Shown here piece after piece: positions 1 through 64,000 of a DNA stretch of 64,000 nt. How positions within the stretch are numbered: position 1 is the stretch's first letter; every line of letters starts with the position of its first letter. The stretch is from the NCBI RefSeq assembly GCF_024972755.1, contig NZ_CP087724.1, forward strand, positions 1,488,001-1,552,000, given 5' to 3'. This DNA is from Halanaeroarchaeum sp. HSR-CO. Its GTDB lineage: Archaea > Halobacteriota > Halobacteria > Halobacteriales > Halobacteriaceae. Below the pieces are notes generated by a model. It was not told where the DNA came from and searched no databases. It was given only the letters and a program-made list of their open reading frames with translations. The position numbers were made by a program, and so were the translations under genes.

Positions 1-589
1 GTGATGGAGACTGGAATCGAATCAGATACTCTCTCGTGCCGGGACCAGCAATAGTATGGGATGACTGCATTTCTACGCTATCGGGCGTTCCATAGAGCTC
101 CTCGGGAGTGGCGATTGCATTCTCCCACTCGTCCATCACCCGGTCGGGATTTGGTATATCGAATTCGACCGGATCGACTCCACCTCGAACCAGCAGCGCA
201 AACGAGCGATTCGGCTTGAGCCAGGCTTCGGAGGCTTCACGACGCGCCTGTTCGAGTTCGACTCGTTCTTCCATTGCCGGCGGTTCATCGCCCCAGAAAC
301 AGTCATTCCACTCGCTCAATATTCCCGTGGCTTCCGACTGTCGGTCGGCTTGCTCACGGAGTTTCGCCTCGAGTCTGCGACGTTTTCGTCCTGTGGGTTC
401 TTGAATTTCTAACGCGTCACAGAATTCGGCGACAGTTTCTGACCGATCGGCGACAGCCCGCGCACGAACGACGGCAAATTCCGTCGGAATCCCTCGCAAT
501 TTGAGCCGTCGAAAGAGTCCGGTATCGAAGATTCGGCCAACAGGCGACGTCAGAAGCCGGTGAATTCTGGGCGTCGGGAGTCGTTCCAT
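1..589 (-). CDS. Unknown haloarchaeal protein, C-terminus outside window
   Basis: An open frame starts at an ATG at 589 on the minus strand and runs without a stop to base 1, giving at least 196 residues, so the gene is cut by the window edge. It begins MERLPTPRIHRLL and is rich in charged residues. The middle, around residues 70-125, is strongly helical and rich in Arg, Glu and Ala (for example KRRRLEAKLREQ). There is no signal peptide or membrane segment. I do not recognise the family. Codon use is like that of ordinary haloarchaeal genes, which supports it being real. No neighbour gives a clue to its function. Confidence 0.6.
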   Translation of the reverse strand, partial: MERLPTPRIHRLLTSPVGRIFDTGLFRRLKLRGIPTEFAVVRARAVADRSETVAEFCDALEIQEPTGRKRRRLEAKLREQADRQSEATGILSEWNDCFWGDEPPAMEERVELEQARREASEAWLKPNRSFALLVRGGVDPVEFDIPNPDRVMDEWENAIATPEELYGTPDSVEMQSSHTIAGPGTREYLIRFQSPS

Positions 590-838
590 GTCAGAGATAT
601 TAACTGGTGAATGTATTAGTATGGCGTTCAGGACCGGGGTTGAACGACGTCCATGAATTCAGCACTAGTACCTGGCCACCATCGAACAATCGAATAGCCA
701 ATAGTAGACTTCAGAATGGTTGTGGACGCTGGAAAGCACGATCAATACATCCACGTGGTGAATATGCGCGGTATTTCCATCACCGACGGACCGATAGGGA
801 GGGATAGTATAACACGACCAATATGTCATCAGTCCGTA

Positions 839-1645
839 TTAACCCGAATCAGTTTGTCCAACCCAAGCCGGTCGCTCGAGGGGGGTGTCGTTCGGGTTGA
901 ATTCGAACGTAATCCTGTAAGTCGTCGGATCGTCACTGAACAATCTGGACAGCATAAACTCCGGGTACGTCCCGGCAGGGTCCGTCACTTCCCATGATAC
1001 GTTTGCCGATCGAACCACATGAGTATCCGCGTTAGCATACACGCCGCCAGAGGCTTCCGTAATGCGGTACGTACTCCGCTCTTCGTACCACCCGGACCGT
1101 GGCTCGTAGACAGTCACCCCGGACGAGTTGGACCCTGCTCTCCCATAGTTAGCGACGTATAGGCTGTTGACGAACACGGACGCCGTTCCCGAAACCGGCT
1201 CCCTGGCGGTATTGGTTGTGTGCTCAACGACAAACGTCACGCGATCGCCGTCTCGGACCTCACGGAGAAGTATTCTGTCCTCCTCTTCAGTGATCTGTTC
1301 GTGAATGCGCTCGGCACGATCTCGTCCCGTTATGGTAAGCCGCTGGTAGACCGAACCATTCGGGGAGGGCTGGTATTTCTCCGAGGAGACATTTGGCTCG
1401 ACCACCTTCTGGTACCACTCACCTTCGGCGGTCACAGCACCTTCGAACGCCAATCGTAGATCCCCGTCGACAGCAATGTGTCCGGTCGTGCTGTATGCAT
1501 CTGCATCGCTGACGGTGAATCGTTCGCTTGGCGGGGTGGCTGCGTGTGGACTGGACGTGGTGAACGGGTATACGGCAGAGAAGACAAGGCCGAAACATAC
1601 CACCACCAAGATACCGATCAAGAATTCGGTAGCACGAATCTTCAT
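839..1645 (-). CDS. Membrane-anchored extracellular protein, unknown function
   Basis: 268 residues starting MKIRATEF. One hydrophobic segment at about residues 8-28 (LIGILVVVCFGLVFSAVYPF) acts as a signal anchor. It is followed by a long hydrophilic, Ser/Thr/Asn-rich domain with several N-glycosylation sequons (NVSS, NGSV, NSSG, NVSW). The soluble part looks beta-rich and should lie outside the cell. There is no lipobox cysteine and no recognisable enzyme motif. The gene stands alone, with about 250 bases before the partial gene at 1-589 and about 340 bases before the DoxX-like gene. Function is not inferred. Confidence 0.65.
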   Translation of the reverse strand: MKIRATEFLIGILVVVCFGLVFSAVYPFTTSSPHAATPPSERFTVSDADAYSTTGHIAVDGDLRLAFEGAVTAEGEWYQKVVEPNVSSEKYQPSPNGSVYQRLTITGRDRAERIHEQITEEEDRILLREVRDGDRVTFVVEHTTNTAREPVSGTASVFVNSLYVANYGRAGSNSSGVTVYEPRSGWYEERSTYRITEASGGVYANADTHVVRSANVSWEVTDPAGTYPEFMLSRLFSDDPTTYRITFEFNPNDTPLERPAWVGQTDSG

Positions 1646-1833
1646 TTTCTTCCGCTGAAGTTACGATAGGATACCGATTAACCCATCGGAGGCTAAAGTA
1701 AACTTGAGAGTCAATAACTGAACTATTGCGAGTGCTCGAATTCACAAAGGAGCCACGGTCAGGTGGAGCCATTCCAGTCTGCAAGATACGCGCGATGTAC
1801 ATTTGAACTCGTGTCTAGTTGCCTCCCCGACGG

Positions 1834-1965
1834 CTATCGTCGAGTTCCAGGGGTGCGGATCGAATTTCGGAAATTCCGCTGGTGAGAGAGAACCCCCCAG
1901 AAACCACCGATGAAGAGGCCAACGGTGATACCGACCCAAGCATGAATTCGTCGATGGATTTCCAT
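1834..1965 (-). CDS. Possible 43-residue small membrane protein
   Basis: A short frame (ATG at 1965, TAG at 1836-1834) begins MEIHRRIHAWVG and has one convincing transmembrane helix (WVGITVGLFIGGFWGVL) flanked by basic residues. It lies in the otherwise empty 1646-1988 interval, directly downstream of the DoxX-like gene on the same strand, so it could be a second cistron. No Shine-Dalgarno sequence is evident. It is too short for statistics, and overlapping frames in the same interval are equally open, so it is only a candidate. I see nothing else in 1646-1988. Confidence 0.28.
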   Translation of the reverse strand: MEIHRRIHAWVGITVGLFIGGFWGVLSHQRNFRNSIRTPGTRR

Positions 1966-1988
1966 CGCATCGACCGCATGGAGTCAAT

Positions 1989-2402
1989 TCACTGCAATAC
2001 GCGTTCAACCGCCGTTTCTGTGTAGGAGACTCTCAGCAGCGCCATGTGGAGGGCAGCAAGGACGACGTTGCTCGGCCACCAGAAACCCAGCGGGGCGACT
2101 GCGAGGTTAAATGCCCCACCCGCGGCCAGTCCGATACGTGCAATTTGCCCCTTCGAGAGGATGGCAATCGCGATGAAGGCCTCGAAAACGGCTAACATCG
2201 GGAGAAGTGCGTCCAGGTTGGGGAGAACGAAGTCAGTCCAGAACGCACGGTATTTGTCAATCAGCACGAATTGTGTGATCTCGGCATACACCCGTTGGTC
2301 TGTCGCCCAGAAATAGACGTGAACCGAACCGCCGAAGAGGTACGTAAGTCCCAGCACGCCTCGAAGGAGTTCGGTAAGGAGGGTGCGATCGAAACGCATC
2401 AC
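1989..2402 (-). CDS. DoxX-like small integral membrane protein
   Basis: 137 residues with four hydrophobic helices, at about residues 15-32, 58-80, 84-104 and 108-126. The layout is that of a DoxX/DUF417-like four-helix membrane protein, with a YLFGGSVHVYF stretch in helix 1 and a PNLDALLPMLAVFEA segment before helix 2. Members of this superfamily are associated with redox or quinone chemistry, but their biochemical role is mostly undefined. The start may be either of two adjacent Met codons (2402 or 2399). It is monocistronic, or shares a transcript with the 43-residue frame downstream. Confidence 0.6.
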   Translation of the reverse strand: MMRFDRTLLTELLRGVLGLTYLFGGSVHVYFWATDQRVYAEITQFVLIDKYRAFWTDFVLPNLDALLPMLAVFEAFIAIAILSKGQIARIGLAAGGAFNLAVAPLGFWWPSNVVLAALHMALLRVSYTETAVERVLQ

Positions 2403-2515
2403 AGCATATTCATCGGTTGGCAGTGAGTTAATTCGGAAATGTCATTCTTCGTAATTGAGAATGCCTATCTGGATATTTTGTTCAAATAAACGAAACAAAC
2501 GTTGGCGAATACATC

Positions 2516-3230
2516 ATGCCCCCACTCCGATCTCGAATTCGCAAGCATCCAGTGGCAACGTTCGTTATCGGAGCGTACGCATTCACCTGGGCTATCTGGT
2601 TCCCACTGCTGATCGCCTACGAAGGTGGGCGGATCACCTTGACACCGACCATTACAGCGGTTTTCGTACTCGGGAGCTTCGGACCGCTGTTTTCCGCCGC
2701 AGTCGTCACGTCTTTGATTGGCGGTAGCTTGCGGGCCTGATTCTCACAGGTTCTACGATGGCGAGTCGCGCCTAAGTGGTGGGTTGCGGCACTGGGGTTG
2801 CCAGTTGTCCTCTATGGAATCATGGCTACAATCCATCTCGCGCTTGGAGGGACACTCGACTGGGGAGAGGTGAATCCGCTGGCGACCATCCCATTCGCTT
2901 ACCTCACCATCTTCCTGTGGGCGGCGGTAACGAGGAGCTAGGGTGGGGCGGTTTCGCGTTGCCCTATCTGCAAGAGTGATACAGTGCGTTGACGTCGAGC
3001 CTGCTCATTGGCGTGGTCTGGAACGTTTGGCATGCACCGAGCGGCATCGTCGAACTCGGCGTCGCCGCCTGGGCACTGGATCTGCCTATCTATGCTGTCA
3101 TCGTAATCGACATCTCGATTGTTGCGACGCTGTTGTACAACAATACTGGTGGAAGCGTGTTGATCACGATGGTGTTTCACGCCGGCGTGAACGGTGCTCA
3201 GGGACTGTATCTGGTCACGGGAATGTTTAC
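2516..3230 (+). pseudogene. CPBP/CAAX-type intramembrane protease, 5' part of broken gene
   Basis: The translated pieces align with the intact paralogue at 4752-5627: KHPVATFVIGAYAFTWAIW, then the protease motif NEELGWGGF (equivalent to EExxxR with Arg changed to Gly), WNVWHAP, YNNTGGSV and VFHAGVN. Three lesions are visible. A TGA at 2738-2740 replaces a Trp codon, a single-base loss lies near 2925-2930 just before GGGNEEL, and a second TGA at 2977-2979 replaces an Arg. The frame then runs to GMFT at 3230, where an IS element is inserted. The remainder of the gene resumes at 4584. No functional protein can be made. Confidence 0.8.
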
Positions 3231-4583
3231 AAGCGGTTTAGGAGAATGCCCCGGGGCCTGACCCCGGGGTTGAATCCGATAGGCAGGGAAACAAACCATT
3301 AAGGCGATACATCATAAACCAATAGACAGCGATGGAGTACAGTCACCGTTACCCCGCATACCTGACACAACAGGTAGCGGCTGAACTGGAACGCCACATC
3401 GACATTCATCGCCAAGCGTACAACTACACCCGGTACCAGTACGAGAACGTGGATGCCGACAACATCGGCTCCGCGTACAAACACCACTACCGACTTCCCG
3501 ACTGGAAAGACCAGTTTCCCGTCTTCTCAGAGGTTAACTCGAAGGCTTTGCAACGAACCGTCACGCGCTTCTACGACAACCTCTCGACCCTGAAAGAGCA
3601 GAAAGAGAACGGGCGTAAGGTTGGGAACCTCAAGTGGAAGTCGCCGAGGGAGTTCCAGAGTATGACGTACTCGCAGTCTGGCTTCGAACTCAAAAACACG
3701 AGTGGCCGACATGCGACACTCTGGCTCTCCAAGATCGGCGACCTCAAAATCCGCTACCACCGCAACATCCCCGACGAAGCGGACATCAAAGAAGTCACTA
3801 TTAAAAAAGAGACGACCGGCGAGTGGTTCGTCTCGTTCGGCCTCGAAACTGACGAGGCTGACCTGCCCGAGAAACCCGACGTGGACTCCTTGGACACGAG
3901 CAATAGCGTCGGCGTTGACCTCGGTATCCAGAACTACATCCACACTTCGGACGGCAAGACTGTGGATTGGCTCGACCTCGAAGACGAGTACGAGCGTCTA
4001 CGACGCGAGCAACGCGAGTTGTCACGGAAAGAGAAAGCGTCGAACAACTACGAGAAGCAACGCCGGGAAGTGGCGAAGGTCAACCGTCACATTCGGCGGA
4101 AGGTGCTGGACTATCAGCACAAGATAACGACGTGGCTCGTCCGTGAGTACGATGCCGTGTTCGTTGAGGACTTGGATGTGAAAGGGATGCTCGAACAGTC
4201 GCATAACGCCCGCAACAAGCAGGATGCAGCGTGGCGACAGTTCATCACCCTCCTCGAATACAAGGCCGAGCTGTATGGTACGCACGTCGTCCAAGTGGAA
4301 GCCGCTGGGACAACGAAAGAGTGCGCAAAGTGTGGCGTGGCTACGGCGAAACCAATCTGGGTGCGTGAACACTCGTGTCCATCGTGTGGGTTTGAGACAG
4401 ATAGAGATGCAAACGCGGCGATGAACGTCCTACAACGCGGTTTTCAGGAATTAGGGCTGGGATGGCCCGAAAATACGCCCGCAGAGACTGCGCTCCCTAC
4501 GGACACACCTAACTTTCAGCGTGTGTCTGCAAAGCGCGTCGTGGAAACGGGAAGCCTCGGGGCTTGACCCCGAGGCGATTCAC
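3231..4583 (+). mobile_element. IS1341-type (IS200/IS605 superfamily) element carrying only tnpB
   Basis: The boundaries are deduced from the interrupted host gene. The left flank ends in TTTAC (3226-3230), and the element ends in TTCAC (4579-4583). Joining 3230 to 4584 restores the protease reading frame exactly (GMFT + PPGEIARFAAW). Both ends carry subterminal hairpins with closely related stems: CCCCGGGG-CCTGA-CCCCGGGG at 3249-3269 and GCCTCGGGG-CTTGA-CCCCGAGGC at 4554-4576. There is no target duplication, as expected for this superfamily, which inserts 3' of a short pentamer. No tnpA is present, so mobility would need a transposase in trans; the related tnpA at 37459-37863 is a candidate. 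Confidence 0.85.
3332..4567 (+). CDS. tnpB: TnpB, RNA-guided endonuclease of IS200/IS605 superfamily
   Basis: 411 residues with all catalytic elements. The RuvC aspartate is in GVDLG (Asp196), the glutamate in VFVEDLDVKG (about Glu279), and the final aspartate in TDRDANAAMN (about Asp359). A zinc finger has the pairs CAKC (331-334) and CPSC (349-352). The N-terminal half is the usual helical, basic nucleic-acid-binding part. TnpB proteins cut DNA next to a short target-adjacent motif, using an RNA made from the element's right end, and so favour retention of the element. The TTTAC left flank is the expected motif here. The frame is intact, and the last codons run into the right-end hairpin. 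Confidence 0.93.
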   Translation: MEYSHRYPAYLTQQVAAELERHIDIHRQAYNYTRYQYENVDADNIGSAYKHHYRLPDWKDQFPVFSEVNSKALQRTVTRFYDNLSTLKEQKENGRKVGNLKWKSPREFQSMTYSQSGFELKNTSGRHATLWLSKIGDLKIRYHRNIPDEADIKEVTIKKETTGEWFVSFGLETDEADLPEKPDVDSLDTSNSVGVDLGIQNYIHTSDGKTVDWLDLEDEYERLRREQRELSRKEKASNNYEKQRREVAKVNRHIRRKVLDYQHKITTWLVREYDAVFVEDLDVKGMLEQSHNARNKQDAAWRQFITLLEYKAELYGTHVVQVEAAGTTKECAKCGVATAKPIWVREHSCPSCGFETDRDANAAMNVLQRGFQELGLGWPENTPAETALPTDTPNFQRVSAKRVVETGSLGA

Positions 4584-4603
4584 CCCGCCGGGTGAGATTG
4601 CCA
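4420..4603 (+). ncRNA. Predicted omega/reRNA of the tnpB element
   Basis: TnpB guide RNAs in this superfamily are transcribed from the 3' part of tnpB through the right end, and finish with about 16-20 bases of flanking DNA as guide. Here the right end shows the hairpin at 4554-4576, and the predicted guide would be 4584-4603, which is protease-gene sequence. The 5' limit given is arbitrary. This is inferred from family knowledge and the visible hairpin, not from transcript data. Confidence 0.4.
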
Positions 4604-4755
4604 GATTTGCAGCCTGGACGATCCTGGTCTTTGAGGTGGTTTGGCTGGGAGGATCTGGCAAGCGGGAGCGTTCTCGATGTGACCCGCGCCGGCAAACCGA
4701 CCTCGGGACGGAACGAAGGTTAACATTCATTACTGGCCCATCAGGAGGAGTCTAA
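4584..4755 (+). pseudogene. CPBP protease pseudogene, 3' fragment beyond the IS
   Basis: This is the continuation of the broken gene at 2516-3230. The sequence resumes with PPGEIARFAAWTILVFEVVW, which supplies the last hydrophobic helix of the protein. The frame then continues as a basic tail to a stop at 4753-4755. A different frame in the same stretch reads FGWEDLASGSVLDVTRAGKPT and stops at about 4724, and looks more like a normal haloarchaeal CPBP C-terminus, so another frameshift near 4650 is likely. The fragment has no start of its own and is not expected to be expressed. Confidence 0.7.
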
Positions 4756-5627
4756 GCGGTTTTTCCCTGGATATAGGCAACGCCCGGTATCTCACCGTGT
4801 GCGATCGAGTGTCGTCCGAAGTATCCGACGATGAGGAGAACGACGAGTAGTTGTACCCCTAACTGGGTCACCGTTACCGTCGCTACGGCACGTTCGATTA
4901 TGACACCATCCTGGACGATTCGATCAGGAGCCAGCGGCAGCAGGATGTCTGTCGTGTTCACCATCGCGTGGAGGACCATGACGATGAGCACACTCCCGGT
5001 ATTGTTGTAGGCCCACGTCAGAATGACCGAGAGGAGGATTATCCCCACGAACCAGCCGATCTGGTTGACGGGGGTGAATCCCGAATGCGGTGTTATCGGG
5101 ATCACAAAGTAGGGGAGGTGCCAAACAGCCCAGACGACACCAACGATCAGACTCGCGGTGAGTGCACTGTACTGGTCATTCAGATATGGTTGCATGAATC
5201 CCCGCCACCCGGGTTCCTCGTTCAACCCCCCGCTGACCGTAAGACCGAAGATGAAGATAACGACTATCATCGCCGGCGAGGCCGAAAGTTGCGCGAGATC
5301 GACTGGGCCCCCGATAACCACGAGGATACCGGTCGTCACGGCGATGATGGCGACAGGGACACCAAAGGCGACGACCCACCAGGGCCAGCCGACTCGCCAT
5401 CGACCGATTTGACGAGCCCAGGCTCGGACGCTTTCACCCTGCAGCCACGTGACGACTGCGGCACTGACGGGCGGGCCGAAGCTACCGATGTAGATCAGAA
5501 TCCAGGGCGTCCAGCTTAGTTCCATGAAATAGGCTGGAACTGAGATAATCCACGTGTAGGCGTACGCTCCGATAACGAACGCGATTACCGGATGTGTATC
5601 TACCCACGAGATTCGGGGTTGGGTCAT
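4752..5627 (-). CDS. CPBP family intramembrane metalloprotease
   Basis: 291 residues and about eight transmembrane helices. It has the CPBP (Abi/CAAX prenyl protease Rce1-like) signature: NEEPGWRGF (the EExxxR motif), then WAVWHLPYF (first His), YNNTGSVLI, and VLHAMVN (second His). The glutamates and histidines form the metal site that hydrolyses peptide bonds inside the membrane. Substrates of haloarchaeal members are unknown. The gene is intact, converges on the broken paralogue, and is divergent from a third family member at 5811, so the three probably arose by local duplication. The start MTQPRIS is the only good Met ahead of helix 1. Confidence 0.85.
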   Translation of the reverse strand: MTQPRISWVDTHPVIAFVIGAYAYTWIISVPAYFMELSWTPWILIYIGSFGPPVSAAVVTWLQGESVRAWARQIGRWRVGWPWWVVAFGVPVAIIAVTTGILVVIGGPVDLAQLSASPAMIVVIFIFGLTVSGGLNEEPGWRGFMQPYLNDQYSALTASLIVGVVWAVWHLPYFVIPITPHSGFTPVNQIGWFVGIILLSVILTWAYNNTGSVLIVMVLHAMVNTTDILLPLAPDRIVQDGVIIERAVATVTVTQLGVQLLVVLLIVGYFGRHSIAHGEIPGVAYIQGKTA

Positions 5628-5810
5628 TGATCAATTCAATCGGAACATACGCCAATATAATTGTTGGATAGATTTTATTTTTTGATGTTCTTTCTCACTT
5701 CGATGACCGGGGGAAAACCGAATGAAGATGCGTTCCAAGTAAAACAGCGAGGATCCATGCATACCAGGATTGATGATGTGAGATATCAATTATCACTAAC
5801 AGGTTCGACC

Positions 5811-6734
5811 ATGGCCCGACACACCTCCGTTGACATTCTGACTGTATCGGGCTTCCTCGTGCTCACGTTTGGTATCTCGTGGGGTGGTGTGTCGTTGCTG
5901 TGGTTTCTCGATGTAGATCTCGCCAGTGGTGCCGGGCAAGGAATCGGCAGCGTTGTCTTCATGGGTGCGCCTACCATCGCCACAATCGTAATTCTCCGTT
6001 TCCGTGGAAAATCCATTCGTGAAGCATGTGGTCTCTATCTGGGTCGAGCTCGGTGGATTATTCTCGCCTGGATCGCCCCTGTGGGGCTGGTTGCCGTGAT
6101 GATTGGCGTTGGTCTACTGCTACCGGAAACGACGATAACTAGCGAATATTCGGCGTTCTTTCTCGAACTTGGCCAGAGCCCGAATATAGCGGCTGGCACG
6201 ATCGCTGACCTCGGCTCAATTGGTGTTCCACTGGTCGTTCTCTTGGGCGGTTTTGGACTCGTCCTCGGTGGGACGGTCTTCGCAGTCGCCGCCTTCGGCG
6301 AGGAACTCGGCTGGCGGGGATTGCTCCTCACGGAACTGGCGCCGATCGGGTTCTGGAAGGTATCGTTGGTCACGGGCCTCATCTGGGGAATGTGGCACGC
6401 TCCTCTCATCCTCCTTGGACTTCAGTTTTCGAATGAACCAGTCGTCGGAATCCTCCTGATGACTACTGCAACAGTGGTTCTGGCACCAGTGTACACGTAT
6501 TTAACCGTCCGTGCTCGGTCGGTGCTCGCTCCAACGGTTTTCCATGGATCATTCTTCCTCGGAGTATTCACATCTGTGTACTTTGCAGAGGAAAGCGAAC
6601 TCGTGGTTTCACCGTTCGGCGTTGTCGGGATCGTTGCTGGCCTCGTTGGCATTGCATCGTTGGTGGCCCACGATCGACTGATTGCTGAGGAACAACTCAC
6701 CAAAGGCGGGCCACTCCGCCCGTGGTCCGGGTGA
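5811..6734 (+). CDS. CPBP family intramembrane metalloprotease
   Basis: 307 residues from the ATG at 5811 (MARHTSVDIL). A longer frame begins at 5661, but its extra 50 residues are low-complexity and lie before the natural start of helix 1. The protein has about eight membrane helices and the motifs GEELGWRGLL, WGMWHAPLIL and FHGSFFLG, which supply the two glutamates, the arginine and the histidines of the CPBP active site. It is more diverged from the neighbour at 4752 than that one is from the broken copy. It lies divergently from 4752, with about 180 bases between. Its role may be protein maturation or self-immunity, but nothing here decides. Confidence 0.82.
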   Translation: MARHTSVDILTVSGFLVLTFGISWGGVSLLWFLDVDLASGAGQGIGSVVFMGAPTIATIVILRFRGKSIREACGLYLGRARWIILAWIAPVGLVAVMIGVGLLLPETTITSEYSAFFLELGQSPNIAAGTIADLGSIGVPLVVLLGGFGLVLGGTVFAVAAFGEELGWRGLLLTELAPIGFWKVSLVTGLIWGMWHAPLILLGLQFSNEPVVGILLMTTATVVLAPVYTYLTVRARSVLAPTVFHGSFFLGVFTSVYFAEESELVVSPFGVVGIVAGLVGIASLVAHDRLIAEEQLTKGGPLRPWSG

Positions 6735-6850
6735 TTCGGCGATTGTCCATCGTCGATGGGCTATTTTTCCCATCCCAGCCCGCAGTAAGTCAAATCGTGG
6801 ATTAAGCTTACAGAGAGTCTTTCTATTTCCCGTCATTCTGTCTGGACACT

Positions 6851-7420
6851 ATGAATCGACGAGGGTTGTTGGCGGTAGTCGCTGTACTGCTGATTATGAG
6901 TGTAGTGGGTATTGGGGGCGTTATCGCCATGGTGGGATCCGGGCCAGGTGGGGTTGGAGGCCTATTCGGTGAGGAAGAGGACCCACCGGCGTTGCTACAC
7001 TTCGAATCGGCTGGGGCGCAATGTACCGATGATTTCATGGCGAACAGCTCCACGAAGGTGGTTGCCGGGGACAGAAATACAGAGATTACATATTCACGAA
7101 ATGTGTCATTGCCTGGCCCTTCGTATGCGATTGAAGGACCGACGTTCGAACGATTGAACGAATCGACGTACGTCTTGGACATCCCGATCGAGGAAACGGA
7201 GAAGGCTCCGCGAGAGTGTGGGGGTGTAGCTCGCTATAATGGCACGGTTCGGATCCCTGCAGGTGAGGACCCGTGGCATCTCATCGTCAAGCACGACGGC
7301 GACAACGTCACGACGATCCATGGCGAATCCAATAGTTCTCTACTAGGTGGTTCGGCGAGTGTTGGTCAAAGTGTTTCAGGTCCTGAACCGACCACAAATT
7401 CCTCAAATTCCTCAGCCTAA
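6851..7420 (+). CDS. Secreted or membrane-anchored protein, unknown function
   Basis: 189 residues. The N-terminus MNRRGLLAVVAVLLIMSVVG is a signal peptide or signal anchor, followed by a Gly-rich linker and an acidic patch (GEEEDPP). The extracellular domain has two cysteines (in AQCTDD and PRECGG) that could pair. It has four or five N-glycosylation sequons and ends in an Asn/Ser-rich tail (NSSNSSA). Such tails are common on haloarchaeal surface proteins. No enzymatic motif is recognised. It is a single gene, about 115 bases after the CPBP gene. Confidence 0.6.
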   Translation: MNRRGLLAVVAVLLIMSVVGIGGVIAMVGSGPGGVGGLFGEEEDPPALLHFESAGAQCTDDFMANSSTKVVAGDRNTEITYSRNVSLPGPSYAIEGPTFERLNESTYVLDIPIEETEKAPRECGGVARYNGTVRIPAGEDPWHLIVKHDGDNVTTIHGESNSSLLGGSASVGQSVSGPEPTTNSSNSSA

Positions 7421-7495
7421 TCACGTCCATCGACGATTTTCGATGCTGAACAGCTATCCTGGGGCCCAATTGAGTCAATTCTATCTGAACCGGTA

Positions 7496-7819
7496 TTACC
7501 TGGGGAATCTGGGAGCGATGCCAACAGCCAATAGCGTCCCGCGCCGGCTAGCGAACAGCCAGTGGTAAGAGGCATAGGCGAAGCCACCGAATATCAGCAG
7601 AGACCCGGCAACCACGGTTATGGGATTTTCTACCCCAAAGAAGAAAAATCGAGATATTCCCCACAGAACTAGACTCATCGGCATCGCCCATTTGATCACG
7701 GGAAGGAACTTGGGATATATCGTCAGTACTCCAGCTACGAAACCCACACCAGCGAGTAGCGTCAATAGACGCCCAATCGGATTGTCCCAGATCTTCCTAG
7801 CCGATCCACCAACGCTCAT
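7496..7819 (-). CDS. Small three-helix membrane protein, unknown function
   Basis: 107 residues from the ATG at 7819 (MSVGGSARKIWDNP). The frame is open further upstream, but the extension is hydrophilic and Cys-rich and looks untranslated. Hydrophobic helices lie at about residues 18-36, 45-64 and 68-88, with a basic C-terminus (RRGTLL...PRFPR). Nothing identifies a function. It converges with the secreted-protein gene at 6851-7420, with about 75 bases between. Confidence 0.5.
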   Translation of the reverse strand: MSVGGSARKIWDNPIGRLLTLLAGVGFVAGVLTIYPKFLPVIKWAMPMSLVLWGISRFFFFGVENPITVVAGSLLIFGGFAYASYHWLFASRRGTLLAVGIAPRFPR

Positions 7820-8024
7820 CGTTCTACTGCCACAACAGGTCGCGATATGAATCCCTCTGTATGAGGTGCTGGGTGATTTTCCGTACTGAGGGATCCGAGA
7901 GTTTCCGCAATAGACCACAGCTCGGTCTGAACGTATCTCCTGCTGATGATTTCAACAGAGGCAAAATCGTGTGAATGCTTCACGCAACGGGATTTCAAGA
8001 CCCCACGGGCCCTATCTCCATTGT

Positions 8025-8138
8025 ATGACTGATCAGGATACTGAATCATCTCCAGATGCCGATCAGTCGGATGGATACGAGGGGAAATACGACAAGTACA
8101 TCGACAGAATTCTCGATCTCATCTCCCTCTTCTGGTGA
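8025..8138 (+). CDS. Possible 37-residue acidic small protein
   Basis: A frame from the ATG at 8025 to the TGA at 8138. It begins MTDQDTESSPDADQSDGYEG and ends DRILDLISLFW, so an acidic disordered head precedes a short amphipathic tail. This composition is typical of small haloarchaeal proteins, and no competing gene overlaps it. There is no Shine-Dalgarno sequence. It could equally be the start of a decayed longer gene. Apart from this and the fragment at 8252-8311, I see nothing in 7820-8376. Confidence 0.3.
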   Translation: MTDQDTESSPDADQSDGYEGKYDKYIDRILDLISLFW

Positions 8139-8251
8139 CAGATAACCGGTATCCCTTTTCAATGGGAGTCGTTTCTCGAAGCGATGCCCAGTTCTCAGCC
8201 CTCCAATCCTGAAGCTAGCCCTGGTGTCCAGTATCGAGGTGCACTGACGCG

Positions 8252-8311
8252 ATGACGCTCTATGCCATCGACGACATCGACGAGCAGACACTCAACCTTC
8301 CTGTAGTCTAG
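8252..8311 (+). pseudogene. Start of a DUF7544-like membrane protein, truncated
   Basis: The ATG at 8252 gives MTLYAIDDIDEQ, which matches from memory the conserved beginning of a haloarchaeal multi-helix membrane family (MTLxAIDDIDDAxxAT..., annotated DUF7544). After about 11 residues the similarity stops, and a TAG follows at 8309-8311. No continuation was found in the following 60 bases. I read it as the remnant of a deleted gene. The match rests on only a dozen residues. Confidence 0.35.
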
Positions 8312-8376
8312 GTAGTATTGACACGGGCACGTCGGGACGAAACGAACCCCCTTGGAGATCACGACCGTGTATACTG

Positions 8377-8535
8377 CTACTCGTGGTCTCTCGTATCTCG
8401 ACGGGCAGCTTGCTCTGCGTCCTCTCGGTTCATGGTCTCTCGCTGGTCGTGCTCAGCACGAACGAGATAATACAGGACCAATGGTGCACTGATAGCGAAC
8501 AAAAAGACGATAACGAAGAAACCAACCCCATTCAT
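8377..8535 (-). CDS. Small membrane protein coupled to zinc-ribbon gene
   Basis: 52 residues from the ATG at 8535 (MNGVGFFVIVF). There is one membrane helix at about residues 4-26, then a highly charged cytoplasmic tail (RAEHDQRETMNREDAEQAARR). The start codon shares a base with the TGA of the upstream zinc-ribbon gene (TGATG), so the two are translationally coupled. Function is unknown. The coupling suggests that it works with, or anchors, the zinc-ribbon partner. Confidence 0.55.
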   Translation of the reverse strand: MNGVGFFVIVFLFAISAPLVLYYLVRAEHDQRETMNREDAEQAARRDTRDHE

Positions 8536-8747
8536 CACCCCAGGAAAATGTCCACGATGTCGCTCGTGCCGGAGGTCGTATCTCGGTACAATTCGGAATA
8601 GCCGCAGTTCGCACACGAGACGACTTTGAAGCTATTCGTCTGAATATCGAACATCTTGGAGAGGCCACCCCCAGTCGTCGAGATCTCTCCGACGTCTGTT
8701 TCGGTATGACCACACTTCGGGCAGCCTCGATCGGTGTCAGTGTCCAT
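8535..8747 (-). CDS. Zinc-ribbon protein
   Basis: 70 residues from the ATG at 8747 (MDTDTDRGCPKCGH). Two CxxC pairs, CPKC (about 9-12) and CANC (about 45-48), form a zinc ribbon, with conserved-looking GGGLSKMFDIQTNSFK between them and SELYR after the second pair. This is the pattern of a small haloarchaeal/bacterial nucleic-acid-binding zinc-ribbon family, often annotated only as a zinc finger protein. A longer frame extends to 9290 but overlaps other remnants and has no good start. It is followed by the coupled membrane gene. Confidence 0.65.
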   Translation of the reverse strand: MDTDTDRGCPKCGHTETDVGEISTTGGGLSKMFDIQTNSFKVVSCANCGYSELYRDTTSGTSDIVDIFLG

Positions 8748-8919
8748 AGTTGTACGTCGGCCAAACGGCGTATCAACCTTATCCTGGGTCAAATGCTTCT
8801 TTGAGATACGACGTAACATTATCGACAATCTGTCCGTACAATTATCTGGAAAACGGCAGCGACCTGCAGCGTTCAACGGCGGGAAAGGACTAATGTGGTG
8901 AGAAAGGCACTCACCGTTG

Positions 8920-9256
8920 ATGAACGGGCATCGACAGGAGAACCTGAAACTCTGGAACGAGTGGAGTGACGATTTCCAGTCGCTCTGAACAGCCGAAACA
9001 GAAGACGAACTTCCGCTAGCACCCTCTCCGTTCGAACCGGACCCCCTGGTGGAACCCAGCAGGACACCCAGGGCATCGAAATACCTTGGAATTAGGCTTC
9101 GCCGGCCGTGGTGAGATGGGTGCTGGGGGTCCTGGCCATGTTGCAGGTGATGCGGGGGTGAGCGATATGATGGCTGAAGGTATGCCATTACGGCCATCGT
9201 CCGACGGGCCGGCACTACTCGGGACGCTCGGAGACTACAAGATGCGATTCCGTTAG
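8920..9256 (+). pseudogene. Decayed class I SAM-dependent methyltransferase
   Basis: The ATG at 8920 reads NLKLWNEWSDDFQSL and then stops (TGA). The sequence continues in frame with TEDELPLAPSPFEPDPLVEP. After frameshifts it reads TLELGFAGRGE, which resembles the SAM-binding loop (VELGCGGGQ) of haloarchaeal methyltransferases that begin with the same WNEWSDDFQ / PSPFEPD pattern. The SAM-binding glycines are partly lost, and the rest of the domain is missing before the stop at 9254-9256. The assignment relies on remembered family sequence and needs a profile search. Confidence 0.45.
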
Positions 9257-9285
9257 CCAAGCCCATAGCGGTAACAGCGCGGAAA

Positions 9286-9305
9286 CCCACCCGTTCACGG
9301 GTGGG
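9286..9305. repeat. Hairpin typical of IS200/IS605-type element ends
   Basis: A perfect stem, CCCACCCG-TTCA-CGGGTGGG (extendable by one pair), 90 bases before the truncated TnpB start at 9396. Hairpins of this kind sit near the ends of haloarchaeal tnpB elements. Together with the TnpB-like start downstream, it suggests the scar of a former element between 9257 and about 9480. The remaining bases of 9257-9395 hold no gene. Confidence 0.4.
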
Positions 9306-9395
9306 AGGAAGCGCGTAAGCTCCTGCATCTAACCACCGGCCACGACAGGGCCGACTCCCTCAATATTTTTGAATCACTACGCCTACCTATGATGA

Positions 9396-9740
9396 ATGGA
9401 GAAGCGGCGGACTGTTCCCGTCAAACTTGACGTGGACAGTGACGACGCCGCACTCCTCGAAGATACCATCGACGAACTCGCCGAACAGATCACTGCTCCG
9501 GTGACCTCTCAGCTGGTCGAGGGAGCAGATCAGCCCGCCGCGCTGATCCAGGCCATCCACTCAGCGGACGCCTTCGTGACCTGTTCCGGCCGTCGGGGGA
9601 TCCGTGGCGCCGTCCTCGGCCGACCGAGCGACCGGATTATCGCCGGGAGCGACGTCACCGCGATCTCGGTGACGTCGAGTGAAACGGAATCGAGTCGGCT
9701 CAGGGGGCTGGCCCGTCGGCTCGTCTTCTCCACAACCTGA
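9396..9740 (+). CDS. Chimeric frame: TnpB N-terminus joined to UspA-like C-terminus
   Basis: 114 residues. The first 25-28 (MEKRRTVPVKLDVDSDDAAL...) look like the N-terminus of a haloarchaeal TnpB family different from the two intact ones here. The rest, from about residue 30 on, matches the last part of universal-stress (UspA) domains: ADAFVTCSGRRGIRGAVLG (the G-x2-G-x9-G(S/T)-like region) and PSDRIIAGSDVTAISV, ending in a basic tail. It looks like a deletion or insertion junction that fused an IS end to a uspA remnant. Whether the 114-residue frame is expressed is unknown. The full Usp domain is about 140 residues, so the ATP-binding N-terminal half is missing. Confidence 0.5.
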   Translation: MEKRRTVPVKLDVDSDDAALLEDTIDELAEQITAPVTSQLVEGADQPAALIQAIHSADAFVTCSGRRGIRGAVLGRPSDRIIAGSDVTAISVTSSETESSRLRGLARRLVFSTT

Positions 9741-9783
9741 ACCGGTTCGGATCGTCCGCAACGACCGGTCCCGAGACGACTGC

Positions 9784-11499
9784 TCACTCTCTTGCCGGAG
9801 GAATCGGCGGATCGTAGGCCGGATCGTCGCGGGCCCGCCAGTCGCGCTCGATCTCGTTGTAGAAACTGTACCCGCCGTCGAGATTTCGAACGTCGAACCC
9901 GTGCTGTTCGAGCACTCGAGCGCTGAAGTACGCGGATTTCCCGATCTTGCAGTGGGTGACGACCTGGTCCGGAATCTCGTCGAGTCGATCCCGTAACTCC
10001 GACAGCGGAACGTTCAGCGAGCCATCGAACCAGCCACGCTCGGCCCGCATTTCTGGCGGTCGACAGTCCAAAATCGAGACGTCCTCGTCGAGATCCACGA
10101 GTTCGTCCCAGTGGACGGTGTCGACCGTCCCGTCCACGATGTTTCCTGCGACCATACCCGCGATGTTCACGGGATCCTTGGCCTTCGAATACGGCGGGGC
10201 GTAGGCGAGATCGAACTGCTGCAGGTCGTATACCGTATCGTCGTGTTGTATGGCGGTCGCCAGAACGTCGATTCGCTTGTCGACGCCCTCGCCCCCGACG
10301 ATCTGGGCACCGAGTACCATTCCGTTGTACGGATCGAACAACAACAAAATTCGCATGTCTTCGTTCGCCGGATAGTAATCGGCGTGCGAACTTTGCAACG
10401 TGTACGACCGCTCGTACGCCTTGTTTCGCGCTTCGAGGGAGGGCGCCGTCTCACCGACGGACGCTACCGTCATATCGAATATCTTGGCGACCGCCGTTCC
10501 GAGCACCGGCTCGTAGATCGTCGCGCGGCCAGCCAGGACGTCCGCGACGACCCGGCCCTGCCGATTTGCCGGCCCGGCAAGCGGAATCCAGTCGTTTTCC
10601 CGGGTGGCCTGGGTCACTACCTCGACTGCGTCTCCAGCCGCGTAAATGTGAGGGTTCGAGGTTCGAAGCTGCTCGTTGACGGCTATCGCCCCCGAATCAC
10701 CGATTTCGACGCCGGCGGCTTCCGCGAGCTCGGTGCGCGGCATGACACCGGTTGCGAGGACGACGATCCCCGTCTCGACCGTGCTACCATCGTCGAAGGT
10801 CGCGACCATTCCGTCCTCACGGTCGGCGATTCCATCGACGGTCGTGTTGAGATGGAGATCGATACCGTGTTCCCGAAGCCGGTTGTGGACCAGGGCAGCC
10901 ATTCCAGGCCCGAGGGAGTGCGGCATGACCCGTTCTTCCATTTCGGCGATCGCTACGTCCAGTCCGGCCTCGTGTAAGTTCTCGGCCATCTCCAGACCGA
11001 TGTAACCCGCTCCGACGACCAGCGCCCGTTGCACCGACGATTCTTCGACTCGTTCTCGAATCGAAACGGCGTCGTCGACCGACCTGAGAGTATACACGCC
11101 ATCGGCGTCGTGAACCCCATCGATCGGGGGAACGATCGGTTCGGCTCCCGGAGTCAACACGAGGTCGTCGTACGACTCGTCCACCCTCGTCCCGTCACTC
11201 TCGACGGTGATGGTCTGTGCTTCGGGATCGACGTCGACGACTTCGTGACCGGTCCGAATATCGAGGTCGAACGTCTCGCCGATATCATCCGCCGATTCGA
11301 CGACGAGCTGCTCGGCGTCCGGTATCGTGTCGCTAACGTGGTATGGCAATCCACAGCTCGCGAACGAGACGTGGTCGTCCCTTTCGAACACGACGATCTC
11401 ACACGATTCGTCCAGTCGACGTAATCGGGTTGCCGCGCTCATTCCCGCCGCGTTTCCGCCGACGATGACGTATCGATCGGCTGGTGCCGACATAGTCAT
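9784..11499 (-). CDS. CoA-disulfide reductase / FAD-NAD(P) oxidoreductase with C-terminal rhodanese domain
   Basis: 571 residues. The N-terminal part is a pyridine-nucleotide-disulfide oxidoreductase: the FAD loop YVIVGGNAAGMSAA at about 9-22, the single redox cysteine in SFASCGLPYH (about residue 49) typical of CoA-disulfide reductase, a second nucleotide loop ALVVGAGYIGLEMAE, and the FAD-contact IYAAGDAVEV. The C-terminal ~100 residues are a rhodanese domain with the catalytic cysteine in THCKIGKSAY. Known CoADR-rhodanese fusions reduce CoA disulfide, persulfides or polysulfide. A DsrE-type gene lies 0.9 kb upstream, divergent, which fits a sulfane-sulfur role. NADH oxidase activity is the main alternative. 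Confidence 0.88.
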   Translation of the reverse strand: MTMSAPADRYVIVGGNAAGMSAATRLRRLDESCEIVVFERDDHVSFASCGLPYHVSDTIPDAEQLVVESADDIGETFDLDIRTGHEVVDVDPEAQTITVESDGTRVDESYDDLVLTPGAEPIVPPIDGVHDADGVYTLRSVDDAVSIRERVEESSVQRALVVGAGYIGLEMAENLHEAGLDVAIAEMEERVMPHSLGPGMAALVHNRLREHGIDLHLNTTVDGIADREDGMVATFDDGSTVETGIVVLATGVMPRTELAEAAGVEIGDSGAIAVNEQLRTSNPHIYAAGDAVEVVTQATRENDWIPLAGPANRQGRVVADVLAGRATIYEPVLGTAVAKIFDMTVASVGETAPSLEARNKAYERSYTLQSSHADYYPANEDMRILLLFDPYNGMVLGAQIVGGEGVDKRIDVLATAIQHDDTVYDLQQFDLAYAPPYSKAKDPVNIAGMVAGNIVDGTVDTVHWDELVDLDEDVSILDCRPPEMRAERGWFDGSLNVPLSELRDRLDEIPDQVVTHCKIGKSAYFSARVLEQHGFDVRNLDGGYSFYNEIERDWRARDDPAYDPPIPPARE

Positions 11500-11534
11500 C
11501 GATCGTCGGAGCCACCAAAAAAGGTCACCGATTC

Positions 11535-11546
11535 GACATATATGTC
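11535..11546. promoter_or_regulatory. Perfect palindrome upstream of the CoADR-rhodanese gene
   Basis: GACATATATGTC, a 12-base perfect palindrome, lies 36-47 bases ahead of the CoADR start on its promoter side. The central ATATAT may double as the TATA element, so a bound regulator would block transcription. No regulator gene adjoins it. It is a candidate operator only. Confidence 0.4.
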
Positions 11547-11638
11547 ACGGTCGATATCCAGAATCTCTTCCACACCGACGGGCACTACTGGCGCGCCGGA
11601 AGCTTCCGTGCCCCGTCGGTCTCACCAGATCCGCCGTT

Positions 11639-11914
11639 TCAACCGTCGGAGTCGTCGGCCTTCGTCGGTCGCTCGTCCCCCTCGGTGATACTCTGCAAGA
11701 GGAGATCCGTCCCGGCCGCGGCGACCATTCCTACTCCCATCGCGCGTAACTGCTGGAGATACACTGGTTTCGCCTCGAGGTCCGACGCGTTCTCGAAGTT
11801 CGTACCGATCATTCGAGTGATGAATTTGCTGCTGACTTGCGGGAAGAGTGCAGTCACCGCTCCCTGCAAGAGGACGAACGCTGCCCCGATCCGACGGCTC
11901 TGTTGACCGTTCAT
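11639..11914 (-). CDS. Small conserved-looking membrane protein
   Basis: 91 residues from the ATG at 11914 (MNGQQSRRIGAAFVLL). The frame is open back to 12130, but a TATA-like ATTAAAG about 30 bases ahead of 11914 supports the short form. There is a hydrophobic helix at about residues 9-28 and another around 66-82 (GVGMVAAAGTDLLL), with a central segment SKFITRMIGTNFENASDLEAKP and an acidic tail. I recall this layout in haloarchaeal hypothetical proteins but no function is known. The interval 11915-12368 upstream holds only its promoter and no gene I can support. Confidence 0.55.
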   Translation of the reverse strand: MNGQQSRRIGAAFVLLQGAVTALFPQVSSKFITRMIGTNFENASDLEAKPVYLQQLRAMGVGMVAAAGTDLLLQSITEGDERPTKADDSDG

Positions 11915-12368
11915 ACTACTACCACGAACGAGCTCCATAGGCTTTAATATTCTGACATACGGAGGGTCACCGAACGCGACCGTATAGCAGTGGTAGCCGA
12001 GAACGAGCGAAACGTGGATTATGGGTACCACGAATTGCGCCGTCAGTAGAACGAGATGACTAGCGTCGTCTCCGTGCCATCTTCGACACGGAGGAGGGAC
12101 ACGAAATACGCGGCAGGCCGGATTGTCCACATGCGGGCACTGTCGAAACCAGGCTGCTGTATAGCGACCCTGTAGTCACCACGCTGTCTCACTGTATGTC
12201 ATTGCCTTCACCAGATCACAGTGGCTCCGATCCGGATCGCAACTGTTAGCGACTGGTCTGTCTCTCGAACGAACCCACTGGAGAAGAGTCACGGACGGTG
12301 CTATCGGCAGTACGAGACGCGCAATATCGGAGGGGCACAGTAGTATACAGTCGATATCTGCATTTATT

Positions 12369-12391
12369 ATATTGTGCTGACGACACAATAT
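12369..12391. promoter_or_regulatory. Inverted-repeat operator overlapping the DsrE promoter
   Basis: A perfect 8-base inverted repeat, ATATTGTG-N7-CACAATAT, ends four bases before the DsrE ATG at 12396. It sits just downstream of, and partly overlaps, the AT-rich TATA-like element CATTTATTAT at 12361-12370. In a near-leaderless gene this would cover the transcription start. The symmetry and position suggest the binding site of a dimeric repressor, for example of the ArsR type, but no such regulator gene is visible nearby. Confidence 0.55.
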
Positions 12392-12395
12392 CAGC

Positions 12396-12767
12396 ATGGC
12401 AAAGACCGATTTTGTCACGACCTTGTTCCCCGAGCGCAACGATCCCGTTAAGGTAACGGTGGCCTTCACGATGGCACTCTAAGCGGTCGAAAAGGGCCAT
12501 TCAGCCACCGTGATCCTGATGGCTGCCGGAGTGCGTCTTGGAAAGCCCGGTCATGCCGATGGACTCGATATCGGTGATCCGTTCCGTCCGGTGCCAGAGC
12601 TGATGGAAGACTATCTCGAGGCCGGCGGGAGAGTCGCTGTCTGTGGCGCCTGCATGGAACACAATGACGTAAGCGAAGCCGACATCGATGACCGGTTTGC
12701 CGTCGTCGATGCCGATGAGACTGTCGACCTGACGATGGATGCCCAGGGCGGATTTCAGATCACCTAA
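12396..12767 (+). pseudogene. DsrE-family sulfur-relay protein interrupted by an in-frame TAA
   Basis: Reading from the ATG at 12396 gives MAKTDFVTTLFPERNDPVKV...TMAL, then TAA at 12480-12482, then AVEKGHSATVILMAAGVRLG and onward in the same frame to 12767 (123 codons plus stop). The product matches the DsrE/DsrF-like fold, including the conserved cysteine region VAVCGACMEH used for sulfur transfer. The stop is one base from GAA or CAA, so it is a simple nonsense mutation. A restart at an internal Met (12510 or later) would lack the first beta-alpha unit. The gene has an intact-looking operator and is divergent from the CoADR side of the locus. Confidence 0.75.
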
Positions 12768-13153
12768 CGGCGAACCCCGGGAAAACTCCGCCACGCAGTA
12801 TAATCACCAAGTCACGATAGATTCGTCCACGACTGTGACCGGGTAGTGCCAGGAAAACGATGGGTTCCGAGGGTGCCGCTTCGACGGTACTCCATACGAG
12901 CCCGTTCACCGACGAGATGACCGTCGAATCTGCCATCCCTGCCCGGCGTTGCGGAGGCAGTTTCGCGCGAGCGGTACCGCCGCGCATCGCACCGTCTGCC
13001 CAGTCCTGGTAATGATAGTGGTCGGCCGGAGCGTGCTCCGTCACAGCCACCGGTTGGGGGCAGGCTTCGCGGTCGGGTTGCCCACACGTGAGGACAGCGT
13101 TCGTTGGTGGTCCTCACTTGCGGCGGGCGGATCTGGGACGTCGGCGTTCTCGA
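12768..13153. other. Interval without a recognised gene
   Basis: About 390 bases between the DsrE stop and the end of the convergent ABC ATPase gene. Frames of up to about 100 codons exist on both strands, but none has a credible start, composition or motif. GC is high throughout. Nothing else is seen. Confidence 0.5.
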
Positions 13154-14206
13154 TTAGCGCCCGGGATTTGCGATCAGGTGGATCGACTCCGGATCGACGC
13201 CGACGAAAACCGTGTCGCCGACCGCCGCGTCGAGCGCCGCGTAGGCAGACGTGGTCAGCCGAGCGGTGATCTCGACACCAGCCTCGACGTCGAGTTGAAC
13301 CGCCGCTTCCCGCCGCGAGACCCCGACGAGTTCTCCGTCGATCCACTGGCCGTCGGTCGGCTGGTCCGCCCGGACGGAAACGTATTCGGGACGGATACAC
13401 GCGAGTGTCTCCCCCTCGGCCCTGTCGCTGGCCTCGATTTCCAGACCGGATTCGAGTTCTACCGAGGTCGAGTCGCCGTCCCAGGTGGCCGTCCCCTCGA
13501 AGACGTTTTCCGTGCCGACGAACTGCGCGACGAAGCGGGAGTTCGGCTCTTCGAAGACGGTCTCGGTTGTCCCGGTTTGGACGATCTCACCGTCTTTCAT
13601 AACGGCCAGACGGTCGGCGAGGCGAATCGCCTCCTCCCGTCCGTGGGTTACGTGTAAGACCGTGACGTCAGTCTCGGCCTGGATCGATTCGAGTTCGTCG
13701 ATGATCTGCTCCTTCGATGGCACGTCGAGCGCGCTGACTGGCTCGTCGAGGAGGAGAACCTCGGGATCGAGGACGAGACTCCGGGCGAGGGCCACGCGCT
13801 GTTTCTCACCGCCGCTGAGCGTCCGGGGATACCGGTGGCGCAGATCGTCGATATCTAGCAGGTCGGTGAACCGGTCCACTCGGCCATCGATTTCGGCCTC
13901 GGAGACGCCCTGGATCCGACCGAACCGAATGTTCTCCTCCACCGTGAGGTGGGGAAAGAGCATGTAATCCTGGTAGACCATGCTGATCGGCCGATCCTTC
14001 GGCGCAGCACCCGTGATCTCCCTTTCGTCGAGTTCGACTCGGCCCGCGTCGGCGGTGTAGATTCCTGCCTATACTTCGAGGAATATGGTCTTGCCCGACC
14101 CCGTCGGTCCGACGAGGACGAAGTACTCGCCCTCCCCGACGTGCAGGTCGACGTCATTGAGCGTGAACTCGCCCAGATCTGCCGTGAGCCCGGTAATCTC
14201 GAGCAT
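13154..14206 (-). pseudogene. Molybdate/tungstate-type ABC transporter ATPase with in-frame TAG
   Basis: From the ATG at 14206 the frame reads MLEITGLTADLGEF and reaches Walker A (GPTGSGKT, about residues 35-42). It then meets TAG at 14071-14069 (codon 46), and continues uninterrupted with AGIYTADAGRVELDEREI, a Q-loop (MVYQDYMLFP), the signature LSGGEKQRV, Walker B (VLLLDEP), the H-loop (THGRE) and a C-terminal TOBE-like region. Everything else fits a ModC/WtpC/TupC subunit of about 350 residues. The stop separates Walker A from the rest, so neither piece can hydrolyse ATP unless the stop is read through. The permease gene ends just upstream, at 14209. Confidence 0.8.
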
Positions 14207-14208
14207 GG

Positions 14209-14997
14209 TCAGTAGATGGTGGCATCCCCGCCGAAGCGTTCCAGTACGTACAGTGCCACGAACGAGACGATGACGAGGATAATCGCGGCGGCGATGGCCA
14301 GTTCTATTTCGCCGCTCGACATGTTCAGGAAGACCGCGATCGGGAGAGTCTCAGTCTTCATCCGGGTTGCGCCCGCCAGCATGAGGACCGCGCCGAACTC
14401 GCCCATCCCCTTGGCCCACGTAATCGCTGTGCTGGCCAGAAAACCGTTCTTGGCCATTGGTAGAGTCACCTTGCGGAACGTCTCGGCGTGAGTGTACCCG
14501 AGTGTCTTCGCCACGTGTTCGTATCGGGGGTTGATTCCGTCGAAAGTCGAGCGCATGATCCGGATAGCGAAGGGCACGTTGATGAGGAACTGGGCCATCA
14601 CGATTCCGGATTTCGTGAAGACGAACTCGATACCGAAACGGTTGAGTACGTCACCGATCGGCGTGTGGCCGAAAAAGAGTAAGAGCCCGACCCCAGCGAC
14701 GAGCGGTGGCAGCGCCAGCGGCACGTTGACGATTGTCTCCGCGAAGGACTTCCCGGGAAACTCCGTGCGAGCCAGGGCATAGCCCGTTGGCACCGCCACG
14801 ATCATGCTCATAATCGATGAGACGGTTGCGGTGAGCAAACTCAATCGGATCGAGAAGAGGATCTCCGCAGACTGGAGGTTCGTCACAAGCGCCGCTGGTG
14901 TGGTCTGGATTGCGAGCATGCCGATGACGGCGACGATGAATGCCGCCATCACCACCACAGAGACGCCGGTGAACTGGTTGAACGTTCTCGCTTCCAT
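14209..14997 (-). CDS. Molybdate/tungstate-type ABC transporter permease
   Basis: 262 residues from the ATG at 14997 (MEARTFNQFTG). The frame is open to 15405, but that extension overlaps the binding-protein gene in another frame. It has six hydrophobic helices and the BPD-transporter EAA loop (around HVAKTLGYTHAETFRKVTLP), which docks the ATPase. It has the single-domain ModB/WtpB/TupB layout with ALPPLVAGVGLL and NVPFAIRIM. It lies between the binding protein (28 bases upstream) and the damaged ATPase (2 bases downstream), so the three form one operon. Confidence 0.87.
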   Translation of the reverse strand: MEARTFNQFTGVSVVVMAAFIVAVIGMLAIQTTPAALVTNLQSAEILFSIRLSLLTATVSSIMSMIVAVPTGYALARTEFPGKSFAETIVNVPLALPPLVAGVGLLLFFGHTPIGDVLNRFGIEFVFTKSGIVMAQFLINVPFAIRIMRSTFDGINPRYEHVAKTLGYTHAETFRKVTLPMAKNGFLASTAITWAKGMGEFGAVLMLAGATRMKTETLPIAVFLNMSSGEIELAIAAAIILVIVSFVALYVLERFGGDATIY

Positions 14998-15025
14998 CGT
15001 CACTCGAGCGCGGTTTCGACGACCA

Positions 15026-15856
15026 TCATTCACCCTCGTACTTGCGATAGCCGAACGCCGCGAAGATGTCTCGACCCTCGCTGGCCACGAAGTCGACGAA
15101 CTCCCCGGCCACCTCGGGGTGGGTGGCAAACTCCAGGCGTCCGATCGGGATGGTCTTGATGATGTTTTTCGCTTCGGCGATAGGGACCCGGTCGACCTTC
15201 TCGTCCATGCCGTGGACGTCAGCCCGCCAGGTGATGGCGGCGTCCACCTGCTCCTGGGCGGTGTAGACGACGAGTTCGTTCGTGGTGCCTGCAGTCGTCG
15301 CGACGTTCTGCTGGACGGCTTCGTAGAGGCCGTTTTGTTCCAGAATTTTCTTTCCGAGGCGACCGATGGCCGCTGCCCCCGGATCACCCAGCGCCACGTC
15401 CACACCTTCGTCGGTGAGATCGGATAGCGACGAGACGCCGGCTGGATTGCCTTCCGGGACGATGATCGACGGCGTGTGGTAGGCCACCAATTTCTTCTCC
15501 GCGATGAAGCCCTTCTCGTCGGCGGTGTCGATGTAGTATTTCGCGCCGGGCATGTAAACGTCGCCTTGCTTGTTCAGTTCGATCTGGCTCAACAGGGTAT
15601 TCGACCCGGCGTAGTTGTACTGGACTTCGGTACCTGTTTCGGCCTCGAACTCGGCGCCGATCTCGTCCATCGGCTTCTTGAGACCCGCGCCGCTGTACAC
15701 TAGAATCGATATCGTGTCTGCCGCGCTGGTCGTTCCGGTCGTTCTGATAGTGGTAGACTCCTCGGCCGTCGAACCACCGGAACAGCCAGCGAATCCAGTT
15801 GCGATCCCTGCACCAGCCGCCGCCAATACCTGTCGCCTGGTACGATGTATCGCCAT
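15026..15856 (-). CDS. Molybdate/tungstate-type ABC substrate-binding lipoprotein
   Basis: 276 residues from MAIHRTRRQVL (15856). An upstream Met at 15877 would add seven residues before the signal. The N-terminus has a twin-arginine motif and a lipobox (TGFAGC), so the protein is exported folded and lipid-anchored. The mature part has the ModA fold: ISILVYSGAGLKKPMDEIG, ALGDPGAAAIGRLGKKIL, and AITWRADVHG near the C-terminus. ModA/TupA-type proteins bind molybdate or tungstate; the exact oxyanion cannot be told by eye. It is the first gene of the operon and has a possible operator at 15911-15936. Confidence 0.85.
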   Translation of the reverse strand: MAIHRTRRQVLAAAGAGIATGFAGCSGGSTAEESTTIRTTGTTSAADTISILVYSGAGLKKPMDEIGAEFEAETGTEVQYNYAGSNTLLSQIELNKQGDVYMPGAKYYIDTADEKGFIAEKKLVAYHTPSIIVPEGNPAGVSSLSDLTDEGVDVALGDPGAAAIGRLGKKILEQNGLYEAVQQNVATTAGTTNELVVYTAQEQVDAAITWRADVHGMDEKVDRVPIAEAKNIIKTIPIGRLEFATHPEVAGEFVDFVASEGRDIFAAFGYRKYEGE

Positions 15857-15910
15857 CGATATATCGACTTCGTTCACGCGGGAAAATAGTAGTTTTGAAT
15901 CGACATCGTA

Positions 15911-15936
15911 CCTATCGAAATATAGTGAAGGATAGG
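15911..15936. promoter_or_regulatory. Inverted repeat ahead of the ABC oxyanion operon
   Basis: CCTATC-N14-GATAGG, 55-80 bases upstream of the binding-protein start, with a TATA-like CTATATTT (minus strand) inside the spacer. It may be a regulator site for the operon. The rest of 15857-16272 contains no gene I can support. Confidence 0.3.
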
Positions 15937-16272
15937 ACGAACGTGGTTGCAGGGCGAAAACCCACCGATCGGTACTGGTACAGGTGTGTGGAGGGTTTTG
16001 AAACGCCCGAAACGGAGCTTCGAGAGTCGGAAGGGGGTATCGCCACCAATTCTTCTGAAGGGATGCATGAGGCCACAGGGTGTCGCGTGTCGTTGCGGGG
16101 ACACCGGACAGGGTCGAGGAGGTATTTCCTGGTGGTCCCGTGGAGGGTTCGTTGCGCGTTCGACGATCATTCCGAGGGCTGGCCGAGCGATGGTGACATC
16201 CACCAGAACGGTCGATGGCAACGTTCGAAACTGTCGCACAGGTATAACTCGTTCCAGACCGGTTGGTCTACT

Positions 16273-16623
16273 ATGAAGAAACGACTCGCCATCGGGGTCG
16301 GTATGGGGGCAATCCTCGGCGTGTTCTGTATCGTGGGTGTCGGCCTCAGGACCGGATTCCAGGACAACGAGCTGTTCCTCGTTTCGATGTGGTACAACCG
16401 CGTCGTCATGGGCCTCGTTATCGGGCTCGCCGGGGGTCTTCGGATCGTCGACTCGGACCGAAACGTCCTCGTCCGGGGGTTCGTCCTCGGTCTCGTGGTG
16501 ACAACGGCGATTACTCTTACGAGTGAGTTCCGTGACTGGCCGAGTTTCTTCGCCGGCTTGGCCTACGGCGTTATCATCGACTGGACCGCCACGAAATTCG
16601 GCGGACCCGCCGAAACTCCGTAG
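16273..16623 (+). CDS. Small four-helix membrane protein, unknown function
   Basis: 116 residues from the ATG at 16273 (MKKRLAIGVGMGAIL). The frame is open back to 15799, but the extension is not protein-like. Hydrophobic helices lie at about 6-25, 42-58, 66-82 and 92-106. The helix-loop-helix units are alike (GLVIGLAGGLRIVD, VRGFVLGLVVTTAI). There is no recognised family or catalytic residue. It precedes the first iron-box promoter by about 140 bases on the same strand and need not belong to that group. Confidence 0.55.
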   Translation: MKKRLAIGVGMGAILGVFCIVGVGLRTGFQDNELFLVSMWYNRVVMGLVIGLAGGLRIVDSDRNVLVRGFVLGLVVTTAITLTSEFRDWPSFFAGLAYGVIIDWTATKFGGPAETP

Positions 16624-16762
16624 GGCGGGTCCACAAAACGGGTGATATCTGTGGATGTGAGGGTCCTTGTAATTGTATCGCTGGCCGAGCACGGACGAAC
16701 CGCTGCAGGTGCACCCGGCCTACAATCGGACATTCAACCGTTCTCGCCGCATCCATAGATAT

Positions 16763-16776
16763 TTAGGCATGCCTAA
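16763..16776. promoter_or_regulatory. DtxR/IdeR-like metal-repressor box 1
   Basis: TTAGG-CATG-CCTAA, a perfect 5-4-5 palindrome (in fact symmetrical across all 14 bases). It follows a TATA-like GATATTTA at 16758-16765 and ends 16 bases before the ATG at 16793. The form resembles the TTAGG...CCTAA boxes bound by DtxR/IdeR/SirR-type iron- or manganese-dependent repressors. The same architecture recurs at 17985, 22849 and 25100. Confidence 0.7.
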
Positions 16777-16792
16777 CTCTACTGTCGAATGC

Positions 16793-17959
16793 ATGCCCCC
16801 CGAACCTGATACGTGTGTTATCGTTCCAACGATCAGGGACTATGACGCGATGCGGGCCTACTTCGAGAACGCCCGCGACCACAATTTCGACCTCGAAAGA
16901 GTGTTCGTCGTCCTCGTCACCGAAGACTTCTGTGATACCAGGGGAATGCGAGCGATGCTCGACGACGAGGGAGTTTCGGGGGCGGTTTTCGACGAGAGTG
17001 CCCGCGAGCGGTGGTTCGATGAACGAGGGCTATCGGAATACTCCCATCTGATTCCGGAAGCGAGTCACGCCCAGACCTCGTTTGGTCTCCTGTATCTCTG
17101 GGCGAACGAAAGGTTCGACTACGGATTCTTCATCGACGACGACACACGACCGCTCGCCGACGTCGATTTTTTCGGCACGCATCTCCGCAATCTCGAATAC
17201 GAGGGACTTCTTCCCGCAGTCGAATCCGACGAAGACTGGGTCAACGTACTCCATCAGAGTGATACTGACCTCTACCCCCGGGGCTACCCGTACGCGGCGA
17301 TGGGCGAAGAACGCGTGAAGACCGAAGAGTACGTCGACGGCGTGGTGGCGTCCCAGGGGCTCTGGACGAACGTGCCCGATCTCGATGCCGTGCGGATACT
17401 CATGGACGGCGATCTCGATGGGCAGGCTCAGACTCGCACGAGCGCAAGAGATTACGAAGATGATTTCGTCGCTGCAGATGGCAATTACCTCACGGTCTGT
17501 TCGATGAATCTCGCGTTTCACCGCGAGATCGTGCCGGCGTTCTACCAGCTCCCGATGGACGATAACGAGTGGGGGATCGCTCGATTCGACGACATCTGGT
17601 CGGGTCTTTTTCTCAAGCGGGCCTGTGACGACCTTGGCAGGCAGATCTACAACGGTGATCCGCTGTGCCGACACGACAAGGCGCCCCGGTCAACGTTCGA
17701 GGACCTCCAGAACGAGGTGGCCGGGCTGGAACTGAACGAACACCTCTGGCACGTCGTCGACGACGTGGACGTCGATGCCGAATCGTTCGCTGAGGTATAC
17801 CGGGCCATCGCGGACGAACTCGTAGCGGGTGACTACAGTGACTGGAACAACGGAGCGTTCTTGAACTACTGTGGACGGTACATGCAAGACTGGCTCGAGT
17901 GCCTGGACGAAATCGAGGAGCGACGCGAAACGGTCCAACCGGTGATGGCCGATGACTGA
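16793..17959 (+). CDS. RGP/UDP-arabinopyranose mutase-like protein (alpha-1,4-glucan-protein synthase family)
   Basis: 388 residues from the ATG at 16793 (MPPEPDTCVIVPTIRD). The ATG at 16769 lies inside the repressor box, so it is unlikely to be the start. Family marks are VIVPTIR at the N-terminus, the nucleotide-sugar DDD motif in YGFFIDDDTRP (about 115-117), and YPRGYPYA further on. Plant RGPs are UDP-arabinose mutases and self-glucosylating proteins; the activity of archaeal members is not known to me. The protein is soluble and acidic. The stop overlaps an upstream ATG of the next frame, so co-transcription with the iron-type binding protein is likely. Confidence 0.78.
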   Translation: MPPEPDTCVIVPTIRDYDAMRAYFENARDHNFDLERVFVVLVTEDFCDTRGMRAMLDDEGVSGAVFDESARERWFDERGLSEYSHLIPEASHAQTSFGLLYLWANERFDYGFFIDDDTRPLADVDFFGTHLRNLEYEGLLPAVESDEDWVNVLHQSDTDLYPRGYPYAAMGEERVKTEEYVDGVVASQGLWTNVPDLDAVRILMDGDLDGQAQTRTSARDYEDDFVAADGNYLTVCSMNLAFHREIVPAFYQLPMDDNEWGIARFDDIWSGLFLKRACDDLGRQIYNGDPLCRHDKAPRSTFEDLQNEVAGLELNEHLWHVVDDVDVDAESFAEVYRAIADELVAGDYSDWNNGAFLNYCGRYMQDWLECLDEIEERRETVQPVMADD

Positions 17960-17984
17960 ATCGAACCGCAATCGTTTAGACGAT

Positions 17985-17998
17985 TTAGGACAGCCTAA
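17985..17998. promoter_or_regulatory. DtxR/IdeR-like metal-repressor box 2
   Basis: TTAGG-ACAG-CCTAA, a 5-4-5 inverted repeat just after the RGP-like gene stop and five bases before the ATG at 18003 of the Fe3+-type binding protein. It could give the transporter its own iron-controlled promoter in addition to read-through from box 1. Confidence 0.7.
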
Positions 17999-18002
17999 AA
18001 AC

Positions 18003-19178
18003 ATGGAACCAGAGAGGGGGTTGCGGAGACGACAGATCCTCGGAGCGGTCGGCGCGGCGGCCGCGACCGGCCTGGCAGGGTGTGCCGGATTGCGAGACGT
18101 CGTGGGCGGGGGTACCGACCCTGATAGGTCGCAAGATATCGAGATACCGCCGCTGGCCGAGTTCAGAGGCTCCGGCGCTCTCATCGAAGGGCGCCCCGCA
18201 CCGAGTGGCACGTCCATCCAGGACCTCCCGGACCTCTCGGGGTCGCTGAATCTCTATATCGGCGGTGGTGAGGGAGGCATCTACTACCAGTTCGTCGAGA
18301 TGCTCGAGGAAATCTATCCCGACTTTCAGGTCTTTTCCAGCAGCGCTGCCTCCTCCTCGCTCGCGCAGACCATCGTCGAAGAAGTCGGGAGTCAGTCGGC
18401 ACAGGCGGACGTTTTCTGGTCCATCGACGCGAGTTCGCTCGGCTACGTCGCCGACAATAACGCGTACGAATCGCTGCCGAACGATGTGGTCGATCCCGTC
18501 CCGAGTTCGTTCCGAGGGTCCGACAACGCATGGGTCGGCGTCGCCGGTCGCGCCCGGAGTATTCCGTACAACTCCGAGCAACTGAGCGAAGACGACATTC
18601 CAGCGAGCGTCATGGACATCCCGGAGACGGACGCGCTCCTCGGGACGATGGGATGGGCACCGACGTACGGCGCGTTCAAGTCGTTCGTCACCGCCATGCG
18701 ATTACTCGAAGGCCCCGAGACGACCCGTGAATGGCTCGTCTCGCTCCGAGAGGCGGGCACCCAACGATTTCCCAACGAGTTCGTCGTCTCGAACCAGGTC
18801 GCCGATGGTACACTGGGCGCTGGGTTCGCAAATCACTACTACGCATTGCGCGTGAAAAACAGCCGACCGGACGCTCCGATCGATCTTGCGTTTACCAAGA
18901 ACGACGCTGGAGCGCTCGTGAACGTGGCGGGCGCTCTCCGCATAAAGGGGACGCAGAAAGACGAACTCGTGAACGATTTCATCCGCCACCTACTGTCCGC
19001 CGAGGCCCAGGAGTACTTCGCAACGGTCAGCTTCGCGTATCCGATGATCTCGGGCGTTGCTCCTCCGGGGGGACTACCCACCGTCGACGAACTGAACCCA
19101 CCGGACATCGATATCGCCGCACTGGCCGATCTCGAACCGACGCTGGAACTCATGCGAGAGGCTGGGGTCTCGGGCTGA
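18003..19178 (+). CDS. Fe3+-type (FbpA/FutA-like) ABC substrate-binding lipoprotein
   Basis: 391 residues from MEPERGLRRRQILG. An earlier ATG at 17952 overlaps the upstream stop, but would place the box inside the gene and lengthen the n-region. A twin-arginine signal and lipobox (TGLAGC, Cys about 27) anchor it outside the membrane. The mature domain shows the ferric-binding pattern: LYIGGGEGGIYYQ near the start, RSIPYNSEQL, and the tyrosine pair in GFANHYYALR that ligates Fe3+ in FbpA-like proteins. It is followed four bases later by its permease. The metal-box promoter fits iron acquisition; a different ferric chelate is possible. Confidence 0.85.
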   Translation: MEPERGLRRRQILGAVGAAAATGLAGCAGLRDVVGGGTDPDRSQDIEIPPLAEFRGSGALIEGRPAPSGTSIQDLPDLSGSLNLYIGGGEGGIYYQFVEMLEEIYPDFQVFSSSAASSSLAQTIVEEVGSQSAQADVFWSIDASSLGYVADNNAYESLPNDVVDPVPSSFRGSDNAWVGVAGRARSIPYNSEQLSEDDIPASVMDIPETDALLGTMGWAPTYGAFKSFVTAMRLLEGPETTREWLVSLREAGTQRFPNEFVVSNQVADGTLGAGFANHYYALRVKNSRPDAPIDLAFTKNDAGALVNVAGALRIKGTQKDELVNDFIRHLLSAEAQEYFATVSFAYPMISGVAPPGGLPTVDELNPPDIDIAALADLEPTLELMREAGVSG

Positions 19179-19182
19179 AGGG

Positions 19183-20811
19183 ATGGGAGTGTTCGAGTGG
19201 CTCACGTCCTTCGTCGAGTCCGCCACTGAGGAGGACTCGTCGGCCGTCGGCACGGGATTGACGTTCCTCGCTGCGGCGATAGCGGCGCTTCTCGTGTTGC
19301 CACTCGGCTGGTTGGTCGTCGACGTATTCAACCTTGGCCCGCGAGCGGTCGAACTCACGGTGAATCCAACGACGTTTCAGGTCCTTTTGCGGAGCATCGC
19401 GCTCGTCACAGTGGTCACCCTCGGAAGTATCGTCGTCGGCGTTCCACTCGCCGTTCTCACGGTACAGGCTGCGATTCCCTTCCGCCGATTCTGGACGGTC
19501 GTCTCGGCACTTCCGCTCGCCATACCGAGCTACCTGGGAGCGTTCGCTGTCGTTTCTGCCTTCGGGCCACGTGGCGCGTTTTCGAGAGTCCTCGCCCCCA
19601 TCGGTATCGAGCAGATCCCCACTGTCTACGGGTTCACGGGTGCGGCCGTCGTGCTCGTCTTCTATACCTATCCGTACGTGTTCCTGACGACCCGGGCCTC
19701 GTTGCTCTCGATGGACGCCTCGCTCGTCGAGGCGGCACGCACGCTCAATACTGGTCGGTGGGAGGCGTTTCGGCGGGTCACTCTGCCACAAATCACACCT
19801 GGTATCGCCGCGGGGGCACTGCTCGTCTCGCTGTACACGCTCTCGGACTTCGGAACCCCGAATATCATGCGGGTCGAAGTGTTCACGCAGTTCATCTACG
19901 CCCGGTACAACGCGTTCATGCGCGATTACGCGGCACTTCTCTCGCTGCAGCTGTTCGCCGTCACGGCGGTGATTCTGGCCATCGAATCCCGCATCGGCGT
20001 CGACGAATCCGGGGCGTACGCGAGCAGTGCGAACCGGGGGGCGGCGACCCTAGACCTCGGTCGGTGGCGTTACCCAGCGATGCTCGTCCCCGCCGGAATC
20101 GGGCTCGTTGCGATCGTCCTTCCCGTCGGAATCTTCGCGATCTGGCTATTACGAACCGGCCCGGGATACGCAACGGGATCGATGTCGTTCTCCTGGTCGT
20201 ACGGCCTGAATTCGGTGTACGTCGCGGTACTCGCCGCAGCCGGTGCGATCGTCGTCGCCTTACCCATCGCGTTGCGCTCTGCGGTCTCGGACTCGCGGCT
20301 GGCGAAAATTTCCGACCGTGCCCCGTACATCGGGTACGCGACCCCGGGGATCGTCCTCGCAATCGCGCTCGTCAGTTTCAGCCTCGACGTGGTCCCGGCC
20401 CTCTACAAGACGATCCCACTCCTCGTCTTCGCGTACGTGGTTCGATTTATGCCACAGGCGATCGGATCGATCAGGACCTCGACGCTACAGGTCGACCAAC
20501 GACTCACCGAGGCCGCACGGACGCTTGGCCGGTCCCGTTTCAGCGCATTTCGCGAGATAACGTTCCCGTTGATCGTTCCCGGAATCGCGACCGGGGCCGC
20601 ACTCGTCTTTCTCACCACGATGAAGGAATTACCGGCGACCCTCATCCTCCGACCGTTGCGGTTCGACACCCTCGTGACGTATATCTGGCGAGTTCAAGAG
20701 GCAGGGTTGTACGGGAAGGCGGCCATCCCGGCGCTCGTCCTGGTCGTCGTTTCCGGCATCTCGATGGCGGTAATACTCGCACAAGCGGGTGGTCGGAGCC
20801 CCGAACAGTGA
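19183..20811 (+). CDS. Fe3+-type ABC transporter permease (two fused MetI-like halves)
   Basis: 542 residues and about twelve helices. There are two EAA loops, EAARTLNTGRWEAFRRVTLP (about residues 185-204) and EAARTLGRSRFSAFREITFP (about 444-463), which shows that it is an internally duplicated FbpB/SfuB-type permease. It would pass ferric iron across the membrane from the preceding binding protein. It begins four bases after that gene. No ATPase follows, which is odd for the family. The only ABC ATPase in the window is the damaged one at 13154-14206, so an ATPase elsewhere must serve it. Confidence 0.87.
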   Translation: MGVFEWLTSFVESATEEDSSAVGTGLTFLAAAIAALLVLPLGWLVVDVFNLGPRAVELTVNPTTFQVLLRSIALVTVVTLGSIVVGVPLAVLTVQAAIPFRRFWTVVSALPLAIPSYLGAFAVVSAFGPRGAFSRVLAPIGIEQIPTVYGFTGAAVVLVFYTYPYVFLTTRASLLSMDASLVEAARTLNTGRWEAFRRVTLPQITPGIAAGALLVSLYTLSDFGTPNIMRVEVFTQFIYARYNAFMRDYAALLSLQLFAVTAVILAIESRIGVDESGAYASSANRGAATLDLGRWRYPAMLVPAGIGLVAIVLPVGIFAIWLLRTGPGYATGSMSFSWSYGLNSVYVAVLAAAGAIVVALPIALRSAVSDSRLAKISDRAPYIGYATPGIVLAIALVSFSLDVVPALYKTIPLLVFAYVVRFMPQAIGSIRTSTLQVDQRLTEAARTLGRSRFSAFREITFPLIVPGIATGAALVFLTTMKELPATLILRPLRFDTLVTYIWRVQEAGLYGKAAIPALVLVVVSGISMAVILAQAGGRSPEQ

Positions 20812-20824
20812 TACGAACGTTCGA

Positions 20825-22846
20825 ATGACAATGCAGCACCGGCATCGACACCTCGGAACTCTCGCAATTGCAATCGTCGGAGCAGTGGCTGTGGGGATCA
20901 TTTCGACCCAGGTGTTTCCGTACCATTCGTTGAACCACGACGAGGGCGTCTACCTTCAGCAGGCGGCGATGCTCCTGGAGGGGCAGTTGCACCTCTGGCC
21001 ACCCGTCGAGGGGATCTTTCGACCGTGGTTTTTCGTCGAAGACGGCGGGCGGTTGTACCCGAAATACACCCCGGTTCCTGCAGCGATGTTTGCAGTAGGC
21101 GAACTCCTGGGAGGCTATCGACTGGCGCTCGTCGGTATCGCTGCCGCCAACCTGGCACTCGTGGTCGGTGTCGTCCGCGAGGTCTTCGAACCGCCGACGG
21201 GGTTGCTAGCCGGCGCGTTCGTCCTCGTCTCCCCGCTCTTTTTGATCGATTCGTCGGTGTTCCTCCCGTACGCACCGACGACGATGCTCAATCTTTTGTT
21301 CGCCTACGGGTACCTTCGGGCCGATCGAACCGGAGAACGACGGTGGGCAGTGGCCTCTGGCGCCGCCGTAGGACTCGCGTTTTTCGCACGCCCCTATACG
21401 GCTGTGCTGTTCGCGGCTCCGTTCGTCCTACATGCACTCTGGACGCTCGCCGTCGACTGGTCGGCTGCGGTAACACGACAGGTGATCGTCGCCTCGCTCG
21501 GAGTGGTAGGGGTGGCAACGGCCTTGGCGTACAACGCGATGATGACAGGGTCGCCGTGGGTGTTCCCGTACCAGGCGTTCGGGCCACTGGACGGACCGGG
21601 GTTCGGCCACCGCCAACTGCTGGCTCACGAGGTCACCTACACGCCGGAACTCGCTGTGGAAGCGAACCGAGCCGTCGTCGAACTATTCTTCACGGAGTGG
21701 ATCGCAGGCGGCGTCTTCGGGGTAGCGTTCGCTCTGGTCGGACTCGTTCAAATGAGCAGACGACCTCGATCACCCCGAGAGATACTCCTCGCCGGGCTGT
21801 TCGTCTCTGTCATCGTCGGTAACGTGTTCTTCTGGGGAAATCTCAACCTCCTGGGAGACATCGACCGGGCCGGTGACGGACTCGTCGCCGCGTTCGGGCC
21901 CTACTACCACTTCGACTTGTTGCTTCCGACGGCTGCGTTCGCCGCTGCTGGTGCAGAACGGCTGGCCGGTACGTCGTGGCGACGACTCGCCTCACGCCTC
22001 GATCGTCGCCTCGCTCGAACCGCGTTCGTCCTCGTGTTGTTCGTTAGTGCGGGCCTCGTCGGCACCGTCACCGCGTCCGATTTGAACGAGCGCCTCGAGG
22101 AAAACCTGGATGTGACCGAAACGTACGAGGTGGCCTACGAGCCCCTCGAGGATGGCCCACCCGAGAACTCGGTCGTACTGGTGCCAGATCCCTACGGTAA
22201 CTGGCTGAACCATCCGTTCCAGCCGTTGCGAAACGAGCCCGGGTTCGATGGTCCAACCGTATACGCGATCGACGATCGGCCGTTTTCGGTCGCTGACGAG
22301 TATCCCGACCGTCGAATGTACCGGTACAGGTACCGCGGAGCGTGGGCTCCGTACGCGGGCTCGCCGGAAGCAGCCCACCTCCAGCGGGTTCGCGACGTCT
22401 CCGGAGCGGTGATCCGCCACGAGGCGACTCTGGGTATCCCCGATGGTGCTGTCGGTGTCACCGCTCGAATCGAGACGGACGGAGGCTCAGCGTACTACGT
22501 TGCACCGGGGACGGCGGATAGTCTGGATTTCGACCTCGTCATCGAGGACGGCCGAGTCTCGGCAACGGGCGACTTGCAGGCCCTGGATAATGGATCGGTC
22601 GTTGTGGACGGTCGGGATACCGTCCGGGCGACCGTCTTCGTCGACTACGGTCCCAGTGGGGGGTTCGAGTATCGGATGGCGCTCCCGGTAGATGCCTCGG
22701 ACGACGAGGTGCGCGCGCTCTCTCCCCGTATCGAACACTGCCGTGAAGTTCGCACTTGTGGTGGGGAGGCAGCGTACATACCCGAAGTGGCGTCGGACGG
22801 CGTGTTCGTTCGGAGCACCCTCGGCGTCCACAATCCAAATTCATAA
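20825..22846 (+). CDS. GT39/ArnT-like polytopic membrane glycosyltransferase-type protein
   Basis: 673 residues from MTMQHRHRHLG (20825). The first ~420 residues hold about ten to twelve helices. The first outer loop has the acidic pair in NHDEGVY (Asp39-Glu40) at the position of the catalytic acidic residues of PMT/ArnT-like GT-C enzymes. About 250 residues of soluble domain follow (from about NERLEENLDV), with no recognised fold. GT-C enzymes move sugars from lipid-phosphate donors on the outer face. It starts 13 bases after the permease, so it is likely in the same transcript. Acceptor and sugar are unknown. Confidence 0.68.
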   Translation: MTMQHRHRHLGTLAIAIVGAVAVGIISTQVFPYHSLNHDEGVYLQQAAMLLEGQLHLWPPVEGIFRPWFFVEDGGRLYPKYTPVPAAMFAVGELLGGYRLALVGIAAANLALVVGVVREVFEPPTGLLAGAFVLVSPLFLIDSSVFLPYAPTTMLNLLFAYGYLRADRTGERRWAVASGAAVGLAFFARPYTAVLFAAPFVLHALWTLAVDWSAAVTRQVIVASLGVVGVATALAYNAMMTGSPWVFPYQAFGPLDGPGFGHRQLLAHEVTYTPELAVEANRAVVELFFTEWIAGGVFGVAFALVGLVQMSRRPRSPREILLAGLFVSVIVGNVFFWGNLNLLGDIDRAGDGLVAAFGPYYHFDLLLPTAAFAAAGAERLAGTSWRRLASRLDRRLARTAFVLVLFVSAGLVGTVTASDLNERLEENLDVTETYEVAYEPLEDGPPENSVVLVPDPYGNWLNHPFQPLRNEPGFDGPTVYAIDDRPFSVADEYPDRRMYRYRYRGAWAPYAGSPEAAHLQRVRDVSGAVIRHEATLGIPDGAVGVTARIETDGGSAYYVAPGTADSLDFDLVIEDGRVSATGDLQALDNGSVVVDGRDTVRATVFVDYGPSGGFEYRMALPVDASDDEVRALSPRIEHCREVRTCGGEAAYIPEVASDGVFVRSTLGVHNPNS

Positions 22847-22848
22847 GT

Positions 22849-22862
22849 TTAGGCCAGCCTAA
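22849..22862. promoter_or_regulatory. DtxR/IdeR-like metal-repressor box 3
   Basis: TTAGG-CCAG-CCTAA starts three bases after the GT39-like stop and ends 10 bases before the ATG at 22873. ATAAGTTTA immediately before it can serve as TATA element, so the box would cover the promoter of the dehydrogenase pair. Confidence 0.7.
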
Positions 22863-22872
22863 TCCTAGCACG

Positions 22873-23421
22873 ATGCGACTGACCCGTCGTGACGCGCTCG
22901 CGGCGTTGACTGCAGCAGGCGTCACGGTTGGCGGCGGTGCTCTCTTTCTCTCCACGGGCGAACCCGAATCCACAGCGGACGGAACCGCCGAACACCGCCT
23001 CGACGAATCGACCGTCCGTACACTCGTTGCTGCTGCGGAGGTCCTGTATCCATCCGAGGTCGAGGGGACCGAGGAGTTCGTCACCAGTTACGTTCAGGGG
23101 AAGGTCGAGGAGCGGCCGGACCACGGCCGTGGTATCGCGGACGCGGTCGACTACCTCGACGACTACGCCGTCGCGTGGTACGACGCGAAATTCGCGGACC
23201 TCGTTCCGTCCGATAGAGACGAAGCGCTCGAACGGATGAACGCCGACACAGCCGCTCCCGACCCGAATGGGTCTGACGTGGAGCGTGTTCGATACTTCGT
23301 GGTCAACGAGTTGCTGTACGGGCTATACACGACGCCGACTGGTACAACGTTGGTCGGTCTCGAGAACCCCCGCGGCCATCCCGGCGGTTTGGCCAGTTAC
23401 CAGCGAGGCCCCCAATCGTGA
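22873..23421 (+). CDS. Gluconate 2-dehydrogenase subunit 3-like protein (GMC partner)
   Basis: 182 residues from MRLTRRDALAALTAAG. The twin-arginine motif and hydrophobic stretch to about residue 25 form a Tat signal or anchor; no lipobox cysteine is visible. The soluble part has the features of the gluconate-2-dehydrogenase gamma family (VRTLVAAAEVLYPSEVEG, then VRYFVVNELLYGLYTTPTG and a conserved-looking NPRGHPGG near the end). These subunits accompany GMC flavoproteins and help export or hold them at the membrane. Its stop overlaps the GTG start of the flavoprotein (GTGA), a clear two-gene unit. Confidence 0.78.
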   Translation: MRLTRRDALAALTAAGVTVGGGALFLSTGEPESTADGTAEHRLDESTVRTLVAAAEVLYPSEVEGTEEFVTSYVQGKVEERPDHGRGIADAVDYLDDYAVAWYDAKFADLVPSDRDEALERMNADTAAPDPNGSDVERVRYFVVNELLYGLYTTPTGTTLVGLENPRGHPGGLASYQRGPQS

Positions 23422-25061
23422 CGGGCGACAGCGACCGAACACCTTCCGATCGGGTCGACGTATGCATTATCGGCGCTGGGCCAGCGGGAGCACTCGTCGC
23501 GGATCGACTCGCCGCGCGCAGACACGAAGTGGTAATCCTCGAGGCTGGACCGCGCTTCGACCGGGCCGATCGGATCGAACGGATGGAGCGGTCGATCCGA
23601 CCGTCGCACGACCTTCCGTCCGTCTGGGACATGGGTGGCGAACGGGACGCCTACACGTCGACGGGGGAGTGGTTCTATCCACTCAATAACTCACGAGTCA
23701 AGGGCGTCGGTGGAACGACGCTCTCCTGGCAGGGGATGGTCATGCGCCTCCACGAGGTCGATTTCGAGATGCGCTCGGAGTGGGGCGTGGCGGCGGACTG
23801 GCCGATAGACTACGAGGATATTCGACCGTACTACGGGAGCGCAGAGTCGGCGTTGGGCGTCGCCGGGGCTTCGGACAACCCTTTCGCACCCCCACGGGAG
23901 TCGCCACATCCCATGCCTCCGTTCCCACCGTCCCACAGCGACGCCAGGTTCGCGGAGGCGTGCGAACGGCTCGGCGTCGCGACGCACTCGGTTCCGAACG
24001 CTCGGAATTCTGCGCCCTTCGACGGCGACTCGAAGTGCGTCGGCTTTGGAACCTGTAAACCGGTCTGCCCCACCGACGCCAAGTACGACGCGACCCGTAC
24101 GATCGAGAAGGCGACGGACGCAGGCGTTCGCGTCATCGATCGGGTCCCCGTTCAACGACTAGAGCACGACCGGTCGGGGCAGGTGATCGACGCAGCCGTC
24201 TACGTCACTCCGGACGGGGAGACCCACCGACAGACGGCGCGGCAATTCGTCCTCGCGGCAGGGGGCATCGAGACGCCGCGGTTGCTCTTGCTCTCGGAGT
24301 CCGAGACCTACCCGGACGGACTCGCGAACTCGAGCGGCCTCGTCGGCCGCTACTTCATGGAACACCTGTTCGCGGGAACCGGTGGGATCGTCGACTGGCG
24401 GACCCGTCAGAATCACGTGGGATTCCTGACGAGCGAGACCCACCAGTTCTACGACGATCCGGCCGCGGGTACCGAGCGCGGGATTCCACCGGCCGACGCA
24501 CAAACGGCCGCGTTCACCCCCATCAAACTGGAGTTCTTCAACTACGCGGGGCCGTCACCGGTCGGCTTGGCGCTCGATAGCGACATCTGGGGCGACGAGT
24601 TGCTCGAATCGCTTCGCGACGCGTACGGGAACAGTATCGCGATGGGTGGGCTCGTGGGACAACGACCCCGGAAGGACAACTTCGTGGGGTTGGACTCTTC
24701 GAAGACCGACGATCACGGGAATCCGGTCCCCCGGGTCCACTGGCGAGTCGACGACGTAACGAAGCGCTCTATTCGACGGGCGAACGAGATCCAGGAAACG
24801 ATCCTGACCGAACTGGGGGCGGAGTTGACGTGGCAGGTCGGTCCCGAAGAGACCGGGCCCGCCTTCCATCACATGGGGACGACACGGATGGGAACGGACC
24901 CGGCGGAGAGCGTGGTGAATCCCCGGATGCGTACGCACGACCTCGACAACCTGTGGATCGCCGGGAGCAGCGTCTTCGTCACGAGCGGCGCGATGAACCC
25001 GACGCTCACCATCGCGGCGCTGGCTCTCAAACTGGCGGACCACGTGGACGAATCGCTCTGA
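23418..25061 (+). CDS. GMC-family FAD oxidoreductase (sugar/alcohol dehydrogenase type)
   Basis: 547 residues with a GTG start overlapping the preceding stop. The FAD loop is IIGAGPAGALVADRLA (about 15-30), followed by GVGGTTLSWQGM, the family's flavin-contact segment. A cysteine-rich CVGFGTCKPVC lies in the middle, with the catalytic-base region HHMGTTRMG and the C-terminal signature TSGAMNPTLTIAALALKLAD. The size and the partner point to the membrane-associated gluconate/sorbitol-type dehydrogenase branch, which oxidises sugars or sugar acids and passes electrons on. The actual substrate is unknown. There is no own signal, so it may be exported with the Tat-bearing partner. Confidence 0.85.
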   Translation: MTGDSDRTPSDRVDVCIIGAGPAGALVADRLAARRHEVVILEAGPRFDRADRIERMERSIRPSHDLPSVWDMGGERDAYTSTGEWFYPLNNSRVKGVGGTTLSWQGMVMRLHEVDFEMRSEWGVAADWPIDYEDIRPYYGSAESALGVAGASDNPFAPPRESPHPMPPFPPSHSDARFAEACERLGVATHSVPNARNSAPFDGDSKCVGFGTCKPVCPTDAKYDATRTIEKATDAGVRVIDRVPVQRLEHDRSGQVIDAAVYVTPDGETHRQTARQFVLAAGGIETPRLLLLSESETYPDGLANSSGLVGRYFMEHLFAGTGGIVDWRTRQNHVGFLTSETHQFYDDPAAGTERGIPPADAQTAAFTPIKLEFFNYAGPSPVGLALDSDIWGDELLESLRDAYGNSIAMGGLVGQRPRKDNFVGLDSSKTDDHGNPVPRVHWRVDDVTKRSIRRANEIQETILTELGAELTWQVGPEETGPAFHHMGTTRMGTDPAESVVNPRMRTHDLDNLWIAGSSVFVTSGAMNPTLTIAALALKLADHVDESL

Positions 25062-25099
25062 AGTCCGCCGTGGGTGGTCTATCGGTCGCCGTTCTCGAT

Positions 25100-25113
25100 T
25101 TAGGCGAACCTAA
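25100..25113. promoter_or_regulatory. DtxR/IdeR-like metal-repressor box 4
   Basis: TTAGG-CGAA-CCTAA, the fourth 5-4-5 repeat. It lies 39 bases after the GMC stop and ends 32 bases before the ATG of the GT2 gene. A TATA-like AAATTTAAA follows directly at 25112-25120, so here the box is just upstream of the core promoter rather than over the start. Confidence 0.7.
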
Positions 25114-25145
25114 ATTTAAAGTCACTGCACACCCTTGAACGAGCA

Positions 25146-25895
25146 ATGACCTCCCAGCCCGATCGCGAGGACCAGCCGACGCCGTACACGTTCGACGACG
25201 TGAGCGTCGTCATGGGAACCTACAACGAGGAGGCTGCCATCGCCACCGTTCTCCGTGACATCGAGGACGTAACGGACGGTGCAGCCGAGGTGTGCGTCGT
25301 CGACGGCTCTACGGACCGGACCCCGGAGATCGCCCGCGAACACGGTGCGACCGTCATCGAACAGGAACCACAGGGGTACGGCGTGGCCGTCAGCGAGGCC
25401 CTCCGCTCGGCGAATCGGCCAGTCGTCGTCACGACGGATTGTGACGATACGTACCCCATGGAACGTCTCCCCGAGTTTCTCGCTGCCATCAACGACGGTT
25501 ACGACGTCGTCAGCGGTGACCGACTGTACCACGGGGCCGACGCGATGCCGGCCGTCAACCGATACGGGAACATCGCGTTCGCCGTGCTCGCGAGTGTCCT
25601 CATGGGAAAACGTGTCCACGACACGACCACTGGGATGCGCGCGTACCGACGAGAGGTCATCGAGACCATCTCCTGGACGGAGAACACCGGGCTTTCTGCG
25701 GAACTGCTTATCCGTCCACTCATGCGGGGGTACGAGGTCCGCGAACTTCCGATCCAGTATCGTGATCGAAAGGGGACGACGACACTCGATCCCCTCACTG
25801 GCGGTATCGAGATAGCGAAATCCATCGTCAAGGTCGCCCTCGAAGAGCGCCGTAATGGGTCCGGGACGGATAGCTCGATCCCCCGACCAGCGTGA
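25146..25895 (+). CDS. GT2-family dolichyl-phosphate hexosyltransferase-like protein
   Basis: 249 residues with no membrane helices. It is a GT-A fold enzyme: VVMGTYNEEAAIATVL at the N-terminus, VVDGSTDRTPEIARE, the metal-binding acidic motif in VTTDCDDTYP (about residues 97-106), and a later TTTGMRAYRRE acceptor region, as in dolichyl-phosphate mannose/glucose synthases. In haloarchaea such enzymes charge dolichyl phosphate with a sugar for protein N-glycosylation or other surface glycans. It could supply the lipid-linked donor for the GT-C-type protein at 20825. It is monocistronic under box 4. Confidence 0.83.
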   Translation: MTSQPDREDQPTPYTFDDVSVVMGTYNEEAAIATVLRDIEDVTDGAAEVCVVDGSTDRTPEIAREHGATVIEQEPQGYGVAVSEALRSANRPVVVTTDCDDTYPMERLPEFLAAINDGYDVVSGDRLYHGADAMPAVNRYGNIAFAVLASVLMGKRVHDTTTGMRAYRREVIETISWTENTGLSAELLIRPLMRGYEVRELPIQYRDRKGTTTLDPLTGGIEIAKSIVKVALEERRNGSGTDSSIPRPA

Positions 25896-26153
25896 GAATA
25901 GTGACGACGGACCGGTGATTCCGGACCGACGTCGCCTGCGCAGTAGAACTCGCGAAGACCTTGCACGATTACGAGCTAGATTCGTCGGTTTCGCTCCCGG
26001 ATGTTCCGTCGTGATTGTACTCTCCTATCGGAGGTCGAGAGAAAATGCGGCCGACGGTAGTCATCTCGATACGAGAAATTGGCTCCCCGAGCGGCGACGA
26101 GAGTGCGTGGATCGAACGAGATGACTAAGGACGATTCGCGCGAATCAGTACAT

Positions 26154-26636
26154 ATGGAACTCATCGCGGTCGCGGCGGTCGCAGCAAACGGCGTCATCGG
26201 GAAGGACGGTGAGATCCCGTGGGAGAGCATTCCAGAGGACAAGCGCCAGTACCGGGGTCGTATCGAAGACTGGCCGGTGATCCTGGGTCGGCGGACCTTC
26301 GATTCGATGCGCGAGGACCTCCCTGGCTCGGTACAGATCGTCTTGAGTCGATCCGAATCGAACTTCGACGTCGAGTCTGCCCGGCACGCACCCGGCGTCG
26401 AGGAGGCAATTGCTCTCCTCGATCGACTGGATACAGACCGGGCCTACGTCATCGGTGGTGGGGGGATCTACGCCCTCTTTCAACCGGTCGTCGATCGGAT
26501 GGTACTGAGCCGGATCCCGGGCGAGTACGAAGGCGACGCGTACTTTCCCGAGTGGGACGGCGCCGACTGGGAACTGGTCGAACGGACCACGTACGACGAT
26601 TTCGTCCTCGAGGAATGGTATCGGAAGACGGACTAA
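26154..26636 (+). CDS. folA: Dihydrofolate reductase
   Basis: 160 residues from [16 protein letters not shown] (26154). An in-frame ATG at 26121 would add eleven residues not normal for the family. Motifs are [15 protein letters not shown] (substrate and NADPH binding), [18 protein letters not shown] and the cofactor loop [12 protein letters not shown], ending with [10 protein letters not shown]. It reduces dihydrofolate to tetrahydrofolate with NADPH. The length and sequence match the short haloarchaeal DHFRs. It is not adjacent to the other pterin genes (55503-57491). There is about 260 bases of gene-free sequence upstream. Confidence 0.92.
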
Positions 26637-26782
26637 CGGACCCATTCGGGTTCGAGTGACCATTCCGCGATGTAGTCTCCGTCGATCGAAGGACTCGCTC
26701 GATTGCACCCGCCGGTCGAAACCCATTGGCGACACCCACTGCCATAAATATATATCTCCCAGGGGTGAGCTATAACGTGAAA

Positions 26783-27277
26783 ATGCTAGATCCAGGCATC
26801 CAAGCACCCGATTTCACCCTTCCAGGGACCGAAACGGAGACCCTCAATGGGGAAAATCAGATATCGAGATATCGACTCTCGGATGCGGTGTCTTCGGGGC
26901 CCGTGGTTCTCACGTTCTATCTCTTCGATTTCCATCCCGAGTGTACCAAAGACGTCTGTGATATCCGTGACTTGCAGTGGCTCGACCTTCTCGAAACCGT
27001 CTCCGCGTTCGCGATTTCCACTGACAAAGTCTTCAGCCACCGGGAATTCGCGGAACGTCATCAGCTCGATTACCCATTGCTCTCAGACAGCGATGGAACC
27101 GTGGCCGAGGCGTACGATGTTCTGTTAGATGAGTTTGCGGACCATCGTCGTATCTCTCAGCGATCCGTCTTCGTCATCGACACCGACCAGATTGTCCGGT
27201 ATAGCTGGATGGCCGAACGCGCAGACGATCACCCGAATTGGCATGCGGTCCACGATGCAGTTCGTGAACTGTTGTGA
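26783..27277 (+). CDS. Peroxiredoxin/redoxin-family protein
   Basis: 164 residues from MLDPGIQAPDFTLPG (26783). It is thioredoxin-fold and AhpC/TSA-like. The usual F(S/T)xVCT motif appears as FHPECTKDVCD, which keeps the peroxidatic cysteine and a second Cys five residues on, like BCP-type peroxiredoxins. Later parts fit (FAISTDKVFSHREFAE, YPLLSDSDGTVAEAYDV, RSVFVIDTDQIVRY). It would reduce peroxides using a thioredoxin-like donor. Its promoter has ATAAATATATA about 30-40 bases upstream. Confidence 0.85.
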   Translation: MLDPGIQAPDFTLPGTETETLNGENQISRYRLSDAVSSGPVVLTFYLFDFHPECTKDVCDIRDLQWLDLLETVSAFAISTDKVFSHREFAERHQLDYPLLSDSDGTVAEAYDVLLDEFADHRRISQRSVFVIDTDQIVRYSWMAERADDHPNWHAVHDAVRELL

Positions 27278-27307
27278 CCCTGGTCCTTCACTGACGAGGC
27301 CATCGGC

Positions 27308-29752
27308 TCACGTGGTGTCCCCATTCCATCGGGCATAGAGTTGGACTGTCGGTGGGAGGACGACCACGGATGCAACGAACGAGTAGAAGACGCTCAGGGC
27401 CATCAGGAAGCCGAAGTTCCCCAGTACGGGAGAAATCGCGAACACGAGTGCGCCGGTACCCAGGGAGGTCGTCGCCATACTCCCCGCGAGGGCTCCACCG
27501 GTCCCCGTCAGCGTGGTCAGAAGTGCCTCCTGGGACCCGGTTGATTCGTCTATCTCGTCGACGTATCGGTGGATGACGTGGACGGAATAGGCGATCCCGA
27601 CACCCATCGAGATCGAGAGGATCGTCGCCGTGACGGCGTTCAGCGCCATTCCCAGCGCTCGCATCGTCGCTAGGAGGACGATCACGGCGACGGCGATCGG
27701 AAAGACGTTGATAAGTCCGAGCATTGCTTTGCCCTCGAGTAGCCAGTACACCACTACGAGGAAGATGCCCGAGAGTACGACGGCCAACACGAGACTCTGA
27801 ATTGACGACTCGTAGATAATCTCGGACACCGCGCCGTAGACGATTGTCTGGCCTGTCGCCGTTGCAGAGTATCTAAATTCGTCACCAAGCATCGACGCAT
27901 CCGCTTCGATCTCTTTTTGAGAAGCATCACTGTCCACGGAGTACGAGATTTTGGCACCACGCCGATCGTCGGTCAGGTACTCTTCGGTCCGGTCGGCATA
28001 CGGCGACGCCGCTAATTCGTCGTAGATCAGGGGCAGGTTTCGATCCGGGATGCCGTTGTCGTTCATGTCGTTACGCTCGACGAGGGCGGCGAACTCGGGA
28101 TTCTGCGCCGCGTAGGAGCGGATGACGGTTACGATGCTCTGTGTCTCTGCTCCACCGTGTGGACCGACGGCAAAGCTATCCGGTGGGTCGTCGTTCGGCG
28201 CCGCGAGCGCCTCGAGCGCGTGACTCTGCTCGAAGGACCCCTGGACGTACAGAACGACCGACTCACTCTCTGCAGTCTCGAAGCGATCTTCGAGGACGTT
28301 GATCGTCCTGGTCATCGTGTACTCGCTGGGGGCGAGCCCTGCAGGGAGGTTCTCGATAGCATCCGGTTGCTCCGATGGCGGAAGGAAATCCTCGGTATCG
28401 AACGTGTTGTCGACGCCAGCCCCGTACCCCGCCGCACCGATCGTGAGCACGACGATCACGAGAACGACGACCAGCGGGGCACGGTTACTGATTCTGGTGG
28501 GGATCGCGAGGATCCGACCGAGGGCCGACTCCTCGCTGGCGATCGGCGTATCGTCGAACTCAGGGACGTTGTATCGTTCCCTGAATCGATCGCTTTCGAT
28601 CTTCGCGGCCGGGAGAAACACGCCGAAGATGAGAAATGTGAACATGATCCCGACACCGGCGGCAAATCCCATGCGCTGGAGGGGTTCGAGGTCCGAGCTG
28701 ATGTTCGCTCCGAACCCGAACGCCGTCGTCACGGCGACGATGACGAACGCGACGAGGAGTTGGCCCAGCGCGATGCGCATCGACGGAATGTGATCCCGAC
28801 CGGTGGCGGTCTCCTCGCGATAGCGATTGATGATGTGGATGCCGAAGTCGACGCCGACCGCCAGTAGCAACACCGGCACGGTTATCATCGTGAGATCGAA
28901 GGAAACGTTCGCGAATCCGAGAAATCCGAACGTCCAGACGATAGTCATCGCGAGGGCGATCAGCCCGAGGACCATGTCGATGGGGTCGCGATAGGCGATC
29001 GCCAGGAATCCAAGAATGAGCACGACCACGATCGGCATGACGAGCGCCAGCGAATCGTCGATGACGTTCATCATCTCGTATTCGACCAGTCCATCGCCGA
29101 AGATGTGGACTGTCCCGGGCGTTCTTTCGGCCATCGACTGTATCTCGAGCTGAATCGATTCCATATCGTCCGCACGCTCAGGGGGCGTATGTGAGACGAC
29201 GGTGATCGATGCCGATGCCGTCCCCTCCCGGGAGTTGAAATCGGTGCTCAGCGTCCGTTCGAACCCGGGTCGCTCGTTCGCGAGCGTTTCGATCACCTGC
29301 TGGAGTTGCGAGTCGCTGGCCTGCTGGATGGCGCGTCGTTGTTCGGCAGGTGTCGTCGCGGTGGGGTCGAGCGCCTGCGCGATCGTCGGTGCTGGGCCCT
29401 GCGCCGAATCCATATACAGATCCTCTCGCTGCTCGATCTGCTCGAGGAGGGTCAGCATCTCGACCAGTGACTGACGGGAGAGTACGTTCTCGCTCTCGTA
29501 GATTAGCTGCGTTGACGCCGTATCGGTCTCGAATGGATCCTGGAACTTCTCGTTGACGTCGTCGAGTGCCTCCTGTTCGGGCGTCCCTTCGACGAACGAG
29601 TCGAGCTGATCGGAGCCCATGGTGACCTGGCCGACACCGGCGGCGAAGACAGCGGTTACAACCAGAAATCCGACGAGTACCGCTCGAGGTCGCTCCGTGA
29701 CGACCACAGCGACCCATCGCACGGCGTCGGAGACCTGGTCGCTCGCCGCCAT
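27308..29752 (-). CDS. RND/MMPL-family exporter
   Basis: 814 residues in two similar halves. In each half one helix is followed by a large outer domain and a five-helix bundle (helices around 25-45, 235-350, 420-440 and 640-800). Typical stretches are LLLAVGVDFGIHIINRYREE in the first half and the equivalent SMGVGIAYSVHVIHRYVDE in the second. Archaeal members (HAE3 type) export lipophilic compounds or lipids, driven by ion gradients. Its gene begins 3 bases after the S-layer-like gene 29756-31369, and both are divergent from a TetR gene, so this is a regulated efflux set. Confidence 0.87.
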   Translation of the reverse strand: MAASDQVSDAVRWVAVVVTERPRAVLVGFLVVTAVFAAGVGQVTMGSDQLDSFVEGTPEQEALDDVNEKFQDPFETDTASTQLIYESENVLSRQSLVEMLTLLEQIEQREDLYMDSAQGPAPTIAQALDPTATTPAEQRRAIQQASDSQLQQVIETLANERPGFERTLSTDFNSREGTASASITVVSHTPPERADDMESIQLEIQSMAERTPGTVHIFGDGLVEYEMMNVIDDSLALVMPIVVVLILGFLAIAYRDPIDMVLGLIALAMTIVWTFGFLGFANVSFDLTMITVPVLLLAVGVDFGIHIINRYREETATGRDHIPSMRIALGQLLVAFVIVAVTTAFGFGANISSDLEPLQRMGFAAGVGIMFTFLIFGVFLPAAKIESDRFRERYNVPEFDDTPIASEESALGRILAIPTRISNRAPLVVVLVIVVLTIGAAGYGAGVDNTFDTEDFLPPSEQPDAIENLPAGLAPSEYTMTRTINVLEDRFETAESESVVLYVQGSFEQSHALEALAAPNDDPPDSFAVGPHGGAETQSIVTVIRSYAAQNPEFAALVERNDMNDNGIPDRNLPLIYDELAASPYADRTEEYLTDDRRGAKISYSVDSDASQKEIEADASMLGDEFRYSATATGQTIVYGAVSEIIYESSIQSLVLAVVLSGIFLVVVYWLLEGKAMLGLINVFPIAVAVIVLLATMRALGMALNAVTATILSISMGVGIAYSVHVIHRYVDEIDESTGSQEALLTTLTGTGGALAGSMATTSLGTGALVFAISPVLGNFGFLMALSVFYSFVASVVVLPPTVQLYARWNGDTT

Positions 29753-29755
29753 CGA

Positions 29756-31369
29756 TCACTGCCTCCGGTACAGGTAGCCTCCGAGCGCGATGATGACGAG
29801 GAGGACGGCGGCCCCGATCAACTCCCACGGTAGACCGGTGTCTTCGGGTTGTGTGACTGTCACCGGGACGGTCACGGTGTTAGAGATCTTCGAGGTTCCG
29901 TCGCTGTCCTCGTATTTCACGTCGAAATCTGCCGGATAGGTCTTCGCGATAGCACTGCCAGCTGCACCCAACTGCAGCGTGACCGTCGCAGACTCGCCGG
30001 GATCCAGGGAACCGATGTACCCCTCGTCTTCGTCGCTGTCGAGCGGGTCGTCCACGAACAGTTTCATGTTGACGTTCGAGACGGGTTCATCTAGTTGGTT
30101 GGTGATCGTCGCCTCGATGGTCTGATCGCTCCCGGCAGGAATCTCGGAGTCGGCCAGCGTCACCGCGAACTGATCGCGTCGTTCTTCGACGGTGGCCTCC
30201 GCATTGACGTCCTCGTACCCCCGTTTCTCTCCGTCTTCGTTACGATACGTGACGGCCATATCGAGGGACCGGTCCGTCGCCTTGCCGGTCGTCGTCACCT
30301 CCAGAGGAAGCACGAATTCGGCGGAGTCACCTGGTTCCAGCGTCCCGATCGCCGCACTGCGTTCAACGGGAACGATCGTTGGAGTCCGATCGGCGTACTC
30401 TATCACGACGTCTTCGACAGTGGCGGGACCGGTATTCGTAATCGTGCCCCTGAGTTCGCCCTCTTCACCGACGCGAAGTGTGGATTCGGCGCTCTCTACC
30501 GAGAATGTCTGCTCGGTCAGGGGACGCACCCCGGCCGACAATCCGCGGTGGACGCCGGGAATGCCGTCCGGATCCGTATACTGTACCGTCCCCGAAAGCG
30601 CGTACTCACGAACGCTCGCCTCCGATTGAACGGCCACGTCGTAGCTGAGTGTCGCGTTCGCATCCGGTTCGAGCGACGCTATCCTGCTGGTCCCGGCCTG
30701 GGATTGACCGAAGAGGAACTTCGAACTCGACGATTCGAGTGTCAGGCGGACGTCTTCTGCGACTTGTGATCCCGTGTTCGCCACGGTGACGTTCATCCGT
30801 CCTCTATCGGCGACCCGAACGTCGGTGTCGACGGATTCGATCTCGAATCGTGGCGCCTCGTCGACGGTGACCTCGACAGTTCGTGTTTCTGTCTCGGTCT
30901 TCTCGCTGATTCGGGTGCTACCCAACCAGACGATGTCCGTGTACGAATACGCGAGTTCGACGTCGATATCGTAGGTTCCGGGTTCCGTTCCTTCGGGGAC
31001 GGTCAGGCCGATCGAGGCGTTGCCGGGTCGATTCGTCGTGACGGTGCCGATGCCCATCTGCCCCGTTTCGACAGATAACGGCCCCTCGGCCTCGGCTTCG
31101 ACCCTGACGTTTCGAGCGGCGGTCACTGCGTCCCGCATCTCGGGTTGTCCGAATCGCATCTCGCCGTCGTTGGTAACCTGCAAGTTGAGTCGTGCGACCT
31201 CACCGGGAACAACCGTGTATTGTGGGAGATGGACGTCGAGGTCCGGTTCGCCCTGGGCCGTTCCCGTTGCCTCGGTCTGGGCGAGACCAACACCAGCGAC
31301 GGCAATCGTCCCCGAGAGGGTGACTAGCACGAGAACCAGGACGGTTATCAGCCGTTTGCTGGTAGTCAT
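29756..31369 (-). CDS. COG1361/NEW3-type S-layer-like exported protein, partner of the RND exporter
   Basis: 537 residues. A signal peptide is followed by three or four Ig-like beta domains, each with the VTNTGSQVAEDVRL / ITNTGPATVEDVVI pattern. The C-terminal membrane anchor is ELIGAAVLLVIIALGGYLYRRQ, preceded by the PEDTGLPW linker. Such proteins sit outside the membrane, anchored by the last helix. The repeated placement of this family beside MMPL exporters in haloarchaea suggests an extracellular accessory to export. The spacing to the exporter is 3 bases. Confidence 0.85.
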   Translation of the reverse strand: MTTSKRLITVLVLVLVTLSGTIAVAGVGLAQTEATGTAQGEPDLDVHLPQYTVVPGEVARLNLQVTNDGEMRFGQPEMRDAVTAARNVRVEAEAEGPLSVETGQMGIGTVTTNRPGNASIGLTVPEGTEPGTYDIDVELAYSYTDIVWLGSTRISEKTETETRTVEVTVDEAPRFEIESVDTDVRVADRGRMNVTVANTGSQVAEDVRLTLESSSSKFLFGQSQAGTSRIASLEPDANATLSYDVAVQSEASVREYALSGTVQYTDPDGIPGVHRGLSAGVRPLTEQTFSVESAESTLRVGEEGELRGTITNTGPATVEDVVIEYADRTPTIVPVERSAAIGTLEPGDSAEFVLPLEVTTTGKATDRSLDMAVTYRNEDGEKRGYEDVNAEATVEERRDQFAVTLADSEIPAGSDQTIEATITNQLDEPVSNVNMKLFVDDPLDSDEDEGYIGSLDPGESATVTLQLGAAGSAIAKTYPADFDVKYEDSDGTSKISNTVTVPVTVTQPEDTGLPWELIGAAVLLVIIALGGYLYRRQ

Positions 31370-31532
31370 CGCTCAGCGCCCCTAGCCACACCGACGGACA
31401 GATCTCTGTGCCGACTCCGCCGACGTATCACTCCTTGATTACTCGTGGGTCGCTGGTTCATGGTCGAAATTGGCATCCAAAAATACAAAATGGTTTCGTT
31501 CATCCATTTCCAATAGCGAGAACAATGACCGA

Positions 31533-31548
31533 CGTTCATGCAGGAACG
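31533..31548. promoter_or_regulatory. Candidate TetR operator
   Basis: CGTTC-ATGCAG-GAACG, an inverted repeat 18 bases ahead of the TetR start at 31566, inside the 196-base divergent region shared with the exporter operon. Its position fits autorepression and control of the exporter. It is shorter than many TetR sites, so other bases in the region may matter. Confidence 0.4.
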
Positions 31549-31565
31549 AACGGAACGGAGGGACG

Positions 31566-32177
31566 ATGAAGGGGTTCTCCGACGAGGAACGAACGCAGAT
31601 CCGTGCAGATCTCATCGTCGCCGGCCGGGACCTGTTCACGACGATGGGCCTCGAGCGAACCCGTGTGAAGGATATCACCGACGAGGTCGGCATCGGGACC
31701 AGTACCTTCTATCAATTCTTCGATTCGAAGGGGACGCTGTATCTCACCGTGTTGAACGACGAGGTCGACCGCATCGCCCGGGAGTACGAAGGGGTCCTGG
31801 AGGACGCCCCAGACCTTCGAACCGAGGTCCACCACGGTCTCGACGCCCTCTTCGAGGAGTTGGAGACGAATCCACTGTTCTACCGGGCGGTCGTCGAGAA
31901 CGAACATCAGCAGTTGCTTCGGCACCTGTCGCCGGAGCAGCAACGAGAGAACTTCCCCGGGCGGGCGGACTCCCTCATGACGTTGGCAGAGCGGTGGACA
32001 CGTCGATCCAACTTTCGACTCGACGACCCAGAAGCAGTGGTCGACCTGTTGCGCATGCTCTCACAGACCGTCCGCATGCGAGAGCAATTCGAGACGCTCA
32101 GTTCCGTCGAAGAGTACGAGAATGCCCGAGACGTATTAATCGACACGCTCGTTTTCGGACTTGTCGAATCCGAGTGA
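31566..32177 (+). CDS. TetR-family transcriptional regulator
   Basis: 203 residues from the ATG at 31566 (MKGFSDEERTQIRA). The longer frame from 31470 crosses the probable promoter. The N-terminal helix-turn-helix reads LIVAGRDLFTTMGLERTRV / DITDEVGIGTSTFYQFFDSKGTLY, a near-standard TetR signature. The C-terminal ligand domain is about 140 residues. It is divergent from the S-layer-like/RND operon and most probably represses it until a ligand binds. Confidence 0.88.
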   Translation: MKGFSDEERTQIRADLIVAGRDLFTTMGLERTRVKDITDEVGIGTSTFYQFFDSKGTLYLTVLNDEVDRIAREYEGVLEDAPDLRTEVHHGLDALFEELETNPLFYRAVVENEHQQLLRHLSPEQQRENFPGRADSLMTLAERWTRRSNFRLDDPEAVVDLLRMLSQTVRMREQFETLSSVEEYENARDVLIDTLVFGLVESE

Positions 32178-32353
32178 GTCCCTACTCATTGATTTGCCTG
32201 ATCGCAGGATACTCCTATCGGGTTCGACGAACGAGGCCCACGAGAAAGGACCCGAACGCGAGTATCCGCTGCGTATCTCGAACTGTCGCTCGTGCAGTGC
32301 GAACACTGCAGACGCGGCGACGAGACCGCGTAATCGGTATCACGGTCGGCGTT

Positions 32354-32959
32354 TCAAAGCAGTGACGGATCGACCTGTTGGCCGACGATCAATAGACTCC
32401 CGAGGAGCAACAGCACCGCAACCGGGACCAACAACTGAAACCCGGTGATGAGAGTCGACCCCGCCTGGACGCCGAACACGAGCAGAATCGTCGGTCCACA
32501 GCACGCGGCGCCGGACAGCAGTGCCGGAATGCCTCCCAGGACGCCCGTCGACGATTCGAGACCACACGCTCGCGGTTGCACGAAGCCGAGATACGTGAGT
32601 GCGACGTTCCCCGCGACGAGACCCGCGAGGAGGATGGCGACGAGTGCATTGCCCGGTGAGAACAGATACACCACTGGGCCGATGGAGACGACGGCAATCG
32701 CAGCGAATCGGAAGAACCCTACCCTGGCGAACACACGGGAGAGGTCCTCTGCAACGCGGATCGTAAACGGTTCCCATCCTCCGGACAGTGTCGACAGATC
32801 ACCGACCGTGACGAGATAGACGACGAGATACACGGACCCACTGACGAGGAACACAGCTCGGGAATCTCGTCGAGATGCCGCGACGGCGAGTGCCGCAACC
32901 GTCTTGGTATAGATTCCCGATTCGGAATACTCTATTCTTGCCTGGTCGTGGTCAGTCAT
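32354..32959 (-). CDS. Membrane protein with CCGP motif, coupled to DUF3179 gene
   Basis: 201 residues from the ATG at 32959 (MTDHDQARIEYSES). About five helices (around 38-52, 78-96, 101-120, 138-160 and 168-188). The segment SGAACCGPTILLVFG, a cysteine pair followed by Gly-Pro at the start of a helix, recalls small metal or thiol transport proteins of the MerT/MerC kind, but no homology is claimed. Its start overlaps the last eight bases of the DUF3179 gene upstream, so the two are translated together. Confidence 0.6.
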   Translation of the reverse strand: MTDHDQARIEYSESGIYTKTVAALAVAASRRDSRAVFLVSGSVYLVVYLVTVGDLSTLSGGWEPFTIRVAEDLSRVFARVGFFRFAAIAVVSIGPVVYLFSPGNALVAILLAGLVAGNVALTYLGFVQPRACGLESSTGVLGGIPALLSGAACCGPTILLVFGVQAGSTLITGFQLLVPVAVLLLLGSLLIVGQQVDPSLL

Positions 32960-34085
32960 AGAGGGTCGTCTCTGGATAGAATCCGCTCCACGCGAACCAC
33001 ATCGCATCGAACGCGAGAGTCCGTTCCAGTGGGAGCTCGGCAGCGGTGAACGAATCTTCGGACTCGGCCACGAACGTGTCATCACGAACCTCGAATTGCG
33101 CCCGCGATGGATTCTCGTAGACGTATCCCGTGTCCAGGTGCGGGTCGTACGTCGCGACTAACTGGGACCCTCCCCGGTTCCCTTCGATACGCCTACCCTC
33201 CCGAAGCGCGTTCTTCTCGAAGGCAGCCGCACCATCGGCTGCTCGCGTGCCGATGACCACGGTCTTGGGCGGGAGACGGTCGTCCTCGCCCCACGAGACG
33301 AACAGTGGAGTCGAATCGGGTTCGTAGTAGCCCCGGCGTGGATTATACGACCCGTAGGGATCGCTCCCATACCGTTGTGCGAAGCCCGTCTCTCTGGAGA
33401 GGACTTTCGTGTGGGGATGGACAGTCGACCATCGCTCCCACGTCGTCCAGACGACTCTGAATTCCCGTAGCGACCGTATCGGGGGGCTTTCGTTCCACGG
33501 GCCCGGGATGGCCGTCGCCAACACCTGTGGCCACCAGGTCTCGGTCGCGCGATCGTACATGATCAGATTGTTGTTCACGAGACGTCCCGAGACGCCGAAG
33601 GTCGTCTCGCCGCGCGCGAACCCCATCGCTGTGCCCGTCAAGGGACAGTACGTGACGCTCACCGGCGTCCCATCGACGACGTCGTTACAGATCTCGTGCC
33701 AGACGAGGATCGACTGGGGATAGGCCTTCGTCTCGGTCCCCGTCGCGAGACCAAAAACTGGATCGCTGGGATCGATCCAGTCGGATGCTTCGTCGGTGGC
33801 GACGAACGCTGGGCTGTCGATCGACGGGATGCCGTCCTTCGGTGGACCGCCCGATACGGCCCGGTCTCGAAGCGATGACGGTTCTCCTGGGAGCGGTAAT
33901 CGGTCCTGGGCAGTCGGTGGACCGCCCGGGTTCCCTTTCGGTGGCTCACCATCCAGTCCGGTTCCGTCATCCGGGGTGGTCGAAGACGGGTTCACTGCAC
34001 CACCGACTGGTCCCCGACCGAGACAACCAGCGAGTGACGCGACACCGGCAGCGAGGACTGCTCTCCGGGTCACATATTGTGTCAT
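32952..34085 (-). CDS. DUF3179-family lipoprotein
   Basis: 377 residues. The signal is MTQYVTRRAVLAAGVASLAGC, a Tat-type signal with lipobox at Cys21. The mature protein has the DUF3179 features: SDPVFGL near the start, then SILVWHEICNDVVDG, VTYCPLTGTAMGF, MYDRATETWWPQ, and a histidine in THTKVLSRETG-like context (VHPHTKVLSRETG). The conserved Cys and His residues suggest a metal site, but the family's reaction is not established. It shares an operon with the overlapping CCGP membrane protein. Confidence 0.8.
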   Translation of the reverse strand: MTQYVTRRAVLAAGVASLAGCLGRGPVGGAVNPSSTTPDDGTGLDGEPPKGNPGGPPTAQDRLPLPGEPSSLRDRAVSGGPPKDGIPSIDSPAFVATDEASDWIDPSDPVFGLATGTETKAYPQSILVWHEICNDVVDGTPVSVTYCPLTGTAMGFARGETTFGVSGRLVNNNLIMYDRATETWWPQVLATAIPGPWNESPPIRSLREFRVVWTTWERWSTVHPHTKVLSRETGFAQRYGSDPYGSYNPRRGYYEPDSTPLFVSWGEDDRLPPKTVVIGTRAADGAAAFEKNALREGRRIEGNRGGSQLVATYDPHLDTGYVYENPSRAQFEVRDDTFVAESEDSFTAAELPLERTLAFDAMWFAWSGFYPETTLYD

Positions 34086-34280
34086 GACTTATCATAGATC
34101 GCTGACAGCCAAAAGCACGCGCTAACCCACACGTTACTCCATCTGGGGTCGGTACTCGAACCCGTCCTGGCCCATCACCGGTGACCATCTGTCTGTGACT
34201 GAGGTCACACGGGATGTGTGACCGCCCCCCACGAAAGAGGAATCGTCTCCCCAAATCGATCTGGCCGGTTGCTGGATGCC

Positions 34281-35066
34281 TTACACGATACCGAGACCCG
34301 ACAATACCAGCCGGAAACCGATGACAGTCAGCAGTACCGAGACGACGGCGTTCTGCGTCGAAGGCGTCGTACTGGCGCGAAATCTCGCTCCGATCGAGAC
34401 GCCGATCAATCCGATACCGGCGACCACTATCGAAAGGTAGAGTAACGATCCCGGGCCGTACAACCCGAGGACCGACGCGAGACCGACACGGACCGTCGAG
34501 ACCCCGAGGAATATCAACGCGAGCACGCCGACGAAGACTTCCCGATCGACGTCGACGGTGTCCAGATAGGCGACTACCTGGACGCCCACGTTCGAAGCAC
34601 CGAACACGAACCCAGAGATCGTGCCGAGAACTACCTGGATGGGCACCGTGTCCATCGGTGTCGAATCGAGTCTTCGTTCGATTCGGGTCGGGAGGATCGA
34701 TCGCTGATTCGCCACGACGTATCCGAGAGTGAACAATCCCAGCCCGAGTGCGAAAACCGACGCGGGAATCGCGTTCAACAGCGCCATCCCGACTGCGGTT
34801 CCGAGGATTGCCGCGAGAACGTAGGGCCAAAATCGACGGACGCAGGTTCGAAGCCGCTCTTCGTCGAGTTCACGGGCGAGGGAGACGTTGGCGGCCAACA
34901 GCGGAATGATCATGACCGTCACGGCATCGGCCGGCGGAAGGACGACTGCGAGCGAGGCCGTACTGACGACCGCATAGCCGAATCCGGCGAACCCAACGAC
35001 GAGACCGCCGGCGAAGACGATGGCCGCGACGAGTATCCCCTCGGTCGATACGATCCCGAGACTCAT
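34281..35066 (-). CDS. TauE/SafE-family membrane transporter
   Basis: 261 residues with about eight helices. The family pattern is present: VVGFAGFGYAVVSTASLAVVLPP in the first half, and LGTISGFVFGASNVGVQVVAYL in the second, the twice-repeated Gly-rich motif. Members export sulfite or organosulfur anions, or act as general anion permeases; the substrate here is unknown. It is a single gene, 195 bases from the DUF3179 gene on the same strand. Confidence 0.82.
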   Translation of the reverse strand: MSLGIVSTEGILVAAIVFAGGLVVGFAGFGYAVVSTASLAVVLPPADAVTVMIIPLLAANVSLARELDEERLRTCVRRFWPYVLAAILGTAVGMALLNAIPASVFALGLGLFTLGYVVANQRSILPTRIERRLDSTPMDTVPIQVVLGTISGFVFGASNVGVQVVAYLDTVDVDREVFVGVLALIFLGVSTVRVGLASVLGLYGPGSLLYLSIVVAGIGLIGVSIGARFRASTTPSTQNAVVSVLLTVIGFRLVLSGLGIV

Positions 35067-35674
35067 CGTGTGCGAGAACCACTCCCGGTGCTATGAACCT
35101 GGGGCTACCGGCCTATCTCACCACCGAGAGGACCGTCGAGAATCGCCCATCGACCAGGCAGTGACCGATTTCCGAATCCGGGTTACCGGTGTCACACTCA
35201 CTTACCGCATGCTCAGCAAGCGCTCATGCTTGCGTCGACGAATTATCCATTGGAGTCGGTGTTCGGGCATTGGCTACCTCCCCCACTCCCCAAGTTCCGC
35301 ACTGACTTCGCCCCTTTCAACCGCCTGCACTTGCGCCGATAGTCCCTGCCCACAAAGCTCACGTCTCGTCGTGGTGGGGACGGTAAGACCCACCGCGGTA
35401 ACGGTGATTGATTCGTAAGGAACGCGTGAATCGCGTACGTTTCGCCCGCCGTCCGGGATTGGTGTCTCCGCAGTCAACGCCGAGGGGATGCAGGATATGA
35501 ACACGACGAACACGAACGTGGGAAGTGCGGTCAGGCCTTTGACTGGGTGACCGAACTGATGATTCATCCCAAGACGCCCACGATGTGGAGCTGTAGCGAC
35601 GGTATCTGTCGACTGGCGTTTTCGACCCGTCTTCGAGGCGATCACGGGTTCGTGTCGGGTGCACTACCCCGCAC
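35067..35674. other. Mostly gene-free interval with a possible decayed frame
   Basis: About 600 bases with no credible intact gene. On the plus strand a frame through about 35440-35684 reads GYEHDEHERGKCGQAFDWVT, then MWSCSDGICRLAF, and stops at 35682-35684. The paired cysteines suggest the tail of a small zinc-binding protein, but it has no start. An imperfect palindrome around GCAAGCGCTCATGCTTGC lies at 35216-35233. The area looks like a graveyard between the TauE and DUF2062 genes. Confidence 0.35.
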
Positions 35675-36130
35675 CTACACGTGATCGAAGCGGCGTCGTA
35701 GGTCGTACACGATCCGCAGGGCGACGAAGTAGCCGAAGAACGCGAACGCCACTGCCAGGATGAAGTTACCGACCCAGAGTCTGACCAGGACATCCGACCC
35801 GACCGAAAGCAGTGACCCCTCGACGGTCAATCCTGGGCCTGGGCCGAGAATCCGCTGTCCGAGCCAGTAACTGCTACCGTACACACCCCACTTCACCACG
35901 GGGTTGAGGACGATGACCGATGCCAGCATGGCGATCTTGCTCAACTGTCGAAAGAGGAGGACGAGGATGGCCATCGCCAGGAATCCAGTCCCGAGCGTGG
36001 GAAGTGCGGTGATGAACACACCGATTCCGAAGCTGAGGGCCACCTCGTGGGATGAATGGTTCTCGATGAGGGCGGACTCCAGTTCAGCCTGGACACGGTG
36101 ATGGGCCCGTACCAGGCCCTCTCGCACCAT
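35675..36130 (-). CDS. DUF2062 membrane protein
   Basis: 151 residues. A basic helical head (MVREGLVRAHHRVQAEL) is followed by HSSHEVALSFGIGVFITALPTLGTG, the conserved beginning of the DUF2062 domain. Three to four helices and the motif NPVVKWGVYGSSYWLGQ follow. The role of DUF2062 proteins is unknown; some fuse to glycosyltransferases. It sits alone, about 70 bases from the IS605-like element. Confidence 0.82.
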   Translation of the reverse strand: MVREGLVRAHHRVQAELESALIENHSSHEVALSFGIGVFITALPTLGTGFLAMAILVLLFRQLSKIAMLASVIVLNPVVKWGVYGSSYWLGQRILGPGPGLTVEGSLLSVGSDVLVRLWVGNFILAVAFAFFGYFVALRIVYDLRRRFDHV

Positions 36131-36215
36131 CAGTATTGAAAAAGGTCGTGGACACTATCAACGCATCGACACCGTCGGCACGTCGAGACTGGTAGCACGA
36201 GTGAACTACCCTACC

Positions 36216-37457
36216 CTACTCGCTCACGGCTGACGCCGTATGCTCCTTGAGGGTAGGGCTTCCTGATTCAACGACGCGCTTTGCAGACACGGAGGTGTCC
36301 ACAGGGAGCGCAGTCTCCACAGGCGTTTCTTCGGAGTGTCCCACTCCTACATCGTTGATACCGCGAGAAAGGATGTTCCACGCCGCGTTCGCGTCCCTGT
36401 CCGCCTCAAACCCGCAGGCGGGACAGGAATGTTCACGGACCCACAACGGCTTCTCCGTCGAGACGCCGCACGCCGCACACTCTTTCGTCGTCCCTCTCGG
36501 GTTGACCGCGACGAAGTGCGTTCCTTCACGGTCGCACTTGTATTCGAGCAACGAGAGGAACGTTCGCCACGCCGCCGATGCCGTGTTGCGGCTGTTCGAC
36601 GGCGATTCCATCATCCCCTTCACGTTCAGGTCTTCGACCGCCACGAAGTCGTACTCCCGAGCGTAGTACGCCGAGAGCTTGTGAAGAAAGTCGCGGCGCT
36701 TCCGTCGGAGGTCGGCGTGACACTCCGCAACGCGCCGCCGTTGCTTCTCGTAGTTGTTCGACCCGTGTTGCTTGCGCGAGAGCTTCCGTTGCTCTCGTTC
36801 CAGTCGCTCCCGTTCGTCTGAGAGGTCGAGCGACCCGACCGCCGTGCCGTCCGTATCGTGGGCGTACTTGAGAATCCCCACGTCGATGCCGACGCACTTC
36901 TCGGGGTTCTCAGGCGGTTCGGGCGGTTCGTGGTCGATTTCGACGCCGAAGGTGGCGAACCACTCACCCGTCGGTTCCTTCTTGACCGTGACCTGTTTGA
37001 GCTTCGCGTCGTCGGGGATGGCGCGGTGGAGCCGAATCGGTATGTCCGCGAGTTTCGAGAGTGACAGTACAGTCTGACCGCCCTTCTTGTCGAGCTTGAA
37101 GCCAGACTGACTGTACGTGAAACTCCTGTACTCGCGTGGCGGCTTCCACTTGAGTTGACCGACACCGTAGCCGTTCTCCTTGAGTTTGGAGAGTCCTTTG
37201 AGGTTGTCGAACAGCCGTTCCACGACGGTTTGAAGAACCTTCGAGTACACGTCCGAGAGGCCGTCCCACCACTTCTTGAGGTTGGGGAGTTCCGACCGCA
37301 GAGTGGTCATGGACGGCAGTTCACCGTGTTCGTCTTGGTACTCGTTGAGACGGTAGAGCGTGTGGTTGTACAGTTGCCTACAAATGTCTCGGTGGCGGTC
37401 CAACTCCTCACGGTGGGCGTCGGACGGCTTGAGACGGTACTTGTAGGCGTAGTACAT
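36216..37457 (-). CDS. tnpB: TnpB, RNA-guided endonuclease
   Basis: 413 residues, intact. RuvC residues lie in GIDVGI (Asp), VAVEDLNVKGM (Glu) and ADRDANAAWN (Asp), and the zinc finger is CAAC ... CPAC. The N-terminus is MYYAYKYRLKPSDAHREELD. Its organisation is the same as the TnpB at 3332-4567, with clear sequence similarity in the C-terminal half (for example WVREHSCP.CGFE.DRDANAA), so the two elements are related. Its last codons extend into the right end, where the guide RNA should be encoded. The predicted guide is the complement of 36181-36200. Confidence 0.93.
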   Translation of the reverse strand: MYYAYKYRLKPSDAHREELDRHRDICRQLYNHTLYRLNEYQDEHGELPSMTTLRSELPNLKKWWDGLSDVYSKVLQTVVERLFDNLKGLSKLKENGYGVGQLKWKPPREYRSFTYSQSGFKLDKKGGQTVLSLSKLADIPIRLHRAIPDDAKLKQVTVKKEPTGEWFATFGVEIDHEPPEPPENPEKCVGIDVGILKYAHDTDGTAVGSLDLSDERERLEREQRKLSRKQHGSNNYEKQRRRVAECHADLRRKRRDFLHKLSAYYAREYDFVAVEDLNVKGMMESPSNSRNTASAAWRTFLSLLEYKCDREGTHFVAVNPRGTTKECAACGVSTEKPLWVREHSCPACGFEADRDANAAWNILSRGINDVGVGHSEETPVETALPVDTSVSAKRVVESGSPTLKEHTASAVSE

Positions 37458-37458
37458 T

Positions 37459-37863
37459 CTACTCGCGTTGGTCCTCTACGTACTGTTTCAGCACATCCAG
37501 CGACACCTGCCCCGTCGAGATGAGGCAGTACGAGTCGTTCCAGAACGAGTCGCCCCACAGTTCGGTCTTGAGTTCGTCCGCGTACTCGTTGCGGATACGG
37601 CGGGCGGTCGCGCCCTTGGCCGTGTTGATGAACTTCACGAGGTCTGTGGTTGGTTTCGCTCGAAAGAGGATGTGTACGTGGTCGTCCTCGCCGTCGAGGT
37701 TCGTCAGTTCGACACCGTAGTTGTCCGTGAACCCGCTGATGACCTCGTGAATGAATTGGGTTCGCTCCTCGGTTAGCACTCCGCGCCGATACTTCGTGGT
37801 GAGTATCAGGTGGTAGTGCAGGGAATACGTCGAATGCGCTCCCGTGTCGAGGTCGTACTCCAT
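37459..37863 (-). CDS. tnpA: TnpA, Y1 HUH transposase of IS200/IS605 type
   Basis: 134 residues, the usual length. The HUH metal motif is DDHVHILF (His62 and His64), and the catalytic tyrosine is in KQYVEDQ (Tyr128). Other family marks are YHLILTTKYRRGVL near the N-terminus and WNDSYCLISTG. It cuts and joins single-stranded element ends at the TTCAC-type sites. tnpB starts two bases downstream. It could mobilise the tnpA-less element at 3231-4583, which shares the TTCAC end. Confidence 0.94.
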   Translation of the reverse strand: MEYDLDTGAHSTYSLHYHLILTTKYRRGVLTEERTQFIHEVISGFTDNYGVELTNLDGEDDHVHILFRAKPTTDLVKFINTAKGATARRIRNEYADELKTELWGDSFWNDSYCLISTGQVSLDVLKQYVEDQRE

Positions 37864-37963
37864 TGGGTTCGACCAATACTATACTACCCTACTGCAAAAA
37901 CGTTGTGATTGCGTGGGCCTGTGGGCCTGCTACCGAATCGTGTATGAGAACTGTGCGGCGTTG

Positions 37964-38012
37964 ACGAGACGCAAAGCGTCTCGTTCGCACACCAGAAATC
38001 TTCGATTTCTGG
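37964..38012. repeat. Two adjacent perfect hairpins beside the IS605-like element
   Basis: ACGAGACGC-AAA-GCGTCTCGT (37964-37984) and CCAGAAATC-TTC-GATTTCTGG (37992-38012), each with a 9-base stem and a 3-base loop, seven bases apart. They lie 60-110 bases outside the deduced left end of the element. Nothing in the 37905-38173 interval codes for protein. They may be ends of another small element or a structured RNA. Confidence 0.5.
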
Positions 38013-38173
38013 GGACGCTGTATCCCCTCCCTGCTCGCCCCTCCCGTTCGGTCGGCGCTCGCTGAGGAAGGGGGCTTAGCGCCTACTTTCAGCTAAACTT
38101 ACCAGTTCCTTTGACGGCCGGACGACGGTAGATCCTGAAATACACCGATAGCCAGAAGTAGAACTCGGCTTTG

Positions 38174-39826
38174 TCATTCACGAAGCGAGTCTTCTTGAGC
38201 TTTTGGGAGCGCAATTTTAATAATATTTCCGCGGGGAGAATTGCGTTCAATATGAAGATTGCCTCCCGAACGGGTCACTAGCAATTTGACAAGCCACAGG
38301 CCAAGACCGCTCCCATGTTGCAGCGGGGTCTGCTCTCTGTCGGCCAGCAGTATATCGATCTCGTGCTTCGATATGTACGGACCGGTATCGGCCACGTCAA
38401 TCCGGACGCAATCATCAGTTTCTTCGGCAAAAATCGAAACCTCCGGTTGCTCGTCGTCGTTGTGGACGATGGCGTTCGTAATGACTTCCTTTAGTGCTTG
38501 ATCGAATTTTGCACACGCCTTCACGTCTAAATTTCCAGATTTAGACACGTCAATACTGGCACCCGGATATTCGGTCTTGACTGAACTAGTAACTCTCCGA
38601 ATGAGATCGCCCAGGCCGATCGTTTCTTTTTCTTGCGGTTCTGTTAATAGCGTCGTTATCTCGTGACTATTTTCTGTTAATTTTAGCAAACTATCGCTCG
38701 CCGTAATTATTTGATTGGAGGACTCTCGTGTTGCGGCTGCGGAAGCTTGTGAACGAATTAATTCGCCGTGTCCACGGATGATGTTCAATTTGTTTCGGTA
38801 GTTATGCCGCAGGAACCGGTCGAGAGCCTTCAATTGATGCACGCGTTCTTTCCGTTCTCGAATGTTTTGGAGGAGTCCAACCCAATTGACAATATCGCCC
38901 GTGTCATCAGTTACTGGGACACATTGCAGCTTAACCAAGACCTTTCCCTTTTCGCCGAGGCGGTTCGGAAATTCGATCGTCACGGCCTCACCCGACGCAG
39001 TGGATTTGCGCAGTCTCTCGATCGTGTTTGTATCCGTTTTCTCGGCGATGACGTCTTCTAATGTCGTTCCGATCGTTTCTTCACGAGAAGCGTCCAGTAA
39101 CTCTAGTGCAGCATCGTTCGCATATACGATCGATCGATCGCGCCTGATTATTTCACAAATCACGACGCCGAACGACGCACCATCTATCGCTCGAATATAG
39201 CCTCGCAAAATACGCGTCAAATAATCCTGGTTCGTTTCTGCTCGAACCTGTTTGATATTGTACCTGCCAATGGCTGCACCTGTAGTTCCGCCGGCTGATC
39301 CAACGGTCGCAATCGTGGTGACCGGTCTGTAAACGGAGTGTCCATTTACGGCCCAGTTCACCATGAGTCCTCCCGTCACGAAACAAAATATGACCAACAC
39401 ACCGACGACCCACCACACGACCGTCCGGAGTTCACTGGTCGTCCAACTCATGCGATGTATCAAGAGAACGCTTCCGAAAAATGACAAAGAAATTAGCGCC
39501 GGAAAAACGATTCCCACGATGACCGACACGAAGCGTAGGTCTTCTGCGAGAAAACCGCTGAATACCTGGACCACGATCACACCCAGGGAAATGCCGTAGA
39601 GCAGAGCGTGGTATTGAACCGTCCGATTTAACAGCGTGGAAATTTGGATACGCTGAGGTTCAAGAAACTGTACGATAGAGGAAAGGGGGGATAAGTCAAC
39701 ATTGAAACGGTTGCACAGGACACGACCTCCAAATCGAATAGTGCTCATCCAGCTCCACCATCTATTTCTTATTAATCCGCTGTCGTTCGCTGCTGAATCA
39801 CCGGACTCGGTCTGTGAGGTGTTCAT
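38174..39826 (-). CDS. Membrane-bound PAS-domain histidine kinase
   Basis: 550 residues from MNTSQTESGD (a second Met precedes it). Four helices lie at about 70-210, including LRFVSVIVGIVFPALISL and VVWWVVGVLVIFCFVTGG. A PAS domain follows (GVVICEIIRRDRSIVYANDAALELLDA...), then the dimerisation helix with phospho-acceptor His in RFLRHNYRNKLN. The ATPase domain has an N-box (KEVITNAIVHND), a G1 box (DVADTGPYI) and a G2 box (HGSGLGLWLVK). No response regulator adjoins it; haloarchaeal kinases are often orphan. A transducer gene lies 91 bases upstream on the same strand. Confidence 0.88.
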   Translation of the reverse strand: MNTSQTESGDSAANDSGLIRNRWWSWMSTIRFGGRVLCNRFNVDLSPLSSIVQFLEPQRIQISTLLNRTVQYHALLYGISLGVIVVQVFSGFLAEDLRFVSVIVGIVFPALISLSFFGSVLLIHRMSWTTSELRTVVWWVVGVLVIFCFVTGGLMVNWAVNGHSVYRPVTTIATVGSAGGTTGAAIGRYNIKQVRAETNQDYLTRILRGYIRAIDGASFGVVICEIIRRDRSIVYANDAALELLDASREETIGTTLEDVIAEKTDTNTIERLRKSTASGEAVTIEFPNRLGEKGKVLVKLQCVPVTDDTGDIVNWVGLLQNIRERKERVHQLKALDRFLRHNYRNKLNIIRGHGELIRSQASAAATRESSNQIITASDSLLKLTENSHEITTLLTEPQEKETIGLGDLIRRVTSSVKTEYPGASIDVSKSGNLDVKACAKFDQALKEVITNAIVHNDDEQPEVSIFAEETDDCVRIDVADTGPYISKHEIDILLADREQTPLQHGSGLGLWLVKLLVTRSGGNLHIERNSPRGNIIKIALPKAQEDSLRE

Positions 39827-39920
39827 CAAGTCCCCTCCATGACATATCAGTTTTCATCAGCAATCGGCCCCATGTATATCTCTCCGGATGGTGATAATCC
39901 AGTCGGTATCTCATCTGCGA

Positions 39921-41759
39921 TCAGTCCGATGTCGTGCTCGCCGTCAGTGGGGGATCACCCATCTTTGCAGACTGCGGTGTTTGACTGGTAGATTTCTCCG
40001 TAACATCGAACTGTTCGACGAGTTCCTGTAGCTCACTGGCCACTTTCGAAAGGCGATCGATATTTTCACGAATTTCCGAAAGTGAGGCGGTTTGTTCTTC
40101 CGATGCTGCCGAGACATGGTTCGACTCCATAGCCGTTTCGTCCGCTGTATCGGCAACTTCTTCGATCATTGCGGCGACTTCCTCCGTCGAAGCAGCCTGG
40201 TCATCGGTGGCATCACTTATCTCTTTGATGCCGTCTTCGACTTCCTCGATAGCGGCGGCTATCTCTCCGAACGTATCGATCGCTTTTTCGATCGTGACTG
40301 TGCCCGCTTCAACGCTCTCTTCCATTTGCCGTATACTTCTCGTCATGTCATCCGTCGTCGAAGTCAGATTGCCAATCCGCTCTTCAATCTCCGTCGTTGC
40401 ATTGGCGGTCTCACCTGCAAGCTCTTTGATCTCGTCTGCAACGACTCCGAATTCGCCGCCAGATTCTCTCGCCCTCGCCGCTTCGATAGAAGCATTTACC
40501 GCCAGAAGGTCAGTCTGTTTGGCTATATCATCAATCAGCTGTACGATTTCACTGATTTGTTTCACTTCCTCCTCTAACTGGGAGACTCGCTCTACGGCAT
40601 CTTTTGCCTCGGTTTCGATAGTTGCTAATTCACTCGACGCTCGGGACGCCTTCTTTCGGCCTTCTTCCCCAAGCGAAACCGTAGACGAGGCTCTATCTGC
40701 AACCTCTGACGAGGAGGCAGCGATCTCCTCGATCGTCGCAGACAGGTCTTCGATTTCCCCAGAAACCTGTTGGAGATCCTCATGCTGGCTGTCCGCGCCT
40801 TGCGATATCTCCTGGACCGATTTGGCAATATCTTCGCTCGCAGTTTCGATCTCGGCGGAACTCGTAGAGACTGCCTGGCTCGTTTCGGCGACGGTATCCG
40901 AGACCTCACGAACGGCGCGGATACTATCGGCAATGCTATCGACTCCTTCATCTAAATCCGAGAGCACCTCGCCATACCGGTGTGGGAGAGTCGTATCGAG
41001 GTTCATATCAAGTCGGCCATTTTTTAGATCTGTGCTGGCCTGCGAAATTTCTTCGAACCCACCTTCGAGTTGATTGAGAGCATCGTCGAGGTCACGGAGA
41101 ACCGCACCGTACCTGCCAGGTTTGTCGGTATCAATTTGGAGATCCAGATGACCTGATTCGAGACTCTGGCTCGCGTTTTCGATCTCACGAAAACTATCAT
41201 CCAGGGTGGACATTCCAGTATTCAAATTTTGGAGAGCTAACCCATATTGTCCAGGATACGCCGCATCAACCTCGGATTCTAGCTTTCCGGTTTCGAGGTT
41301 TATGCTCAACTCGCGAATATCGCCAAACACACCCGATAGTCGTAGTTGCATCGTTTCGAAAGATCGCATAAGATCGCCGATCTCGTCGGACTGAGTCGTG
41401 TCGGTGACCTGTCGGTCAAGCTCACCCTCAGCTATCGATGTTGCGATCGATTCCATCTGACCGATCGGCTCGATCAAATCGCGTTGGACCATCAGCAAGG
41501 TGTTGAGACCCGCAAGAATCGCCAGGGCGAACACCACACCGAACACGGCGAGTTCTACGAGAGCGAACTCCTGGAGGAAAACCCGCCATCCCATCATTAC
41601 GACACCGAGGACGAAAACGGCGATCATTCCCACGAATTGGGCTGCTGTCACCGTAACGATTTTGCGCCGTACTGATTTGGTCAGGCCGAATGCCCCCATA
41701 CCTCGCCAGAGAATATCTTCGTATCGATCAAGACCCTCACGTAAAATGTTCTTAATCAT
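39921..41759 (-). CDS. HAMP-containing chemotaxis transducer without external sensor domain
   Basis: 612 residues from the ATG at 41759 (MIKNILREG), which has GGAGG 10-15 bases ahead; an upstream Met at 41795 lies too close to the promoter. Two helices (about 38-58 and 66-91) are separated by only about eight residues. HAMP follows (LIEPIGQMESIATSIAEGEL...). Then come three ~45-residue repeats with the shared core L.xG.L....D...P..YG..L..L (about 151-288), and the MCP signalling domain with the hairpin tip DDIAKQTDLLAVNASIEAAR. With no outer ligand domain it must sense through a partner or internally. Confidence 0.88.
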   Translation of the reverse strand: MIKNILREGLDRYEDILWRGMGAFGLTKSVRRKIVTVTAAQFVGMIAVFVLGVVMMGWRVFLQEFALVELAVFGVVFALAILAGLNTLLMVQRDLIEPIGQMESIATSIAEGELDRQVTDTTQSDEIGDLMRSFETMQLRLSGVFGDIRELSINLETGKLESEVDAAYPGQYGLALQNLNTGMSTLDDSFREIENASQSLESGHLDLQIDTDKPGRYGAVLRDLDDALNQLEGGFEEISQASTDLKNGRLDMNLDTTLPHRYGEVLSDLDEGVDSIADSIRAVREVSDTVAETSQAVSTSSAEIETASEDIAKSVQEISQGADSQHEDLQQVSGEIEDLSATIEEIAASSSEVADRASSTVSLGEEGRKKASRASSELATIETEAKDAVERVSQLEEEVKQISEIVQLIDDIAKQTDLLAVNASIEAARARESGGEFGVVADEIKELAGETANATTEIEERIGNLTSTTDDMTRSIRQMEESVEAGTVTIEKAIDTFGEIAAAIEEVEDGIKEISDATDDQAASTEEVAAMIEEVADTADETAMESNHVSAASEEQTASLSEIRENIDRLSKVASELQELVEQFDVTEKSTSQTPQSAKMGDPPLTASTTSD

Positions 41760-41769
41760 TGGAGTCTCC

Positions 41770-41812
41770 CTCCTCCATCGATATCTCATTCCCACTAATG
41801 GTCATATTTATA
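41770..41812 (-). promoter_or_regulatory. Promoter and Shine-Dalgarno sequence of the transducer gene
   Basis: On the minus strand CTATAAATA (41812-41804) is a clear TATA box, 45-53 bases ahead of the ATG at 41759. GGAGG (41774-41770) follows, so the transcript has a short leader with a ribosome-binding site. This decides the start at 41759. The rest of 41813-42335 is unusually AT-rich for this genome. It has open frames up to 72 codons (for example 42023-42241 plus) but none I recognise. Confidence 0.55.
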
Positions 41813-42335
41813 GAATATTTTCGTACAGCTGTGTTGACTATGTTCCATAACACTCCAGAATATACCGTAGCGATGGACGTGGCCCCGTTCGATACATATG
41901 GTAGTCTACACCCCGATAGCCGCCTCCACCATGTCGCAAACATCATACAATAGGTATTAATACTTGCCACCAGATTATTATTTCAAGGTCCAGTTTCAGT
42001 GGTGAAACAATATTGAGAATCCGTGGACCATCGAAAATTGCCGAAATTATCGGCCAAAATAACGAACTGCTCAGAAATCGATTGTGGCAGCAAACGATAT
42101 ACCGCCGAGATAATGGTGGTTTACCAGCACCATCCTCTCTTTCGACGTCGCTTTACGTCACACGGAATTGATCTCGATTGCCTCGTTAGTACTGCTGAAG
42201 CGGTAGATTTCTGGCATGAATTACTTCGAATCCCTCAATAGTAATACTCCTCCTGTCCCATTTTTAGTACTCCTCCGACCAGTACCACGGTCACAACCTC
42301 GACGGTTAAATCACGGGCCATACAATATCACCACG

Positions 42336-43319
42336 ATGGGAAACGCTGACCTCCGGCAATTGGCCGTAATCGAGGAGGTGTCCTTCGACGACCTCGACGG
42401 AGACGTCGTCGCCGTCGACGCGCACAACTGGCTGTATCGGTATCTCACGATCACGGTCAAGTTCACGAACGAGTCCGTCTACACGACGAGCGCGGGCGAG
42501 GAGGTCGCCAACCTGATCGGTATCGTCCAGGGCCTCCCGAAGTTCTTCGAGAACGACTTGACGCCGGTCTTCGTCTTCGACGGGAGCGTCACGGAACTCA
42601 AAGCCGAAGAGATCGAGGATCGTCGAGAAGCCAAAGCAGCTGCGGAGGAGAAACTCGCCGAGGCCCGGGAGGCAGGTGACGCGATAGCGGCGGCCCGGTT
42701 CGAATCCAGAACCCAGCGACTCACGGAGACGATCCACGAGACGACCCGGGGATTACTCGACCGACTCGACGTGCCCTACATCGAGGCACCCGCCGAGGGT
42801 GAGGCACAGGCGGCGTACATGGCCCGAACCGACGAAGCTGTCGACTACGCCGGAAGCGAGGATTACGACACGCTCCTGCTGGGTGCCCCCGTGACGCTCA
42901 GGAAACTCACGACCAGGGGCAATCCGGAACGAATGGACTTCCAGCAGACCCTCGCGGAACACGACATCACCTGGGAACAACTCGTCGACGTCGCCATCCT
43001 GATCGGGACCGATTTCAACGACGGACTCGCCGGGTTCGGTCCGAAGACCGCGCTCTCTTCGATCCACGAGCACGGCGACCTCTTCGCGGTCCTCGAGGCC
43101 GAGGGCGTCGAGATCGAACAGGCCGAAGCGATTCGGCAGCTGTTCCTCGACCCCGAGGTGACCGACGCCTACGACGTCGACTACGATCTGAATCCCGACA
43201 TCGATGCGGCGAAGGCGTACGTGACCGAGCAGTACGAGGTTCCGGCAGACGAGGTCGAACGCGGGTTCGAGCGGATCGAGGAGTCAGTGACACAGACCGG
43301 GCTGGATCGCTGGACCTGA
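42336..43319 (+). CDS. fen: Flap endonuclease 1 (FEN1)
   Basis: 327 residues from [15 protein letters not shown] (42336). Metal-binding residues are seen in [14 protein letters not shown] (about 30-43), [32 protein letters not shown] and [16 protein letters not shown], which are the N and I domains of the XPG/FEN family plus the helix-hairpin-helix. The C-terminus QTGLDRWT fits a PCNA-binding PIP box. It removes 5' flaps during Okazaki fragment maturation and repair. A TATA-like GTTAAATC about 30 bases ahead of the ATG indicates a nearly leaderless mRNA. Confidence 0.94.
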
Positions 43320-43453
43320 CCGGGTTTCGTCGCTGAACCTGAGTGAACATCGTCGCTGGAGCTGAGCAGGTATCTTCGAGCAACCGAGGAACCGTGACCA
43401 ATCCCCGGGAACGTTCAGTCGGTTTTACGACGGTTCACGAATAACGGTGAATT

Positions 43454-44863
43454 ATGTCCGACGACTTCCGAATCGAACAGGACAGCCTCGGCGAGATGAA
43501 GGTGCCCGCGGACGCGTACTGGGGCGCCCAGACACAGCGCGCGGTCGAGAACTTCCCGATCAGCGACGAGACGTTCGATCGACGGTTCATTAGAGCCCTC
43601 GGCATCGTCAAAAAAGGGGCCGCACAGGCCAACCGCGACCTCGAGATGATCCCCGAGGACAAAGCAGACGCCATCGTCCAGGCAGCCGATGAGGTCATCG
43701 AGGGCGAACACGACGATCAGTTCCCGGTCGACATCTTCCAGACTGGATCGGGGACCTCCTCGAACATGAACGCGAACGAGGTCATCGCCAACCGCGCGAC
43801 CGAGATCTACGGCGGCGAGATGGGGACGCGGGAAATTCACCCGAACGACCACGTCAACTTCGGACAGTCCTCGAACGACGTAATTCCCACGGCGATGCAC
43901 GTTGCCGCCCTCGAAGCCGTCGTCAAGGACGTCGAGCCCGGCCTCGAGAAACTCCACGACTCCCTCGCAGAGAAAGAAGAGGAATTCGACGACGTCGTGA
44001 AGACGGGACGGACCCACCTGCAGGACGCGACACCGATCCGGCTCGGCCAGGAGTTCAGTGGCTACCGCGCCCAGATCGAGAAGGGACTCGTTCGCGTAGA
44101 GAACGCGAAGGCACACCTCCGCGAGCTCGCCCTCGGTGGGACGGCCGTCGGGACCGGACTCAACACCCATCCCGAGTTCCCCGAACTGGCCGCCGAGTAC
44201 ATCTCCGAGACGACGGGCATCCAGTACCGCGAGGCGGACAACCACTACGAGGCACAGGCCGCCCACGACGCGATGGGCGAGGCCCACGGCGCCCTCCGGA
44301 CCGTCGCTGGCTCGCTCAACAAGATCGCGAACGACCTCAGACTGCTCGCGTCAGGCCCACGCAATGGTCTGAACGAGGTCGAACAACCGGAGAACCAGCC
44401 CGGGTCGTCCATCATGCCCGGCAAGATCAACCCGGTGGTCGCGGAGGCCATCAACCAGGTGCACAAGCAGGTCGTCGGTAACGACGCCGCCGTCGCGGCG
44501 GGGGCCGCGGAGGGACAGATCGACCTCAACCTCTACAAGCCGATTCTTGCCAACAACTTCCTGCAGTCGGCCCGCCTCATCGCGAACGGCAGCGACGTCT
44601 TCGCCGAGAAGTTCGTCGACAAGCTGGAGGCCGACCGAGAGGAGTGCGAAGAGCAGGTCGAACAGAGCATGGCGCTCGCGACCGCGCTCAACCCGACCAT
44701 CGGCTACGACAAGGCCTCCGAGGTCGCCAAGGAAGCCCTCAAGAAGGGCAAGACGATCCGAGAGGTCGTCCTGGAGAAGGGCTATCTCACCGAGGACGAA
44801 GCAGACGAAGTCATCGACCCCGAGAAGATGACCGAGCGTGGCATCCTGACCGGCGACGACTGA
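43454..44863 (+). CDS. fumC: Class II fumarate hydratase
   Basis: 469 residues, full length. It belongs to the superfamily of fumarase/aspartase: the start EQDSLGEMKVPADAYWGAQTQRA, substrate contacts TGSGTSSNMNANEV, the base region VKTGRTHLQDATP, and the signature GSSIMPGKINPV. It interconverts fumarate and malate in the citrate cycle. The alternative, aspartate ammonia-lyase, is less likely from the overall fit to FumC. It is a single gene, 134 bases after fen, ended by a T-rich stretch (CTGTTTTCTTT) at about 44873-44882. Confidence 0.93.
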   Translation: MSDDFRIEQDSLGEMKVPADAYWGAQTQRAVENFPISDETFDRRFIRALGIVKKGAAQANRDLEMIPEDKADAIVQAADEVIEGEHDDQFPVDIFQTGSGTSSNMNANEVIANRATEIYGGEMGTREIHPNDHVNFGQSSNDVIPTAMHVAALEAVVKDVEPGLEKLHDSLAEKEEEFDDVVKTGRTHLQDATPIRLGQEFSGYRAQIEKGLVRVENAKAHLRELALGGTAVGTGLNTHPEFPELAAEYISETTGIQYREADNHYEAQAAHDAMGEAHGALRTVAGSLNKIANDLRLLASGPRNGLNEVEQPENQPGSSIMPGKINPVVAEAINQVHKQVVGNDAAVAAGAAEGQIDLNLYKPILANNFLQSARLIANGSDVFAEKFVDKLEADREECEEQVEQSMALATALNPTIGYDKASEVAKEALKKGKTIREVVLEKGYLTEDEADEVIDPEKMTERGILTGDD

Positions 44864-44904
44864 AGACCCCCTGTTTTCTTTAGGGAAGCGGCCGCCCTCA
44901 CTAT

Positions 44905-45366
44905 ATGGAACGACTCGACCCCCGCGTCCGGTTCGTCTGGGCTATCGGGGCCATCGCCAGAGCCCTCGTCGTCGGGGTCGTCGCGACCGGAATCGTCGTC
45001 TTCTTGACCGACCGCTCGATCTGGATCGGATTCGGGGTCGGCGCAGTCGTGCTGGCACTCGGACTCGGTCACGCCCTCCTCCGGTACCGTATCTGGCGGT
45101 TCGAGGTGCAAGATGACGCGCTATACCTGGAACGCGGCGTACTCACCCGGGTCAGAACCGTCGTCCCCTACGTGCGCATCCAGCACGTCGACACCCAGCG
45201 AGGACCCGTCGACCGAATCGCCGGCATCGGGAGCGTCGTGGTGTACACGGCTGGGTCCCGGGGGGCAGACGTCGCGATCCCGGGCCTGGATCCCGAACGG
45301 GCGACGGCGTTACAACACCGACTGCGTTCGCTGGTCGGTGAATCCGAATCCGAGGACGCCGTATGA
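44905..45366 (+). CDS. bPH2 (DUF304, YdbS-like) membrane protein
   Basis: 153 residues. Two helices (about 13-35 and 38-58) are followed by a PH-like domain: YRIWRFEVQDDALYLERGVLTRVRTVVPYVRIQHVDTQRGPVDRIAGIGSVVVYTAG. This is the YdbS pattern (ERG.....VP..RIQ.V...GP..R..G). It overlaps the next gene by four bases (ATGA), a bPH2 pair as in the ydbST operon. In bacteria these proteins affect resistance to certain antimicrobial peptides; the archaeal role is unknown. Confidence 0.85.
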   Translation: MERLDPRVRFVWAIGAIARALVVGVVATGIVVFLTDRSIWIGFGVGAVVLALGLGHALLRYRIWRFEVQDDALYLERGVLTRVRTVVPYVRIQHVDTQRGPVDRIAGIGSVVVYTAGSRGADVAIPGLDPERATALQHRLRSLVGESESEDAV

Positions 45367-46850
45367 GGCTACACCCCCTGACGATCCTCCTGGAAGGCGT
45401 CGGCCGTGCGTTCGGGGCCGGCATCGCCGGGTTCACGATAGGGAGCGTCCTGGGAACCGTCCTGGTCGCCCGCGGGTTCCTTCCCACCGCCGCGTCCACC
45501 GCAGGTGTCCCACTGGCTATCCTGTTCGGGGCGATCGCCGTCGGGTACGAGTTCGCCCACTATCGACACTTCGAGTACGAACTGACGGCGAATTCCCTCG
45601 ACATCACGTCGGGCGTATTCTTCAGACGCGAACGAGAGATCCCGCTCGGTCGGATCCAGAACGTCGACATCTCGCGGGACGTGTTCGCCCGGCTCCTCGG
45701 CGTGGCCGTCGTCAGCGTCGAAACGGCTGGCGGCGGCGAGACCGAGGCACGTCTCCGCTACGTCGGGTTCGAGGAATCGCGCCGGCTCCAGGAACAGATC
45801 AGACAACGGAAACGAACCGCGATAGCCGATACCGAAGAGGAAGGCGAAGCGGAACCCGAGGAACGTGAACTGCTGTTCGCCCTCTCGGATCAGGACCTGT
45901 TGCTGTTGAGTGTCCTCTCGTTCGATCCCCGCATCCTCTCGGTGGTGTTCGTCGTGGCGCCCGCACTCGGACCCAACATTGTCCCGGATATCGACACCGC
46001 GGGGAGTTTCGCCGTGGCAATCTTTGTCGTCCTCGGTGCGGTGGCCACCGTCGTCGCACTCTGGGCGTTCTCGGCAGCGGCGACGTTCGTCCAGTTCTAC
46101 GGATTCAAACTCCACCGACTCGGCGACGAACTCCAGTACGAACGCGGGTTGGTCCAGCGCTACGACGGTAGCATCCCGACGGACAAGATACAGACACTCG
46201 TCGTGGAGGAGAACGTCCTCATGCGGCAGTTCCGCTACGCTGGCCTCAGCGTCGATACCGCCGGATACGCACCCGGATCGACACCGACGGGTGGGTCGGA
46301 GGCCGCGATACCACTCGCCGCGAAATCGGCCGTCTACGATCTCGCTCGCGACATCGAACCGTTCGAGCGACCGAGTATCGAACGACCGCCGAAACGCGCG
46401 CGTCGGCGCTACTTCGCGCGATACTCGCTCGTGGTGGCCGGCCTCTCGGGCATCGCGTTTGCCATCTCCACCTACCTCGTGGCGTTCCCGTGGTACTGGC
46501 TACTCGCCCTCCTGGTCGCCGTCCCGTTCGCGGCCGACAGGAAGTGGCGCCACCGTGGCTGGGCGCTCGGTCCGGGATACGCGTTCACCCGAACGGGATT
46601 CTTCCGACGGAAGACCCACGTCGTTCCGGACTTCCGTGTACAGACCGTGATCGAACGGCAGTCGCTGTTCCAGCGACGCTGGTCGATCGCCAGCGTCGTC
46701 GTCGACACCGCCAGTTCCAGTGGCCTGATGGGCAGCGACGCCGTGGCCATCGACCTCGACGTCGAGGACGCCCACGCACTCCGCGAGTCGATTCGAGACC
46801 GACTCCAGCAGGCACTCGGTGATCGGCGAATCGGGCCGGACGGAGACTGA
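45363..46850 (+). CDS. bPH2 (DUF304, YdbT-like) membrane protein
   Basis: 495 residues with paired helices near the N-terminus (about 20-60), in the middle (about 195-245) and later (about 355-395). Each is followed by a bPH2 domain, so there are three PH-like units: SGVFFRREREIPLGRIQNVDISRD, RGLVQRYDGSIPTDKIQTLVVEEN, and GFFRRKTHVVPDFRVQTVIERQS. A Glu-rich linker at about 155-175 separates the first two. It is translationally coupled to the preceding gene. The two are expected to form a complex in the cytoplasmic membrane. Confidence 0.85.
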   Translation: MRLHPLTILLEGVGRAFGAGIAGFTIGSVLGTVLVARGFLPTAASTAGVPLAILFGAIAVGYEFAHYRHFEYELTANSLDITSGVFFRREREIPLGRIQNVDISRDVFARLLGVAVVSVETAGGGETEARLRYVGFEESRRLQEQIRQRKRTAIADTEEEGEAEPEERELLFALSDQDLLLLSVLSFDPRILSVVFVVAPALGPNIVPDIDTAGSFAVAIFVVLGAVATVVALWAFSAAATFVQFYGFKLHRLGDELQYERGLVQRYDGSIPTDKIQTLVVEENVLMRQFRYAGLSVDTAGYAPGSTPTGGSEAAIPLAAKSAVYDLARDIEPFERPSIERPPKRARRRYFARYSLVVAGLSGIAFAISTYLVAFPWYWLLALLVAVPFAADRKWRHRGWALGPGYAFTRTGFFRRKTHVVPDFRVQTVIERQSLFQRRWSIASVVVDTASSSGLMGSDAVAIDLDVEDAHALRESIRDRLQQALGDRRIGPDGD

Positions 46851-46885
46851 ACGATTTTTACCGTTCGCCTGCGCATCGAAGAGTA

Positions 46886-48754
46886 ATGAGCGAGTACGAC
46901 TACGAGGACCTGGGGCTCGTCGCCGGTCTCGAGATCCACCAGCAACTCGACACGGCGACGAAACTGTTCTGTGCGTGTCCGACACGACTCCGGGAACCCG
47001 AGGCGTCAGATCGGAGTATCACCCGGTACCTGCATCCGACGGCGAGCGAACTGGGGGAGATCGACGATGCGGCACTCGAAGAGAGCAAGGTCGAACGGGA
47101 GTTCGAGTATCTCGCATACGATTCGACCTGTCTCGTCGAGGAGGACGACGAACCGCCACACCGCCTGGACGAGGAGGCACTCGACACGGTCCTCGAGATC
47201 GCCCAGATGATGGAGATGACCCCCGTCGACGAGGCTCACGTCATGCGAAAGGTGGTCATCGACGGCTCCAACACCTCCGGTTTCCAGCGTACGTCGCTCG
47301 TCGCCCAGGACGGGCAGATCGAGACGAGCGAGGGACCGGTCGGCATCGAGGACATCATGCTGGAAGAAGAGAGCGCGAAACGGATCGAAGAGACCGACGA
47401 AGGCGTGACATTCGGTCTGGACCGACTCGGTATCCCGCTCGTCGAGATCGGCACCGATCCGGACATCAGATCGCCGGCCCAGGCACGCGAGGCCGCGGAA
47501 CGAATCGGCATGCTCCTCAGGTCCACCGGCAAAGTCAAACGCGGCCTCGGATCGATCCGCCAGGACGTCAACGTCTCCATCGCGGACGGGGCTCGCGTGG
47601 AGATGAAGGGGGTCCAGAGCCTCGACGATATCGACGATCTGGTCCGAAACGAAGTCCACCGACAGGTCCGCCTGCTCGACATCAAAGACACGCTTCAATC
47701 GCGAGACGCCAGTGTCGGAGACCCCGAACCCGTCACCCACGTCTTCGAGGAGACCGACAGTGGCGTCATCAGGGGAGCGCTGGACGCGGGCGGCGAGGTA
47801 TGGGCCGTTCCGCTCGTCGGCTTCGACGGTGTCGTCGGCGAGGAGATCCAGCCGGATAGACGGCTGGGTACGGAGTTCTCCGATCACGCCAAGCGCCACG
47901 GCGCCGGTGGCATCTTCCACACCGACGAACTGCCAGCGTACGGCGTCACCGAGGCGGAAGTGACTGCAGTGTGCGAGACGGTCGACGCTGGACCGGACGA
48001 CGCGGTCGCCATCGTCGCCGACGACCCAGATATCGCCGAGCAGGCCATCGAGTCCGTCGCTGAACGGGCCACTGTCGCCCTCGAGGGCGTCCCCGAAGAG
48101 ACGCGGGGTGCGACCGAGGACGCGACCTCCGAATACCTGCGACCGCTTCCGGGCGCCGCTCGGATGTACCCCGAGACCGACGTTCCACCCGTCCGTCCCG
48201 ACCCGGCCGACGTGGAGACGCCGGAGTTGCTCACCGAGAAGGTCGAGCGCTACCAGACGGCGTTCGACCTTGACGAAGGGCTCGCCAGGCAGGTGGCGTA
48301 CGGCAGACGGTGGGACATCTTCGAATCTGCGGTCGACGGTGGGGTGGACGCGACGCTCGCAGCGCAAACGCTCGAATCGACCGTCACGGAGCTGCGTCGG
48401 GACGACGTCCCCGTCGACCGACTCACCGACGAGCACTTCGAACAGACCTTGTCCCTCGTAAAGGAGGGCGAACTGGCACAGGAGGGCGTCCCGGCGTTGC
48501 TCGAAGCCCTGGCCGAAGAGCCATCGCTTTCGGCTGAAGCGGCAGCGGAGGCGCAAGGTCTCGGCAGTGCTGGATCCGACGAAGTTCGCGACGCCGTTCA
48601 GGCCGTCGTCGAGCGCAACGCCGAACAGGTCGAAGCGGAAGGAATGGGGGCGTTCTCGGCGCTCATGGGTGAGTGCATGGGCGAACTTCGGGGGAAGGCG
48701 GACGGCGACCTCGTGAGTGACGTCCTTCGTGAGGAGATCCAGAGGCGAGCCTAA
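46886..48754 (+). CDS. gatE: Glutamyl-tRNA(Gln) amidotransferase subunit E
   Basis: 622 residues, the archaeal GatE length. Features are GLVAGLEIHQQLDTATKLFCACPT at the N-terminus (GatB/E signature), RSTGKVKRGLGSIRQDVNVSI, an inserted AspRS-like GAD domain around 280-410 (HTDELPAYGVTEAEV), and the helical YqeY/tail domain at the end. With GatD it converts Glu-tRNA(Gln) to Gln-tRNA(Gln), since archaea lack GlnRS. gatD is not in the window. It converges with the Lrp gene; the stop codons overlap by four bases. Confidence 0.95.
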   Translation: MSEYDYEDLGLVAGLEIHQQLDTATKLFCACPTRLREPEASDRSITRYLHPTASELGEIDDAALEESKVEREFEYLAYDSTCLVEEDDEPPHRLDEEALDTVLEIAQMMEMTPVDEAHVMRKVVIDGSNTSGFQRTSLVAQDGQIETSEGPVGIEDIMLEEESAKRIEETDEGVTFGLDRLGIPLVEIGTDPDIRSPAQAREAAERIGMLLRSTGKVKRGLGSIRQDVNVSIADGARVEMKGVQSLDDIDDLVRNEVHRQVRLLDIKDTLQSRDASVGDPEPVTHVFEETDSGVIRGALDAGGEVWAVPLVGFDGVVGEEIQPDRRLGTEFSDHAKRHGAGGIFHTDELPAYGVTEAEVTAVCETVDAGPDDAVAIVADDPDIAEQAIESVAERATVALEGVPEETRGATEDATSEYLRPLPGAARMYPETDVPPVRPDPADVETPELLTEKVERYQTAFDLDEGLARQVAYGRRWDIFESAVDGGVDATLAAQTLESTVTELRRDDVPVDRLTDEHFEQTLSLVKEGELAQEGVPALLEALAEEPSLSAEAAAEAQGLGSAGSDEVRDAVQAVVERNAEQVEAEGMGAFSALMGECMGELRGKADGDLVSDVLREEIQRRA

Positions 48755-49239
48755 TCCTCGGCCGTCAACTCGTCGATCAACGTCTCGATGCTGTAACTAC
48801 GCAACGCAGGTTCGTTGTCGCGCAGCGGTTTGACCACGAACGTCGAGTTCGTCCGTTCGACCTCGTCGATCGCCTCGAAGTCCCGGATCAGTCGTTCGAC
48901 CTTGTCGCTGTCGGGGAGTCTGGCGATGACGACGAAATCGGTCTCGCCCATGGTGAAGTACGCCTGGGTAACGCCCTCGATGTCGAGGAGTTGGTCGGCG
49001 ACGTCGTCGTAGGAGTCGCTGTAGTCGGCGAATATCTCGACGATGACGGTCACACCGAGTCCGAGTTCCTCGAGATCGAGATCGTAGAGGTCGTTCTCGA
49101 TGATACCGTCCTGTCTGAGGTTGTTCAATCGGTAGTGGATGGTCGAGACGGGGATGTCCGTTGCCCGATTGATCTGTTCGGGACTGCCGGTCCCCAGTTC
49201 GGCGATGGCCTTCAGGATTCGAAGGTCACGTTCGTCCAT
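48751..49239 (-). CDS. Lrp/AsnC-family transcriptional regulator
   Basis: 162 residues from the ATG at 49239 (MDERDLRILKAIAEL). A TATA-like GTTAAGTG lies about 30 bases upstream, which excludes the longer frame from 49362. An AsnC-type helix-turn-helix (residues 1-50, SPEQINRATDIPVSTIHYRLNNL) is followed by a RAM ligand-binding domain (VTVIVEIFAD..., ITxGxxD-like TMGETDFVVIARLPD). Such proteins respond to amino acids. It is divergent from the DMT exporter, a typical arrangement for Lrp-controlled amino-acid export. Confidence 0.9.
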   Translation of the reverse strand: MDERDLRILKAIAELGTGSPEQINRATDIPVSTIHYRLNNLRQDGIIENDLYDLDLEELGLGVTVIVEIFADYSDSYDDVADQLLDIEGVTQAYFTMGETDFVVIARLPDSDKVERLIRDFEAIDEVERTNSTFVVKPLRDNEPALRSYSIETLIDELTAED

Positions 49240-49397
49240 CAGTACGTCGTACTCCGGGGGAGCACTTAACCGCAGGCGGTCGCCAGGTGCCGATACGTAG
49301 CTGCAAAATCTTCCGATTGGTATACGGATACATGCAAGGAATATGGTTTTGTTTGTAGTCAACTTTAAGAACTATGGGTACTTTCGAATTTAATAAC

Positions 49398-50354
49398 ATG
49401 GACTTCGGACACGACGGGTTCACCCCACGGATGACGGGTGTGCTCTTCTTGCTGCTCGCCGGCATCTGGGGCACCGCCTTCGTCGCCATCGAAATCGGAT
49501 TGCATCACTTCCCACCACTGACCTTCGCTGGACTTCGATACCTCGTCGCCGGCGCCATCGTCATCGCGTACGCGCGGATGACGACGTCCTACCTGTACCC
49601 ACGCAATCGACGCGACGTCCTGAAGATCGCCGTCTTCGCGGTGTTCTTCATCTTCGGCAACCACGCGTTCCTCTATCTCGGCGAGCAGTACGTCTCGGGG
49701 GCCATCGCGGCCGTCGTCGTGAGCCTCTCACCCATCCTCACCGCAGTCTTCGCCAGTCTCCTCCTCGACGATGGAAGCCTGCACTCCCGAGAACTCGTGG
49801 GATTCCTCGCCGGCGTCGCGGGTGTCGTCGTCATCGCACAACCGTCCTCGGCCGCCTTCGGTGACGGTACCATGATCGGTGTCGGCCTCGTGTTCGTCGC
49901 CGCGTTGAGTTTTGCGCTGGGTGCGGTCCTCTCTCACCCGATCCCGACGACGATTCCATTGACCTCTCTCCAGGGCTGGTCGATGCTCACTGGCGCGACC
50001 ATGTTGATGGTCGGTGGCACCCTCCGGGGCGAGTCGCTTGCGAGCATCGACCTCACGACGACCGCCATCTGGACCTTCGTCTATCTGACCATCGTCTCCG
50101 GTGCCGTCGCGTTCCTGCTCTACTTCGCGCTCCTCGAGGAAGTCGGTCCGGCCGACCTAAACCTGGTGGGCTACCTCGAACCAGTTGGCGCGAGTCTGGT
50201 CGGATGGGCCCTCCTGGGAGACCTCATCGGCGCGAACACCGTTGGTGGCTTCGTCCTCATCTTCGCTGGCTTCGCGTTCATCAAAGGCGAGACGCTGGCC
50301 CGCCGCTTCGGCGTGCACCTCCCCTCCCGCCGGAGCCTCGAGAAGTACGTGTAA
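49398..50354 (+). CDS. EamA/DMT-family exporter
   Basis: 318 residues from MDFGHDGFTPRMTG (49398). An ATG at 49374 lies only about 10 bases after the TATA-like CTTTAAG (49363-49369), so it is less likely. Ten helices form two EamA repeats (AGIWGTAFVAIEIG and the second half from GVGLVFVAALSFALGAVL), with PVGASLVGWALLGD near the end. DMT exporters of this type expel amino acids or small metabolites. It is divergent from the Lrp/AsnC gene. A TTTTT tract at about 50386-50390 follows the stop, just before the MaoC-like gene. Confidence 0.87.
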   Translation: MDFGHDGFTPRMTGVLFLLLAGIWGTAFVAIEIGLHHFPPLTFAGLRYLVAGAIVIAYARMTTSYLYPRNRRDVLKIAVFAVFFIFGNHAFLYLGEQYVSGAIAAVVVSLSPILTAVFASLLLDDGSLHSRELVGFLAGVAGVVVIAQPSSAAFGDGTMIGVGLVFVAALSFALGAVLSHPIPTTIPLTSLQGWSMLTGATMLMVGGTLRGESLASIDLTTTAIWTFVYLTIVSGAVAFLLYFALLEEVGPADLNLVGYLEPVGASLVGWALLGDLIGANTVGGFVLIFAGFAFIKGETLARRFGVHLPSRRSLEKYV

Positions 50355-50394
50355 CCACCAGCTATATCGTCCCGGCCTGCGCCTCTTTTTCAGG

Positions 50395-50844
50395 ATGACG
50401 ATATACTTCGAGGACCTCTCGCCAGGGGATACCGCGACGTTCGGCGCCTACGAAGTCACCGAATCGGAGATACTGGATTTCGCGACGCAGTACGATCCGC
50501 AGTGGTTCCATACCGACCCCGAACGGGCCGAAACCGAGTCAATCTACGGCGGTCTCATCGCCAGCGGCTGGCACACCGCCGCGATGACCATGCGGATGAT
50601 CGTCGACCACCATCTGGAAGACGCCATGGCACTCGGTGCCCTCGGCGTCGACGACCTCCGATGGCCGGAACCGGTGTTCCCGGGGGAGACGCTCACCGTC
50701 GAGACCGAGATCACGGAGACGCGCACCTCTGAAAGCCGTCCGGACCGTGGCATCGTAAAGACGTTCTCGCGGACGGTCAATCAGTCCGGTGACACCAAAA
50801 TGGAGATGACCTCCATCGTGCTGTACGCTCGCCGCGCCGAGTGA
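50395..50844 (+). CDS. MaoC-like (hotdog-fold) acyl dehydratase
   Basis: 149 residues from MTIYFEDLSPGDTATFG (50395). It has a single hotdog domain with the hydratase 2 catalytic pair in YDPQWFHTDPE (Asp and His), the following GGLIASGWHTAAMTMR, and the later WPEPVFPGETLTVETEI. Members hydrate enoyl-CoA or act on related acyl thioesters; the substrate is unknown. The stop overlaps a possible GTG start of the next frame. Confidence 0.88.
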   Translation: MTIYFEDLSPGDTATFGAYEVTESEILDFATQYDPQWFHTDPERAETESIYGGLIASGWHTAAMTMRMIVDHHLEDAMALGALGVDDLRWPEPVFPGETLTVETEITETRTSESRPDRGIVKTFSRTVNQSGDTKMEMTSIVLYARRAE

Positions 50845-50933
50845 ACCGGCTCGTCGGGGGTGATTGGTGGGTGGAATCGACAAATATTGTGAATGGCCAA
50901 CCGTTTTACCGTGTGAATCCTCTCCAGTATGGT

Positions 50934-53624
50934 GTGTCAAAACATACCAGAGATATCGAAGCGGATCTCCAATCGATCGACTCGATTCTCGAATCGGTCC
51001 TCACTGCCCAGGAAGGACCGTGGGCTGTCTCGCTTTTGGAAGACGTAGAGCGGTTGGCATCGGAGTACCGGGCTGGAGAAACGACCTCACGGGACAGTCT
51101 GCACGACAGGATCGACGAGCTCTCGACTGACCGTCAAATCACGCTCGCGAGAGCCATCACGACGTCGTTCGAACTCACTAACCTCGCCGAGGAACGGCAA
51201 CGAATCCGGGAAATCGACAGACAACGGCGAGCGGGAACGCTCACTGACGACCTCGAAACTGCGGTCAAGGAACTTCTCGATAGGGACGACGGACGGATCG
51301 AAACGATCCTCGAGGACGTCTTCGTCCAACCCACGTTCACAGCCCACCCGACGGAGGCCCGCCGAAAAACCGTCAAGGCGAAACTTCGAACCATCGCGGA
51401 ACGCCTCGAAACCCTGGACACCAACCGCTTGACGCCATCCGAACGGCGACGAGTCGAACGAGAACTGTCAGCTACCGTCGAGAGTCTCTGGCAGACCCCA
51501 CACCTTCGTGCGGAACGACCGGACCCGTTCGACGAAGCACGGAACGTCCACTGGTACCTCCAGGAGACGCTCTTCGACGTCGTGGGGACGGTCTACGAGG
51601 AACTCGAGACGTCACTCGAGGATAATGGGGCCGAGGCCCTCGACGTGCCGCCAGTCCTCGAATTTCGGTCCTGGGCGGGCAGCGATCGGGATGGGAACCC
51701 CTACGTCACCCCGGAGGTAACCGAACGGACGCTCAACCGACAGCGCGAGATCGCGCTATCCGCCTACCGAGGACGACTCTCCGAATTGATGGACGTGCTG
51801 AGCCAGTCACGAAGCCACCTCTCACTGAGTCAGGAATTCGAACAGTCACTGGCCGCCGACCGCGACCGGTTTCCCGACCTCGTCGACGTCCTCGACGAGC
51901 GGTACCAGGACGAGCCATACCGACAGAAGATATCGCTACTGCGCGAACGGTTGAACAGAATCGACGATATCCGGCCTGGGGGATACGATGGGCCGGAATC
52001 CTTCCTCGAGGACCTCGAACTCCTCCGAGCCAGTCTCGAAGCAAACGACGCCGAGACGGTCGCGAAGGCACACGTCGATCCACTCCGTCGGCAAGCCCAG
52101 ACGTTCGGGTTCGTGCTAGCGAGTCTCGATCTCAGAGATCACCAGAAAAATCACACCCAGGCTGTCGCAGAGGGGCTCGAACGGTCGGGTATCGACTACG
52201 AAGGGATGACCGAACAGGAGCGACAGCGGCTATTGACGGCCGCTATCGAACAGGACGACCCGGTCGTGGATGTGACGGCGACCGACGACCTCTCCGAGAC
52301 GGCCTCCCGAGTCTTCACGCGGTTCGACCGGCTCACCGACTGGCAGGACGAATACGGTGTCGAGGCCATCGATACCTACTGCATTAGCATGACCGAAAAA
52401 GCCAGTCACGTCCTCGAGGTCCTGTTTCTCGCCGATCAGGCGGGCGTCGTCTCGCTTCCGGACCATCCCGCGCTGTCGATCGTTCCCCTGCTCGAAACGG
52501 AGCGAGCACTCTCTGGCGCACGGCGAATCATGGAGACGCTCTTCGAGAACGAACAGTATGCACAGCTGCTAGATGGCCGAGACCGCACCCAGGAGATTAT
52601 GCTGGGCTACTCGGATTCGAACAAAGAGAACGGGTTTCTCGCGGCGAATTGGTCACTCCACTCCGACCAGCAACACCTCGCCCGGATCGCCGATGACCAC
52701 GACGTCACTCTCAAACTGTTTCACGGTCGGGGCGGGTCCATCTCGCGCGGCGGCGGCCCGATGAACGAGGCGCTCCTCGCCCTCCCGACTGCATCCGTCA
52801 CGGGTGCCGTCAAGTTCACAGAGCAGGGTGAAGCCATCGCCGAAAAGTACGCCACCCCCGCCATCGCCCAACGCAACATCGAACAGATGCTCAACGCCCA
52901 ACTGCTGGCACGGCAGCAGTCTCTCGACGGTGCCTCGAGATCTATCCCAGACGAGTACGACTCGGCGATGGATACCATGGCGTCGGCCGCACAGACCGAG
53001 TATCGGGACCTCCTCGAGACCGACGGGTTCGTGGCCTACTTCGAGAGTGTGACCCCCATCTCGGTCATCGAGAAACTCAACCTCGGCTCTCGTCCTGCCT
53101 CGCGTTCGGCCGAACGCTCCGTCGAGGATCTCCGTGCTATCCCATGGGTATTCGCCTGGACTCAGTCCCGGTGGATCGTCCCTGGCTGGTACGGCCTCGG
53201 AACGGGCGTCGAAACGTACCTCGATTCGGGCGGTGATGTGGAGACCCTCCAGCGAATGTACGACGAATGGCCGTTCTTCAGAACGACCATCGACAACGCC
53301 AGTCTCGCGCTCGCCCGATCTGAACCGGAGATCGCCGAAGCGTACTCCCAGCTCGCGCCGGCCGATTTGCGAACCCAGTTTGCCCCCCGACTCTCCGAAG
53401 AGTACGGGTCGACGGTCGCTGCTGTGGGCGACATCACCGGCCGGGACCGACTGGTACAACGTGACTGGTTCGACGCGAGTCTCACGCGCCGAAACCCGCT
53501 CGTAGACCCGCTCAACGTACTTCAGGTACAGCTTCTCGACCAGACCCATCGCACGCCCGAGGAGAGCAGGGCCCTCCGATTGACCGTGAAAGGAATCGCC
53601 GCGGGCATGAACAATACCGGGTGA
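50934..53624 (+). CDS. ppc: Phosphoenolpyruvate carboxylase
   Basis: 896 residues if the GTG at 50934 (V-SKHTRDIEADL) is used. A GTG at 50841 would add 31 residues, but TTTTA about 27-31 bases ahead of 50934 supports the shorter form. It is a full bacterial-type PEPC: FTAHPTEARRKTV (catalytic His), RSWAGSDRDGNPYVT, LGYSDSNKENGFLAANW, FHGRGGSISRGGGP (Arg loop), and the terminal AAGMNNTG. It carboxylates PEP to oxaloacetate to refill the citrate cycle. It lies in no obvious operon. Confidence 0.94.
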   Translation: MSKHTRDIEADLQSIDSILESVLTAQEGPWAVSLLEDVERLASEYRAGETTSRDSLHDRIDELSTDRQITLARAITTSFELTNLAEERQRIREIDRQRRAGTLTDDLETAVKELLDRDDGRIETILEDVFVQPTFTAHPTEARRKTVKAKLRTIAERLETLDTNRLTPSERRRVERELSATVESLWQTPHLRAERPDPFDEARNVHWYLQETLFDVVGTVYEELETSLEDNGAEALDVPPVLEFRSWAGSDRDGNPYVTPEVTERTLNRQREIALSAYRGRLSELMDVLSQSRSHLSLSQEFEQSLAADRDRFPDLVDVLDERYQDEPYRQKISLLRERLNRIDDIRPGGYDGPESFLEDLELLRASLEANDAETVAKAHVDPLRRQAQTFGFVLASLDLRDHQKNHTQAVAEGLERSGIDYEGMTEQERQRLLTAAIEQDDPVVDVTATDDLSETASRVFTRFDRLTDWQDEYGVEAIDTYCISMTEKASHVLEVLFLADQAGVVSLPDHPALSIVPLLETERALSGARRIMETLFENEQYAQLLDGRDRTQEIMLGYSDSNKENGFLAANWSLHSDQQHLARIADDHDVTLKLFHGRGGSISRGGGPMNEALLALPTASVTGAVKFTEQGEAIAEKYATPAIAQRNIEQMLNAQLLARQQSLDGASRSIPDEYDSAMDTMASAAQTEYRDLLETDGFVAYFESVTPISVIEKLNLGSRPASRSAERSVEDLRAIPWVFAWTQSRWIVPGWYGLGTGVETYLDSGGDVETLQRMYDEWPFFRTTIDNASLALARSEPEIAEAYSQLAPADLRTQFAPRLSEEYGSTVAAVGDITGRDRLVQRDWFDASLTRRNPLVDPLNVLQVQLLDQTHRTPEESRALRLTVKGIAAGMNNTG

Positions 53625-53630
53625 CGCTAA

Positions 53631-54347
53631 CTACTCGAACCGGCGTCTCGCCTTCCGCAGCACACCACGGAGCGTCGCTATCTCGCGACCGGTCGGGTGG
53701 GCTCGCCCGAGGAGCCGACGCACCAGTCGCATCGTCTTGTCGTGTTTCTCCGCCGGGTACTCGATATCGTCGAGGAGTGTCTCGAAGTGGTCGTAGAATC
53801 CCTCGATCTCCCGTTCGGTCGCCCGGGTCCTCGCCCGCTCGGGGAGCTGTGAGTCGTCCATCGCCAGGTCGCGGAGTTCGTAGAGAGCGACCGTGGCCGC
53901 CTGGCCGAGGTTCAGCGAGGGGTACTCCTCGCTCGCGGGGATCGCACAGATCTGATCGACGCTGGCGAGTTCGTCGTTCGTCAAGCCGATCCGTTCGCGG
54001 CCGAAGACGAGTGCGGTCTCGGTCTCGACCCCGGCGAGTTCAGTCGCGAGCTCCGCCGGCGTCGCATAGGGGAAGCGGACGTGCTTGGAGTCGTCCTCGT
54101 TCGTCACCGACGTGAACCCGACGGTGTGATACGAGGAGACGAGCGTCTCGAAGTCGATTTCCCGGGCCGCCGGAAGAACGTCCTCCCGGGCCTGCCCGGC
54201 GTACCCGTAGGCCTCGCCGTCGGGGTCCAACTCCGGTGGGTCCACGAGAAGGAGGTCCGCGAACCCGAAGTTCTTCATCGCACGTGCGATCGTCCCGACG
54301 TTCCCGGGGGTCTTCGCATCGACCACGGCGACGACCGGCGTTGCCAT
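53631..54347 (-). CDS. trmJ: TrmJ-type tRNA (cytidine-32) 2'-O-methyltransferase (SpoU family)
   Basis: 238 residues. SPOUT motifs are VVAVVDAKTPGNVGTIARAMKNFG (motif 1), ALVFGRERIGLTNDELAS (motif 2) and IPASEEYPSLNLGQAATVALYEL (motif 3), the SAM-binding knot. A C-terminal helical extension follows. The sequence and size match archaeal TrmJ, which methylates ribose 32 in the tRNA anticodon loop. It converges with ppc, with six bases between the genes. Confidence 0.9.
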   Translation of the reverse strand: MATPVVAVVDAKTPGNVGTIARAMKNFGFADLLLVDPPELDPDGEAYGYAGQAREDVLPAAREIDFETLVSSYHTVGFTSVTNEDDSKHVRFPYATPAELATELAGVETETALVFGRERIGLTNDELASVDQICAIPASEEYPSLNLGQAATVALYELRDLAMDDSQLPERARTRATEREIEGFYDHFETLLDDIEYPAEKHDKTMRLVRRLLGRAHPTGREIATLRGVLRKARRRFE

Positions 54348-54401
54348 CGGGCGGCGATAGGGTTCGGCTACGTAAATAGCGACCGCACCCGGCCGAGACG
54401 C

Positions 54402-55403
54402 TCAGAAGAACTCGGCCACGCCGCTGGCGTACTCCTCGGGCGGGACGTCGACGACGCCCTCCTCGTGGAGCGTATCGAAGAACGTGGCGTCGCTCCAGTA
54501 GTACTGATCGAAGACCGACCGGGCGACGACGTCGATGACCGGCCGCGTCGCCGGTTCGTCGTCGACGAGCTGAAACGCGACGTTGAAGCTATTGAGACCC
54601 TCGTCCGCGTAGAACTGCAGGACGGCCGTCAACCCGGTCGCGAGACCTTCGAGGGTTTCCTCAGTGATCTGATCAGGCTCCGTCTCGAGGACCCCGCGAA
54701 CGTTGCGATGGTGTTGTGGCGCGAACGGCGCATACCATTCCACGTCACGGGTCCGGCCGATGTATCGATCACCTTCGCGTTCCGCGTCGAGGAGGTCGTC
54801 GAAGTACCGAGAACCGTTCTGTTCGTAGTACTCGCGATGGGCGTCGAGTCGACGTCGCTGGCGATTGGTCCCCCGGTCGTCGACCAGTGTCTGGATGTGG
54901 GGGTGGACGATACTACTGCCTGCGGAGCGGAGAAAGTTCATGTTCACCGACGCGACGGACGCGTCCTCGTCCGCATCGAACACGGCGGTAACGTACTCCA
55001 TCGCTGCCTCGAAGCCGTCCGCGAAGATATCCGGTTCGAATTCGTCGATAGGAACGAAGTGGTCCTCGGTCAGCACGACGACGTTCGAGTGACTCCCGTA
55101 GGGATTCAGATTGGGGAACGACGTCGCCTCCCCGACCGACCCACGATCCATCCCGACGAAGTCGGGGTACTCGGGGGTCACGTCCTGCACCGAATCGGGG
55201 CAGAAAAAACACCCCTCGGCGTCGGAGACGACCGATTCGATATCCGGGTCCTCCTCCACGATGAAGCTCTCCGGGACGATACGCGTTTGACTGCCCGTCA
55301 ACGGGTCCTCCCGGACCTCGACCGGGATTGTCGTCTCCTCGAAGTCCTCCAGGGGACTGTAGAACGACGCCTCCTGGCGGGTACTGGTGAACTTGATCGC
55401 CAT
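54402..55403 (-). CDS. Galactose-1-phosphate uridylyltransferase-like (GalT/HIT superfamily)
   Basis: 333 residues from MAIKFTSTRQEASFY (55403). The longer frame would overlap the divergent folP start. The zinc-type pair is in GCFFCPDS, the first-domain contact is in NLNPYGSHSNVVVL, and the active site is SSIVHPHIQTL, which provides the His-x-His-x-Gln of GalT. A second half (YAPFAPQHHRNV) mirrors the first. GalT transfers UMP between sugar 1-phosphates; whether this protein acts on galactose is not shown. It is divergent from folP with about 100 bases between. Confidence 0.82.
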   Translation of the reverse strand: MAIKFTSTRQEASFYSPLEDFEETTIPVEVREDPLTGSQTRIVPESFIVEEDPDIESVVSDAEGCFFCPDSVQDVTPEYPDFVGMDRGSVGEATSFPNLNPYGSHSNVVVLTEDHFVPIDEFEPDIFADGFEAAMEYVTAVFDADEDASVASVNMNFLRSAGSSIVHPHIQTLVDDRGTNRQRRRLDAHREYYEQNGSRYFDDLLDAEREGDRYIGRTRDVEWYAPFAPQHHRNVRGVLETEPDQITEETLEGLATGLTAVLQFYADEGLNSFNVAFQLVDDEPATRPVIDVVARSVFDQYYWSDATFFDTLHEEGVVDVPPEEYASGVAEFF

Positions 55404-55502
55404 ACCATTCGTGTACTCGGAATCACCAAAAGTCTGGCTCGGATCGGCGGGGGTCTCACCGGCACCGTGGCATCTTTGTACGGTCCCCGCGCGTGCTGGT
55501 AC

Positions 55503-56708
55503 ATGGATACGGTCGCAGTCGGCGACCTGCTGATCGGCGACGACCACCCCCCGCGGATCATGGGCGTACTCAACGTGAGTGAAGAATCGCCTTACGACCC
55601 CAGCGTCTTCGACGATCCCGAGGCGGCCGCCGAGTACGTAGAGACGTCGCTCGTCGCGGAGGGGGCCGATATCGTGGACGTCGGCCTCGAATCCGCGAAC
55701 AAACGTTTCGAGACGCTCTCGGCCGACGCGGAACGCGACCGTCTCGAGGTCGCCATCGAGACCATCGACCGCGTCGATGCAGACGTCGTCTTCTCCATCG
55801 AAACACGGTACGCGTCGGTAGCAGACGAGGCGTTATCCCGTGGGTTCGATATGGTGAACGACATCTGTGGCTTCGCCGACCCGGCCATGAGGACCATCGC
55901 AACGGACCACGACGCAGCCGTCGTGAAAATGGCCAGTCCACCCGACCTCGAACGGCCGGGCGCCGTCGACGACGTCGACTGGTCCGCCGAACGCTCTCCG
56001 CAATGGGCAGCGGAGGCCAGTTACGTCGACAAACTATACGCATCCCTGCAACGTGGTGGCCTGACCGAGAAGACGCTCGTCGACCCGGCCTTCGGCGGCT
56101 GGTCCGAGTCGAAGACCCTCGAGGACGACCAGGAGACGTTCCGACGACTCCGCGAGTTCAGAGCGCTCGATAGACCGATCCTCGTCTCCATCAACCGGAA
56201 GAACTTTCTCAAAACCATCGCCGACCGTGACACCGACGAGGCCCTCCCCGCGAGTCTCGGGGCGACAGCCATGGCCGTCGAGCGAGGCGCACACGTCATC
56301 AGAACCCACGACGTCGCCGAGACCCGTGATGCCGCCCTGGTGGCGCACGAATTCGCTCCAAGGCGGATTCGTACGGAACACGTCGAAGAACGGGACGTCA
56401 CCAACGCCGCCGAACTCGCTCGTCACATTCGGCAACACGGTGACTCCCCGGCGGAGAACACTTGGCACACGGTACGGGCGGTCACCGTCCGCGGATTGTC
56501 GACAACGGAGCGTCGTCGAGTACACGACGCCGCCGCCGAGACCGACCTCCAGTCGTTCGGGTCCACCGAACTCCTGCTGGTCGGACCCGACCTCGCATTC
56601 GAGGCACTCATCGAGGGCATCGAAGCGCCTGACGGCGATCTGGGGCGGGTGCGGGAGGACCTCCGTTGCGTGATTTCCAACGAGAAAACTTATACCGGAT
56701 GCCGGTAA
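55503..56708 (+). CDS. folP: Dihydropteroate synthase-like protein (FolP family)
   Basis: 401 residues from MDTVAVGDLLIGDD (55503). An open frame runs back to 54081 but covers other genes. The first ~280 residues are the TIM-barrel pterin-binding domain: PPRIMGVLNVSEESPYDP (DHPS motif), GADIVDVGLESANKRF, a MVNDIxG motif, and GAHVIRTHDVAETRDA near the end of the barrel. About 120 residues of extra C-terminal domain follow. DHPS joins the pterin and an aminobenzoate moiety. It is followed at 56811 by MptE, the kinase that makes its pterin-pyrophosphate substrate, so a pterin operon is likely. Confidence 0.87.
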   Translation: MDTVAVGDLLIGDDHPPRIMGVLNVSEESPYDPSVFDDPEAAAEYVETSLVAEGADIVDVGLESANKRFETLSADAERDRLEVAIETIDRVDADVVFSIETRYASVADEALSRGFDMVNDICGFADPAMRTIATDHDAAVVKMASPPDLERPGAVDDVDWSAERSPQWAAEASYVDKLYASLQRGGLTEKTLVDPAFGGWSESKTLEDDQETFRRLREFRALDRPILVSINRKNFLKTIADRDTDEALPASLGATAMAVERGAHVIRTHDVAETRDAALVAHEFAPRRIRTEHVEERDVTNAAELARHIRQHGDSPAENTWHTVRAVTVRGLSTTERRRVHDAAAETDLQSFGSTELLLVGPDLAFEALIEGIEAPDGDLGRVREDLRCVISNEKTYTGCR

Positions 56709-56722
56709 AACGGGCAATGGAA

Positions 56723-56766
56723 GCCGGGCCCCGATTGGGTAGGGGTACGCAATCGCGGGGGCCGGC
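56723..56766 (+). other. GC-rich hairpin between folP and mptE
   Basis: GCCGGGCCCCGATTG (56723-56737) pairs, with two small mismatches or bulges, with CAATCGCGGGGGCCGGC (56750-56766). The loop is GGTAGGGGTACG. It occupies most of the 102-base gap between the two pterin genes. It may be a processing, attenuation or ncRNA structure. It is too short to be a tRNA. Confidence 0.45.
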
Positions 56767-56810
56767 CCAAACAGGATTCCTTCATTTCTTCACGTCATAG
56801 AGCCATAGCC

Positions 56811-57491
56811 ATGGACGATACCGACTGGATCCCACTGTACGAGCAGGTCCGACGCGACTTCGGCTACGACCGATCCGCCGACGAACGAGCCCGTGACGTC
56901 CTGGCCGAATACGCCCACCCGTTCGACTTCGACCGATTCGACCTCGAGGACCAGACGGTGGCCATCGCCGGAGGGGCGTCCGTCCTCGAAGACGAAATTC
57001 CGGTGGCCGCGACCGCAGACCGGGTCTTCGCCGCATCGACTGCGGCCGACGTCCTGCTGGGGGCAGGGGTGGACGTCGATCTGCTGGTGACGGACCTGGA
57101 CAAGAACGCGGAGACGGCCGTCGCGATGACGAAAGCAGGGCGCCCGGTCGCCGTCCACGCGCACGGGGATAATATCGAGCTCCTTCGACGGTTCGTTCCG
57201 GCGATGGACCTCGACGACGTCCTGGCAACCACCCAGGTCGAGTCCGTCGAAGGCGTCTACGACTTCGGTGGCTTCACCGACGGTGATCGGGCAGCATTCG
57301 TCGCCGATCACCTCGGGGCCTCGGAGTTGCGCTTTCCGGGCTGGGACTTCGACGACCCGTCGGTCGACGACGAGAAACGGGCCAAACTGGAGTGGGCGAA
57401 ACGGCTGCTCGCCTATCTCGAACGGCGGCGGGGCGACCGGTTCGACGTGCTGGACGGCTACCGGGATGCCGTCGACGTCCCCCGTCGCTGA
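56811..57491 (+). CDS. mptE: 6-hydroxymethyl-7,8-dihydropterin pyrophosphokinase, MptE type
   Basis: 226 residues. It is a DUF115-family enzyme: VAIAGGASVLEDEI (Gly-rich loop, about 49-62), LLVTDLDKN (Asp motif), AVHAHGDNIELL and GGFTDGDRAAF, in the order known for archaeal MptE. It transfers pyrophosphate from ATP to the pterin alcohol, the step before dihydropteroate synthase. That fits the folP gene just upstream. It ends one base before the stop of the convergent multicopper oxidase. Confidence 0.9.
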   Translation: MDDTDWIPLYEQVRRDFGYDRSADERARDVLAEYAHPFDFDRFDLEDQTVAIAGGASVLEDEIPVAATADRVFAASTAADVLLGAGVDVDLLVTDLDKNAETAVAMTKAGRPVAVHAHGDNIELLRRFVPAMDLDDVLATTQVESVEGVYDFGGFTDGDRAAFVADHLGASELRFPGWDFDDPSVDDEKRAKLEWAKRLLAYLERRRGDRFDVLDGYRDAVDVPRR

Positions 57492-57492
57492 G

Positions 57493-58959
57493 TCACTCCA
57501 CGTAGCGGATGACCCGAGCCATTCCCGCGTCCAGATGATACAGGTTGTGGCAGTGGAAGAACCAGTCGCCGGGATTGTCGGCGACGAAGTCGATGGTGAC
57601 CTGGCCCATGTGCCCTGGCACGACGACGGTGTCCTTGACCGCATCGCCAACCTGGAAGAAGTGGCCATGGAGGTGCATCGGATGGAGCACCGGGCTCCGA
57701 TTGGACATGTTGATACGAACGTGGTCGCCCTCGGAGATGTACATGGGGTCGGCGTCGGGGTACGCCTGCCCATTGATGAGCCACTGACCCGAATCACCCG
57801 CGGATAGCGTCACGTCGAAGGTCCGATCGGGCGACCCTTGCACGCCGTCGAGCGGCGAGCGGGCCCTGAGGTTGCTGTAGGACAGCCGCGTTCCCGTCGA
57901 CGACGGTACCGTCGGCGACTGTGTGGAATCGGCCCCATAGGTGAACACCGCCCTCGCGGGTGGTTCGTCGCCGTCGATCGGTGTCCCCCGCAGTTCCCAC
58001 GTTCCCGGGTCGTTCGCCTCGACGACTGCGTCGTATCGTTCTCCCGACCCGAAGCCAAAAGCGTCGACGGTGAACGGTTCCACCGGTCGGCCGTCGGCGT
58101 GGCTGATCGATAGGGGATGGCCGGCGAGTTGGACGTCGATGGCCGTCGCACTCGAGGCGTTGACGAATCGGAACCGCACGCGGTCGCCTTCGTCCACCTC
58201 GAAGGTCGGTGGCGACTCGGACGACGCGCCGTTGACAGTGAGTGCCCGATACGGCGGTCGGTTTGCAAACGACGAGCCGCCCATCATACCCCCGGGGCCG
58301 CCGCCCATTCCACCACTGCCCATGCCGCCGGTGCCGCCACCGTCCGAGGTGCCATCGCTGGCGAACTCGGAGAGCGGCGCTGGTGTGCGTCCGAGGTAGT
58401 CGTCGAAGACGACAGTGAATTCCCGGTCGTACTCGACGTGCGGTGACGGTTCCTCGATGACCAACGGGCCGAACAGTCCCCTGTCGAGTTGGAGCCCGAC
58501 GTGGCTGTGATAGAAGTACGTACCGGCCGGTTCGGCGCGGAATTTGTACGTGAACGCCTCGCCCGAGTCGATGGGCGCCTGGGTAACGTTCGGCACGCCG
58601 TCCATCGGGTTGGTCAGGGGGATGCCGTGCCAGTGGATAGTCGTCTCGTCCGGCAGGTCGTTGTGGACGTCGACTTCGAATACGTCGCCTTCGGACACCC
58701 GGAGTTCCGGCCCGGGATAGGTATCGTCGTACAGCCAGGTCGATCCGGAGACGCCGGCGGTGGAGTCGGTGTCTGGGACCCCCGCACGCAACCGAGTGGA
58801 GACGTCGGCCGGCCCCTCGGGCGGCGCCCGCGGGTCGGGGACGGTCGGCTCGCCGCCGACAGCACCCCGGAGGTTCGCGCAACCGGCGAGTGCGACCGTT
58901 CCCGCTCCGACGAGACCTTGCAGGACTCGCCGGCGAGGGAGTGGTGAGCGGTCGGTCAC
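57493..58959 (-). CDS. Multicopper oxidase, laccase-like, Tat-exported lipoprotein
   Basis: 488 residues. The signal is PRRRVLQGLVGAGTVALAGC (lipobox Cys about 27). Three cupredoxin domains carry the four copper-binding blocks: HWHGIP, FYHSHVG, HPMHLHGHFF and FHCHNLYHLDAGM, the last including the type 1 Cys, His and Met. A Gly/Met-rich insert (GGTGGMGSGGMGGGPGGM) lies around residues 210-228, as in cuprous oxidases like CueO. It oxidises phenols or metal ions with O2 outside the cell. A single gene, convergent with mptE. Confidence 0.93.
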   Translation of the reverse strand: MTDRSPLPRRRVLQGLVGAGTVALAGCANLRGAVGGEPTVPDPRAPPEGPADVSTRLRAGVPDTDSTAGVSGSTWLYDDTYPGPELRVSEGDVFEVDVHNDLPDETTIHWHGIPLTNPMDGVPNVTQAPIDSGEAFTYKFRAEPAGTYFYHSHVGLQLDRGLFGPLVIEEPSPHVEYDREFTVVFDDYLGRTPAPLSEFASDGTSDGGGTGGMGSGGMGGGPGGMMGGSSFANRPPYRALTVNGASSESPPTFEVDEGDRVRFRFVNASSATAIDVQLAGHPLSISHADGRPVEPFTVDAFGFGSGERYDAVVEANDPGTWELRGTPIDGDEPPARAVFTYGADSTQSPTVPSSTGTRLSYSNLRARSPLDGVQGSPDRTFDVTLSAGDSGQWLINGQAYPDADPMYISEGDHVRINMSNRSPVLHPMHLHGHFFQVGDAVKDTVVVPGHMGQVTIDFVADNPGDWFFHCHNLYHLDAGMARVIRYVE

Positions 58960-59137
58960 GATGGAGCCACTCCGGGTACCGGTACGCTGGTGGTGTTCCC
59001 GGAGCCACGGTCAGGGGAGCCGAACTGTCCGCTGCGATTCTCGCAGTTCACGGCTGGGGTAGGCGGCTCCTGTGTAAAGGTAGCCGGGTAGGAGAGGAGT
59101 CGACTGCTACCGGCGACCGACCGGCTGCTCGTGGGTG

Positions 59138-60145
59138 TTACTCGGCGAGCGGCGCGAGCGCTTCGATGGTTCGTTCGATGTCGTCTTTTTTCGCCGCACG
59201 GGGGAACCCGAGTGCCACCGCATCGAGTCCGTCGATGTCCGTGAACGTCGATAGCTGCTCGCGAGCCTCTTCGGGCGTTCCCACAGCCGCGAACTCCGCC
59301 AGAATCTCCTCTGTGACGGCCGCTTTCGCACCCTCGCGGTCCCCGTTGCCCCATTTGATCGCCATCTCGTTGGCCTCGTCCTCGTAGCCCTGCCTGGCCA
59401 GTGCTTCGCGGTAATAATCACCCATGGCCGCGACGTAGAAGGCGAGATGCTGACGGGCGATGTCGCGGGCGTACTCGCGGTCCTCGGCGACGATGGCCTC
59501 GACGGAGACCATCGTCCGCTGTTGCGAACGGTCCCGGTCACCCAGCTCGGAGCCGCGCTCGAAATCGTCGATGCGGTCGGCAATCCCATCGGGCGAGAGG
59601 ACGATGCCGTGCCATCCGTCGCCGAATCGACCGGCGAGTTCCACCGACTTCGGACCCATCCCCGCCGCGTCGATCGGTGCCGGCGTCTCCGGCGGGTCGC
59701 TTCGGAGTCGGAATCCAGCGAGCGAGAAGATGGACCCGTCGTAATCGACGGACTCCCCAGTCTGGACCTGTTTCGCGATCTCGACGCTCTCCCTGACGCG
59801 CTTGAGCGCCTGCTCGAAGGAGGCGCCGTGCCACCCTTCGATGACGATCGGGCCACTCGACCCCACGCCGATCCGGGCCCGACCGTCCGTGACCTCCTGG
59901 AGCGTGGCCGCCGTCTGTCCGATGAGGGCGGGCGACCGCGAGAAGACGTTGAGGATACTCGGCCCGAGTCCGATGCTGTCGGTCGCACGGGCCATCTCGG
60001 TGAGCACGGGAACCACGTTTCGCCCCCACGTCTCAGGGACCCACGCGACCCCGTAGCCGTGTCGCTCACCGTGGACCGCGTAGTCGACGTAGTGGTCCAC
60101 GCTGGGCTGTTCGGCGACCGGCAAGTGCAGGTCGAGTTCGGTCAT
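59138..60145 (-). CDS. LLM-class (F420/FMN-dependent) oxidoreductase
   Basis: 335 residues from MTELDLHLPVAEQPSVD (60145). It is a luciferase-like monooxygenase TIM barrel: GYGVAWVPETWGRN, LGPSILNVFSRSPALIGQTAATL, GRARIGVGSSGPIVIEGWHG, and PIDAAGMGPKSVELAGRFGDGWHG. The pattern is that of the F420-dependent methylene-H4MPT reductase-like branch used by haloarchaea for many poorly defined reactions. Cofactor and substrate are inferred from family only. It stands alone, between the multicopper oxidase and the ribosomal cluster. Confidence 0.85.
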   Translation of the reverse strand: MTELDLHLPVAEQPSVDHYVDYAVHGERHGYGVAWVPETWGRNVVPVLTEMARATDSIGLGPSILNVFSRSPALIGQTAATLQEVTDGRARIGVGSSGPIVIEGWHGASFEQALKRVRESVEIAKQVQTGESVDYDGSIFSLAGFRLRSDPPETPAPIDAAGMGPKSVELAGRFGDGWHGIVLSPDGIADRIDDFERGSELGDRDRSQQRTMVSVEAIVAEDREYARDIARQHLAFYVAAMGDYYREALARQGYEDEANEMAIKWGNGDREGAKAAVTEEILAEFAAVGTPEEAREQLSTFTDIDGLDAVALGFPRAAKKDDIERTIEALAPLAE

Positions 60146-60333
60146 TGCCGATACTCCCGCGGTGACAGGCTCGCTTCGGTCGGTGCGTCTCGAAGCCGAA
60201 GCGTCACGGTACAGTGAGGCATGGCCCCACCTACCCCGAGTGGCCACATAAATCCCGGTCAGCACATACGGCGAACAACCTGCCGGGAGTTGTCTGGGCG
60301 GCCGACAGCCGCACGGCTACTCGGTCGGGGACG

Positions 60334-60341
60334 GCAAAAAT
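60334..60341 (-). terminator. Likely terminator of the L1-L10-L12 operon
   Basis: On the minus strand a run of five T (60340-60336) follows the L12 stop by about 28 bases. Oligo-T tracts of this kind end archaeal transcripts. Confidence 0.35.
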
Positions 60342-60367
60342 GGTGGTATGCGGTTTGCGAACCGTCT

Positions 60368-60700
60368 TCAGCCGAAGAGGTCGCCCAGGCCTTCGCCCGA
60401 GGCGTCCTCTTCTTCTTCGTCTTCTTCGGCTTCTTCTTCCTCGGCGGCTTCCTCTTCTTCGGCGTCTTCTTCTTCGGCCTCGGCCTCGCCACCTGCAGCG
60501 CCACCAGCGGGCGCAGCGGGGGCGGCGGCGGCCTGTTCGATGGCCTCTTCGATGTCGACGTCCTCGAGTGCGGCGACGAGCGCCTTCACACGGGATTCCT
60601 CGACGTCGACGCCGGCGGCATCGAGCACACCGGTGATGTTGTCTTCGTTGATCTCTTCGCCCGATTCGTTCAGGATGAGTGCTGCGTAAACGTACTCCAT
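60368..60700 (-). CDS. rpl12: Ribosomal protein P1/L12 (archaeal L12)
   Basis: 110 residues from [17 protein letters not shown] (60700). The N-terminal dimerisation helices ([19 protein letters not shown]) are followed by an Ala/Gly hinge, then an extremely acidic stretch and the C-terminal GLGDLFG that contacts translation factors. It binds the end of L10 as dimers to form the stalk. It is the last gene of L1-L10-L12, seven bases after L10. Confidence 0.96.
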
Positions 60701-60707
60701 TGTTGTA

Positions 60708-61745
60708 TTATCCGAACATGTTTCCGAGACCCTCGCCGGCGGCCGACTCGTCATCGTCGTCATCCTCGTCGTCTTCGTCGTCTTCGGCTGGCTCGGTCTC
60801 CGTATCTTCGTCTGCCGATTCCTCAGGTGCGGCCCCAGACTGGGCCGCCGGTTCGTCGACGTCCTGGAGTTCCTCCGGAAGGGCCTCCTCGTCGTCGATG
60901 TTCGCCGCGAGCGCCCGAACCTGGGCGTCGGCGGTGCTCACGAGATCGTCCACGAGCTCCGGACTCTCGATGGCGGCCTGGAGGCCGAGGCTTTTGGCCT
61001 CGCCGCTGGCCTTCGAGAGCATCGCCGGAACCGTCTGCGCGGTCGGGTACCCGGCGTTGATCGAGAGGTTTCTGGCCGCAGCCGCGGCGGACGAGACGTC
61101 CGCGCGGTACTCGTCGACGTCCAGTTCGAGTTCGTCGGACTCGAAGAGCACGCCGTCGGCGTAGACGGCGCGCAGGTCGAGACCGACCTCCTTGGGCTCG
61201 ATGCCGAGTTCGGTGAGGACGTTGGCGACGTCGGCCGACACCGTTTCGCCCTCTTCGGCGACGACGCTGTCTTCGAGGACCTTGATGGATCCCTCGTCGA
61301 TGCGTGCGTTGGCGCCAATACTCTGGAGTTCGCCGACGAACGGACCCGGGTCCATCCCGGTATCGCCTTCCGGGATGACGATGTCGTTCGGGGCGACCTC
61401 TCCGGCGTTGATGGGTGCGGGCGTCTTCGACTCCTCGAGGTGCTTGTACAGCGCGAACGGGTTGTCGTTCGTCCCCACGAGGCCGACGTGGCCGGTGAGG
61501 TACTCGTTGAGGGATTCCAGTCCCTCGTCCACCCGATCGAGTGCACGGCCGAGCAACGTGTTGCGACTCATGCGCAGGGTCGCTTCGCCGTGGAGTTCCG
61601 TGCGCATCTGCTGGAGTTGCCGGCTCGGAATCCCCTCGATGTCGACGACGCCGAGACTCTCGAAGTCCTGGATGAGTTCGACGATGTCGTCGACTTCGGA
61701 CTTCTTCCACTCCGGAACGACGTCTGTTGTGCGTTCGGCGGACAT
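60708..61745 (-). CDS. rpl10: Ribosomal protein L10 (uL10/P0)
   Basis: 345 residues, long as in archaea. The N-terminal RNA-binding domain ([29 protein letters not shown]) is followed by the archaeal/eukaryotic insertion domain ([19 protein letters not shown]), the helical spine that binds L12 dimers, and an acidic tail ending GLGNMFG. It is the base of the ribosomal stalk. The frame starts directly after the L1 stop (61746). Confidence 0.96.
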
Positions 61746-62384
61746 CTAGGCCACCTCGACGGCTGGCCCCATCGTGGTCTTCACGTAGATGCTGTCCACG
61801 TTGAGTGGGCCTTTCTCGAGATCACCGTGCAGACGTCGGATGATGACGTCGATGTTGTCCGCGATGTCCTCGGCGGACATGTCCTCGGCGCCGACGCGCG
61901 TGTGGAACGTTCGCCGGTCACCGCTGCGGACCTGCACGGTGTTCTTCATGCGGTTGACTGTCTCGACAACGTCGTCGTCGGGCTGGAGCGGGGTCGGCAT
62001 CTTGCCGCGTGGACCGAGGACGGTCCCGAGGTAACGACCGATGTCCTGCATCATGGACGCCTCCGCGACGAAGAAGTTCGTCGCGTCGGCAAGGTCCTTC
62101 GCAGCATCGGAATCGTCCCCGAGGTCCTCGAGGTCATCCCCGTCGAGGACGTCGTCGGCGACGTCCTCGGCACGGACCGCGGTCTCGCCTTCGGCGAACA
62201 CCACGATCGTCGTCTCCTGACCGGTACCCGACGGCAGTACGACGCTCTCGTCGATTCGATTCGACGGGTCGTTGAGGTCAATGTCGCGCAGATTAATAGC
62301 GAGGTCCACCGTTTCGCGGAAATTCCGCTCAGGGGCATCCTCTAGGGCGCGAGTTACGGCCTCTTCGATATCAGTATCTGCCAT
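61746..62384 (-). CDS. rpl1: Ribosomal protein L1
   Basis: 212 residues, the full archaeal length. Features are [28 protein letters not shown], the central domain with [17 protein letters not shown], and the end [21 protein letters not shown]1 binds the 23S L1 stalk and, in archaea studied, represses its own operon by binding its mRNA leader. The preceding leader (62385-62460) shows suitable hairpins. First gene of the L1-L10-L12 operon. Confidence 0.96.
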
Positions 62385-62460
62385 TTTTCACCTCCGTAGT
62401 CTACGACCCAGATGGGTCGGATCTCCTACGGGTCAGTGAAACAGGCTACGCCTGTCTCGT
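62385..62460 (-). promoter_or_regulatory. Structured mRNA leader of the L1 operon, probable L1 autoregulation site
   Basis: A TATA-like TTTAAG (minus strand, 62488-62483) predicts a start near 62460 and a leader of about 75 bases. The leader contains two perfect hairpins, ACAGGC-GTA-GCCTGT (62455-62441) and CGACCC-ATCT-GGGTCG (62419-62404), then GGAGGTG just before the ATG. Haloarchaeal L1 operons are known to have such a leader with an L1-binding site like that in 23S rRNA. The exact binding loop is not assigned here. Confidence 0.55.
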
Positions 62461-62531
62461 CTCAGGAAAGGCCGATGTCGACCTTAAACCCGTCGAAAGA
62501 AATGTTACACGGAACGACACACGCGACCGGT

Positions 62532-63020
62532 TCAGGCTTCGGCTTCCGCAGCGAACGTGTCGTCGTACTCGCCATCGTCGACCTTCTGCTTGAACTCCCG
62601 AGCGTCTTCGCCCTCGATGGTGACGCCCAGAGAGGCACACGTGCCGACGACCTCTTTCGCGGCGTTCTTCAGATCGTACGCCAGCAGGTCGGGCAGTTTC
62701 TGTTCGGCGATCTTCTTCACTTGCTCGACCGAGAGGTCGGCGACGAAGTCCTTCTGGGGTTCGCCACTACCGGTCTCGAAGCCAGCTTCGTCTTTGACGA
62801 GTGCCGCCGTCGGCGGCACCCCGACCTCGATATCGAACGATCCATCTTCCTCGTACGTGACGGTCACGGGCACTTCGGTCCCGTCGAACGCGGCGGTCTG
62901 GTCGTTGATCTCCTGAACGACCGCCTGTACGTCTACGGGGGTCGGACCGAGTTCGGGTCCGAGCGGCGGGCCCGGATTTGCCTTCCCGCCGGGTACGAGG
63001 ACTTCAATCGTCTCAGCCAT
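62532..63020 (-). CDS. rpl11: Ribosomal protein L11
   Basis: 162 residues from MAETIEVLVPGGKANPG (63020). The N-terminal domain has GKANPGPPLGPELGPTPVDVQ, the C-terminal RNA-binding domain has LPDLLAYDLKNAAKEVVGTCASLGVTIEG, and an acidic end follows. It binds the GTPase centre of 23S rRNA. It is separated from L1 by about 147 bases that contain a promoter, so it forms its own transcription unit. Confidence 0.96.
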   Translation of the reverse strand: MAETIEVLVPGGKANPGPPLGPELGPTPVDVQAVVQEINDQTAAFDGTEVPVTVTYEEDGSFDIEVGVPPTAALVKDEAGFETGSGEPQKDFVADLSVEQVKKIAEQKLPDLLAYDLKNAAKEVVGTCASLGVTIEGEDAREFKQKVDDGEYDDTFAAEAEA

Positions 63021-63096
63021 ATCCACAGCAACTGGATACGCGGTTTTAACCCTTGTCTTTTCCCGGGAAGATGGAGCGGCGGCGGGAGCGGTGCGA

Positions 63097-63297
63097 TCAG
63101 GGGACGTTGATTCCCTGTCGACAGAGGAAGTCACTGACCTCGCGGATGACGACCGGACTGCCGACGATCTTGACCGATTGCCCCCGTTCGAAGACACTCA
63201 CGACGAACTCGTCTTCGACCTCGTCTCGGACGTCCGCCAGCACGTCTCGGGGGAGGACGATTTGCGTACTGTCCCGAAGACTGCGGGCGTCGACCAT
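63097..63297 (-). CDS. Small conserved haloarchaeal protein next to L11
   Basis: 66 residues from the ATG at 63297 (MVDARSLRDSTQIVLPR); in-frame GTG/TTG codons upstream are less likely starts. The protein is a compact alpha/beta sequence without motifs (VLADVRDEVEDEFVVSVFERGQSVKIVGSPVVI split by acidic residues) and ends INVP. I recall the same small gene upstream of L11 in other haloarchaea, which suggests a link with translation, but no function is known. The 76-base gap to L11 leaves room for a separate promoter. Confidence 0.65.
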   Translation of the reverse strand: MVDARSLRDSTQIVLPRDVLADVRDEVEDEFVVSVFERGQSVKIVGSPVVIREVSDFLCRQGINVP

Positions 63298-63398
63298 CAC
63301 TGTCAATTCCTTGACTGGGCCGCATTAACGTGTCGGAATCGCCTGACCGGATGCGAATGGGACACCCTTTTTGGCACCACCGACATACCGGACAGTCA

Positions 63399-64000
63399 AT
63401 GGGACTCGAGGAGGAGATAGAGGCGCTCGAAACGGAGATCACCGAGACGCCCTACAACAAGTCCACGGAGGCCCACATCGGCCGTCTCAAGGCCAAACTG
63501 GCCGAGAAGAAAGAAGCCCTCGAGCGCCAGCAATCGGGGAGCGGTGGTGGCGGCGGGTACGCCGTCGAACAGACCGGCGACGCCACCGTCGCCCTGGTCG
63601 GATTCCCGAGCGTGGGGAAGTCCACGCTCATCAACGCACTCACGAACGCCGACAGCGAGGTGGGCGCCTACGAGTTCACCACCCTCGACGTGAACCCCGG
63701 GATGCTCCAGTACCGCGGGGCGGACATCCAGCTCCTCGACGTCCCCGGGCTCATCGAAGGCGCCGCCTCCGGGAAGGGCGGGGGACGAGAGGTCCTCTCG
63801 GTCGTGCGGACCGCCGACCTCGTCGTCTTCATGCTCTCGGCGTTCGAGATCGAACAGTACGACCGCCTTGCCGAGGAATTGTACGCGAACAAGATCCGCC
63901 TCGACACCGAACCCCCGAGCATCCGAGTGACCAAGAAGGGCAAAGACGGCCTCGACGTCAACGCTTCGGGTGATCTCTCCCTCGACGAGGAGACCATCAC
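63399..64000 (+). CDS. DRG-family (Obg-like) GTPase, 3' end outside window
   Basis: 200 codons from the ATG at 63399 (MGLEEEIEALETEIT) to the window edge, no stop. The coiled N-terminus (to about residue 45) and GTPase motifs G1 (GFPSVGKST), G2 region (YEFTTLDVNPG) and G3 (DVPGLIEGAASGKGGG) are those of the developmentally regulated GTP-binding (DRG) branch, which associates with translating ribosomes. G4, G5 and the TGS domain lie beyond the window. It is divergent from the small gene at 63097. Confidence 0.92.
   Translation, partial: MGLEEEIEALETEITETPYNKSTEAHIGRLKAKLAEKKEALERQQSGSGGGGGYAVEQTGDATVALVGFPSVGKSTLINALTNADSEVGAYEFTTLDVNPGMLQYRGADIQLLDVPGLIEGAASGKGGGREVLSVVRTADLVVFMLSAFEIEQYDRLAEELYANKIRLDTEPPSIRVTKKGKDGLDVNASGDLSLDEETI

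What the first reader, a model, noticed from the sequence alone, without database searches (positions are those of the whole stretch)
2516..4755. IS insertion that can be undone exactly on paper
Removing 3231-4583 joins GMFT to PPGEIARFAAW in frame within a CPBP protease gene. This fixes both ends of the element, its TTTAC target (likely the TnpB target-adjacent motif) and its TTCAC terminus. The gene also has two TGA codons and a frameshift outside the element. The order of these events cannot be told from this sequence.
Basis: seen in the sequence. Interest (0 to 1): 0.6.

Follow-up and report, generated by a model that had tools for sequence, protein, structure and literature searches.

The report
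TnpB-only transposon in broken protease gene
A small mobile element carrying only an RNA-guided nuclease gene (tnpB) sits cleanly, with nothing gained or lost, inside a decaying membrane-protease gene of a salt-loving archaeon; this is a new but ordinary member of a known transposon group, and its ends obey the base-pairing rule by which this group chooses where to jump.

Summary
Bases 3231-4583 are a TnpB-only IS200/IS605-family element (IS1341 group). Removing them gives a gap-free match to uninterrupted CAAX/CPBP genes of two Halobellus plasmids (about 71% identical). However, the reading frame does not fix the ends as claimed. TTTAC (left flank) and TTCAC (right end) are a near-repeat, seven junction registers give the same protein, and the Halobellus genes read TTCAC at the site. 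The stated register is right for other reasons. Copies elsewhere end at the same points. A sister insertion has six empty sites at 91-96% identity, all keeping the left 5-mer. Each end's guide pairs with its cleavage site by the IS608 code (GAATG/TTTAC, GGAAG/TTCAC), with natural compensatory changes (GAATA/TTTAT, GAGTG/TCTAC). Order of events: four disabling lesions in the host gene and none in tnpB (P about 0.03 under equal neutral decay) favour a late insertion or selection on tnpB. A structured omega-RNA with strong covariation overlaps the tnpB 3' end. Transposase is presumably supplied in trans.

The parts
2516..3230 (+). 5' part of a decayed type II CAAX / CPBP endopeptidase gene
   Evidence: 71.5% and 70.4% nt identity to intact genes in Halobellus DFY28 and H. 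limi plasmids
2738..2740 (+). premature TGA (ortholog TGG, Trp)
2918..2919 (+). 1-nt deletion in a G-run (frameshift)
   Evidence: alignment with both orthologs
2977..2979 (+). premature TGA (ortholog CGA, Arg)
3226..3230 (+). TTTAC target / left cleavage site (CL), expected TnpB TAM; host sequence
   Evidence: invariant next to copies with unrelated flanks; the matching TTTAT stays in six empty sites of L037
3231..4583 (+). TnpB-only IS200/IS605-family (IS1341-group) element, 1353 bp
   Evidence: homology with L002 runs exactly TTTAC to TTCAC; identical length in L020, L021, L081
3244..3248 (+). left guide GAATG, pairs with TTTAC
   Evidence: guide/target covariation; pairs as in IS608 (PMC5934647)
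3249..3269 (+). left-end hairpin CCCCGGGG-CCTGA-CCCCGGGG
3332..4567 (+). tnpB, 411 aa, intact; RuvC D196, E279, D359; zinc ribbon C331 C334 C349 C352
   Evidence: Pfam PF01385 and PF07282; aligned with TnpB structures; residues
4478..4583 (+). structured 3' part of the predicted omega-RNA, overlapping the tnpB 3' end
   Evidence: 30 pairs, 13 with compensatory change, 98% of cells paired, 0 of 500 shuffles reach it
4550..4554 (+). right guide GGAAG, pairs with TTCAC
   Evidence: conserved in end types ending TTCAC; GGATT where the end is TTCAA
4554..4576 (+). right-end hairpin GCCTCGGGG-CTTGA-CCCCGAGGC
4579..4583 (+). TTCAC right cleavage site (CR) = element terminus
4584..4599 (+). host sequence expected to be the omega-RNA guide (CCCGCCGGGTGAGATT)
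   Evidence: inference from ISDra2 TnpB (PMC8612924)
4584..4723 (+). 3' part of the decayed CPBP gene; 8-nt deletion after 4629; orthologous frame ends TAA 4721-4723

Best explanation
A non-autonomous, TnpB-only IS200/IS605-family element (IS1341 group) inserted 3' of a TTTAC site in a CPBP protease gene, without target duplication or deletion, so the flanks still join exactly. Shown: the anatomy, the empty sites, the end register, the intact tnpB with RuvC and zinc-ribbon residues, the covarying omega-RNA structure and the guide:cleavage-site pairing. Inferred: a TnpA supplied in trans cuts single-stranded DNA after TTTAC and after TTCAC, selecting them through guides GAATG and GGAAG ('peel and paste'). 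The genome's own autonomous element at G000:C1:1479.8-1481.8 kb has the same hairpin type and is a candidate donor. TnpB with an omega-RNA ending in the 3' flank would cut the re-formed empty site TTTAC-CCCGCCGGGTGAGATT, favouring restoration of the element. The insertion was probably late relative to the gene's decay, or tnpB has been kept by selection.
For: Empty orthologs align gap-free. Second genomic copy homologous exactly TTTAC to TTCAC. End survey of 30 or so loci. Sister insertion L037: six empty sites at 91-96% identity all read TTTAT at the join. Guide/target pairs TTTAC/GAATG, TTTAT/GAATA, TCTAC/GAGTG, TCTAT/GAGAA covary. In a second set of loci, 15 TTTAC/GAATG and 15 TTTAT/GAATA with no cross combination. 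This is the IS608 pairing of the solved complex (PMC5934647). omega-RNA covariation. TnpB matches ISDra2 TnpB structures. The related TnpB-only element in Natribaculum breve has two copies differing at 2 of 1353 bases at different sites, so this kind moves. Own-genome autonomous element with the same hairpins. Lesion bias P = 0.028.
Against: No empty site of this very locus from the same species is available; the orthologs are about 71% identical and read TTCAC at the site. N. breve, where the element moved recently, has no close TnpA of the candidate donor type (best 42%), so the donor in trans is not established. The candidate donor itself uses TCTAC, not TTTAC. The timing argument assumes equal neutral rates. 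No activity was measured.
Confidence: 0.87

Rival explanations
1. The junction is five bases further left: TTTAC belongs to the element and the right-hand TTCAC to the host gene (remove 3226-4578).
For: Gives the same protein; the Halobellus empty orthologs read TTCAC at this place.
Against: Six close empty sites of sister insertion L037 keep the left 5-mer TTTAT, not TTCAC. At the L020 insertion, homologs often have Lys or Asn codons that fit TTTAC and never Glu as TTCAC would require (codons read by eye). The left guide covaries with the left 5-mer. The Halobellus difference is a synonymous TTT/TTC change.
Confidence: 0.03
2. The insertion came first and inactivated the gene; the stops and frameshifts followed as neutral decay. 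(A rival on the order of events only, not on what the element is.)
For: An insertion removes selection on the host gene; both stops are C:G to T:A transitions, as in ordinary decay.
Against: tnpB, 1.4 times longer, has no lesion while the host gene has four; P = 0.028 if both decayed neutrally at the same rate. This rival needs purifying selection on tnpB after insertion.
Confidence: 0.35
3. The element is no longer a mobile nuclease but a domesticated TnpB or RNA gene that persists for a regulatory use.
For: RNAs from the 3' ends of tnpB genes are expressed in archaea (PMC12558985, and the 2015 paper it cites, which I could not read); only one close copy in this genome.
Against: RuvC triad, zinc ribbon, both hairpins, both guides and both cleavage sites are intact; relatives sit at many unrelated sites and some copies are nearly identical.
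Confidence: 0.08
4. The stops and frameshifts of the host gene are sequencing errors and the gene was intact before the insertion.
For: One lesion is a 1-nt deletion in a G-run.
Against: Two clean nonsense transitions, an 8-nt deletion and a change in the EExxxR motif are not typical errors.
Confidence: 0.04

Closest known systems
IS1341-group (tnpB-only) elements of haloarchaea, as described in Haloquadratum and Natronomonas (PMC3119063)
   Same: tnpB without linked tnpA, near-terminal palindromes, no target duplication, few close copies per genome
   Different: Here both ends, the target and the guides are defined from empty sites and covariation; PMC3119063 says such boundaries are hard to annotate
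IS608 (ISHp608) of Helicobacter pylori (PMC5934647)
   Same: Insertion 3' of a short target retained in the left flank; a guide 5' of each hairpin pairs with the cleavage site (A16:T-3, A17:T-4 in the solved complex)
   Different: IS608 carries its own tnpA, target TTAC, right end TCAA; here TTTAC/TTCAC, one extra base in the guide, no tnpA
ISDra2 and its TnpB (PMC8612924)
   Same: 5-nt target/TAM, right-end RNA guide, RuvC plus zinc-ribbon TnpB
   Different: Target TTGAT, own tnpA; TnpB only distantly similar (E 2e-33)
Autonomous IS605 element at G000:C1:1479.8-1481.8 kb (L142)
   Same: Same hairpin type at both ends (loop CTTGA), right end TTCAC
   Different: Has tnpA, a different TnpB (22% identity), target TCTAC with guide GAGTG

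Membership tests
IS200/IS605 family, IS1341 group | TnpB with OrfB_IS605 and TNB/zinc-ribbon domains | tested here: met
   PF01385 and PF07282 above cut-off
IS200/IS605 family, IS1341 group | no tnpA inside the element | tested here: met
   the four Y1 transposase genes of the genome lie elsewhere
IS200/IS605 family, IS1341 group | subterminal hairpins at both ends | tested here: met
IS200/IS605 family, IS1341 group | insertion 3' of a short target, no target duplication | tested here: met
   gap-free empty orthologs; L037 empty sites
IS200/IS605 family, IS1341 group | guide sequences pairing with both cleavage sites | tested here: met
   few exceptions (L144, L048, L033 left; L146 right)
IS200/IS605 family, IS1341 group | mobility by TnpA in trans | tested here: inconclusive
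   a relative moved recently; candidate donor in own genome, but no close homologue of it in N. breve
TnpB RNA-guided nuclease (OMEGA) | RuvC catalytic D-E-D and zinc ribbon | tested here: met
   D196, E279, D359; C331 C334 C349 C352; assignment by motif, not by experiment
TnpB RNA-guided nuclease (OMEGA) | structured omega-RNA from the right end | tested here: met
   covariation beyond shuffles and slides; no Rfam match; expression not tested
TnpB RNA-guided nuclease (OMEGA) | TAM-dependent cleavage guided by the 3' flank | not testable with these tools
   needs biochemistry
Type II CAAX / CPBP endopeptidase (host gene) | PF02517 domain with EExxxR motif | tested here: inconclusive
   fragment scores 21.2 bits, below the 22.4 cut-off; orthologs are annotated CAAX endopeptidase; the Arg of the motif is Gly here

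The most novel reading that the evidence does not exclude
In haloarchaea, TnpB-only elements exchange their end hairpins, and so perhaps their TnpA partner, while each TnpB lineage keeps its own guide and hence its TAM. Relatives of this TnpB (about 81-89% identical) carry either of two hairpin types, yet keep TTTAC/GAATG, whereas the autonomous elements with those hairpins use TCTAC or, apparently, TTAGC.
Probability: 0.55. Interest if true: 0.55.

Novelty: new member of a known kind. Interest (0 to 1): 0.36.

Why it matters
Boundaries, targets and mobility of haloarchaeal tnpB-only elements have been called hard to define and hard to reconcile with TnpA-dependent transposition (PMC3119063). 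This case gives exact ends, a TAM prediction (TTTAC) and a natural series of compensatory guide/target changes that matches the IS608 crystal-structure pairing. That makes the trans-mobilisation idea and the TnpB target motif directly testable in a laboratory haloarchaeon.

Tried and rejected
Near-identical empty site for this locus: none in 146 related genomes at DNA level nor in the plasmid collection beyond the two Halobellus genes. L024 and L081 gave no empty site covering both flanks. L020 empty homologs are too diverged to be decisive alone. Rfam search for the omega-RNA: nothing. Idea that the genome's TTCAC-ending autonomous element is the proven donor: weakened, since N. breve lacks a close TnpA of that type. 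Automatic hairpin detection failed on roughly half of the extra loci; only those parsed cleanly support the code. Dating the insertion from substitution patterns was not possible: the host gene still shows an excess of third-position change, so its decay is recent relative to the split from Halobellus.

Full report
Observation. The window is part of a 2.79-Mb haloarchaeal genome. Bases 3332-4567 are an intact 411-aa tnpB with OrfB_IS605 and Cas12f1-like TNB domains, similar to the solved ISDra2 TnpB. On both sides lies a decayed type II CAAX / CPBP gene. Its intact orthologs are on plasmids of Halobellus sp. DFY28 and H. limi, at about 71% DNA identity. With 3231-4583 left out, the window gene aligns to both through the junction without a gap: GMFT-PPGEIARFAAW against GMFT-PTGELARFVAW. 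So the empty site exists in relatives and the insertion added or removed nothing else.

What the frame does and does not show. TTTAC before the element and TTCAC at its end are a near-repeat. Seven junction registers give the same protein. The Halobellus genes read TTCAC there, so on letters alone they fit the alternative join 3225/4579 at least as well. Three other lines fix the register.

(1) Copies: the second genomic copy L002 is homologous from TTTAC to TTCAC and only one chance base further, and about 20 relatives show the same limits with unrelated flanks.

(2) Empty sites: a sister subfamily inserts after TTTAT and ends in TTCAC. For its copy L037, which sits in another tnpB gene, six empty sites at 91-96% identity all read TTTAT at the join, so the left 5-mer is host sequence and TTCAC is the element's end. 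At L020, homologs often carry Lys or Asn codons fitting TTTAC and never the Glu that TTCAC would give.

(3) Guide/target covariation: the five bases before the left hairpin vary together with the left 5-mer: TCTAC/GAGTG at 23 loci, TTTAC/GAATG at 20, TTTAT/GAATA at 11, TCTAT/GAGAA at 2, with single cases TGTAC/GACTG (L159) and TTAGC/CTAAG (L003/L004) read by eye. In a further set of loci there were 15 TTTAC/GAATG, 15 TTTAT/GAATA and no cross combination. The loci are related, so these are a handful of independent changes rather than dozens. The changing pairs include target -4 with guide A17, a pair of the IS608 target complex, and target -1 with the last guide base (PMC5934647, for the complex; the second pair from the IS608 guide AAAG and site TTAC as given there, by inference). 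At the right end GGAAG goes with TTCAC, and GGATT with TTCAA. Exceptions are L144, L048 and L033 at the left and L146 at the right end.

The host gene. The Arg of the EExxxR motif is Gly. The stop at 4753-4755 lies in a shifted frame; the orthologous frame ends at 4721-4723. Third-position differences still dominate, so decay is recent compared with the split from Halobellus. Four disabling lesions in 857 bp and none in the 1236-bp tnpB has probability 0.028 if both decayed neutrally at the same rate. Either the element arrived late or tnpB is under selection; this does not separate the two.

How it works. The 3' end of tnpB plus the right end folds into a conserved RNA: 30 pairs, 13 with compensatory changes, 98% of cells paired, 0 of 500 shuffles as good, and slid versions far worse. 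That is the place of the guide RNA in ISDra2 (PMC8612924), so the guide here would be CCCGCCGGGTGAGATT and the TAM TTTAC. Excision and insertion need a TnpA in trans. The genome has four tnpA genes. One belongs to an autonomous element 9 kb away with the same hairpin type at both ends; its relatives in about 25 genomes share that left end and mostly target TCTAC. In Natribaculum breve two copies of a close TnpB-only relative differ at 2 of 1353 bases at different sites, so such elements do move; but that genome has no close TnpA of this type (best 42%), so the donor is open.

Context and novelty. tnpB-only elements are known to be abundant in haloarchaea with unclear boundaries and mobility (PMC3119063), and transposition by a TnpA acting in trans has been proposed in Halanaerobium (PMC7290912). 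This is a new member of a known kind. The less expected point is that close TnpB relatives carry different end hairpins (at least 3 changes for type B are forced by well-supported branches) while keeping TTTAC/GAATG, as if the hairpin follows the TnpA and the guide follows the TnpB.

Noticed in passing
window 36200-38096 (-) and G000:C1:1416089-1417985 (L004, L003): Two 100% identical 1.9-kb IS605 elements with tnpA and tnpB, right end TTCAC, target apparently TTAGC; recently active in this genome.
   Followed up: partly
G000:C1:1479840-1481837 (L142): Autonomous IS605 element with divergent tnpA and tnpB whose end hairpins match those of the TnpB-only element although its TnpB is only 22% identical.
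   Followed up: yes
loci L020 and L037: TnpB-only elements inserted inside other tnpB genes, as reported for Haloquadratum where mobile elements target mobile elements.
   Followed up: partly
loci L024, L027, L030, L041, L145, L156: The loop of the right-end (and in some tnpA elements the left-end) hairpin is replaced by a roughly 60-nt two-hairpin insert (TCG..GAGAG..GATGACGAGA..CGAACCA) that recurs in several lineages.
   Followed up: no
window 4752-5627 (-) and 5661-6734 (+): A CPBP gene, intact and 43% identical to the Halobellus ortholog, next to the broken one, followed by an ORF with a weaker CPBP-like match.
   Followed up: no
L193, L196 and L273-L275 in Natribaculum breve: The same short sequence (TTGTGGGTAAGAGACAG) lies at the left edge of truncated TnpB-only copies and beside tnpA genes, perhaps the end of another mobile element.
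   Followed up: no

Follow-up and report, generated by a model that had tools for sequence, protein, structure and literature searches.

Haloarchaeal GT75/RGP proteins lie behind a conserved metal-type box and are co-inherited with two enzymes of a proposed surface-sugar pathway

Most of the sampled salt-loving archaea carry a relative of the reversibly glycosylated polypeptides (RGP, GT75) under an iron-type control site, together with two partner enzymes, which suggests a surface-sugar pathway active when iron is scarce. The system is real, class-wide and strongly conserved: a known family in a new setting, with one telling change in the active site. We consider it rather probable that three enzymes (GT75, a DolP-sugar synthase and a GT-C enzyme) decorate the cell surface with a sugar, probably a furanose, and are derepressed at low iron. 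The window, meaning the whole stretch of DNA analyzed (64,000 nt of Halanaeroarchaeum sp. HSR-CO), contains the following features of the locus.

16763 to 16776, no strand: metal-type palindrome TTAGGCATGCCTAA before the RGP gene, beside a TATA-like ATATTTA (exact pattern match)
16793 to 17959, + strand: GT75/RGP family protein, 388 aa (PF03214 59.4 bits; MtdL 7yua E 1.2e-24; fold Z 36.0)
17985 to 17998, no strand: second box, TTAGGACAGCCTAA, before the substrate-binding protein (SBP) gene (exact pattern match)
18003 to 19178, + strand: ABC transporter substrate-binding protein, iron type (SBP_bac_6 41.9 bits; adjoins RGP in 75/81 loci, these being the best 80 of 246 relatives plus the window)
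19183 to 20811, + strand: ABC permease, fused double type (BPD_transp_1 82.6 bits; annotated in relatives as iron ABC transporter permease)
20789 to 22846, + strand: membrane glycosyltransferase, GT39/PMT-like, with C-terminal DUF7846 and uncertain start (PF25230 141 bits; PMT_2 31.8 bits)
22849 to 22862, no strand: third box, TTAGGCCAGCCTAA (exact pattern match)
22873 to 23421, + strand: gluconate 2-dehydrogenase subunit 3 family protein with Tat signal (PF13618 33.1 bits; TIGR01409 17.6 bits)
23418 to 25061, + strand: GMC-family FAD oxidoreductase (GMC_oxred_C 87.9 bits)
25100 to 25113, no strand: fourth box, TTAGGCGAACCTAA (exact pattern match)
25146 to 25895, + strand: dolichyl-phosphate hexose transferase, GT2 (NF041391 402.5 bits, cut-off 375)

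The 388-residue open reading frame starts with ATG at 16793, and its stop ends at 17959. The original prediction had assigned its product to the RGP family, with DDD and YPRGYPYA motifs, and had proposed as checks a structure model, a family tree and a profile search, the last of which could have put the protein in an unrelated glycosyltransferase family. The search returned Pfam RGP instead (PF03214, 59.4 bits, E 4.4e-16, curated cut-off 23.8), and both motifs were found (DDD at residues 115-117, YPRGYPYA around R163). Among solved structures, the best sequence match was MtdL (7yua, E 1.2e-24), and rice UAM2 was a marginal one (E 0.007). The structure was modeled from 21 class members (mean pLDDT 81, pTM 0.86; low confidence at residues 153-170 and 199-215). 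The model predicts a GT-A fold that includes the GT75 core and the C-terminal helices, and it matched MtdL with Z 36.0 (349 residues aligned, rmsd 2.9) and rice UAM2 with Z 27.1; the remaining GT-A enzymes among the matches listed reached Z 14.9 at most. Because both the fold match and the sequence match were stronger to MtdL than to rice UAM2, the nearest characterized relative is the bacterial MtdL and not the plant UDP-arabinose mutases. The plant enzymes, for which the family is best known, are members of it but not the closest kin. In the tree, the haloarchaeal rows formed a single clade separate from the four outgroup rows; with so few outgroup rows, three of them on very long branches, the tree does not settle the origin of the family.

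Relatives of the gene carry the GenBank name "alpha-1 4-glucan-protein synthase", which is annotated on eight plasmid-borne haloarchaeal relatives. Taken at its word, the name would describe a glycogenin-like primer that starts an alpha-1,4-glucan. We regard this as highly improbable: no glucan synthase was annotated in the two neighborhoods read, RGP is co-inherited with the DolP and GT-C enzymes (below), and the name was presumably carried over from old plant annotation.

Three further kinds of RGP gene were seen. A genome of the same family has an additional plant-type RGP (L002, 1495-2472, - strand; PF03214 E 1.1e-135, 278 bits against rice UAM2) beside its haloarchaeal copy. Three loci (L026, L027 and L028) represent a divergent haloarchaeal subfamily, with N-terminal PTVRN for PTIRE and no box. 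A planctomycete plasmid (L114, 7827-8780) carries a GT75 relative that is annotated as hypothetical and retains the plant-type Asp-Ser-Ala motif.

The haloarchaeal protein was compared with MtdL of Marinactinospora, a GT75 enzyme described in the accessible part of its report as a GDP-L-galactose/fucose pyranose mutase (PDB 7yua/7xps; PMC9937993). Three sites in the gene carry most of the comparison.

17066 to 17068, + strand: His92 codon, at the position of MtdL Asp87 (ungapped stretch of the MtdL alignment; 104/104)
17135 to 17143, + strand: DDD triad D115-D117, metal/diphosphate site (104/104; equivalent to MtdL D109-D111, PMC9937993, accessible part)
17279 to 17281, + strand: Arg163, equivalent to the autoglycosylated Arg (MtdL R159, rice UAM1 R158; 104/104; PMC9937993, accessible part)

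The likeness extends over the whole fold (Z 36.0), the DDD triad, the glycosylated-Arg position, the Mn-binding His and the D195, S228, R257 and D260 positions. Equivalents of MtdL D109, D110, D111, R159, D195, S228, R257, D260 and H287 were each present in 104/104 distinct haloarchaeal sequences, with Asp195, Arg257, Asp260 and His287 appearing as D196, R264, D267 and H294. All 104 have R163, the equivalent of the arginine on which plant members are reversibly glycosylated, and its glycosylation is predicted. The two proteins differ in sequence (approximately 23% identity), in three residues (MtdL Asp87/Gln229/Thr13 are His92/Met238/Pro12 in RGP) and in setting, MtdL belonging to an antibiotic cluster and RGP to an iron-boxed envelope module. 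Among the catalytic positions checked, Gln229 (Met238, as in the plant-type row L002) and Asp87 (His92) were the sole exceptions; the others were invariant and kept. Compared with the plant RGP and UDP-arabinopyranose mutases, the haloarchaeal protein shares the Pfam family, the RGYP motif and DDD (DDN in rice UAM2, 8cid), and L002 also shares its Met238. It differs in the weaker fold match (Z 27.1 to 8cid), in Ser-His-Ala in place of the plant-type Asp-Ser-Ala (L002), in a longer N-terminal half and in the separation of its clade from the four outgroup rows.

The His at the MtdL Asp87 position was found in 104/104 distinct haloarchaeal sequences. When the protein was aligned to plant-type rows instead, the Asp fell on Ser91 of the window RGP; under either alignment (His92 or Ser91), no carboxylate is predicted at this position. 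The haloarchaeal RGP lacks one of the residues expected of an active GT75 NDP-pyranose mutase. Three aspartates of MtdL surround the sugar, and mutating them abolishes activity; Asp87 is among them, and D87N and D87S were both inactive (PMC9937993, accessible part). The inactive rice UAM2 likewise has no Asp there. On these grounds the haloarchaeal GT75 might not be a mutase at all; it might supply the same DolP/GT-C pathway with a sugar that it does not rearrange, either as a carrier that glycosylates itself or as an ordinary glycosyltransferase. We think this rather unlikely, because the remaining catalytic residues checked were invariant and kept, except for Q229 (Met238, as in the plant-type row), because D267, the proposed base for both chemistries, was kept, and because His is able to serve as a base and the invariance of His92 argues for a role. 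Mutase activity is thus likely but, given the replacement in 104/104, not assured: either His92 would act as the replacement base or the chemistry would differ. For the same reason, the protein is placed here as a member of GT75 and not as a proven mutase. The GT75 mechanism is unsettled, and the natural Asp to His change is a direct way to test it. According to the part of a 2023 paper that could be accessed, characterized GT75 enzymes came from plants and two antibiotic-producing bacteria only (PMC9937993), and we found no measured activity of an archaeal GT75 member.

The control site is a perfect TTAGGNNNNCCTAA palindrome, 17 nt upstream of the RGP start. Perfect TTAGGNNNNCCTAA sites number four in the window, and they fall within the 8.4 kb from 16763 to 25113; 0.01 were expected in the whole window, and four sites were reached in 0/100 shuffles. 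The boxes precede the RGP, substrate-binding protein, gluconate-dehydrogenase-like and GT2 genes in one 9-kb stretch. Only perfect or near-perfect sites are informative, because a two-mismatch pattern gave 11 sites, close to the 7.8 expected. The 2.79-Mb genome has nine TTAGGNNNNCCTAA sites, compared with two for the pattern read backwards. Five of the nine lie outside the locus: one is 17 nt upstream of a gene (L130, 1501-1518) that we take from its sequence to be SufC-like, for Fe-S cluster assembly, one is approximately 100 nt upstream of an FbpC-like ABC ATPase gene, and the three others have no evident iron gene directly downstream.

Two samples of RGP loci were used for the conservation of the box. 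The first had 30 haloarchaeal-type loci (29 other genomes and the window, with the plant-type L002 set aside); the box stood in front of RGP in 22/30 and was absent in 8/30, the latter including all three members of the divergent subfamily. These box-free RGP genes are a counterpoint to control by the box. The larger sample had 81 loci, namely the window and 80 haloarchaeal loci chosen by RGP similarity and not by the box; as the best 80 of 246 relatives, they give neighborhoods biased to close kin. Their 1.59 Mb contained 250 boxes, whereas 29 palindromes of the same composition averaged 0.24 (largest 3) in the same loci. In this sample of the best 80 of 246 relatives and the window, the box preceded RGP in 75/81 loci, five of the six others had a one-mismatch box, and 60/75 substrate-binding protein genes had a box near the start. 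A chance origin of the box was ruled out by the counts in the window, the 81 loci and the whole genome.

The usual position of the box is approximately 30 nt upstream of the start codon, the place expected of a leaderless haloarchaeal promoter. Placement at such a promoter is consistent with repression, and the box has what would be expected of a DtxR-type metal regulon: a shared palindromic candidate operator at the promoter. The DtxR-type HTH PF01325 was found in the genome at five places over the cut-off and at one below it. The apparent iron control of the original prediction is an inference with good backing, the box being conserved before RGP across the class and found also before the SufC-like and FbpC-like genes. 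The claim that RGP comes first in an iron-controlled transcript held for the box; first position is uncertain, as a separate box (17985-17998) precedes the next gene, which likely starts at 18003, and RGP may for that reason form a separate transcript with its own promoter. Of the two candidate starts of the next gene, 17952 and 18003, the second is preferred, the box lying between them. The haloarchaeal DtxR-family regulons (Idr/SirR/TroR, FerR) are alike in having iron-linked genes under a regulon signal; the fhu operons of H. volcanii, for example, have a ferR signal (PMC11349517). A counterpoint to low-iron derepression is that no protein under the RGP name appears in Table 1 (changes of at least tenfold) of the Haloferax iron-starvation proteome.

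The metal could also be manganese or another metal and not iron, in which case the Mn2+ requirement of GT75 would be the reason for the co-regulation of RGP. Some DtxR-family repressors are Mn sensors, and the genome has five DtxR-type HTH places over the cut-off. The dependence of GT75 on Mn2+ or Mg2+ points the same way (PMC9937993, accessible part). We judge this distinctly unlikely, since the same box stands before the SufC-like gene and the FbpC-like ATPase gene and since the permease is annotated as iron in relatives.

In one annotated relative, the gene order was alpha-1 4-glucan-protein synthase (RGP), SBP, iron ABC permease, ATPase, glycosyltransferase family 39, gluconate 2-dehydrogenase subunit 3, GMC oxidoreductase and dolichyl-phosphate hexose transferase; a second annotated relative showed a variant order. 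In the best 80 of 246 relatives and the window, neighbors included at least 75 SBP, 69 GT-C, 62 GT2, 51 permease, 42 ATPase, 42 subunit 3 and 33 GMC genes in the 81 loci, the counts being lower bounds from gene calls made in this analysis. The GT-C/DUF7846 protein has several TM-like segments. In 99% of 69 rows, an Asp-Glu pair (D51/E52) comes just after the first of them, presumably where GT-C enzymes have their catalytic acid. Together with the GT2 match to NF041391 (402.5 bits), this pair is as expected of a predicted DolP-sugar/GT-C pathway. The GT2 had no TM segment in 61/62 rows. It is like AepG (HAH_1206) of Haloarcula, a DolP-glucuronosyltransferase for an acidic exopolysaccharide, in being a GT2 that charges dolichyl phosphate for an extracellular haloarchaeal glycan; AepG, in contrast, has two predicted C-terminal TM segments (PMC9943897, accessible part). 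AepG is the precedent in haloarchaea for surface polymers supplied by DolP-sugars, but the GT2 of the module looks distinct from it.

The RGP gene was present in 305/391 sampled Halobacteria genomes. In a phylum-wide sample it was found in 34/246 genomes, and the positives among the matches listed were all in the order of the window; neither this sample nor the tree settles whether the source of the family lies within or outside the class. A peculiarity of one genome was ruled out, the gene, box and neighbors recurring across the class. The combination of RGP and metal box, predicted as unexpected, is thus real but not special to one genome. RGP and DUF7846 occurred together in 300 of 382 genomes, with 0 discordant (the 382 are taken to be the first of the 391, which leaves out five RGP-positive genomes, G384 and G386-G389). 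RGP and NF041391 over the cut-off were both present in 154 and both absent in 40 of 194 genomes, again with 0 discordant, and weaker GT2 homologs occurred everywhere in that sample. Negatives in these comparisons are absences from complete positive lists. By genus labels, at least eight genera of the 194-genome sample contained both states (RGP and GT2 present or absent). In 12 genomes picked for an apparently large distance between the two genes, GT2 was 45-105 kb from RGP in nine and on another contig in three, so linkage alone does not explain the agreement, and neither does mere clustering or a single ancient loss. The SBP was found in 153/154 RGP-positive but also in 10/40 RGP-negative genomes (E ≤ 1e-60). 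No strict tie between this transporter and RGP was therefore found among the 194 genomes, and RGP is less tightly partnered by the iron-type ABC transporter than by GT-C and GT2. The FAD-type UDP-Gal mutase PF03275 was nearly absent (2/116, weak matches), which makes GT75 the only predicted candidate for such a mutase in most genomes of the class.

In the proposed pathway, the haloarchaeal GT75 would act in the cytoplasm, dependent on a metal but free of flavin. DDD/H294 would bind the NDP-sugar, R163 would be linked to the sugar transiently, and the enzyme would most likely release an NDP-furanose. Dolichyl phosphate would then receive the sugar from the GT2. From DolP, the membrane-bound GT-C/DUF7846 enzyme would pass the sugar on to an acceptor that lies outside the membrane. 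When iron is plentiful, a DtxR-type repressor on TTAGGNNNNCCTAA would turn the set off; at low iron, the glycan change would be made alongside the ferric-type ABC importer. Two facts make a furanose the likeliest cargo: furanoses are what GT75 mutases produce (PMC9937993, accessible part), and very few genomes of the class have the FAD-type mutase. The family name of the GT2, hexose, is a counterpoint. We infer the order of the steps, the furanose product, DolP as the donor to GT-C and the low-iron derepression; the basis in hand is the family, the fold, the active-site residues, the conserved box and neighborhood and the fact that the three enzymes are strictly co-inherited.

The glycosylation genes and the transporter may, however, merely be neighbors under one regulator, the glycan being a general stress or envelope change with no part in metal uptake. 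The SBP-type transporters of 10/40 RGP-negative genomes favor this, as do the GMC and gluconate-dehydrogenase subunit genes, found near RGP in at least 33/81 and at least 42/81 loci (best 80 of 246 relatives and the window). On the other side, the SBP follows RGP in 75/81 of those loci, each with its own box in most, and one shared low-iron regulator is a functional tie in itself. We give the reading as neighbors a substantial chance, somewhat short of even. The fullest version of the surface-sugar pathway, which we hold tentatively, would be induced by iron starvation and dolichol-linked, with a flavin-free GT75 mutase (Asp to His) supplying a furanose that GT-C transfers to a surface acceptor, possibly an iron-binding lipoprotein or an iron-gathering glycan oxidized further by the GMC/gluconate-dehydrogenase pair. 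That pair (22873-25061, behind a box) is a possible exported sugar-oxidizing enzyme induced with iron uptake.

GT75 enzymes are the flavin-free route to furanose sugars. If the proposal is true, a class-wide archaeal branch of GT75 (305/391 genomes) ties metal starvation to envelope glycosylation, and a furanose route exists where the usual FAD mutase is nearly absent. In the open-access literature searched, we found no paper on an archaeal RGP/GT75 under iron control.

Two observations concern transporters. No ATPase gene lies between the permease and GT-C genes of the window (20789-20811), unlike in relatives (L128, 1608-2801). The boxed FbpC-like ATPase gene, approximately 1.08 Mb away in the same genome, encodes a protein 63% identical to the locus ATPase of a relative, and a broken or decaying transporter was thereby ruled out. 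Upstream of RGP, a second, separate ABC transporter (binding protein, permease and ATPase; 13154-15877, - strand) has no box.
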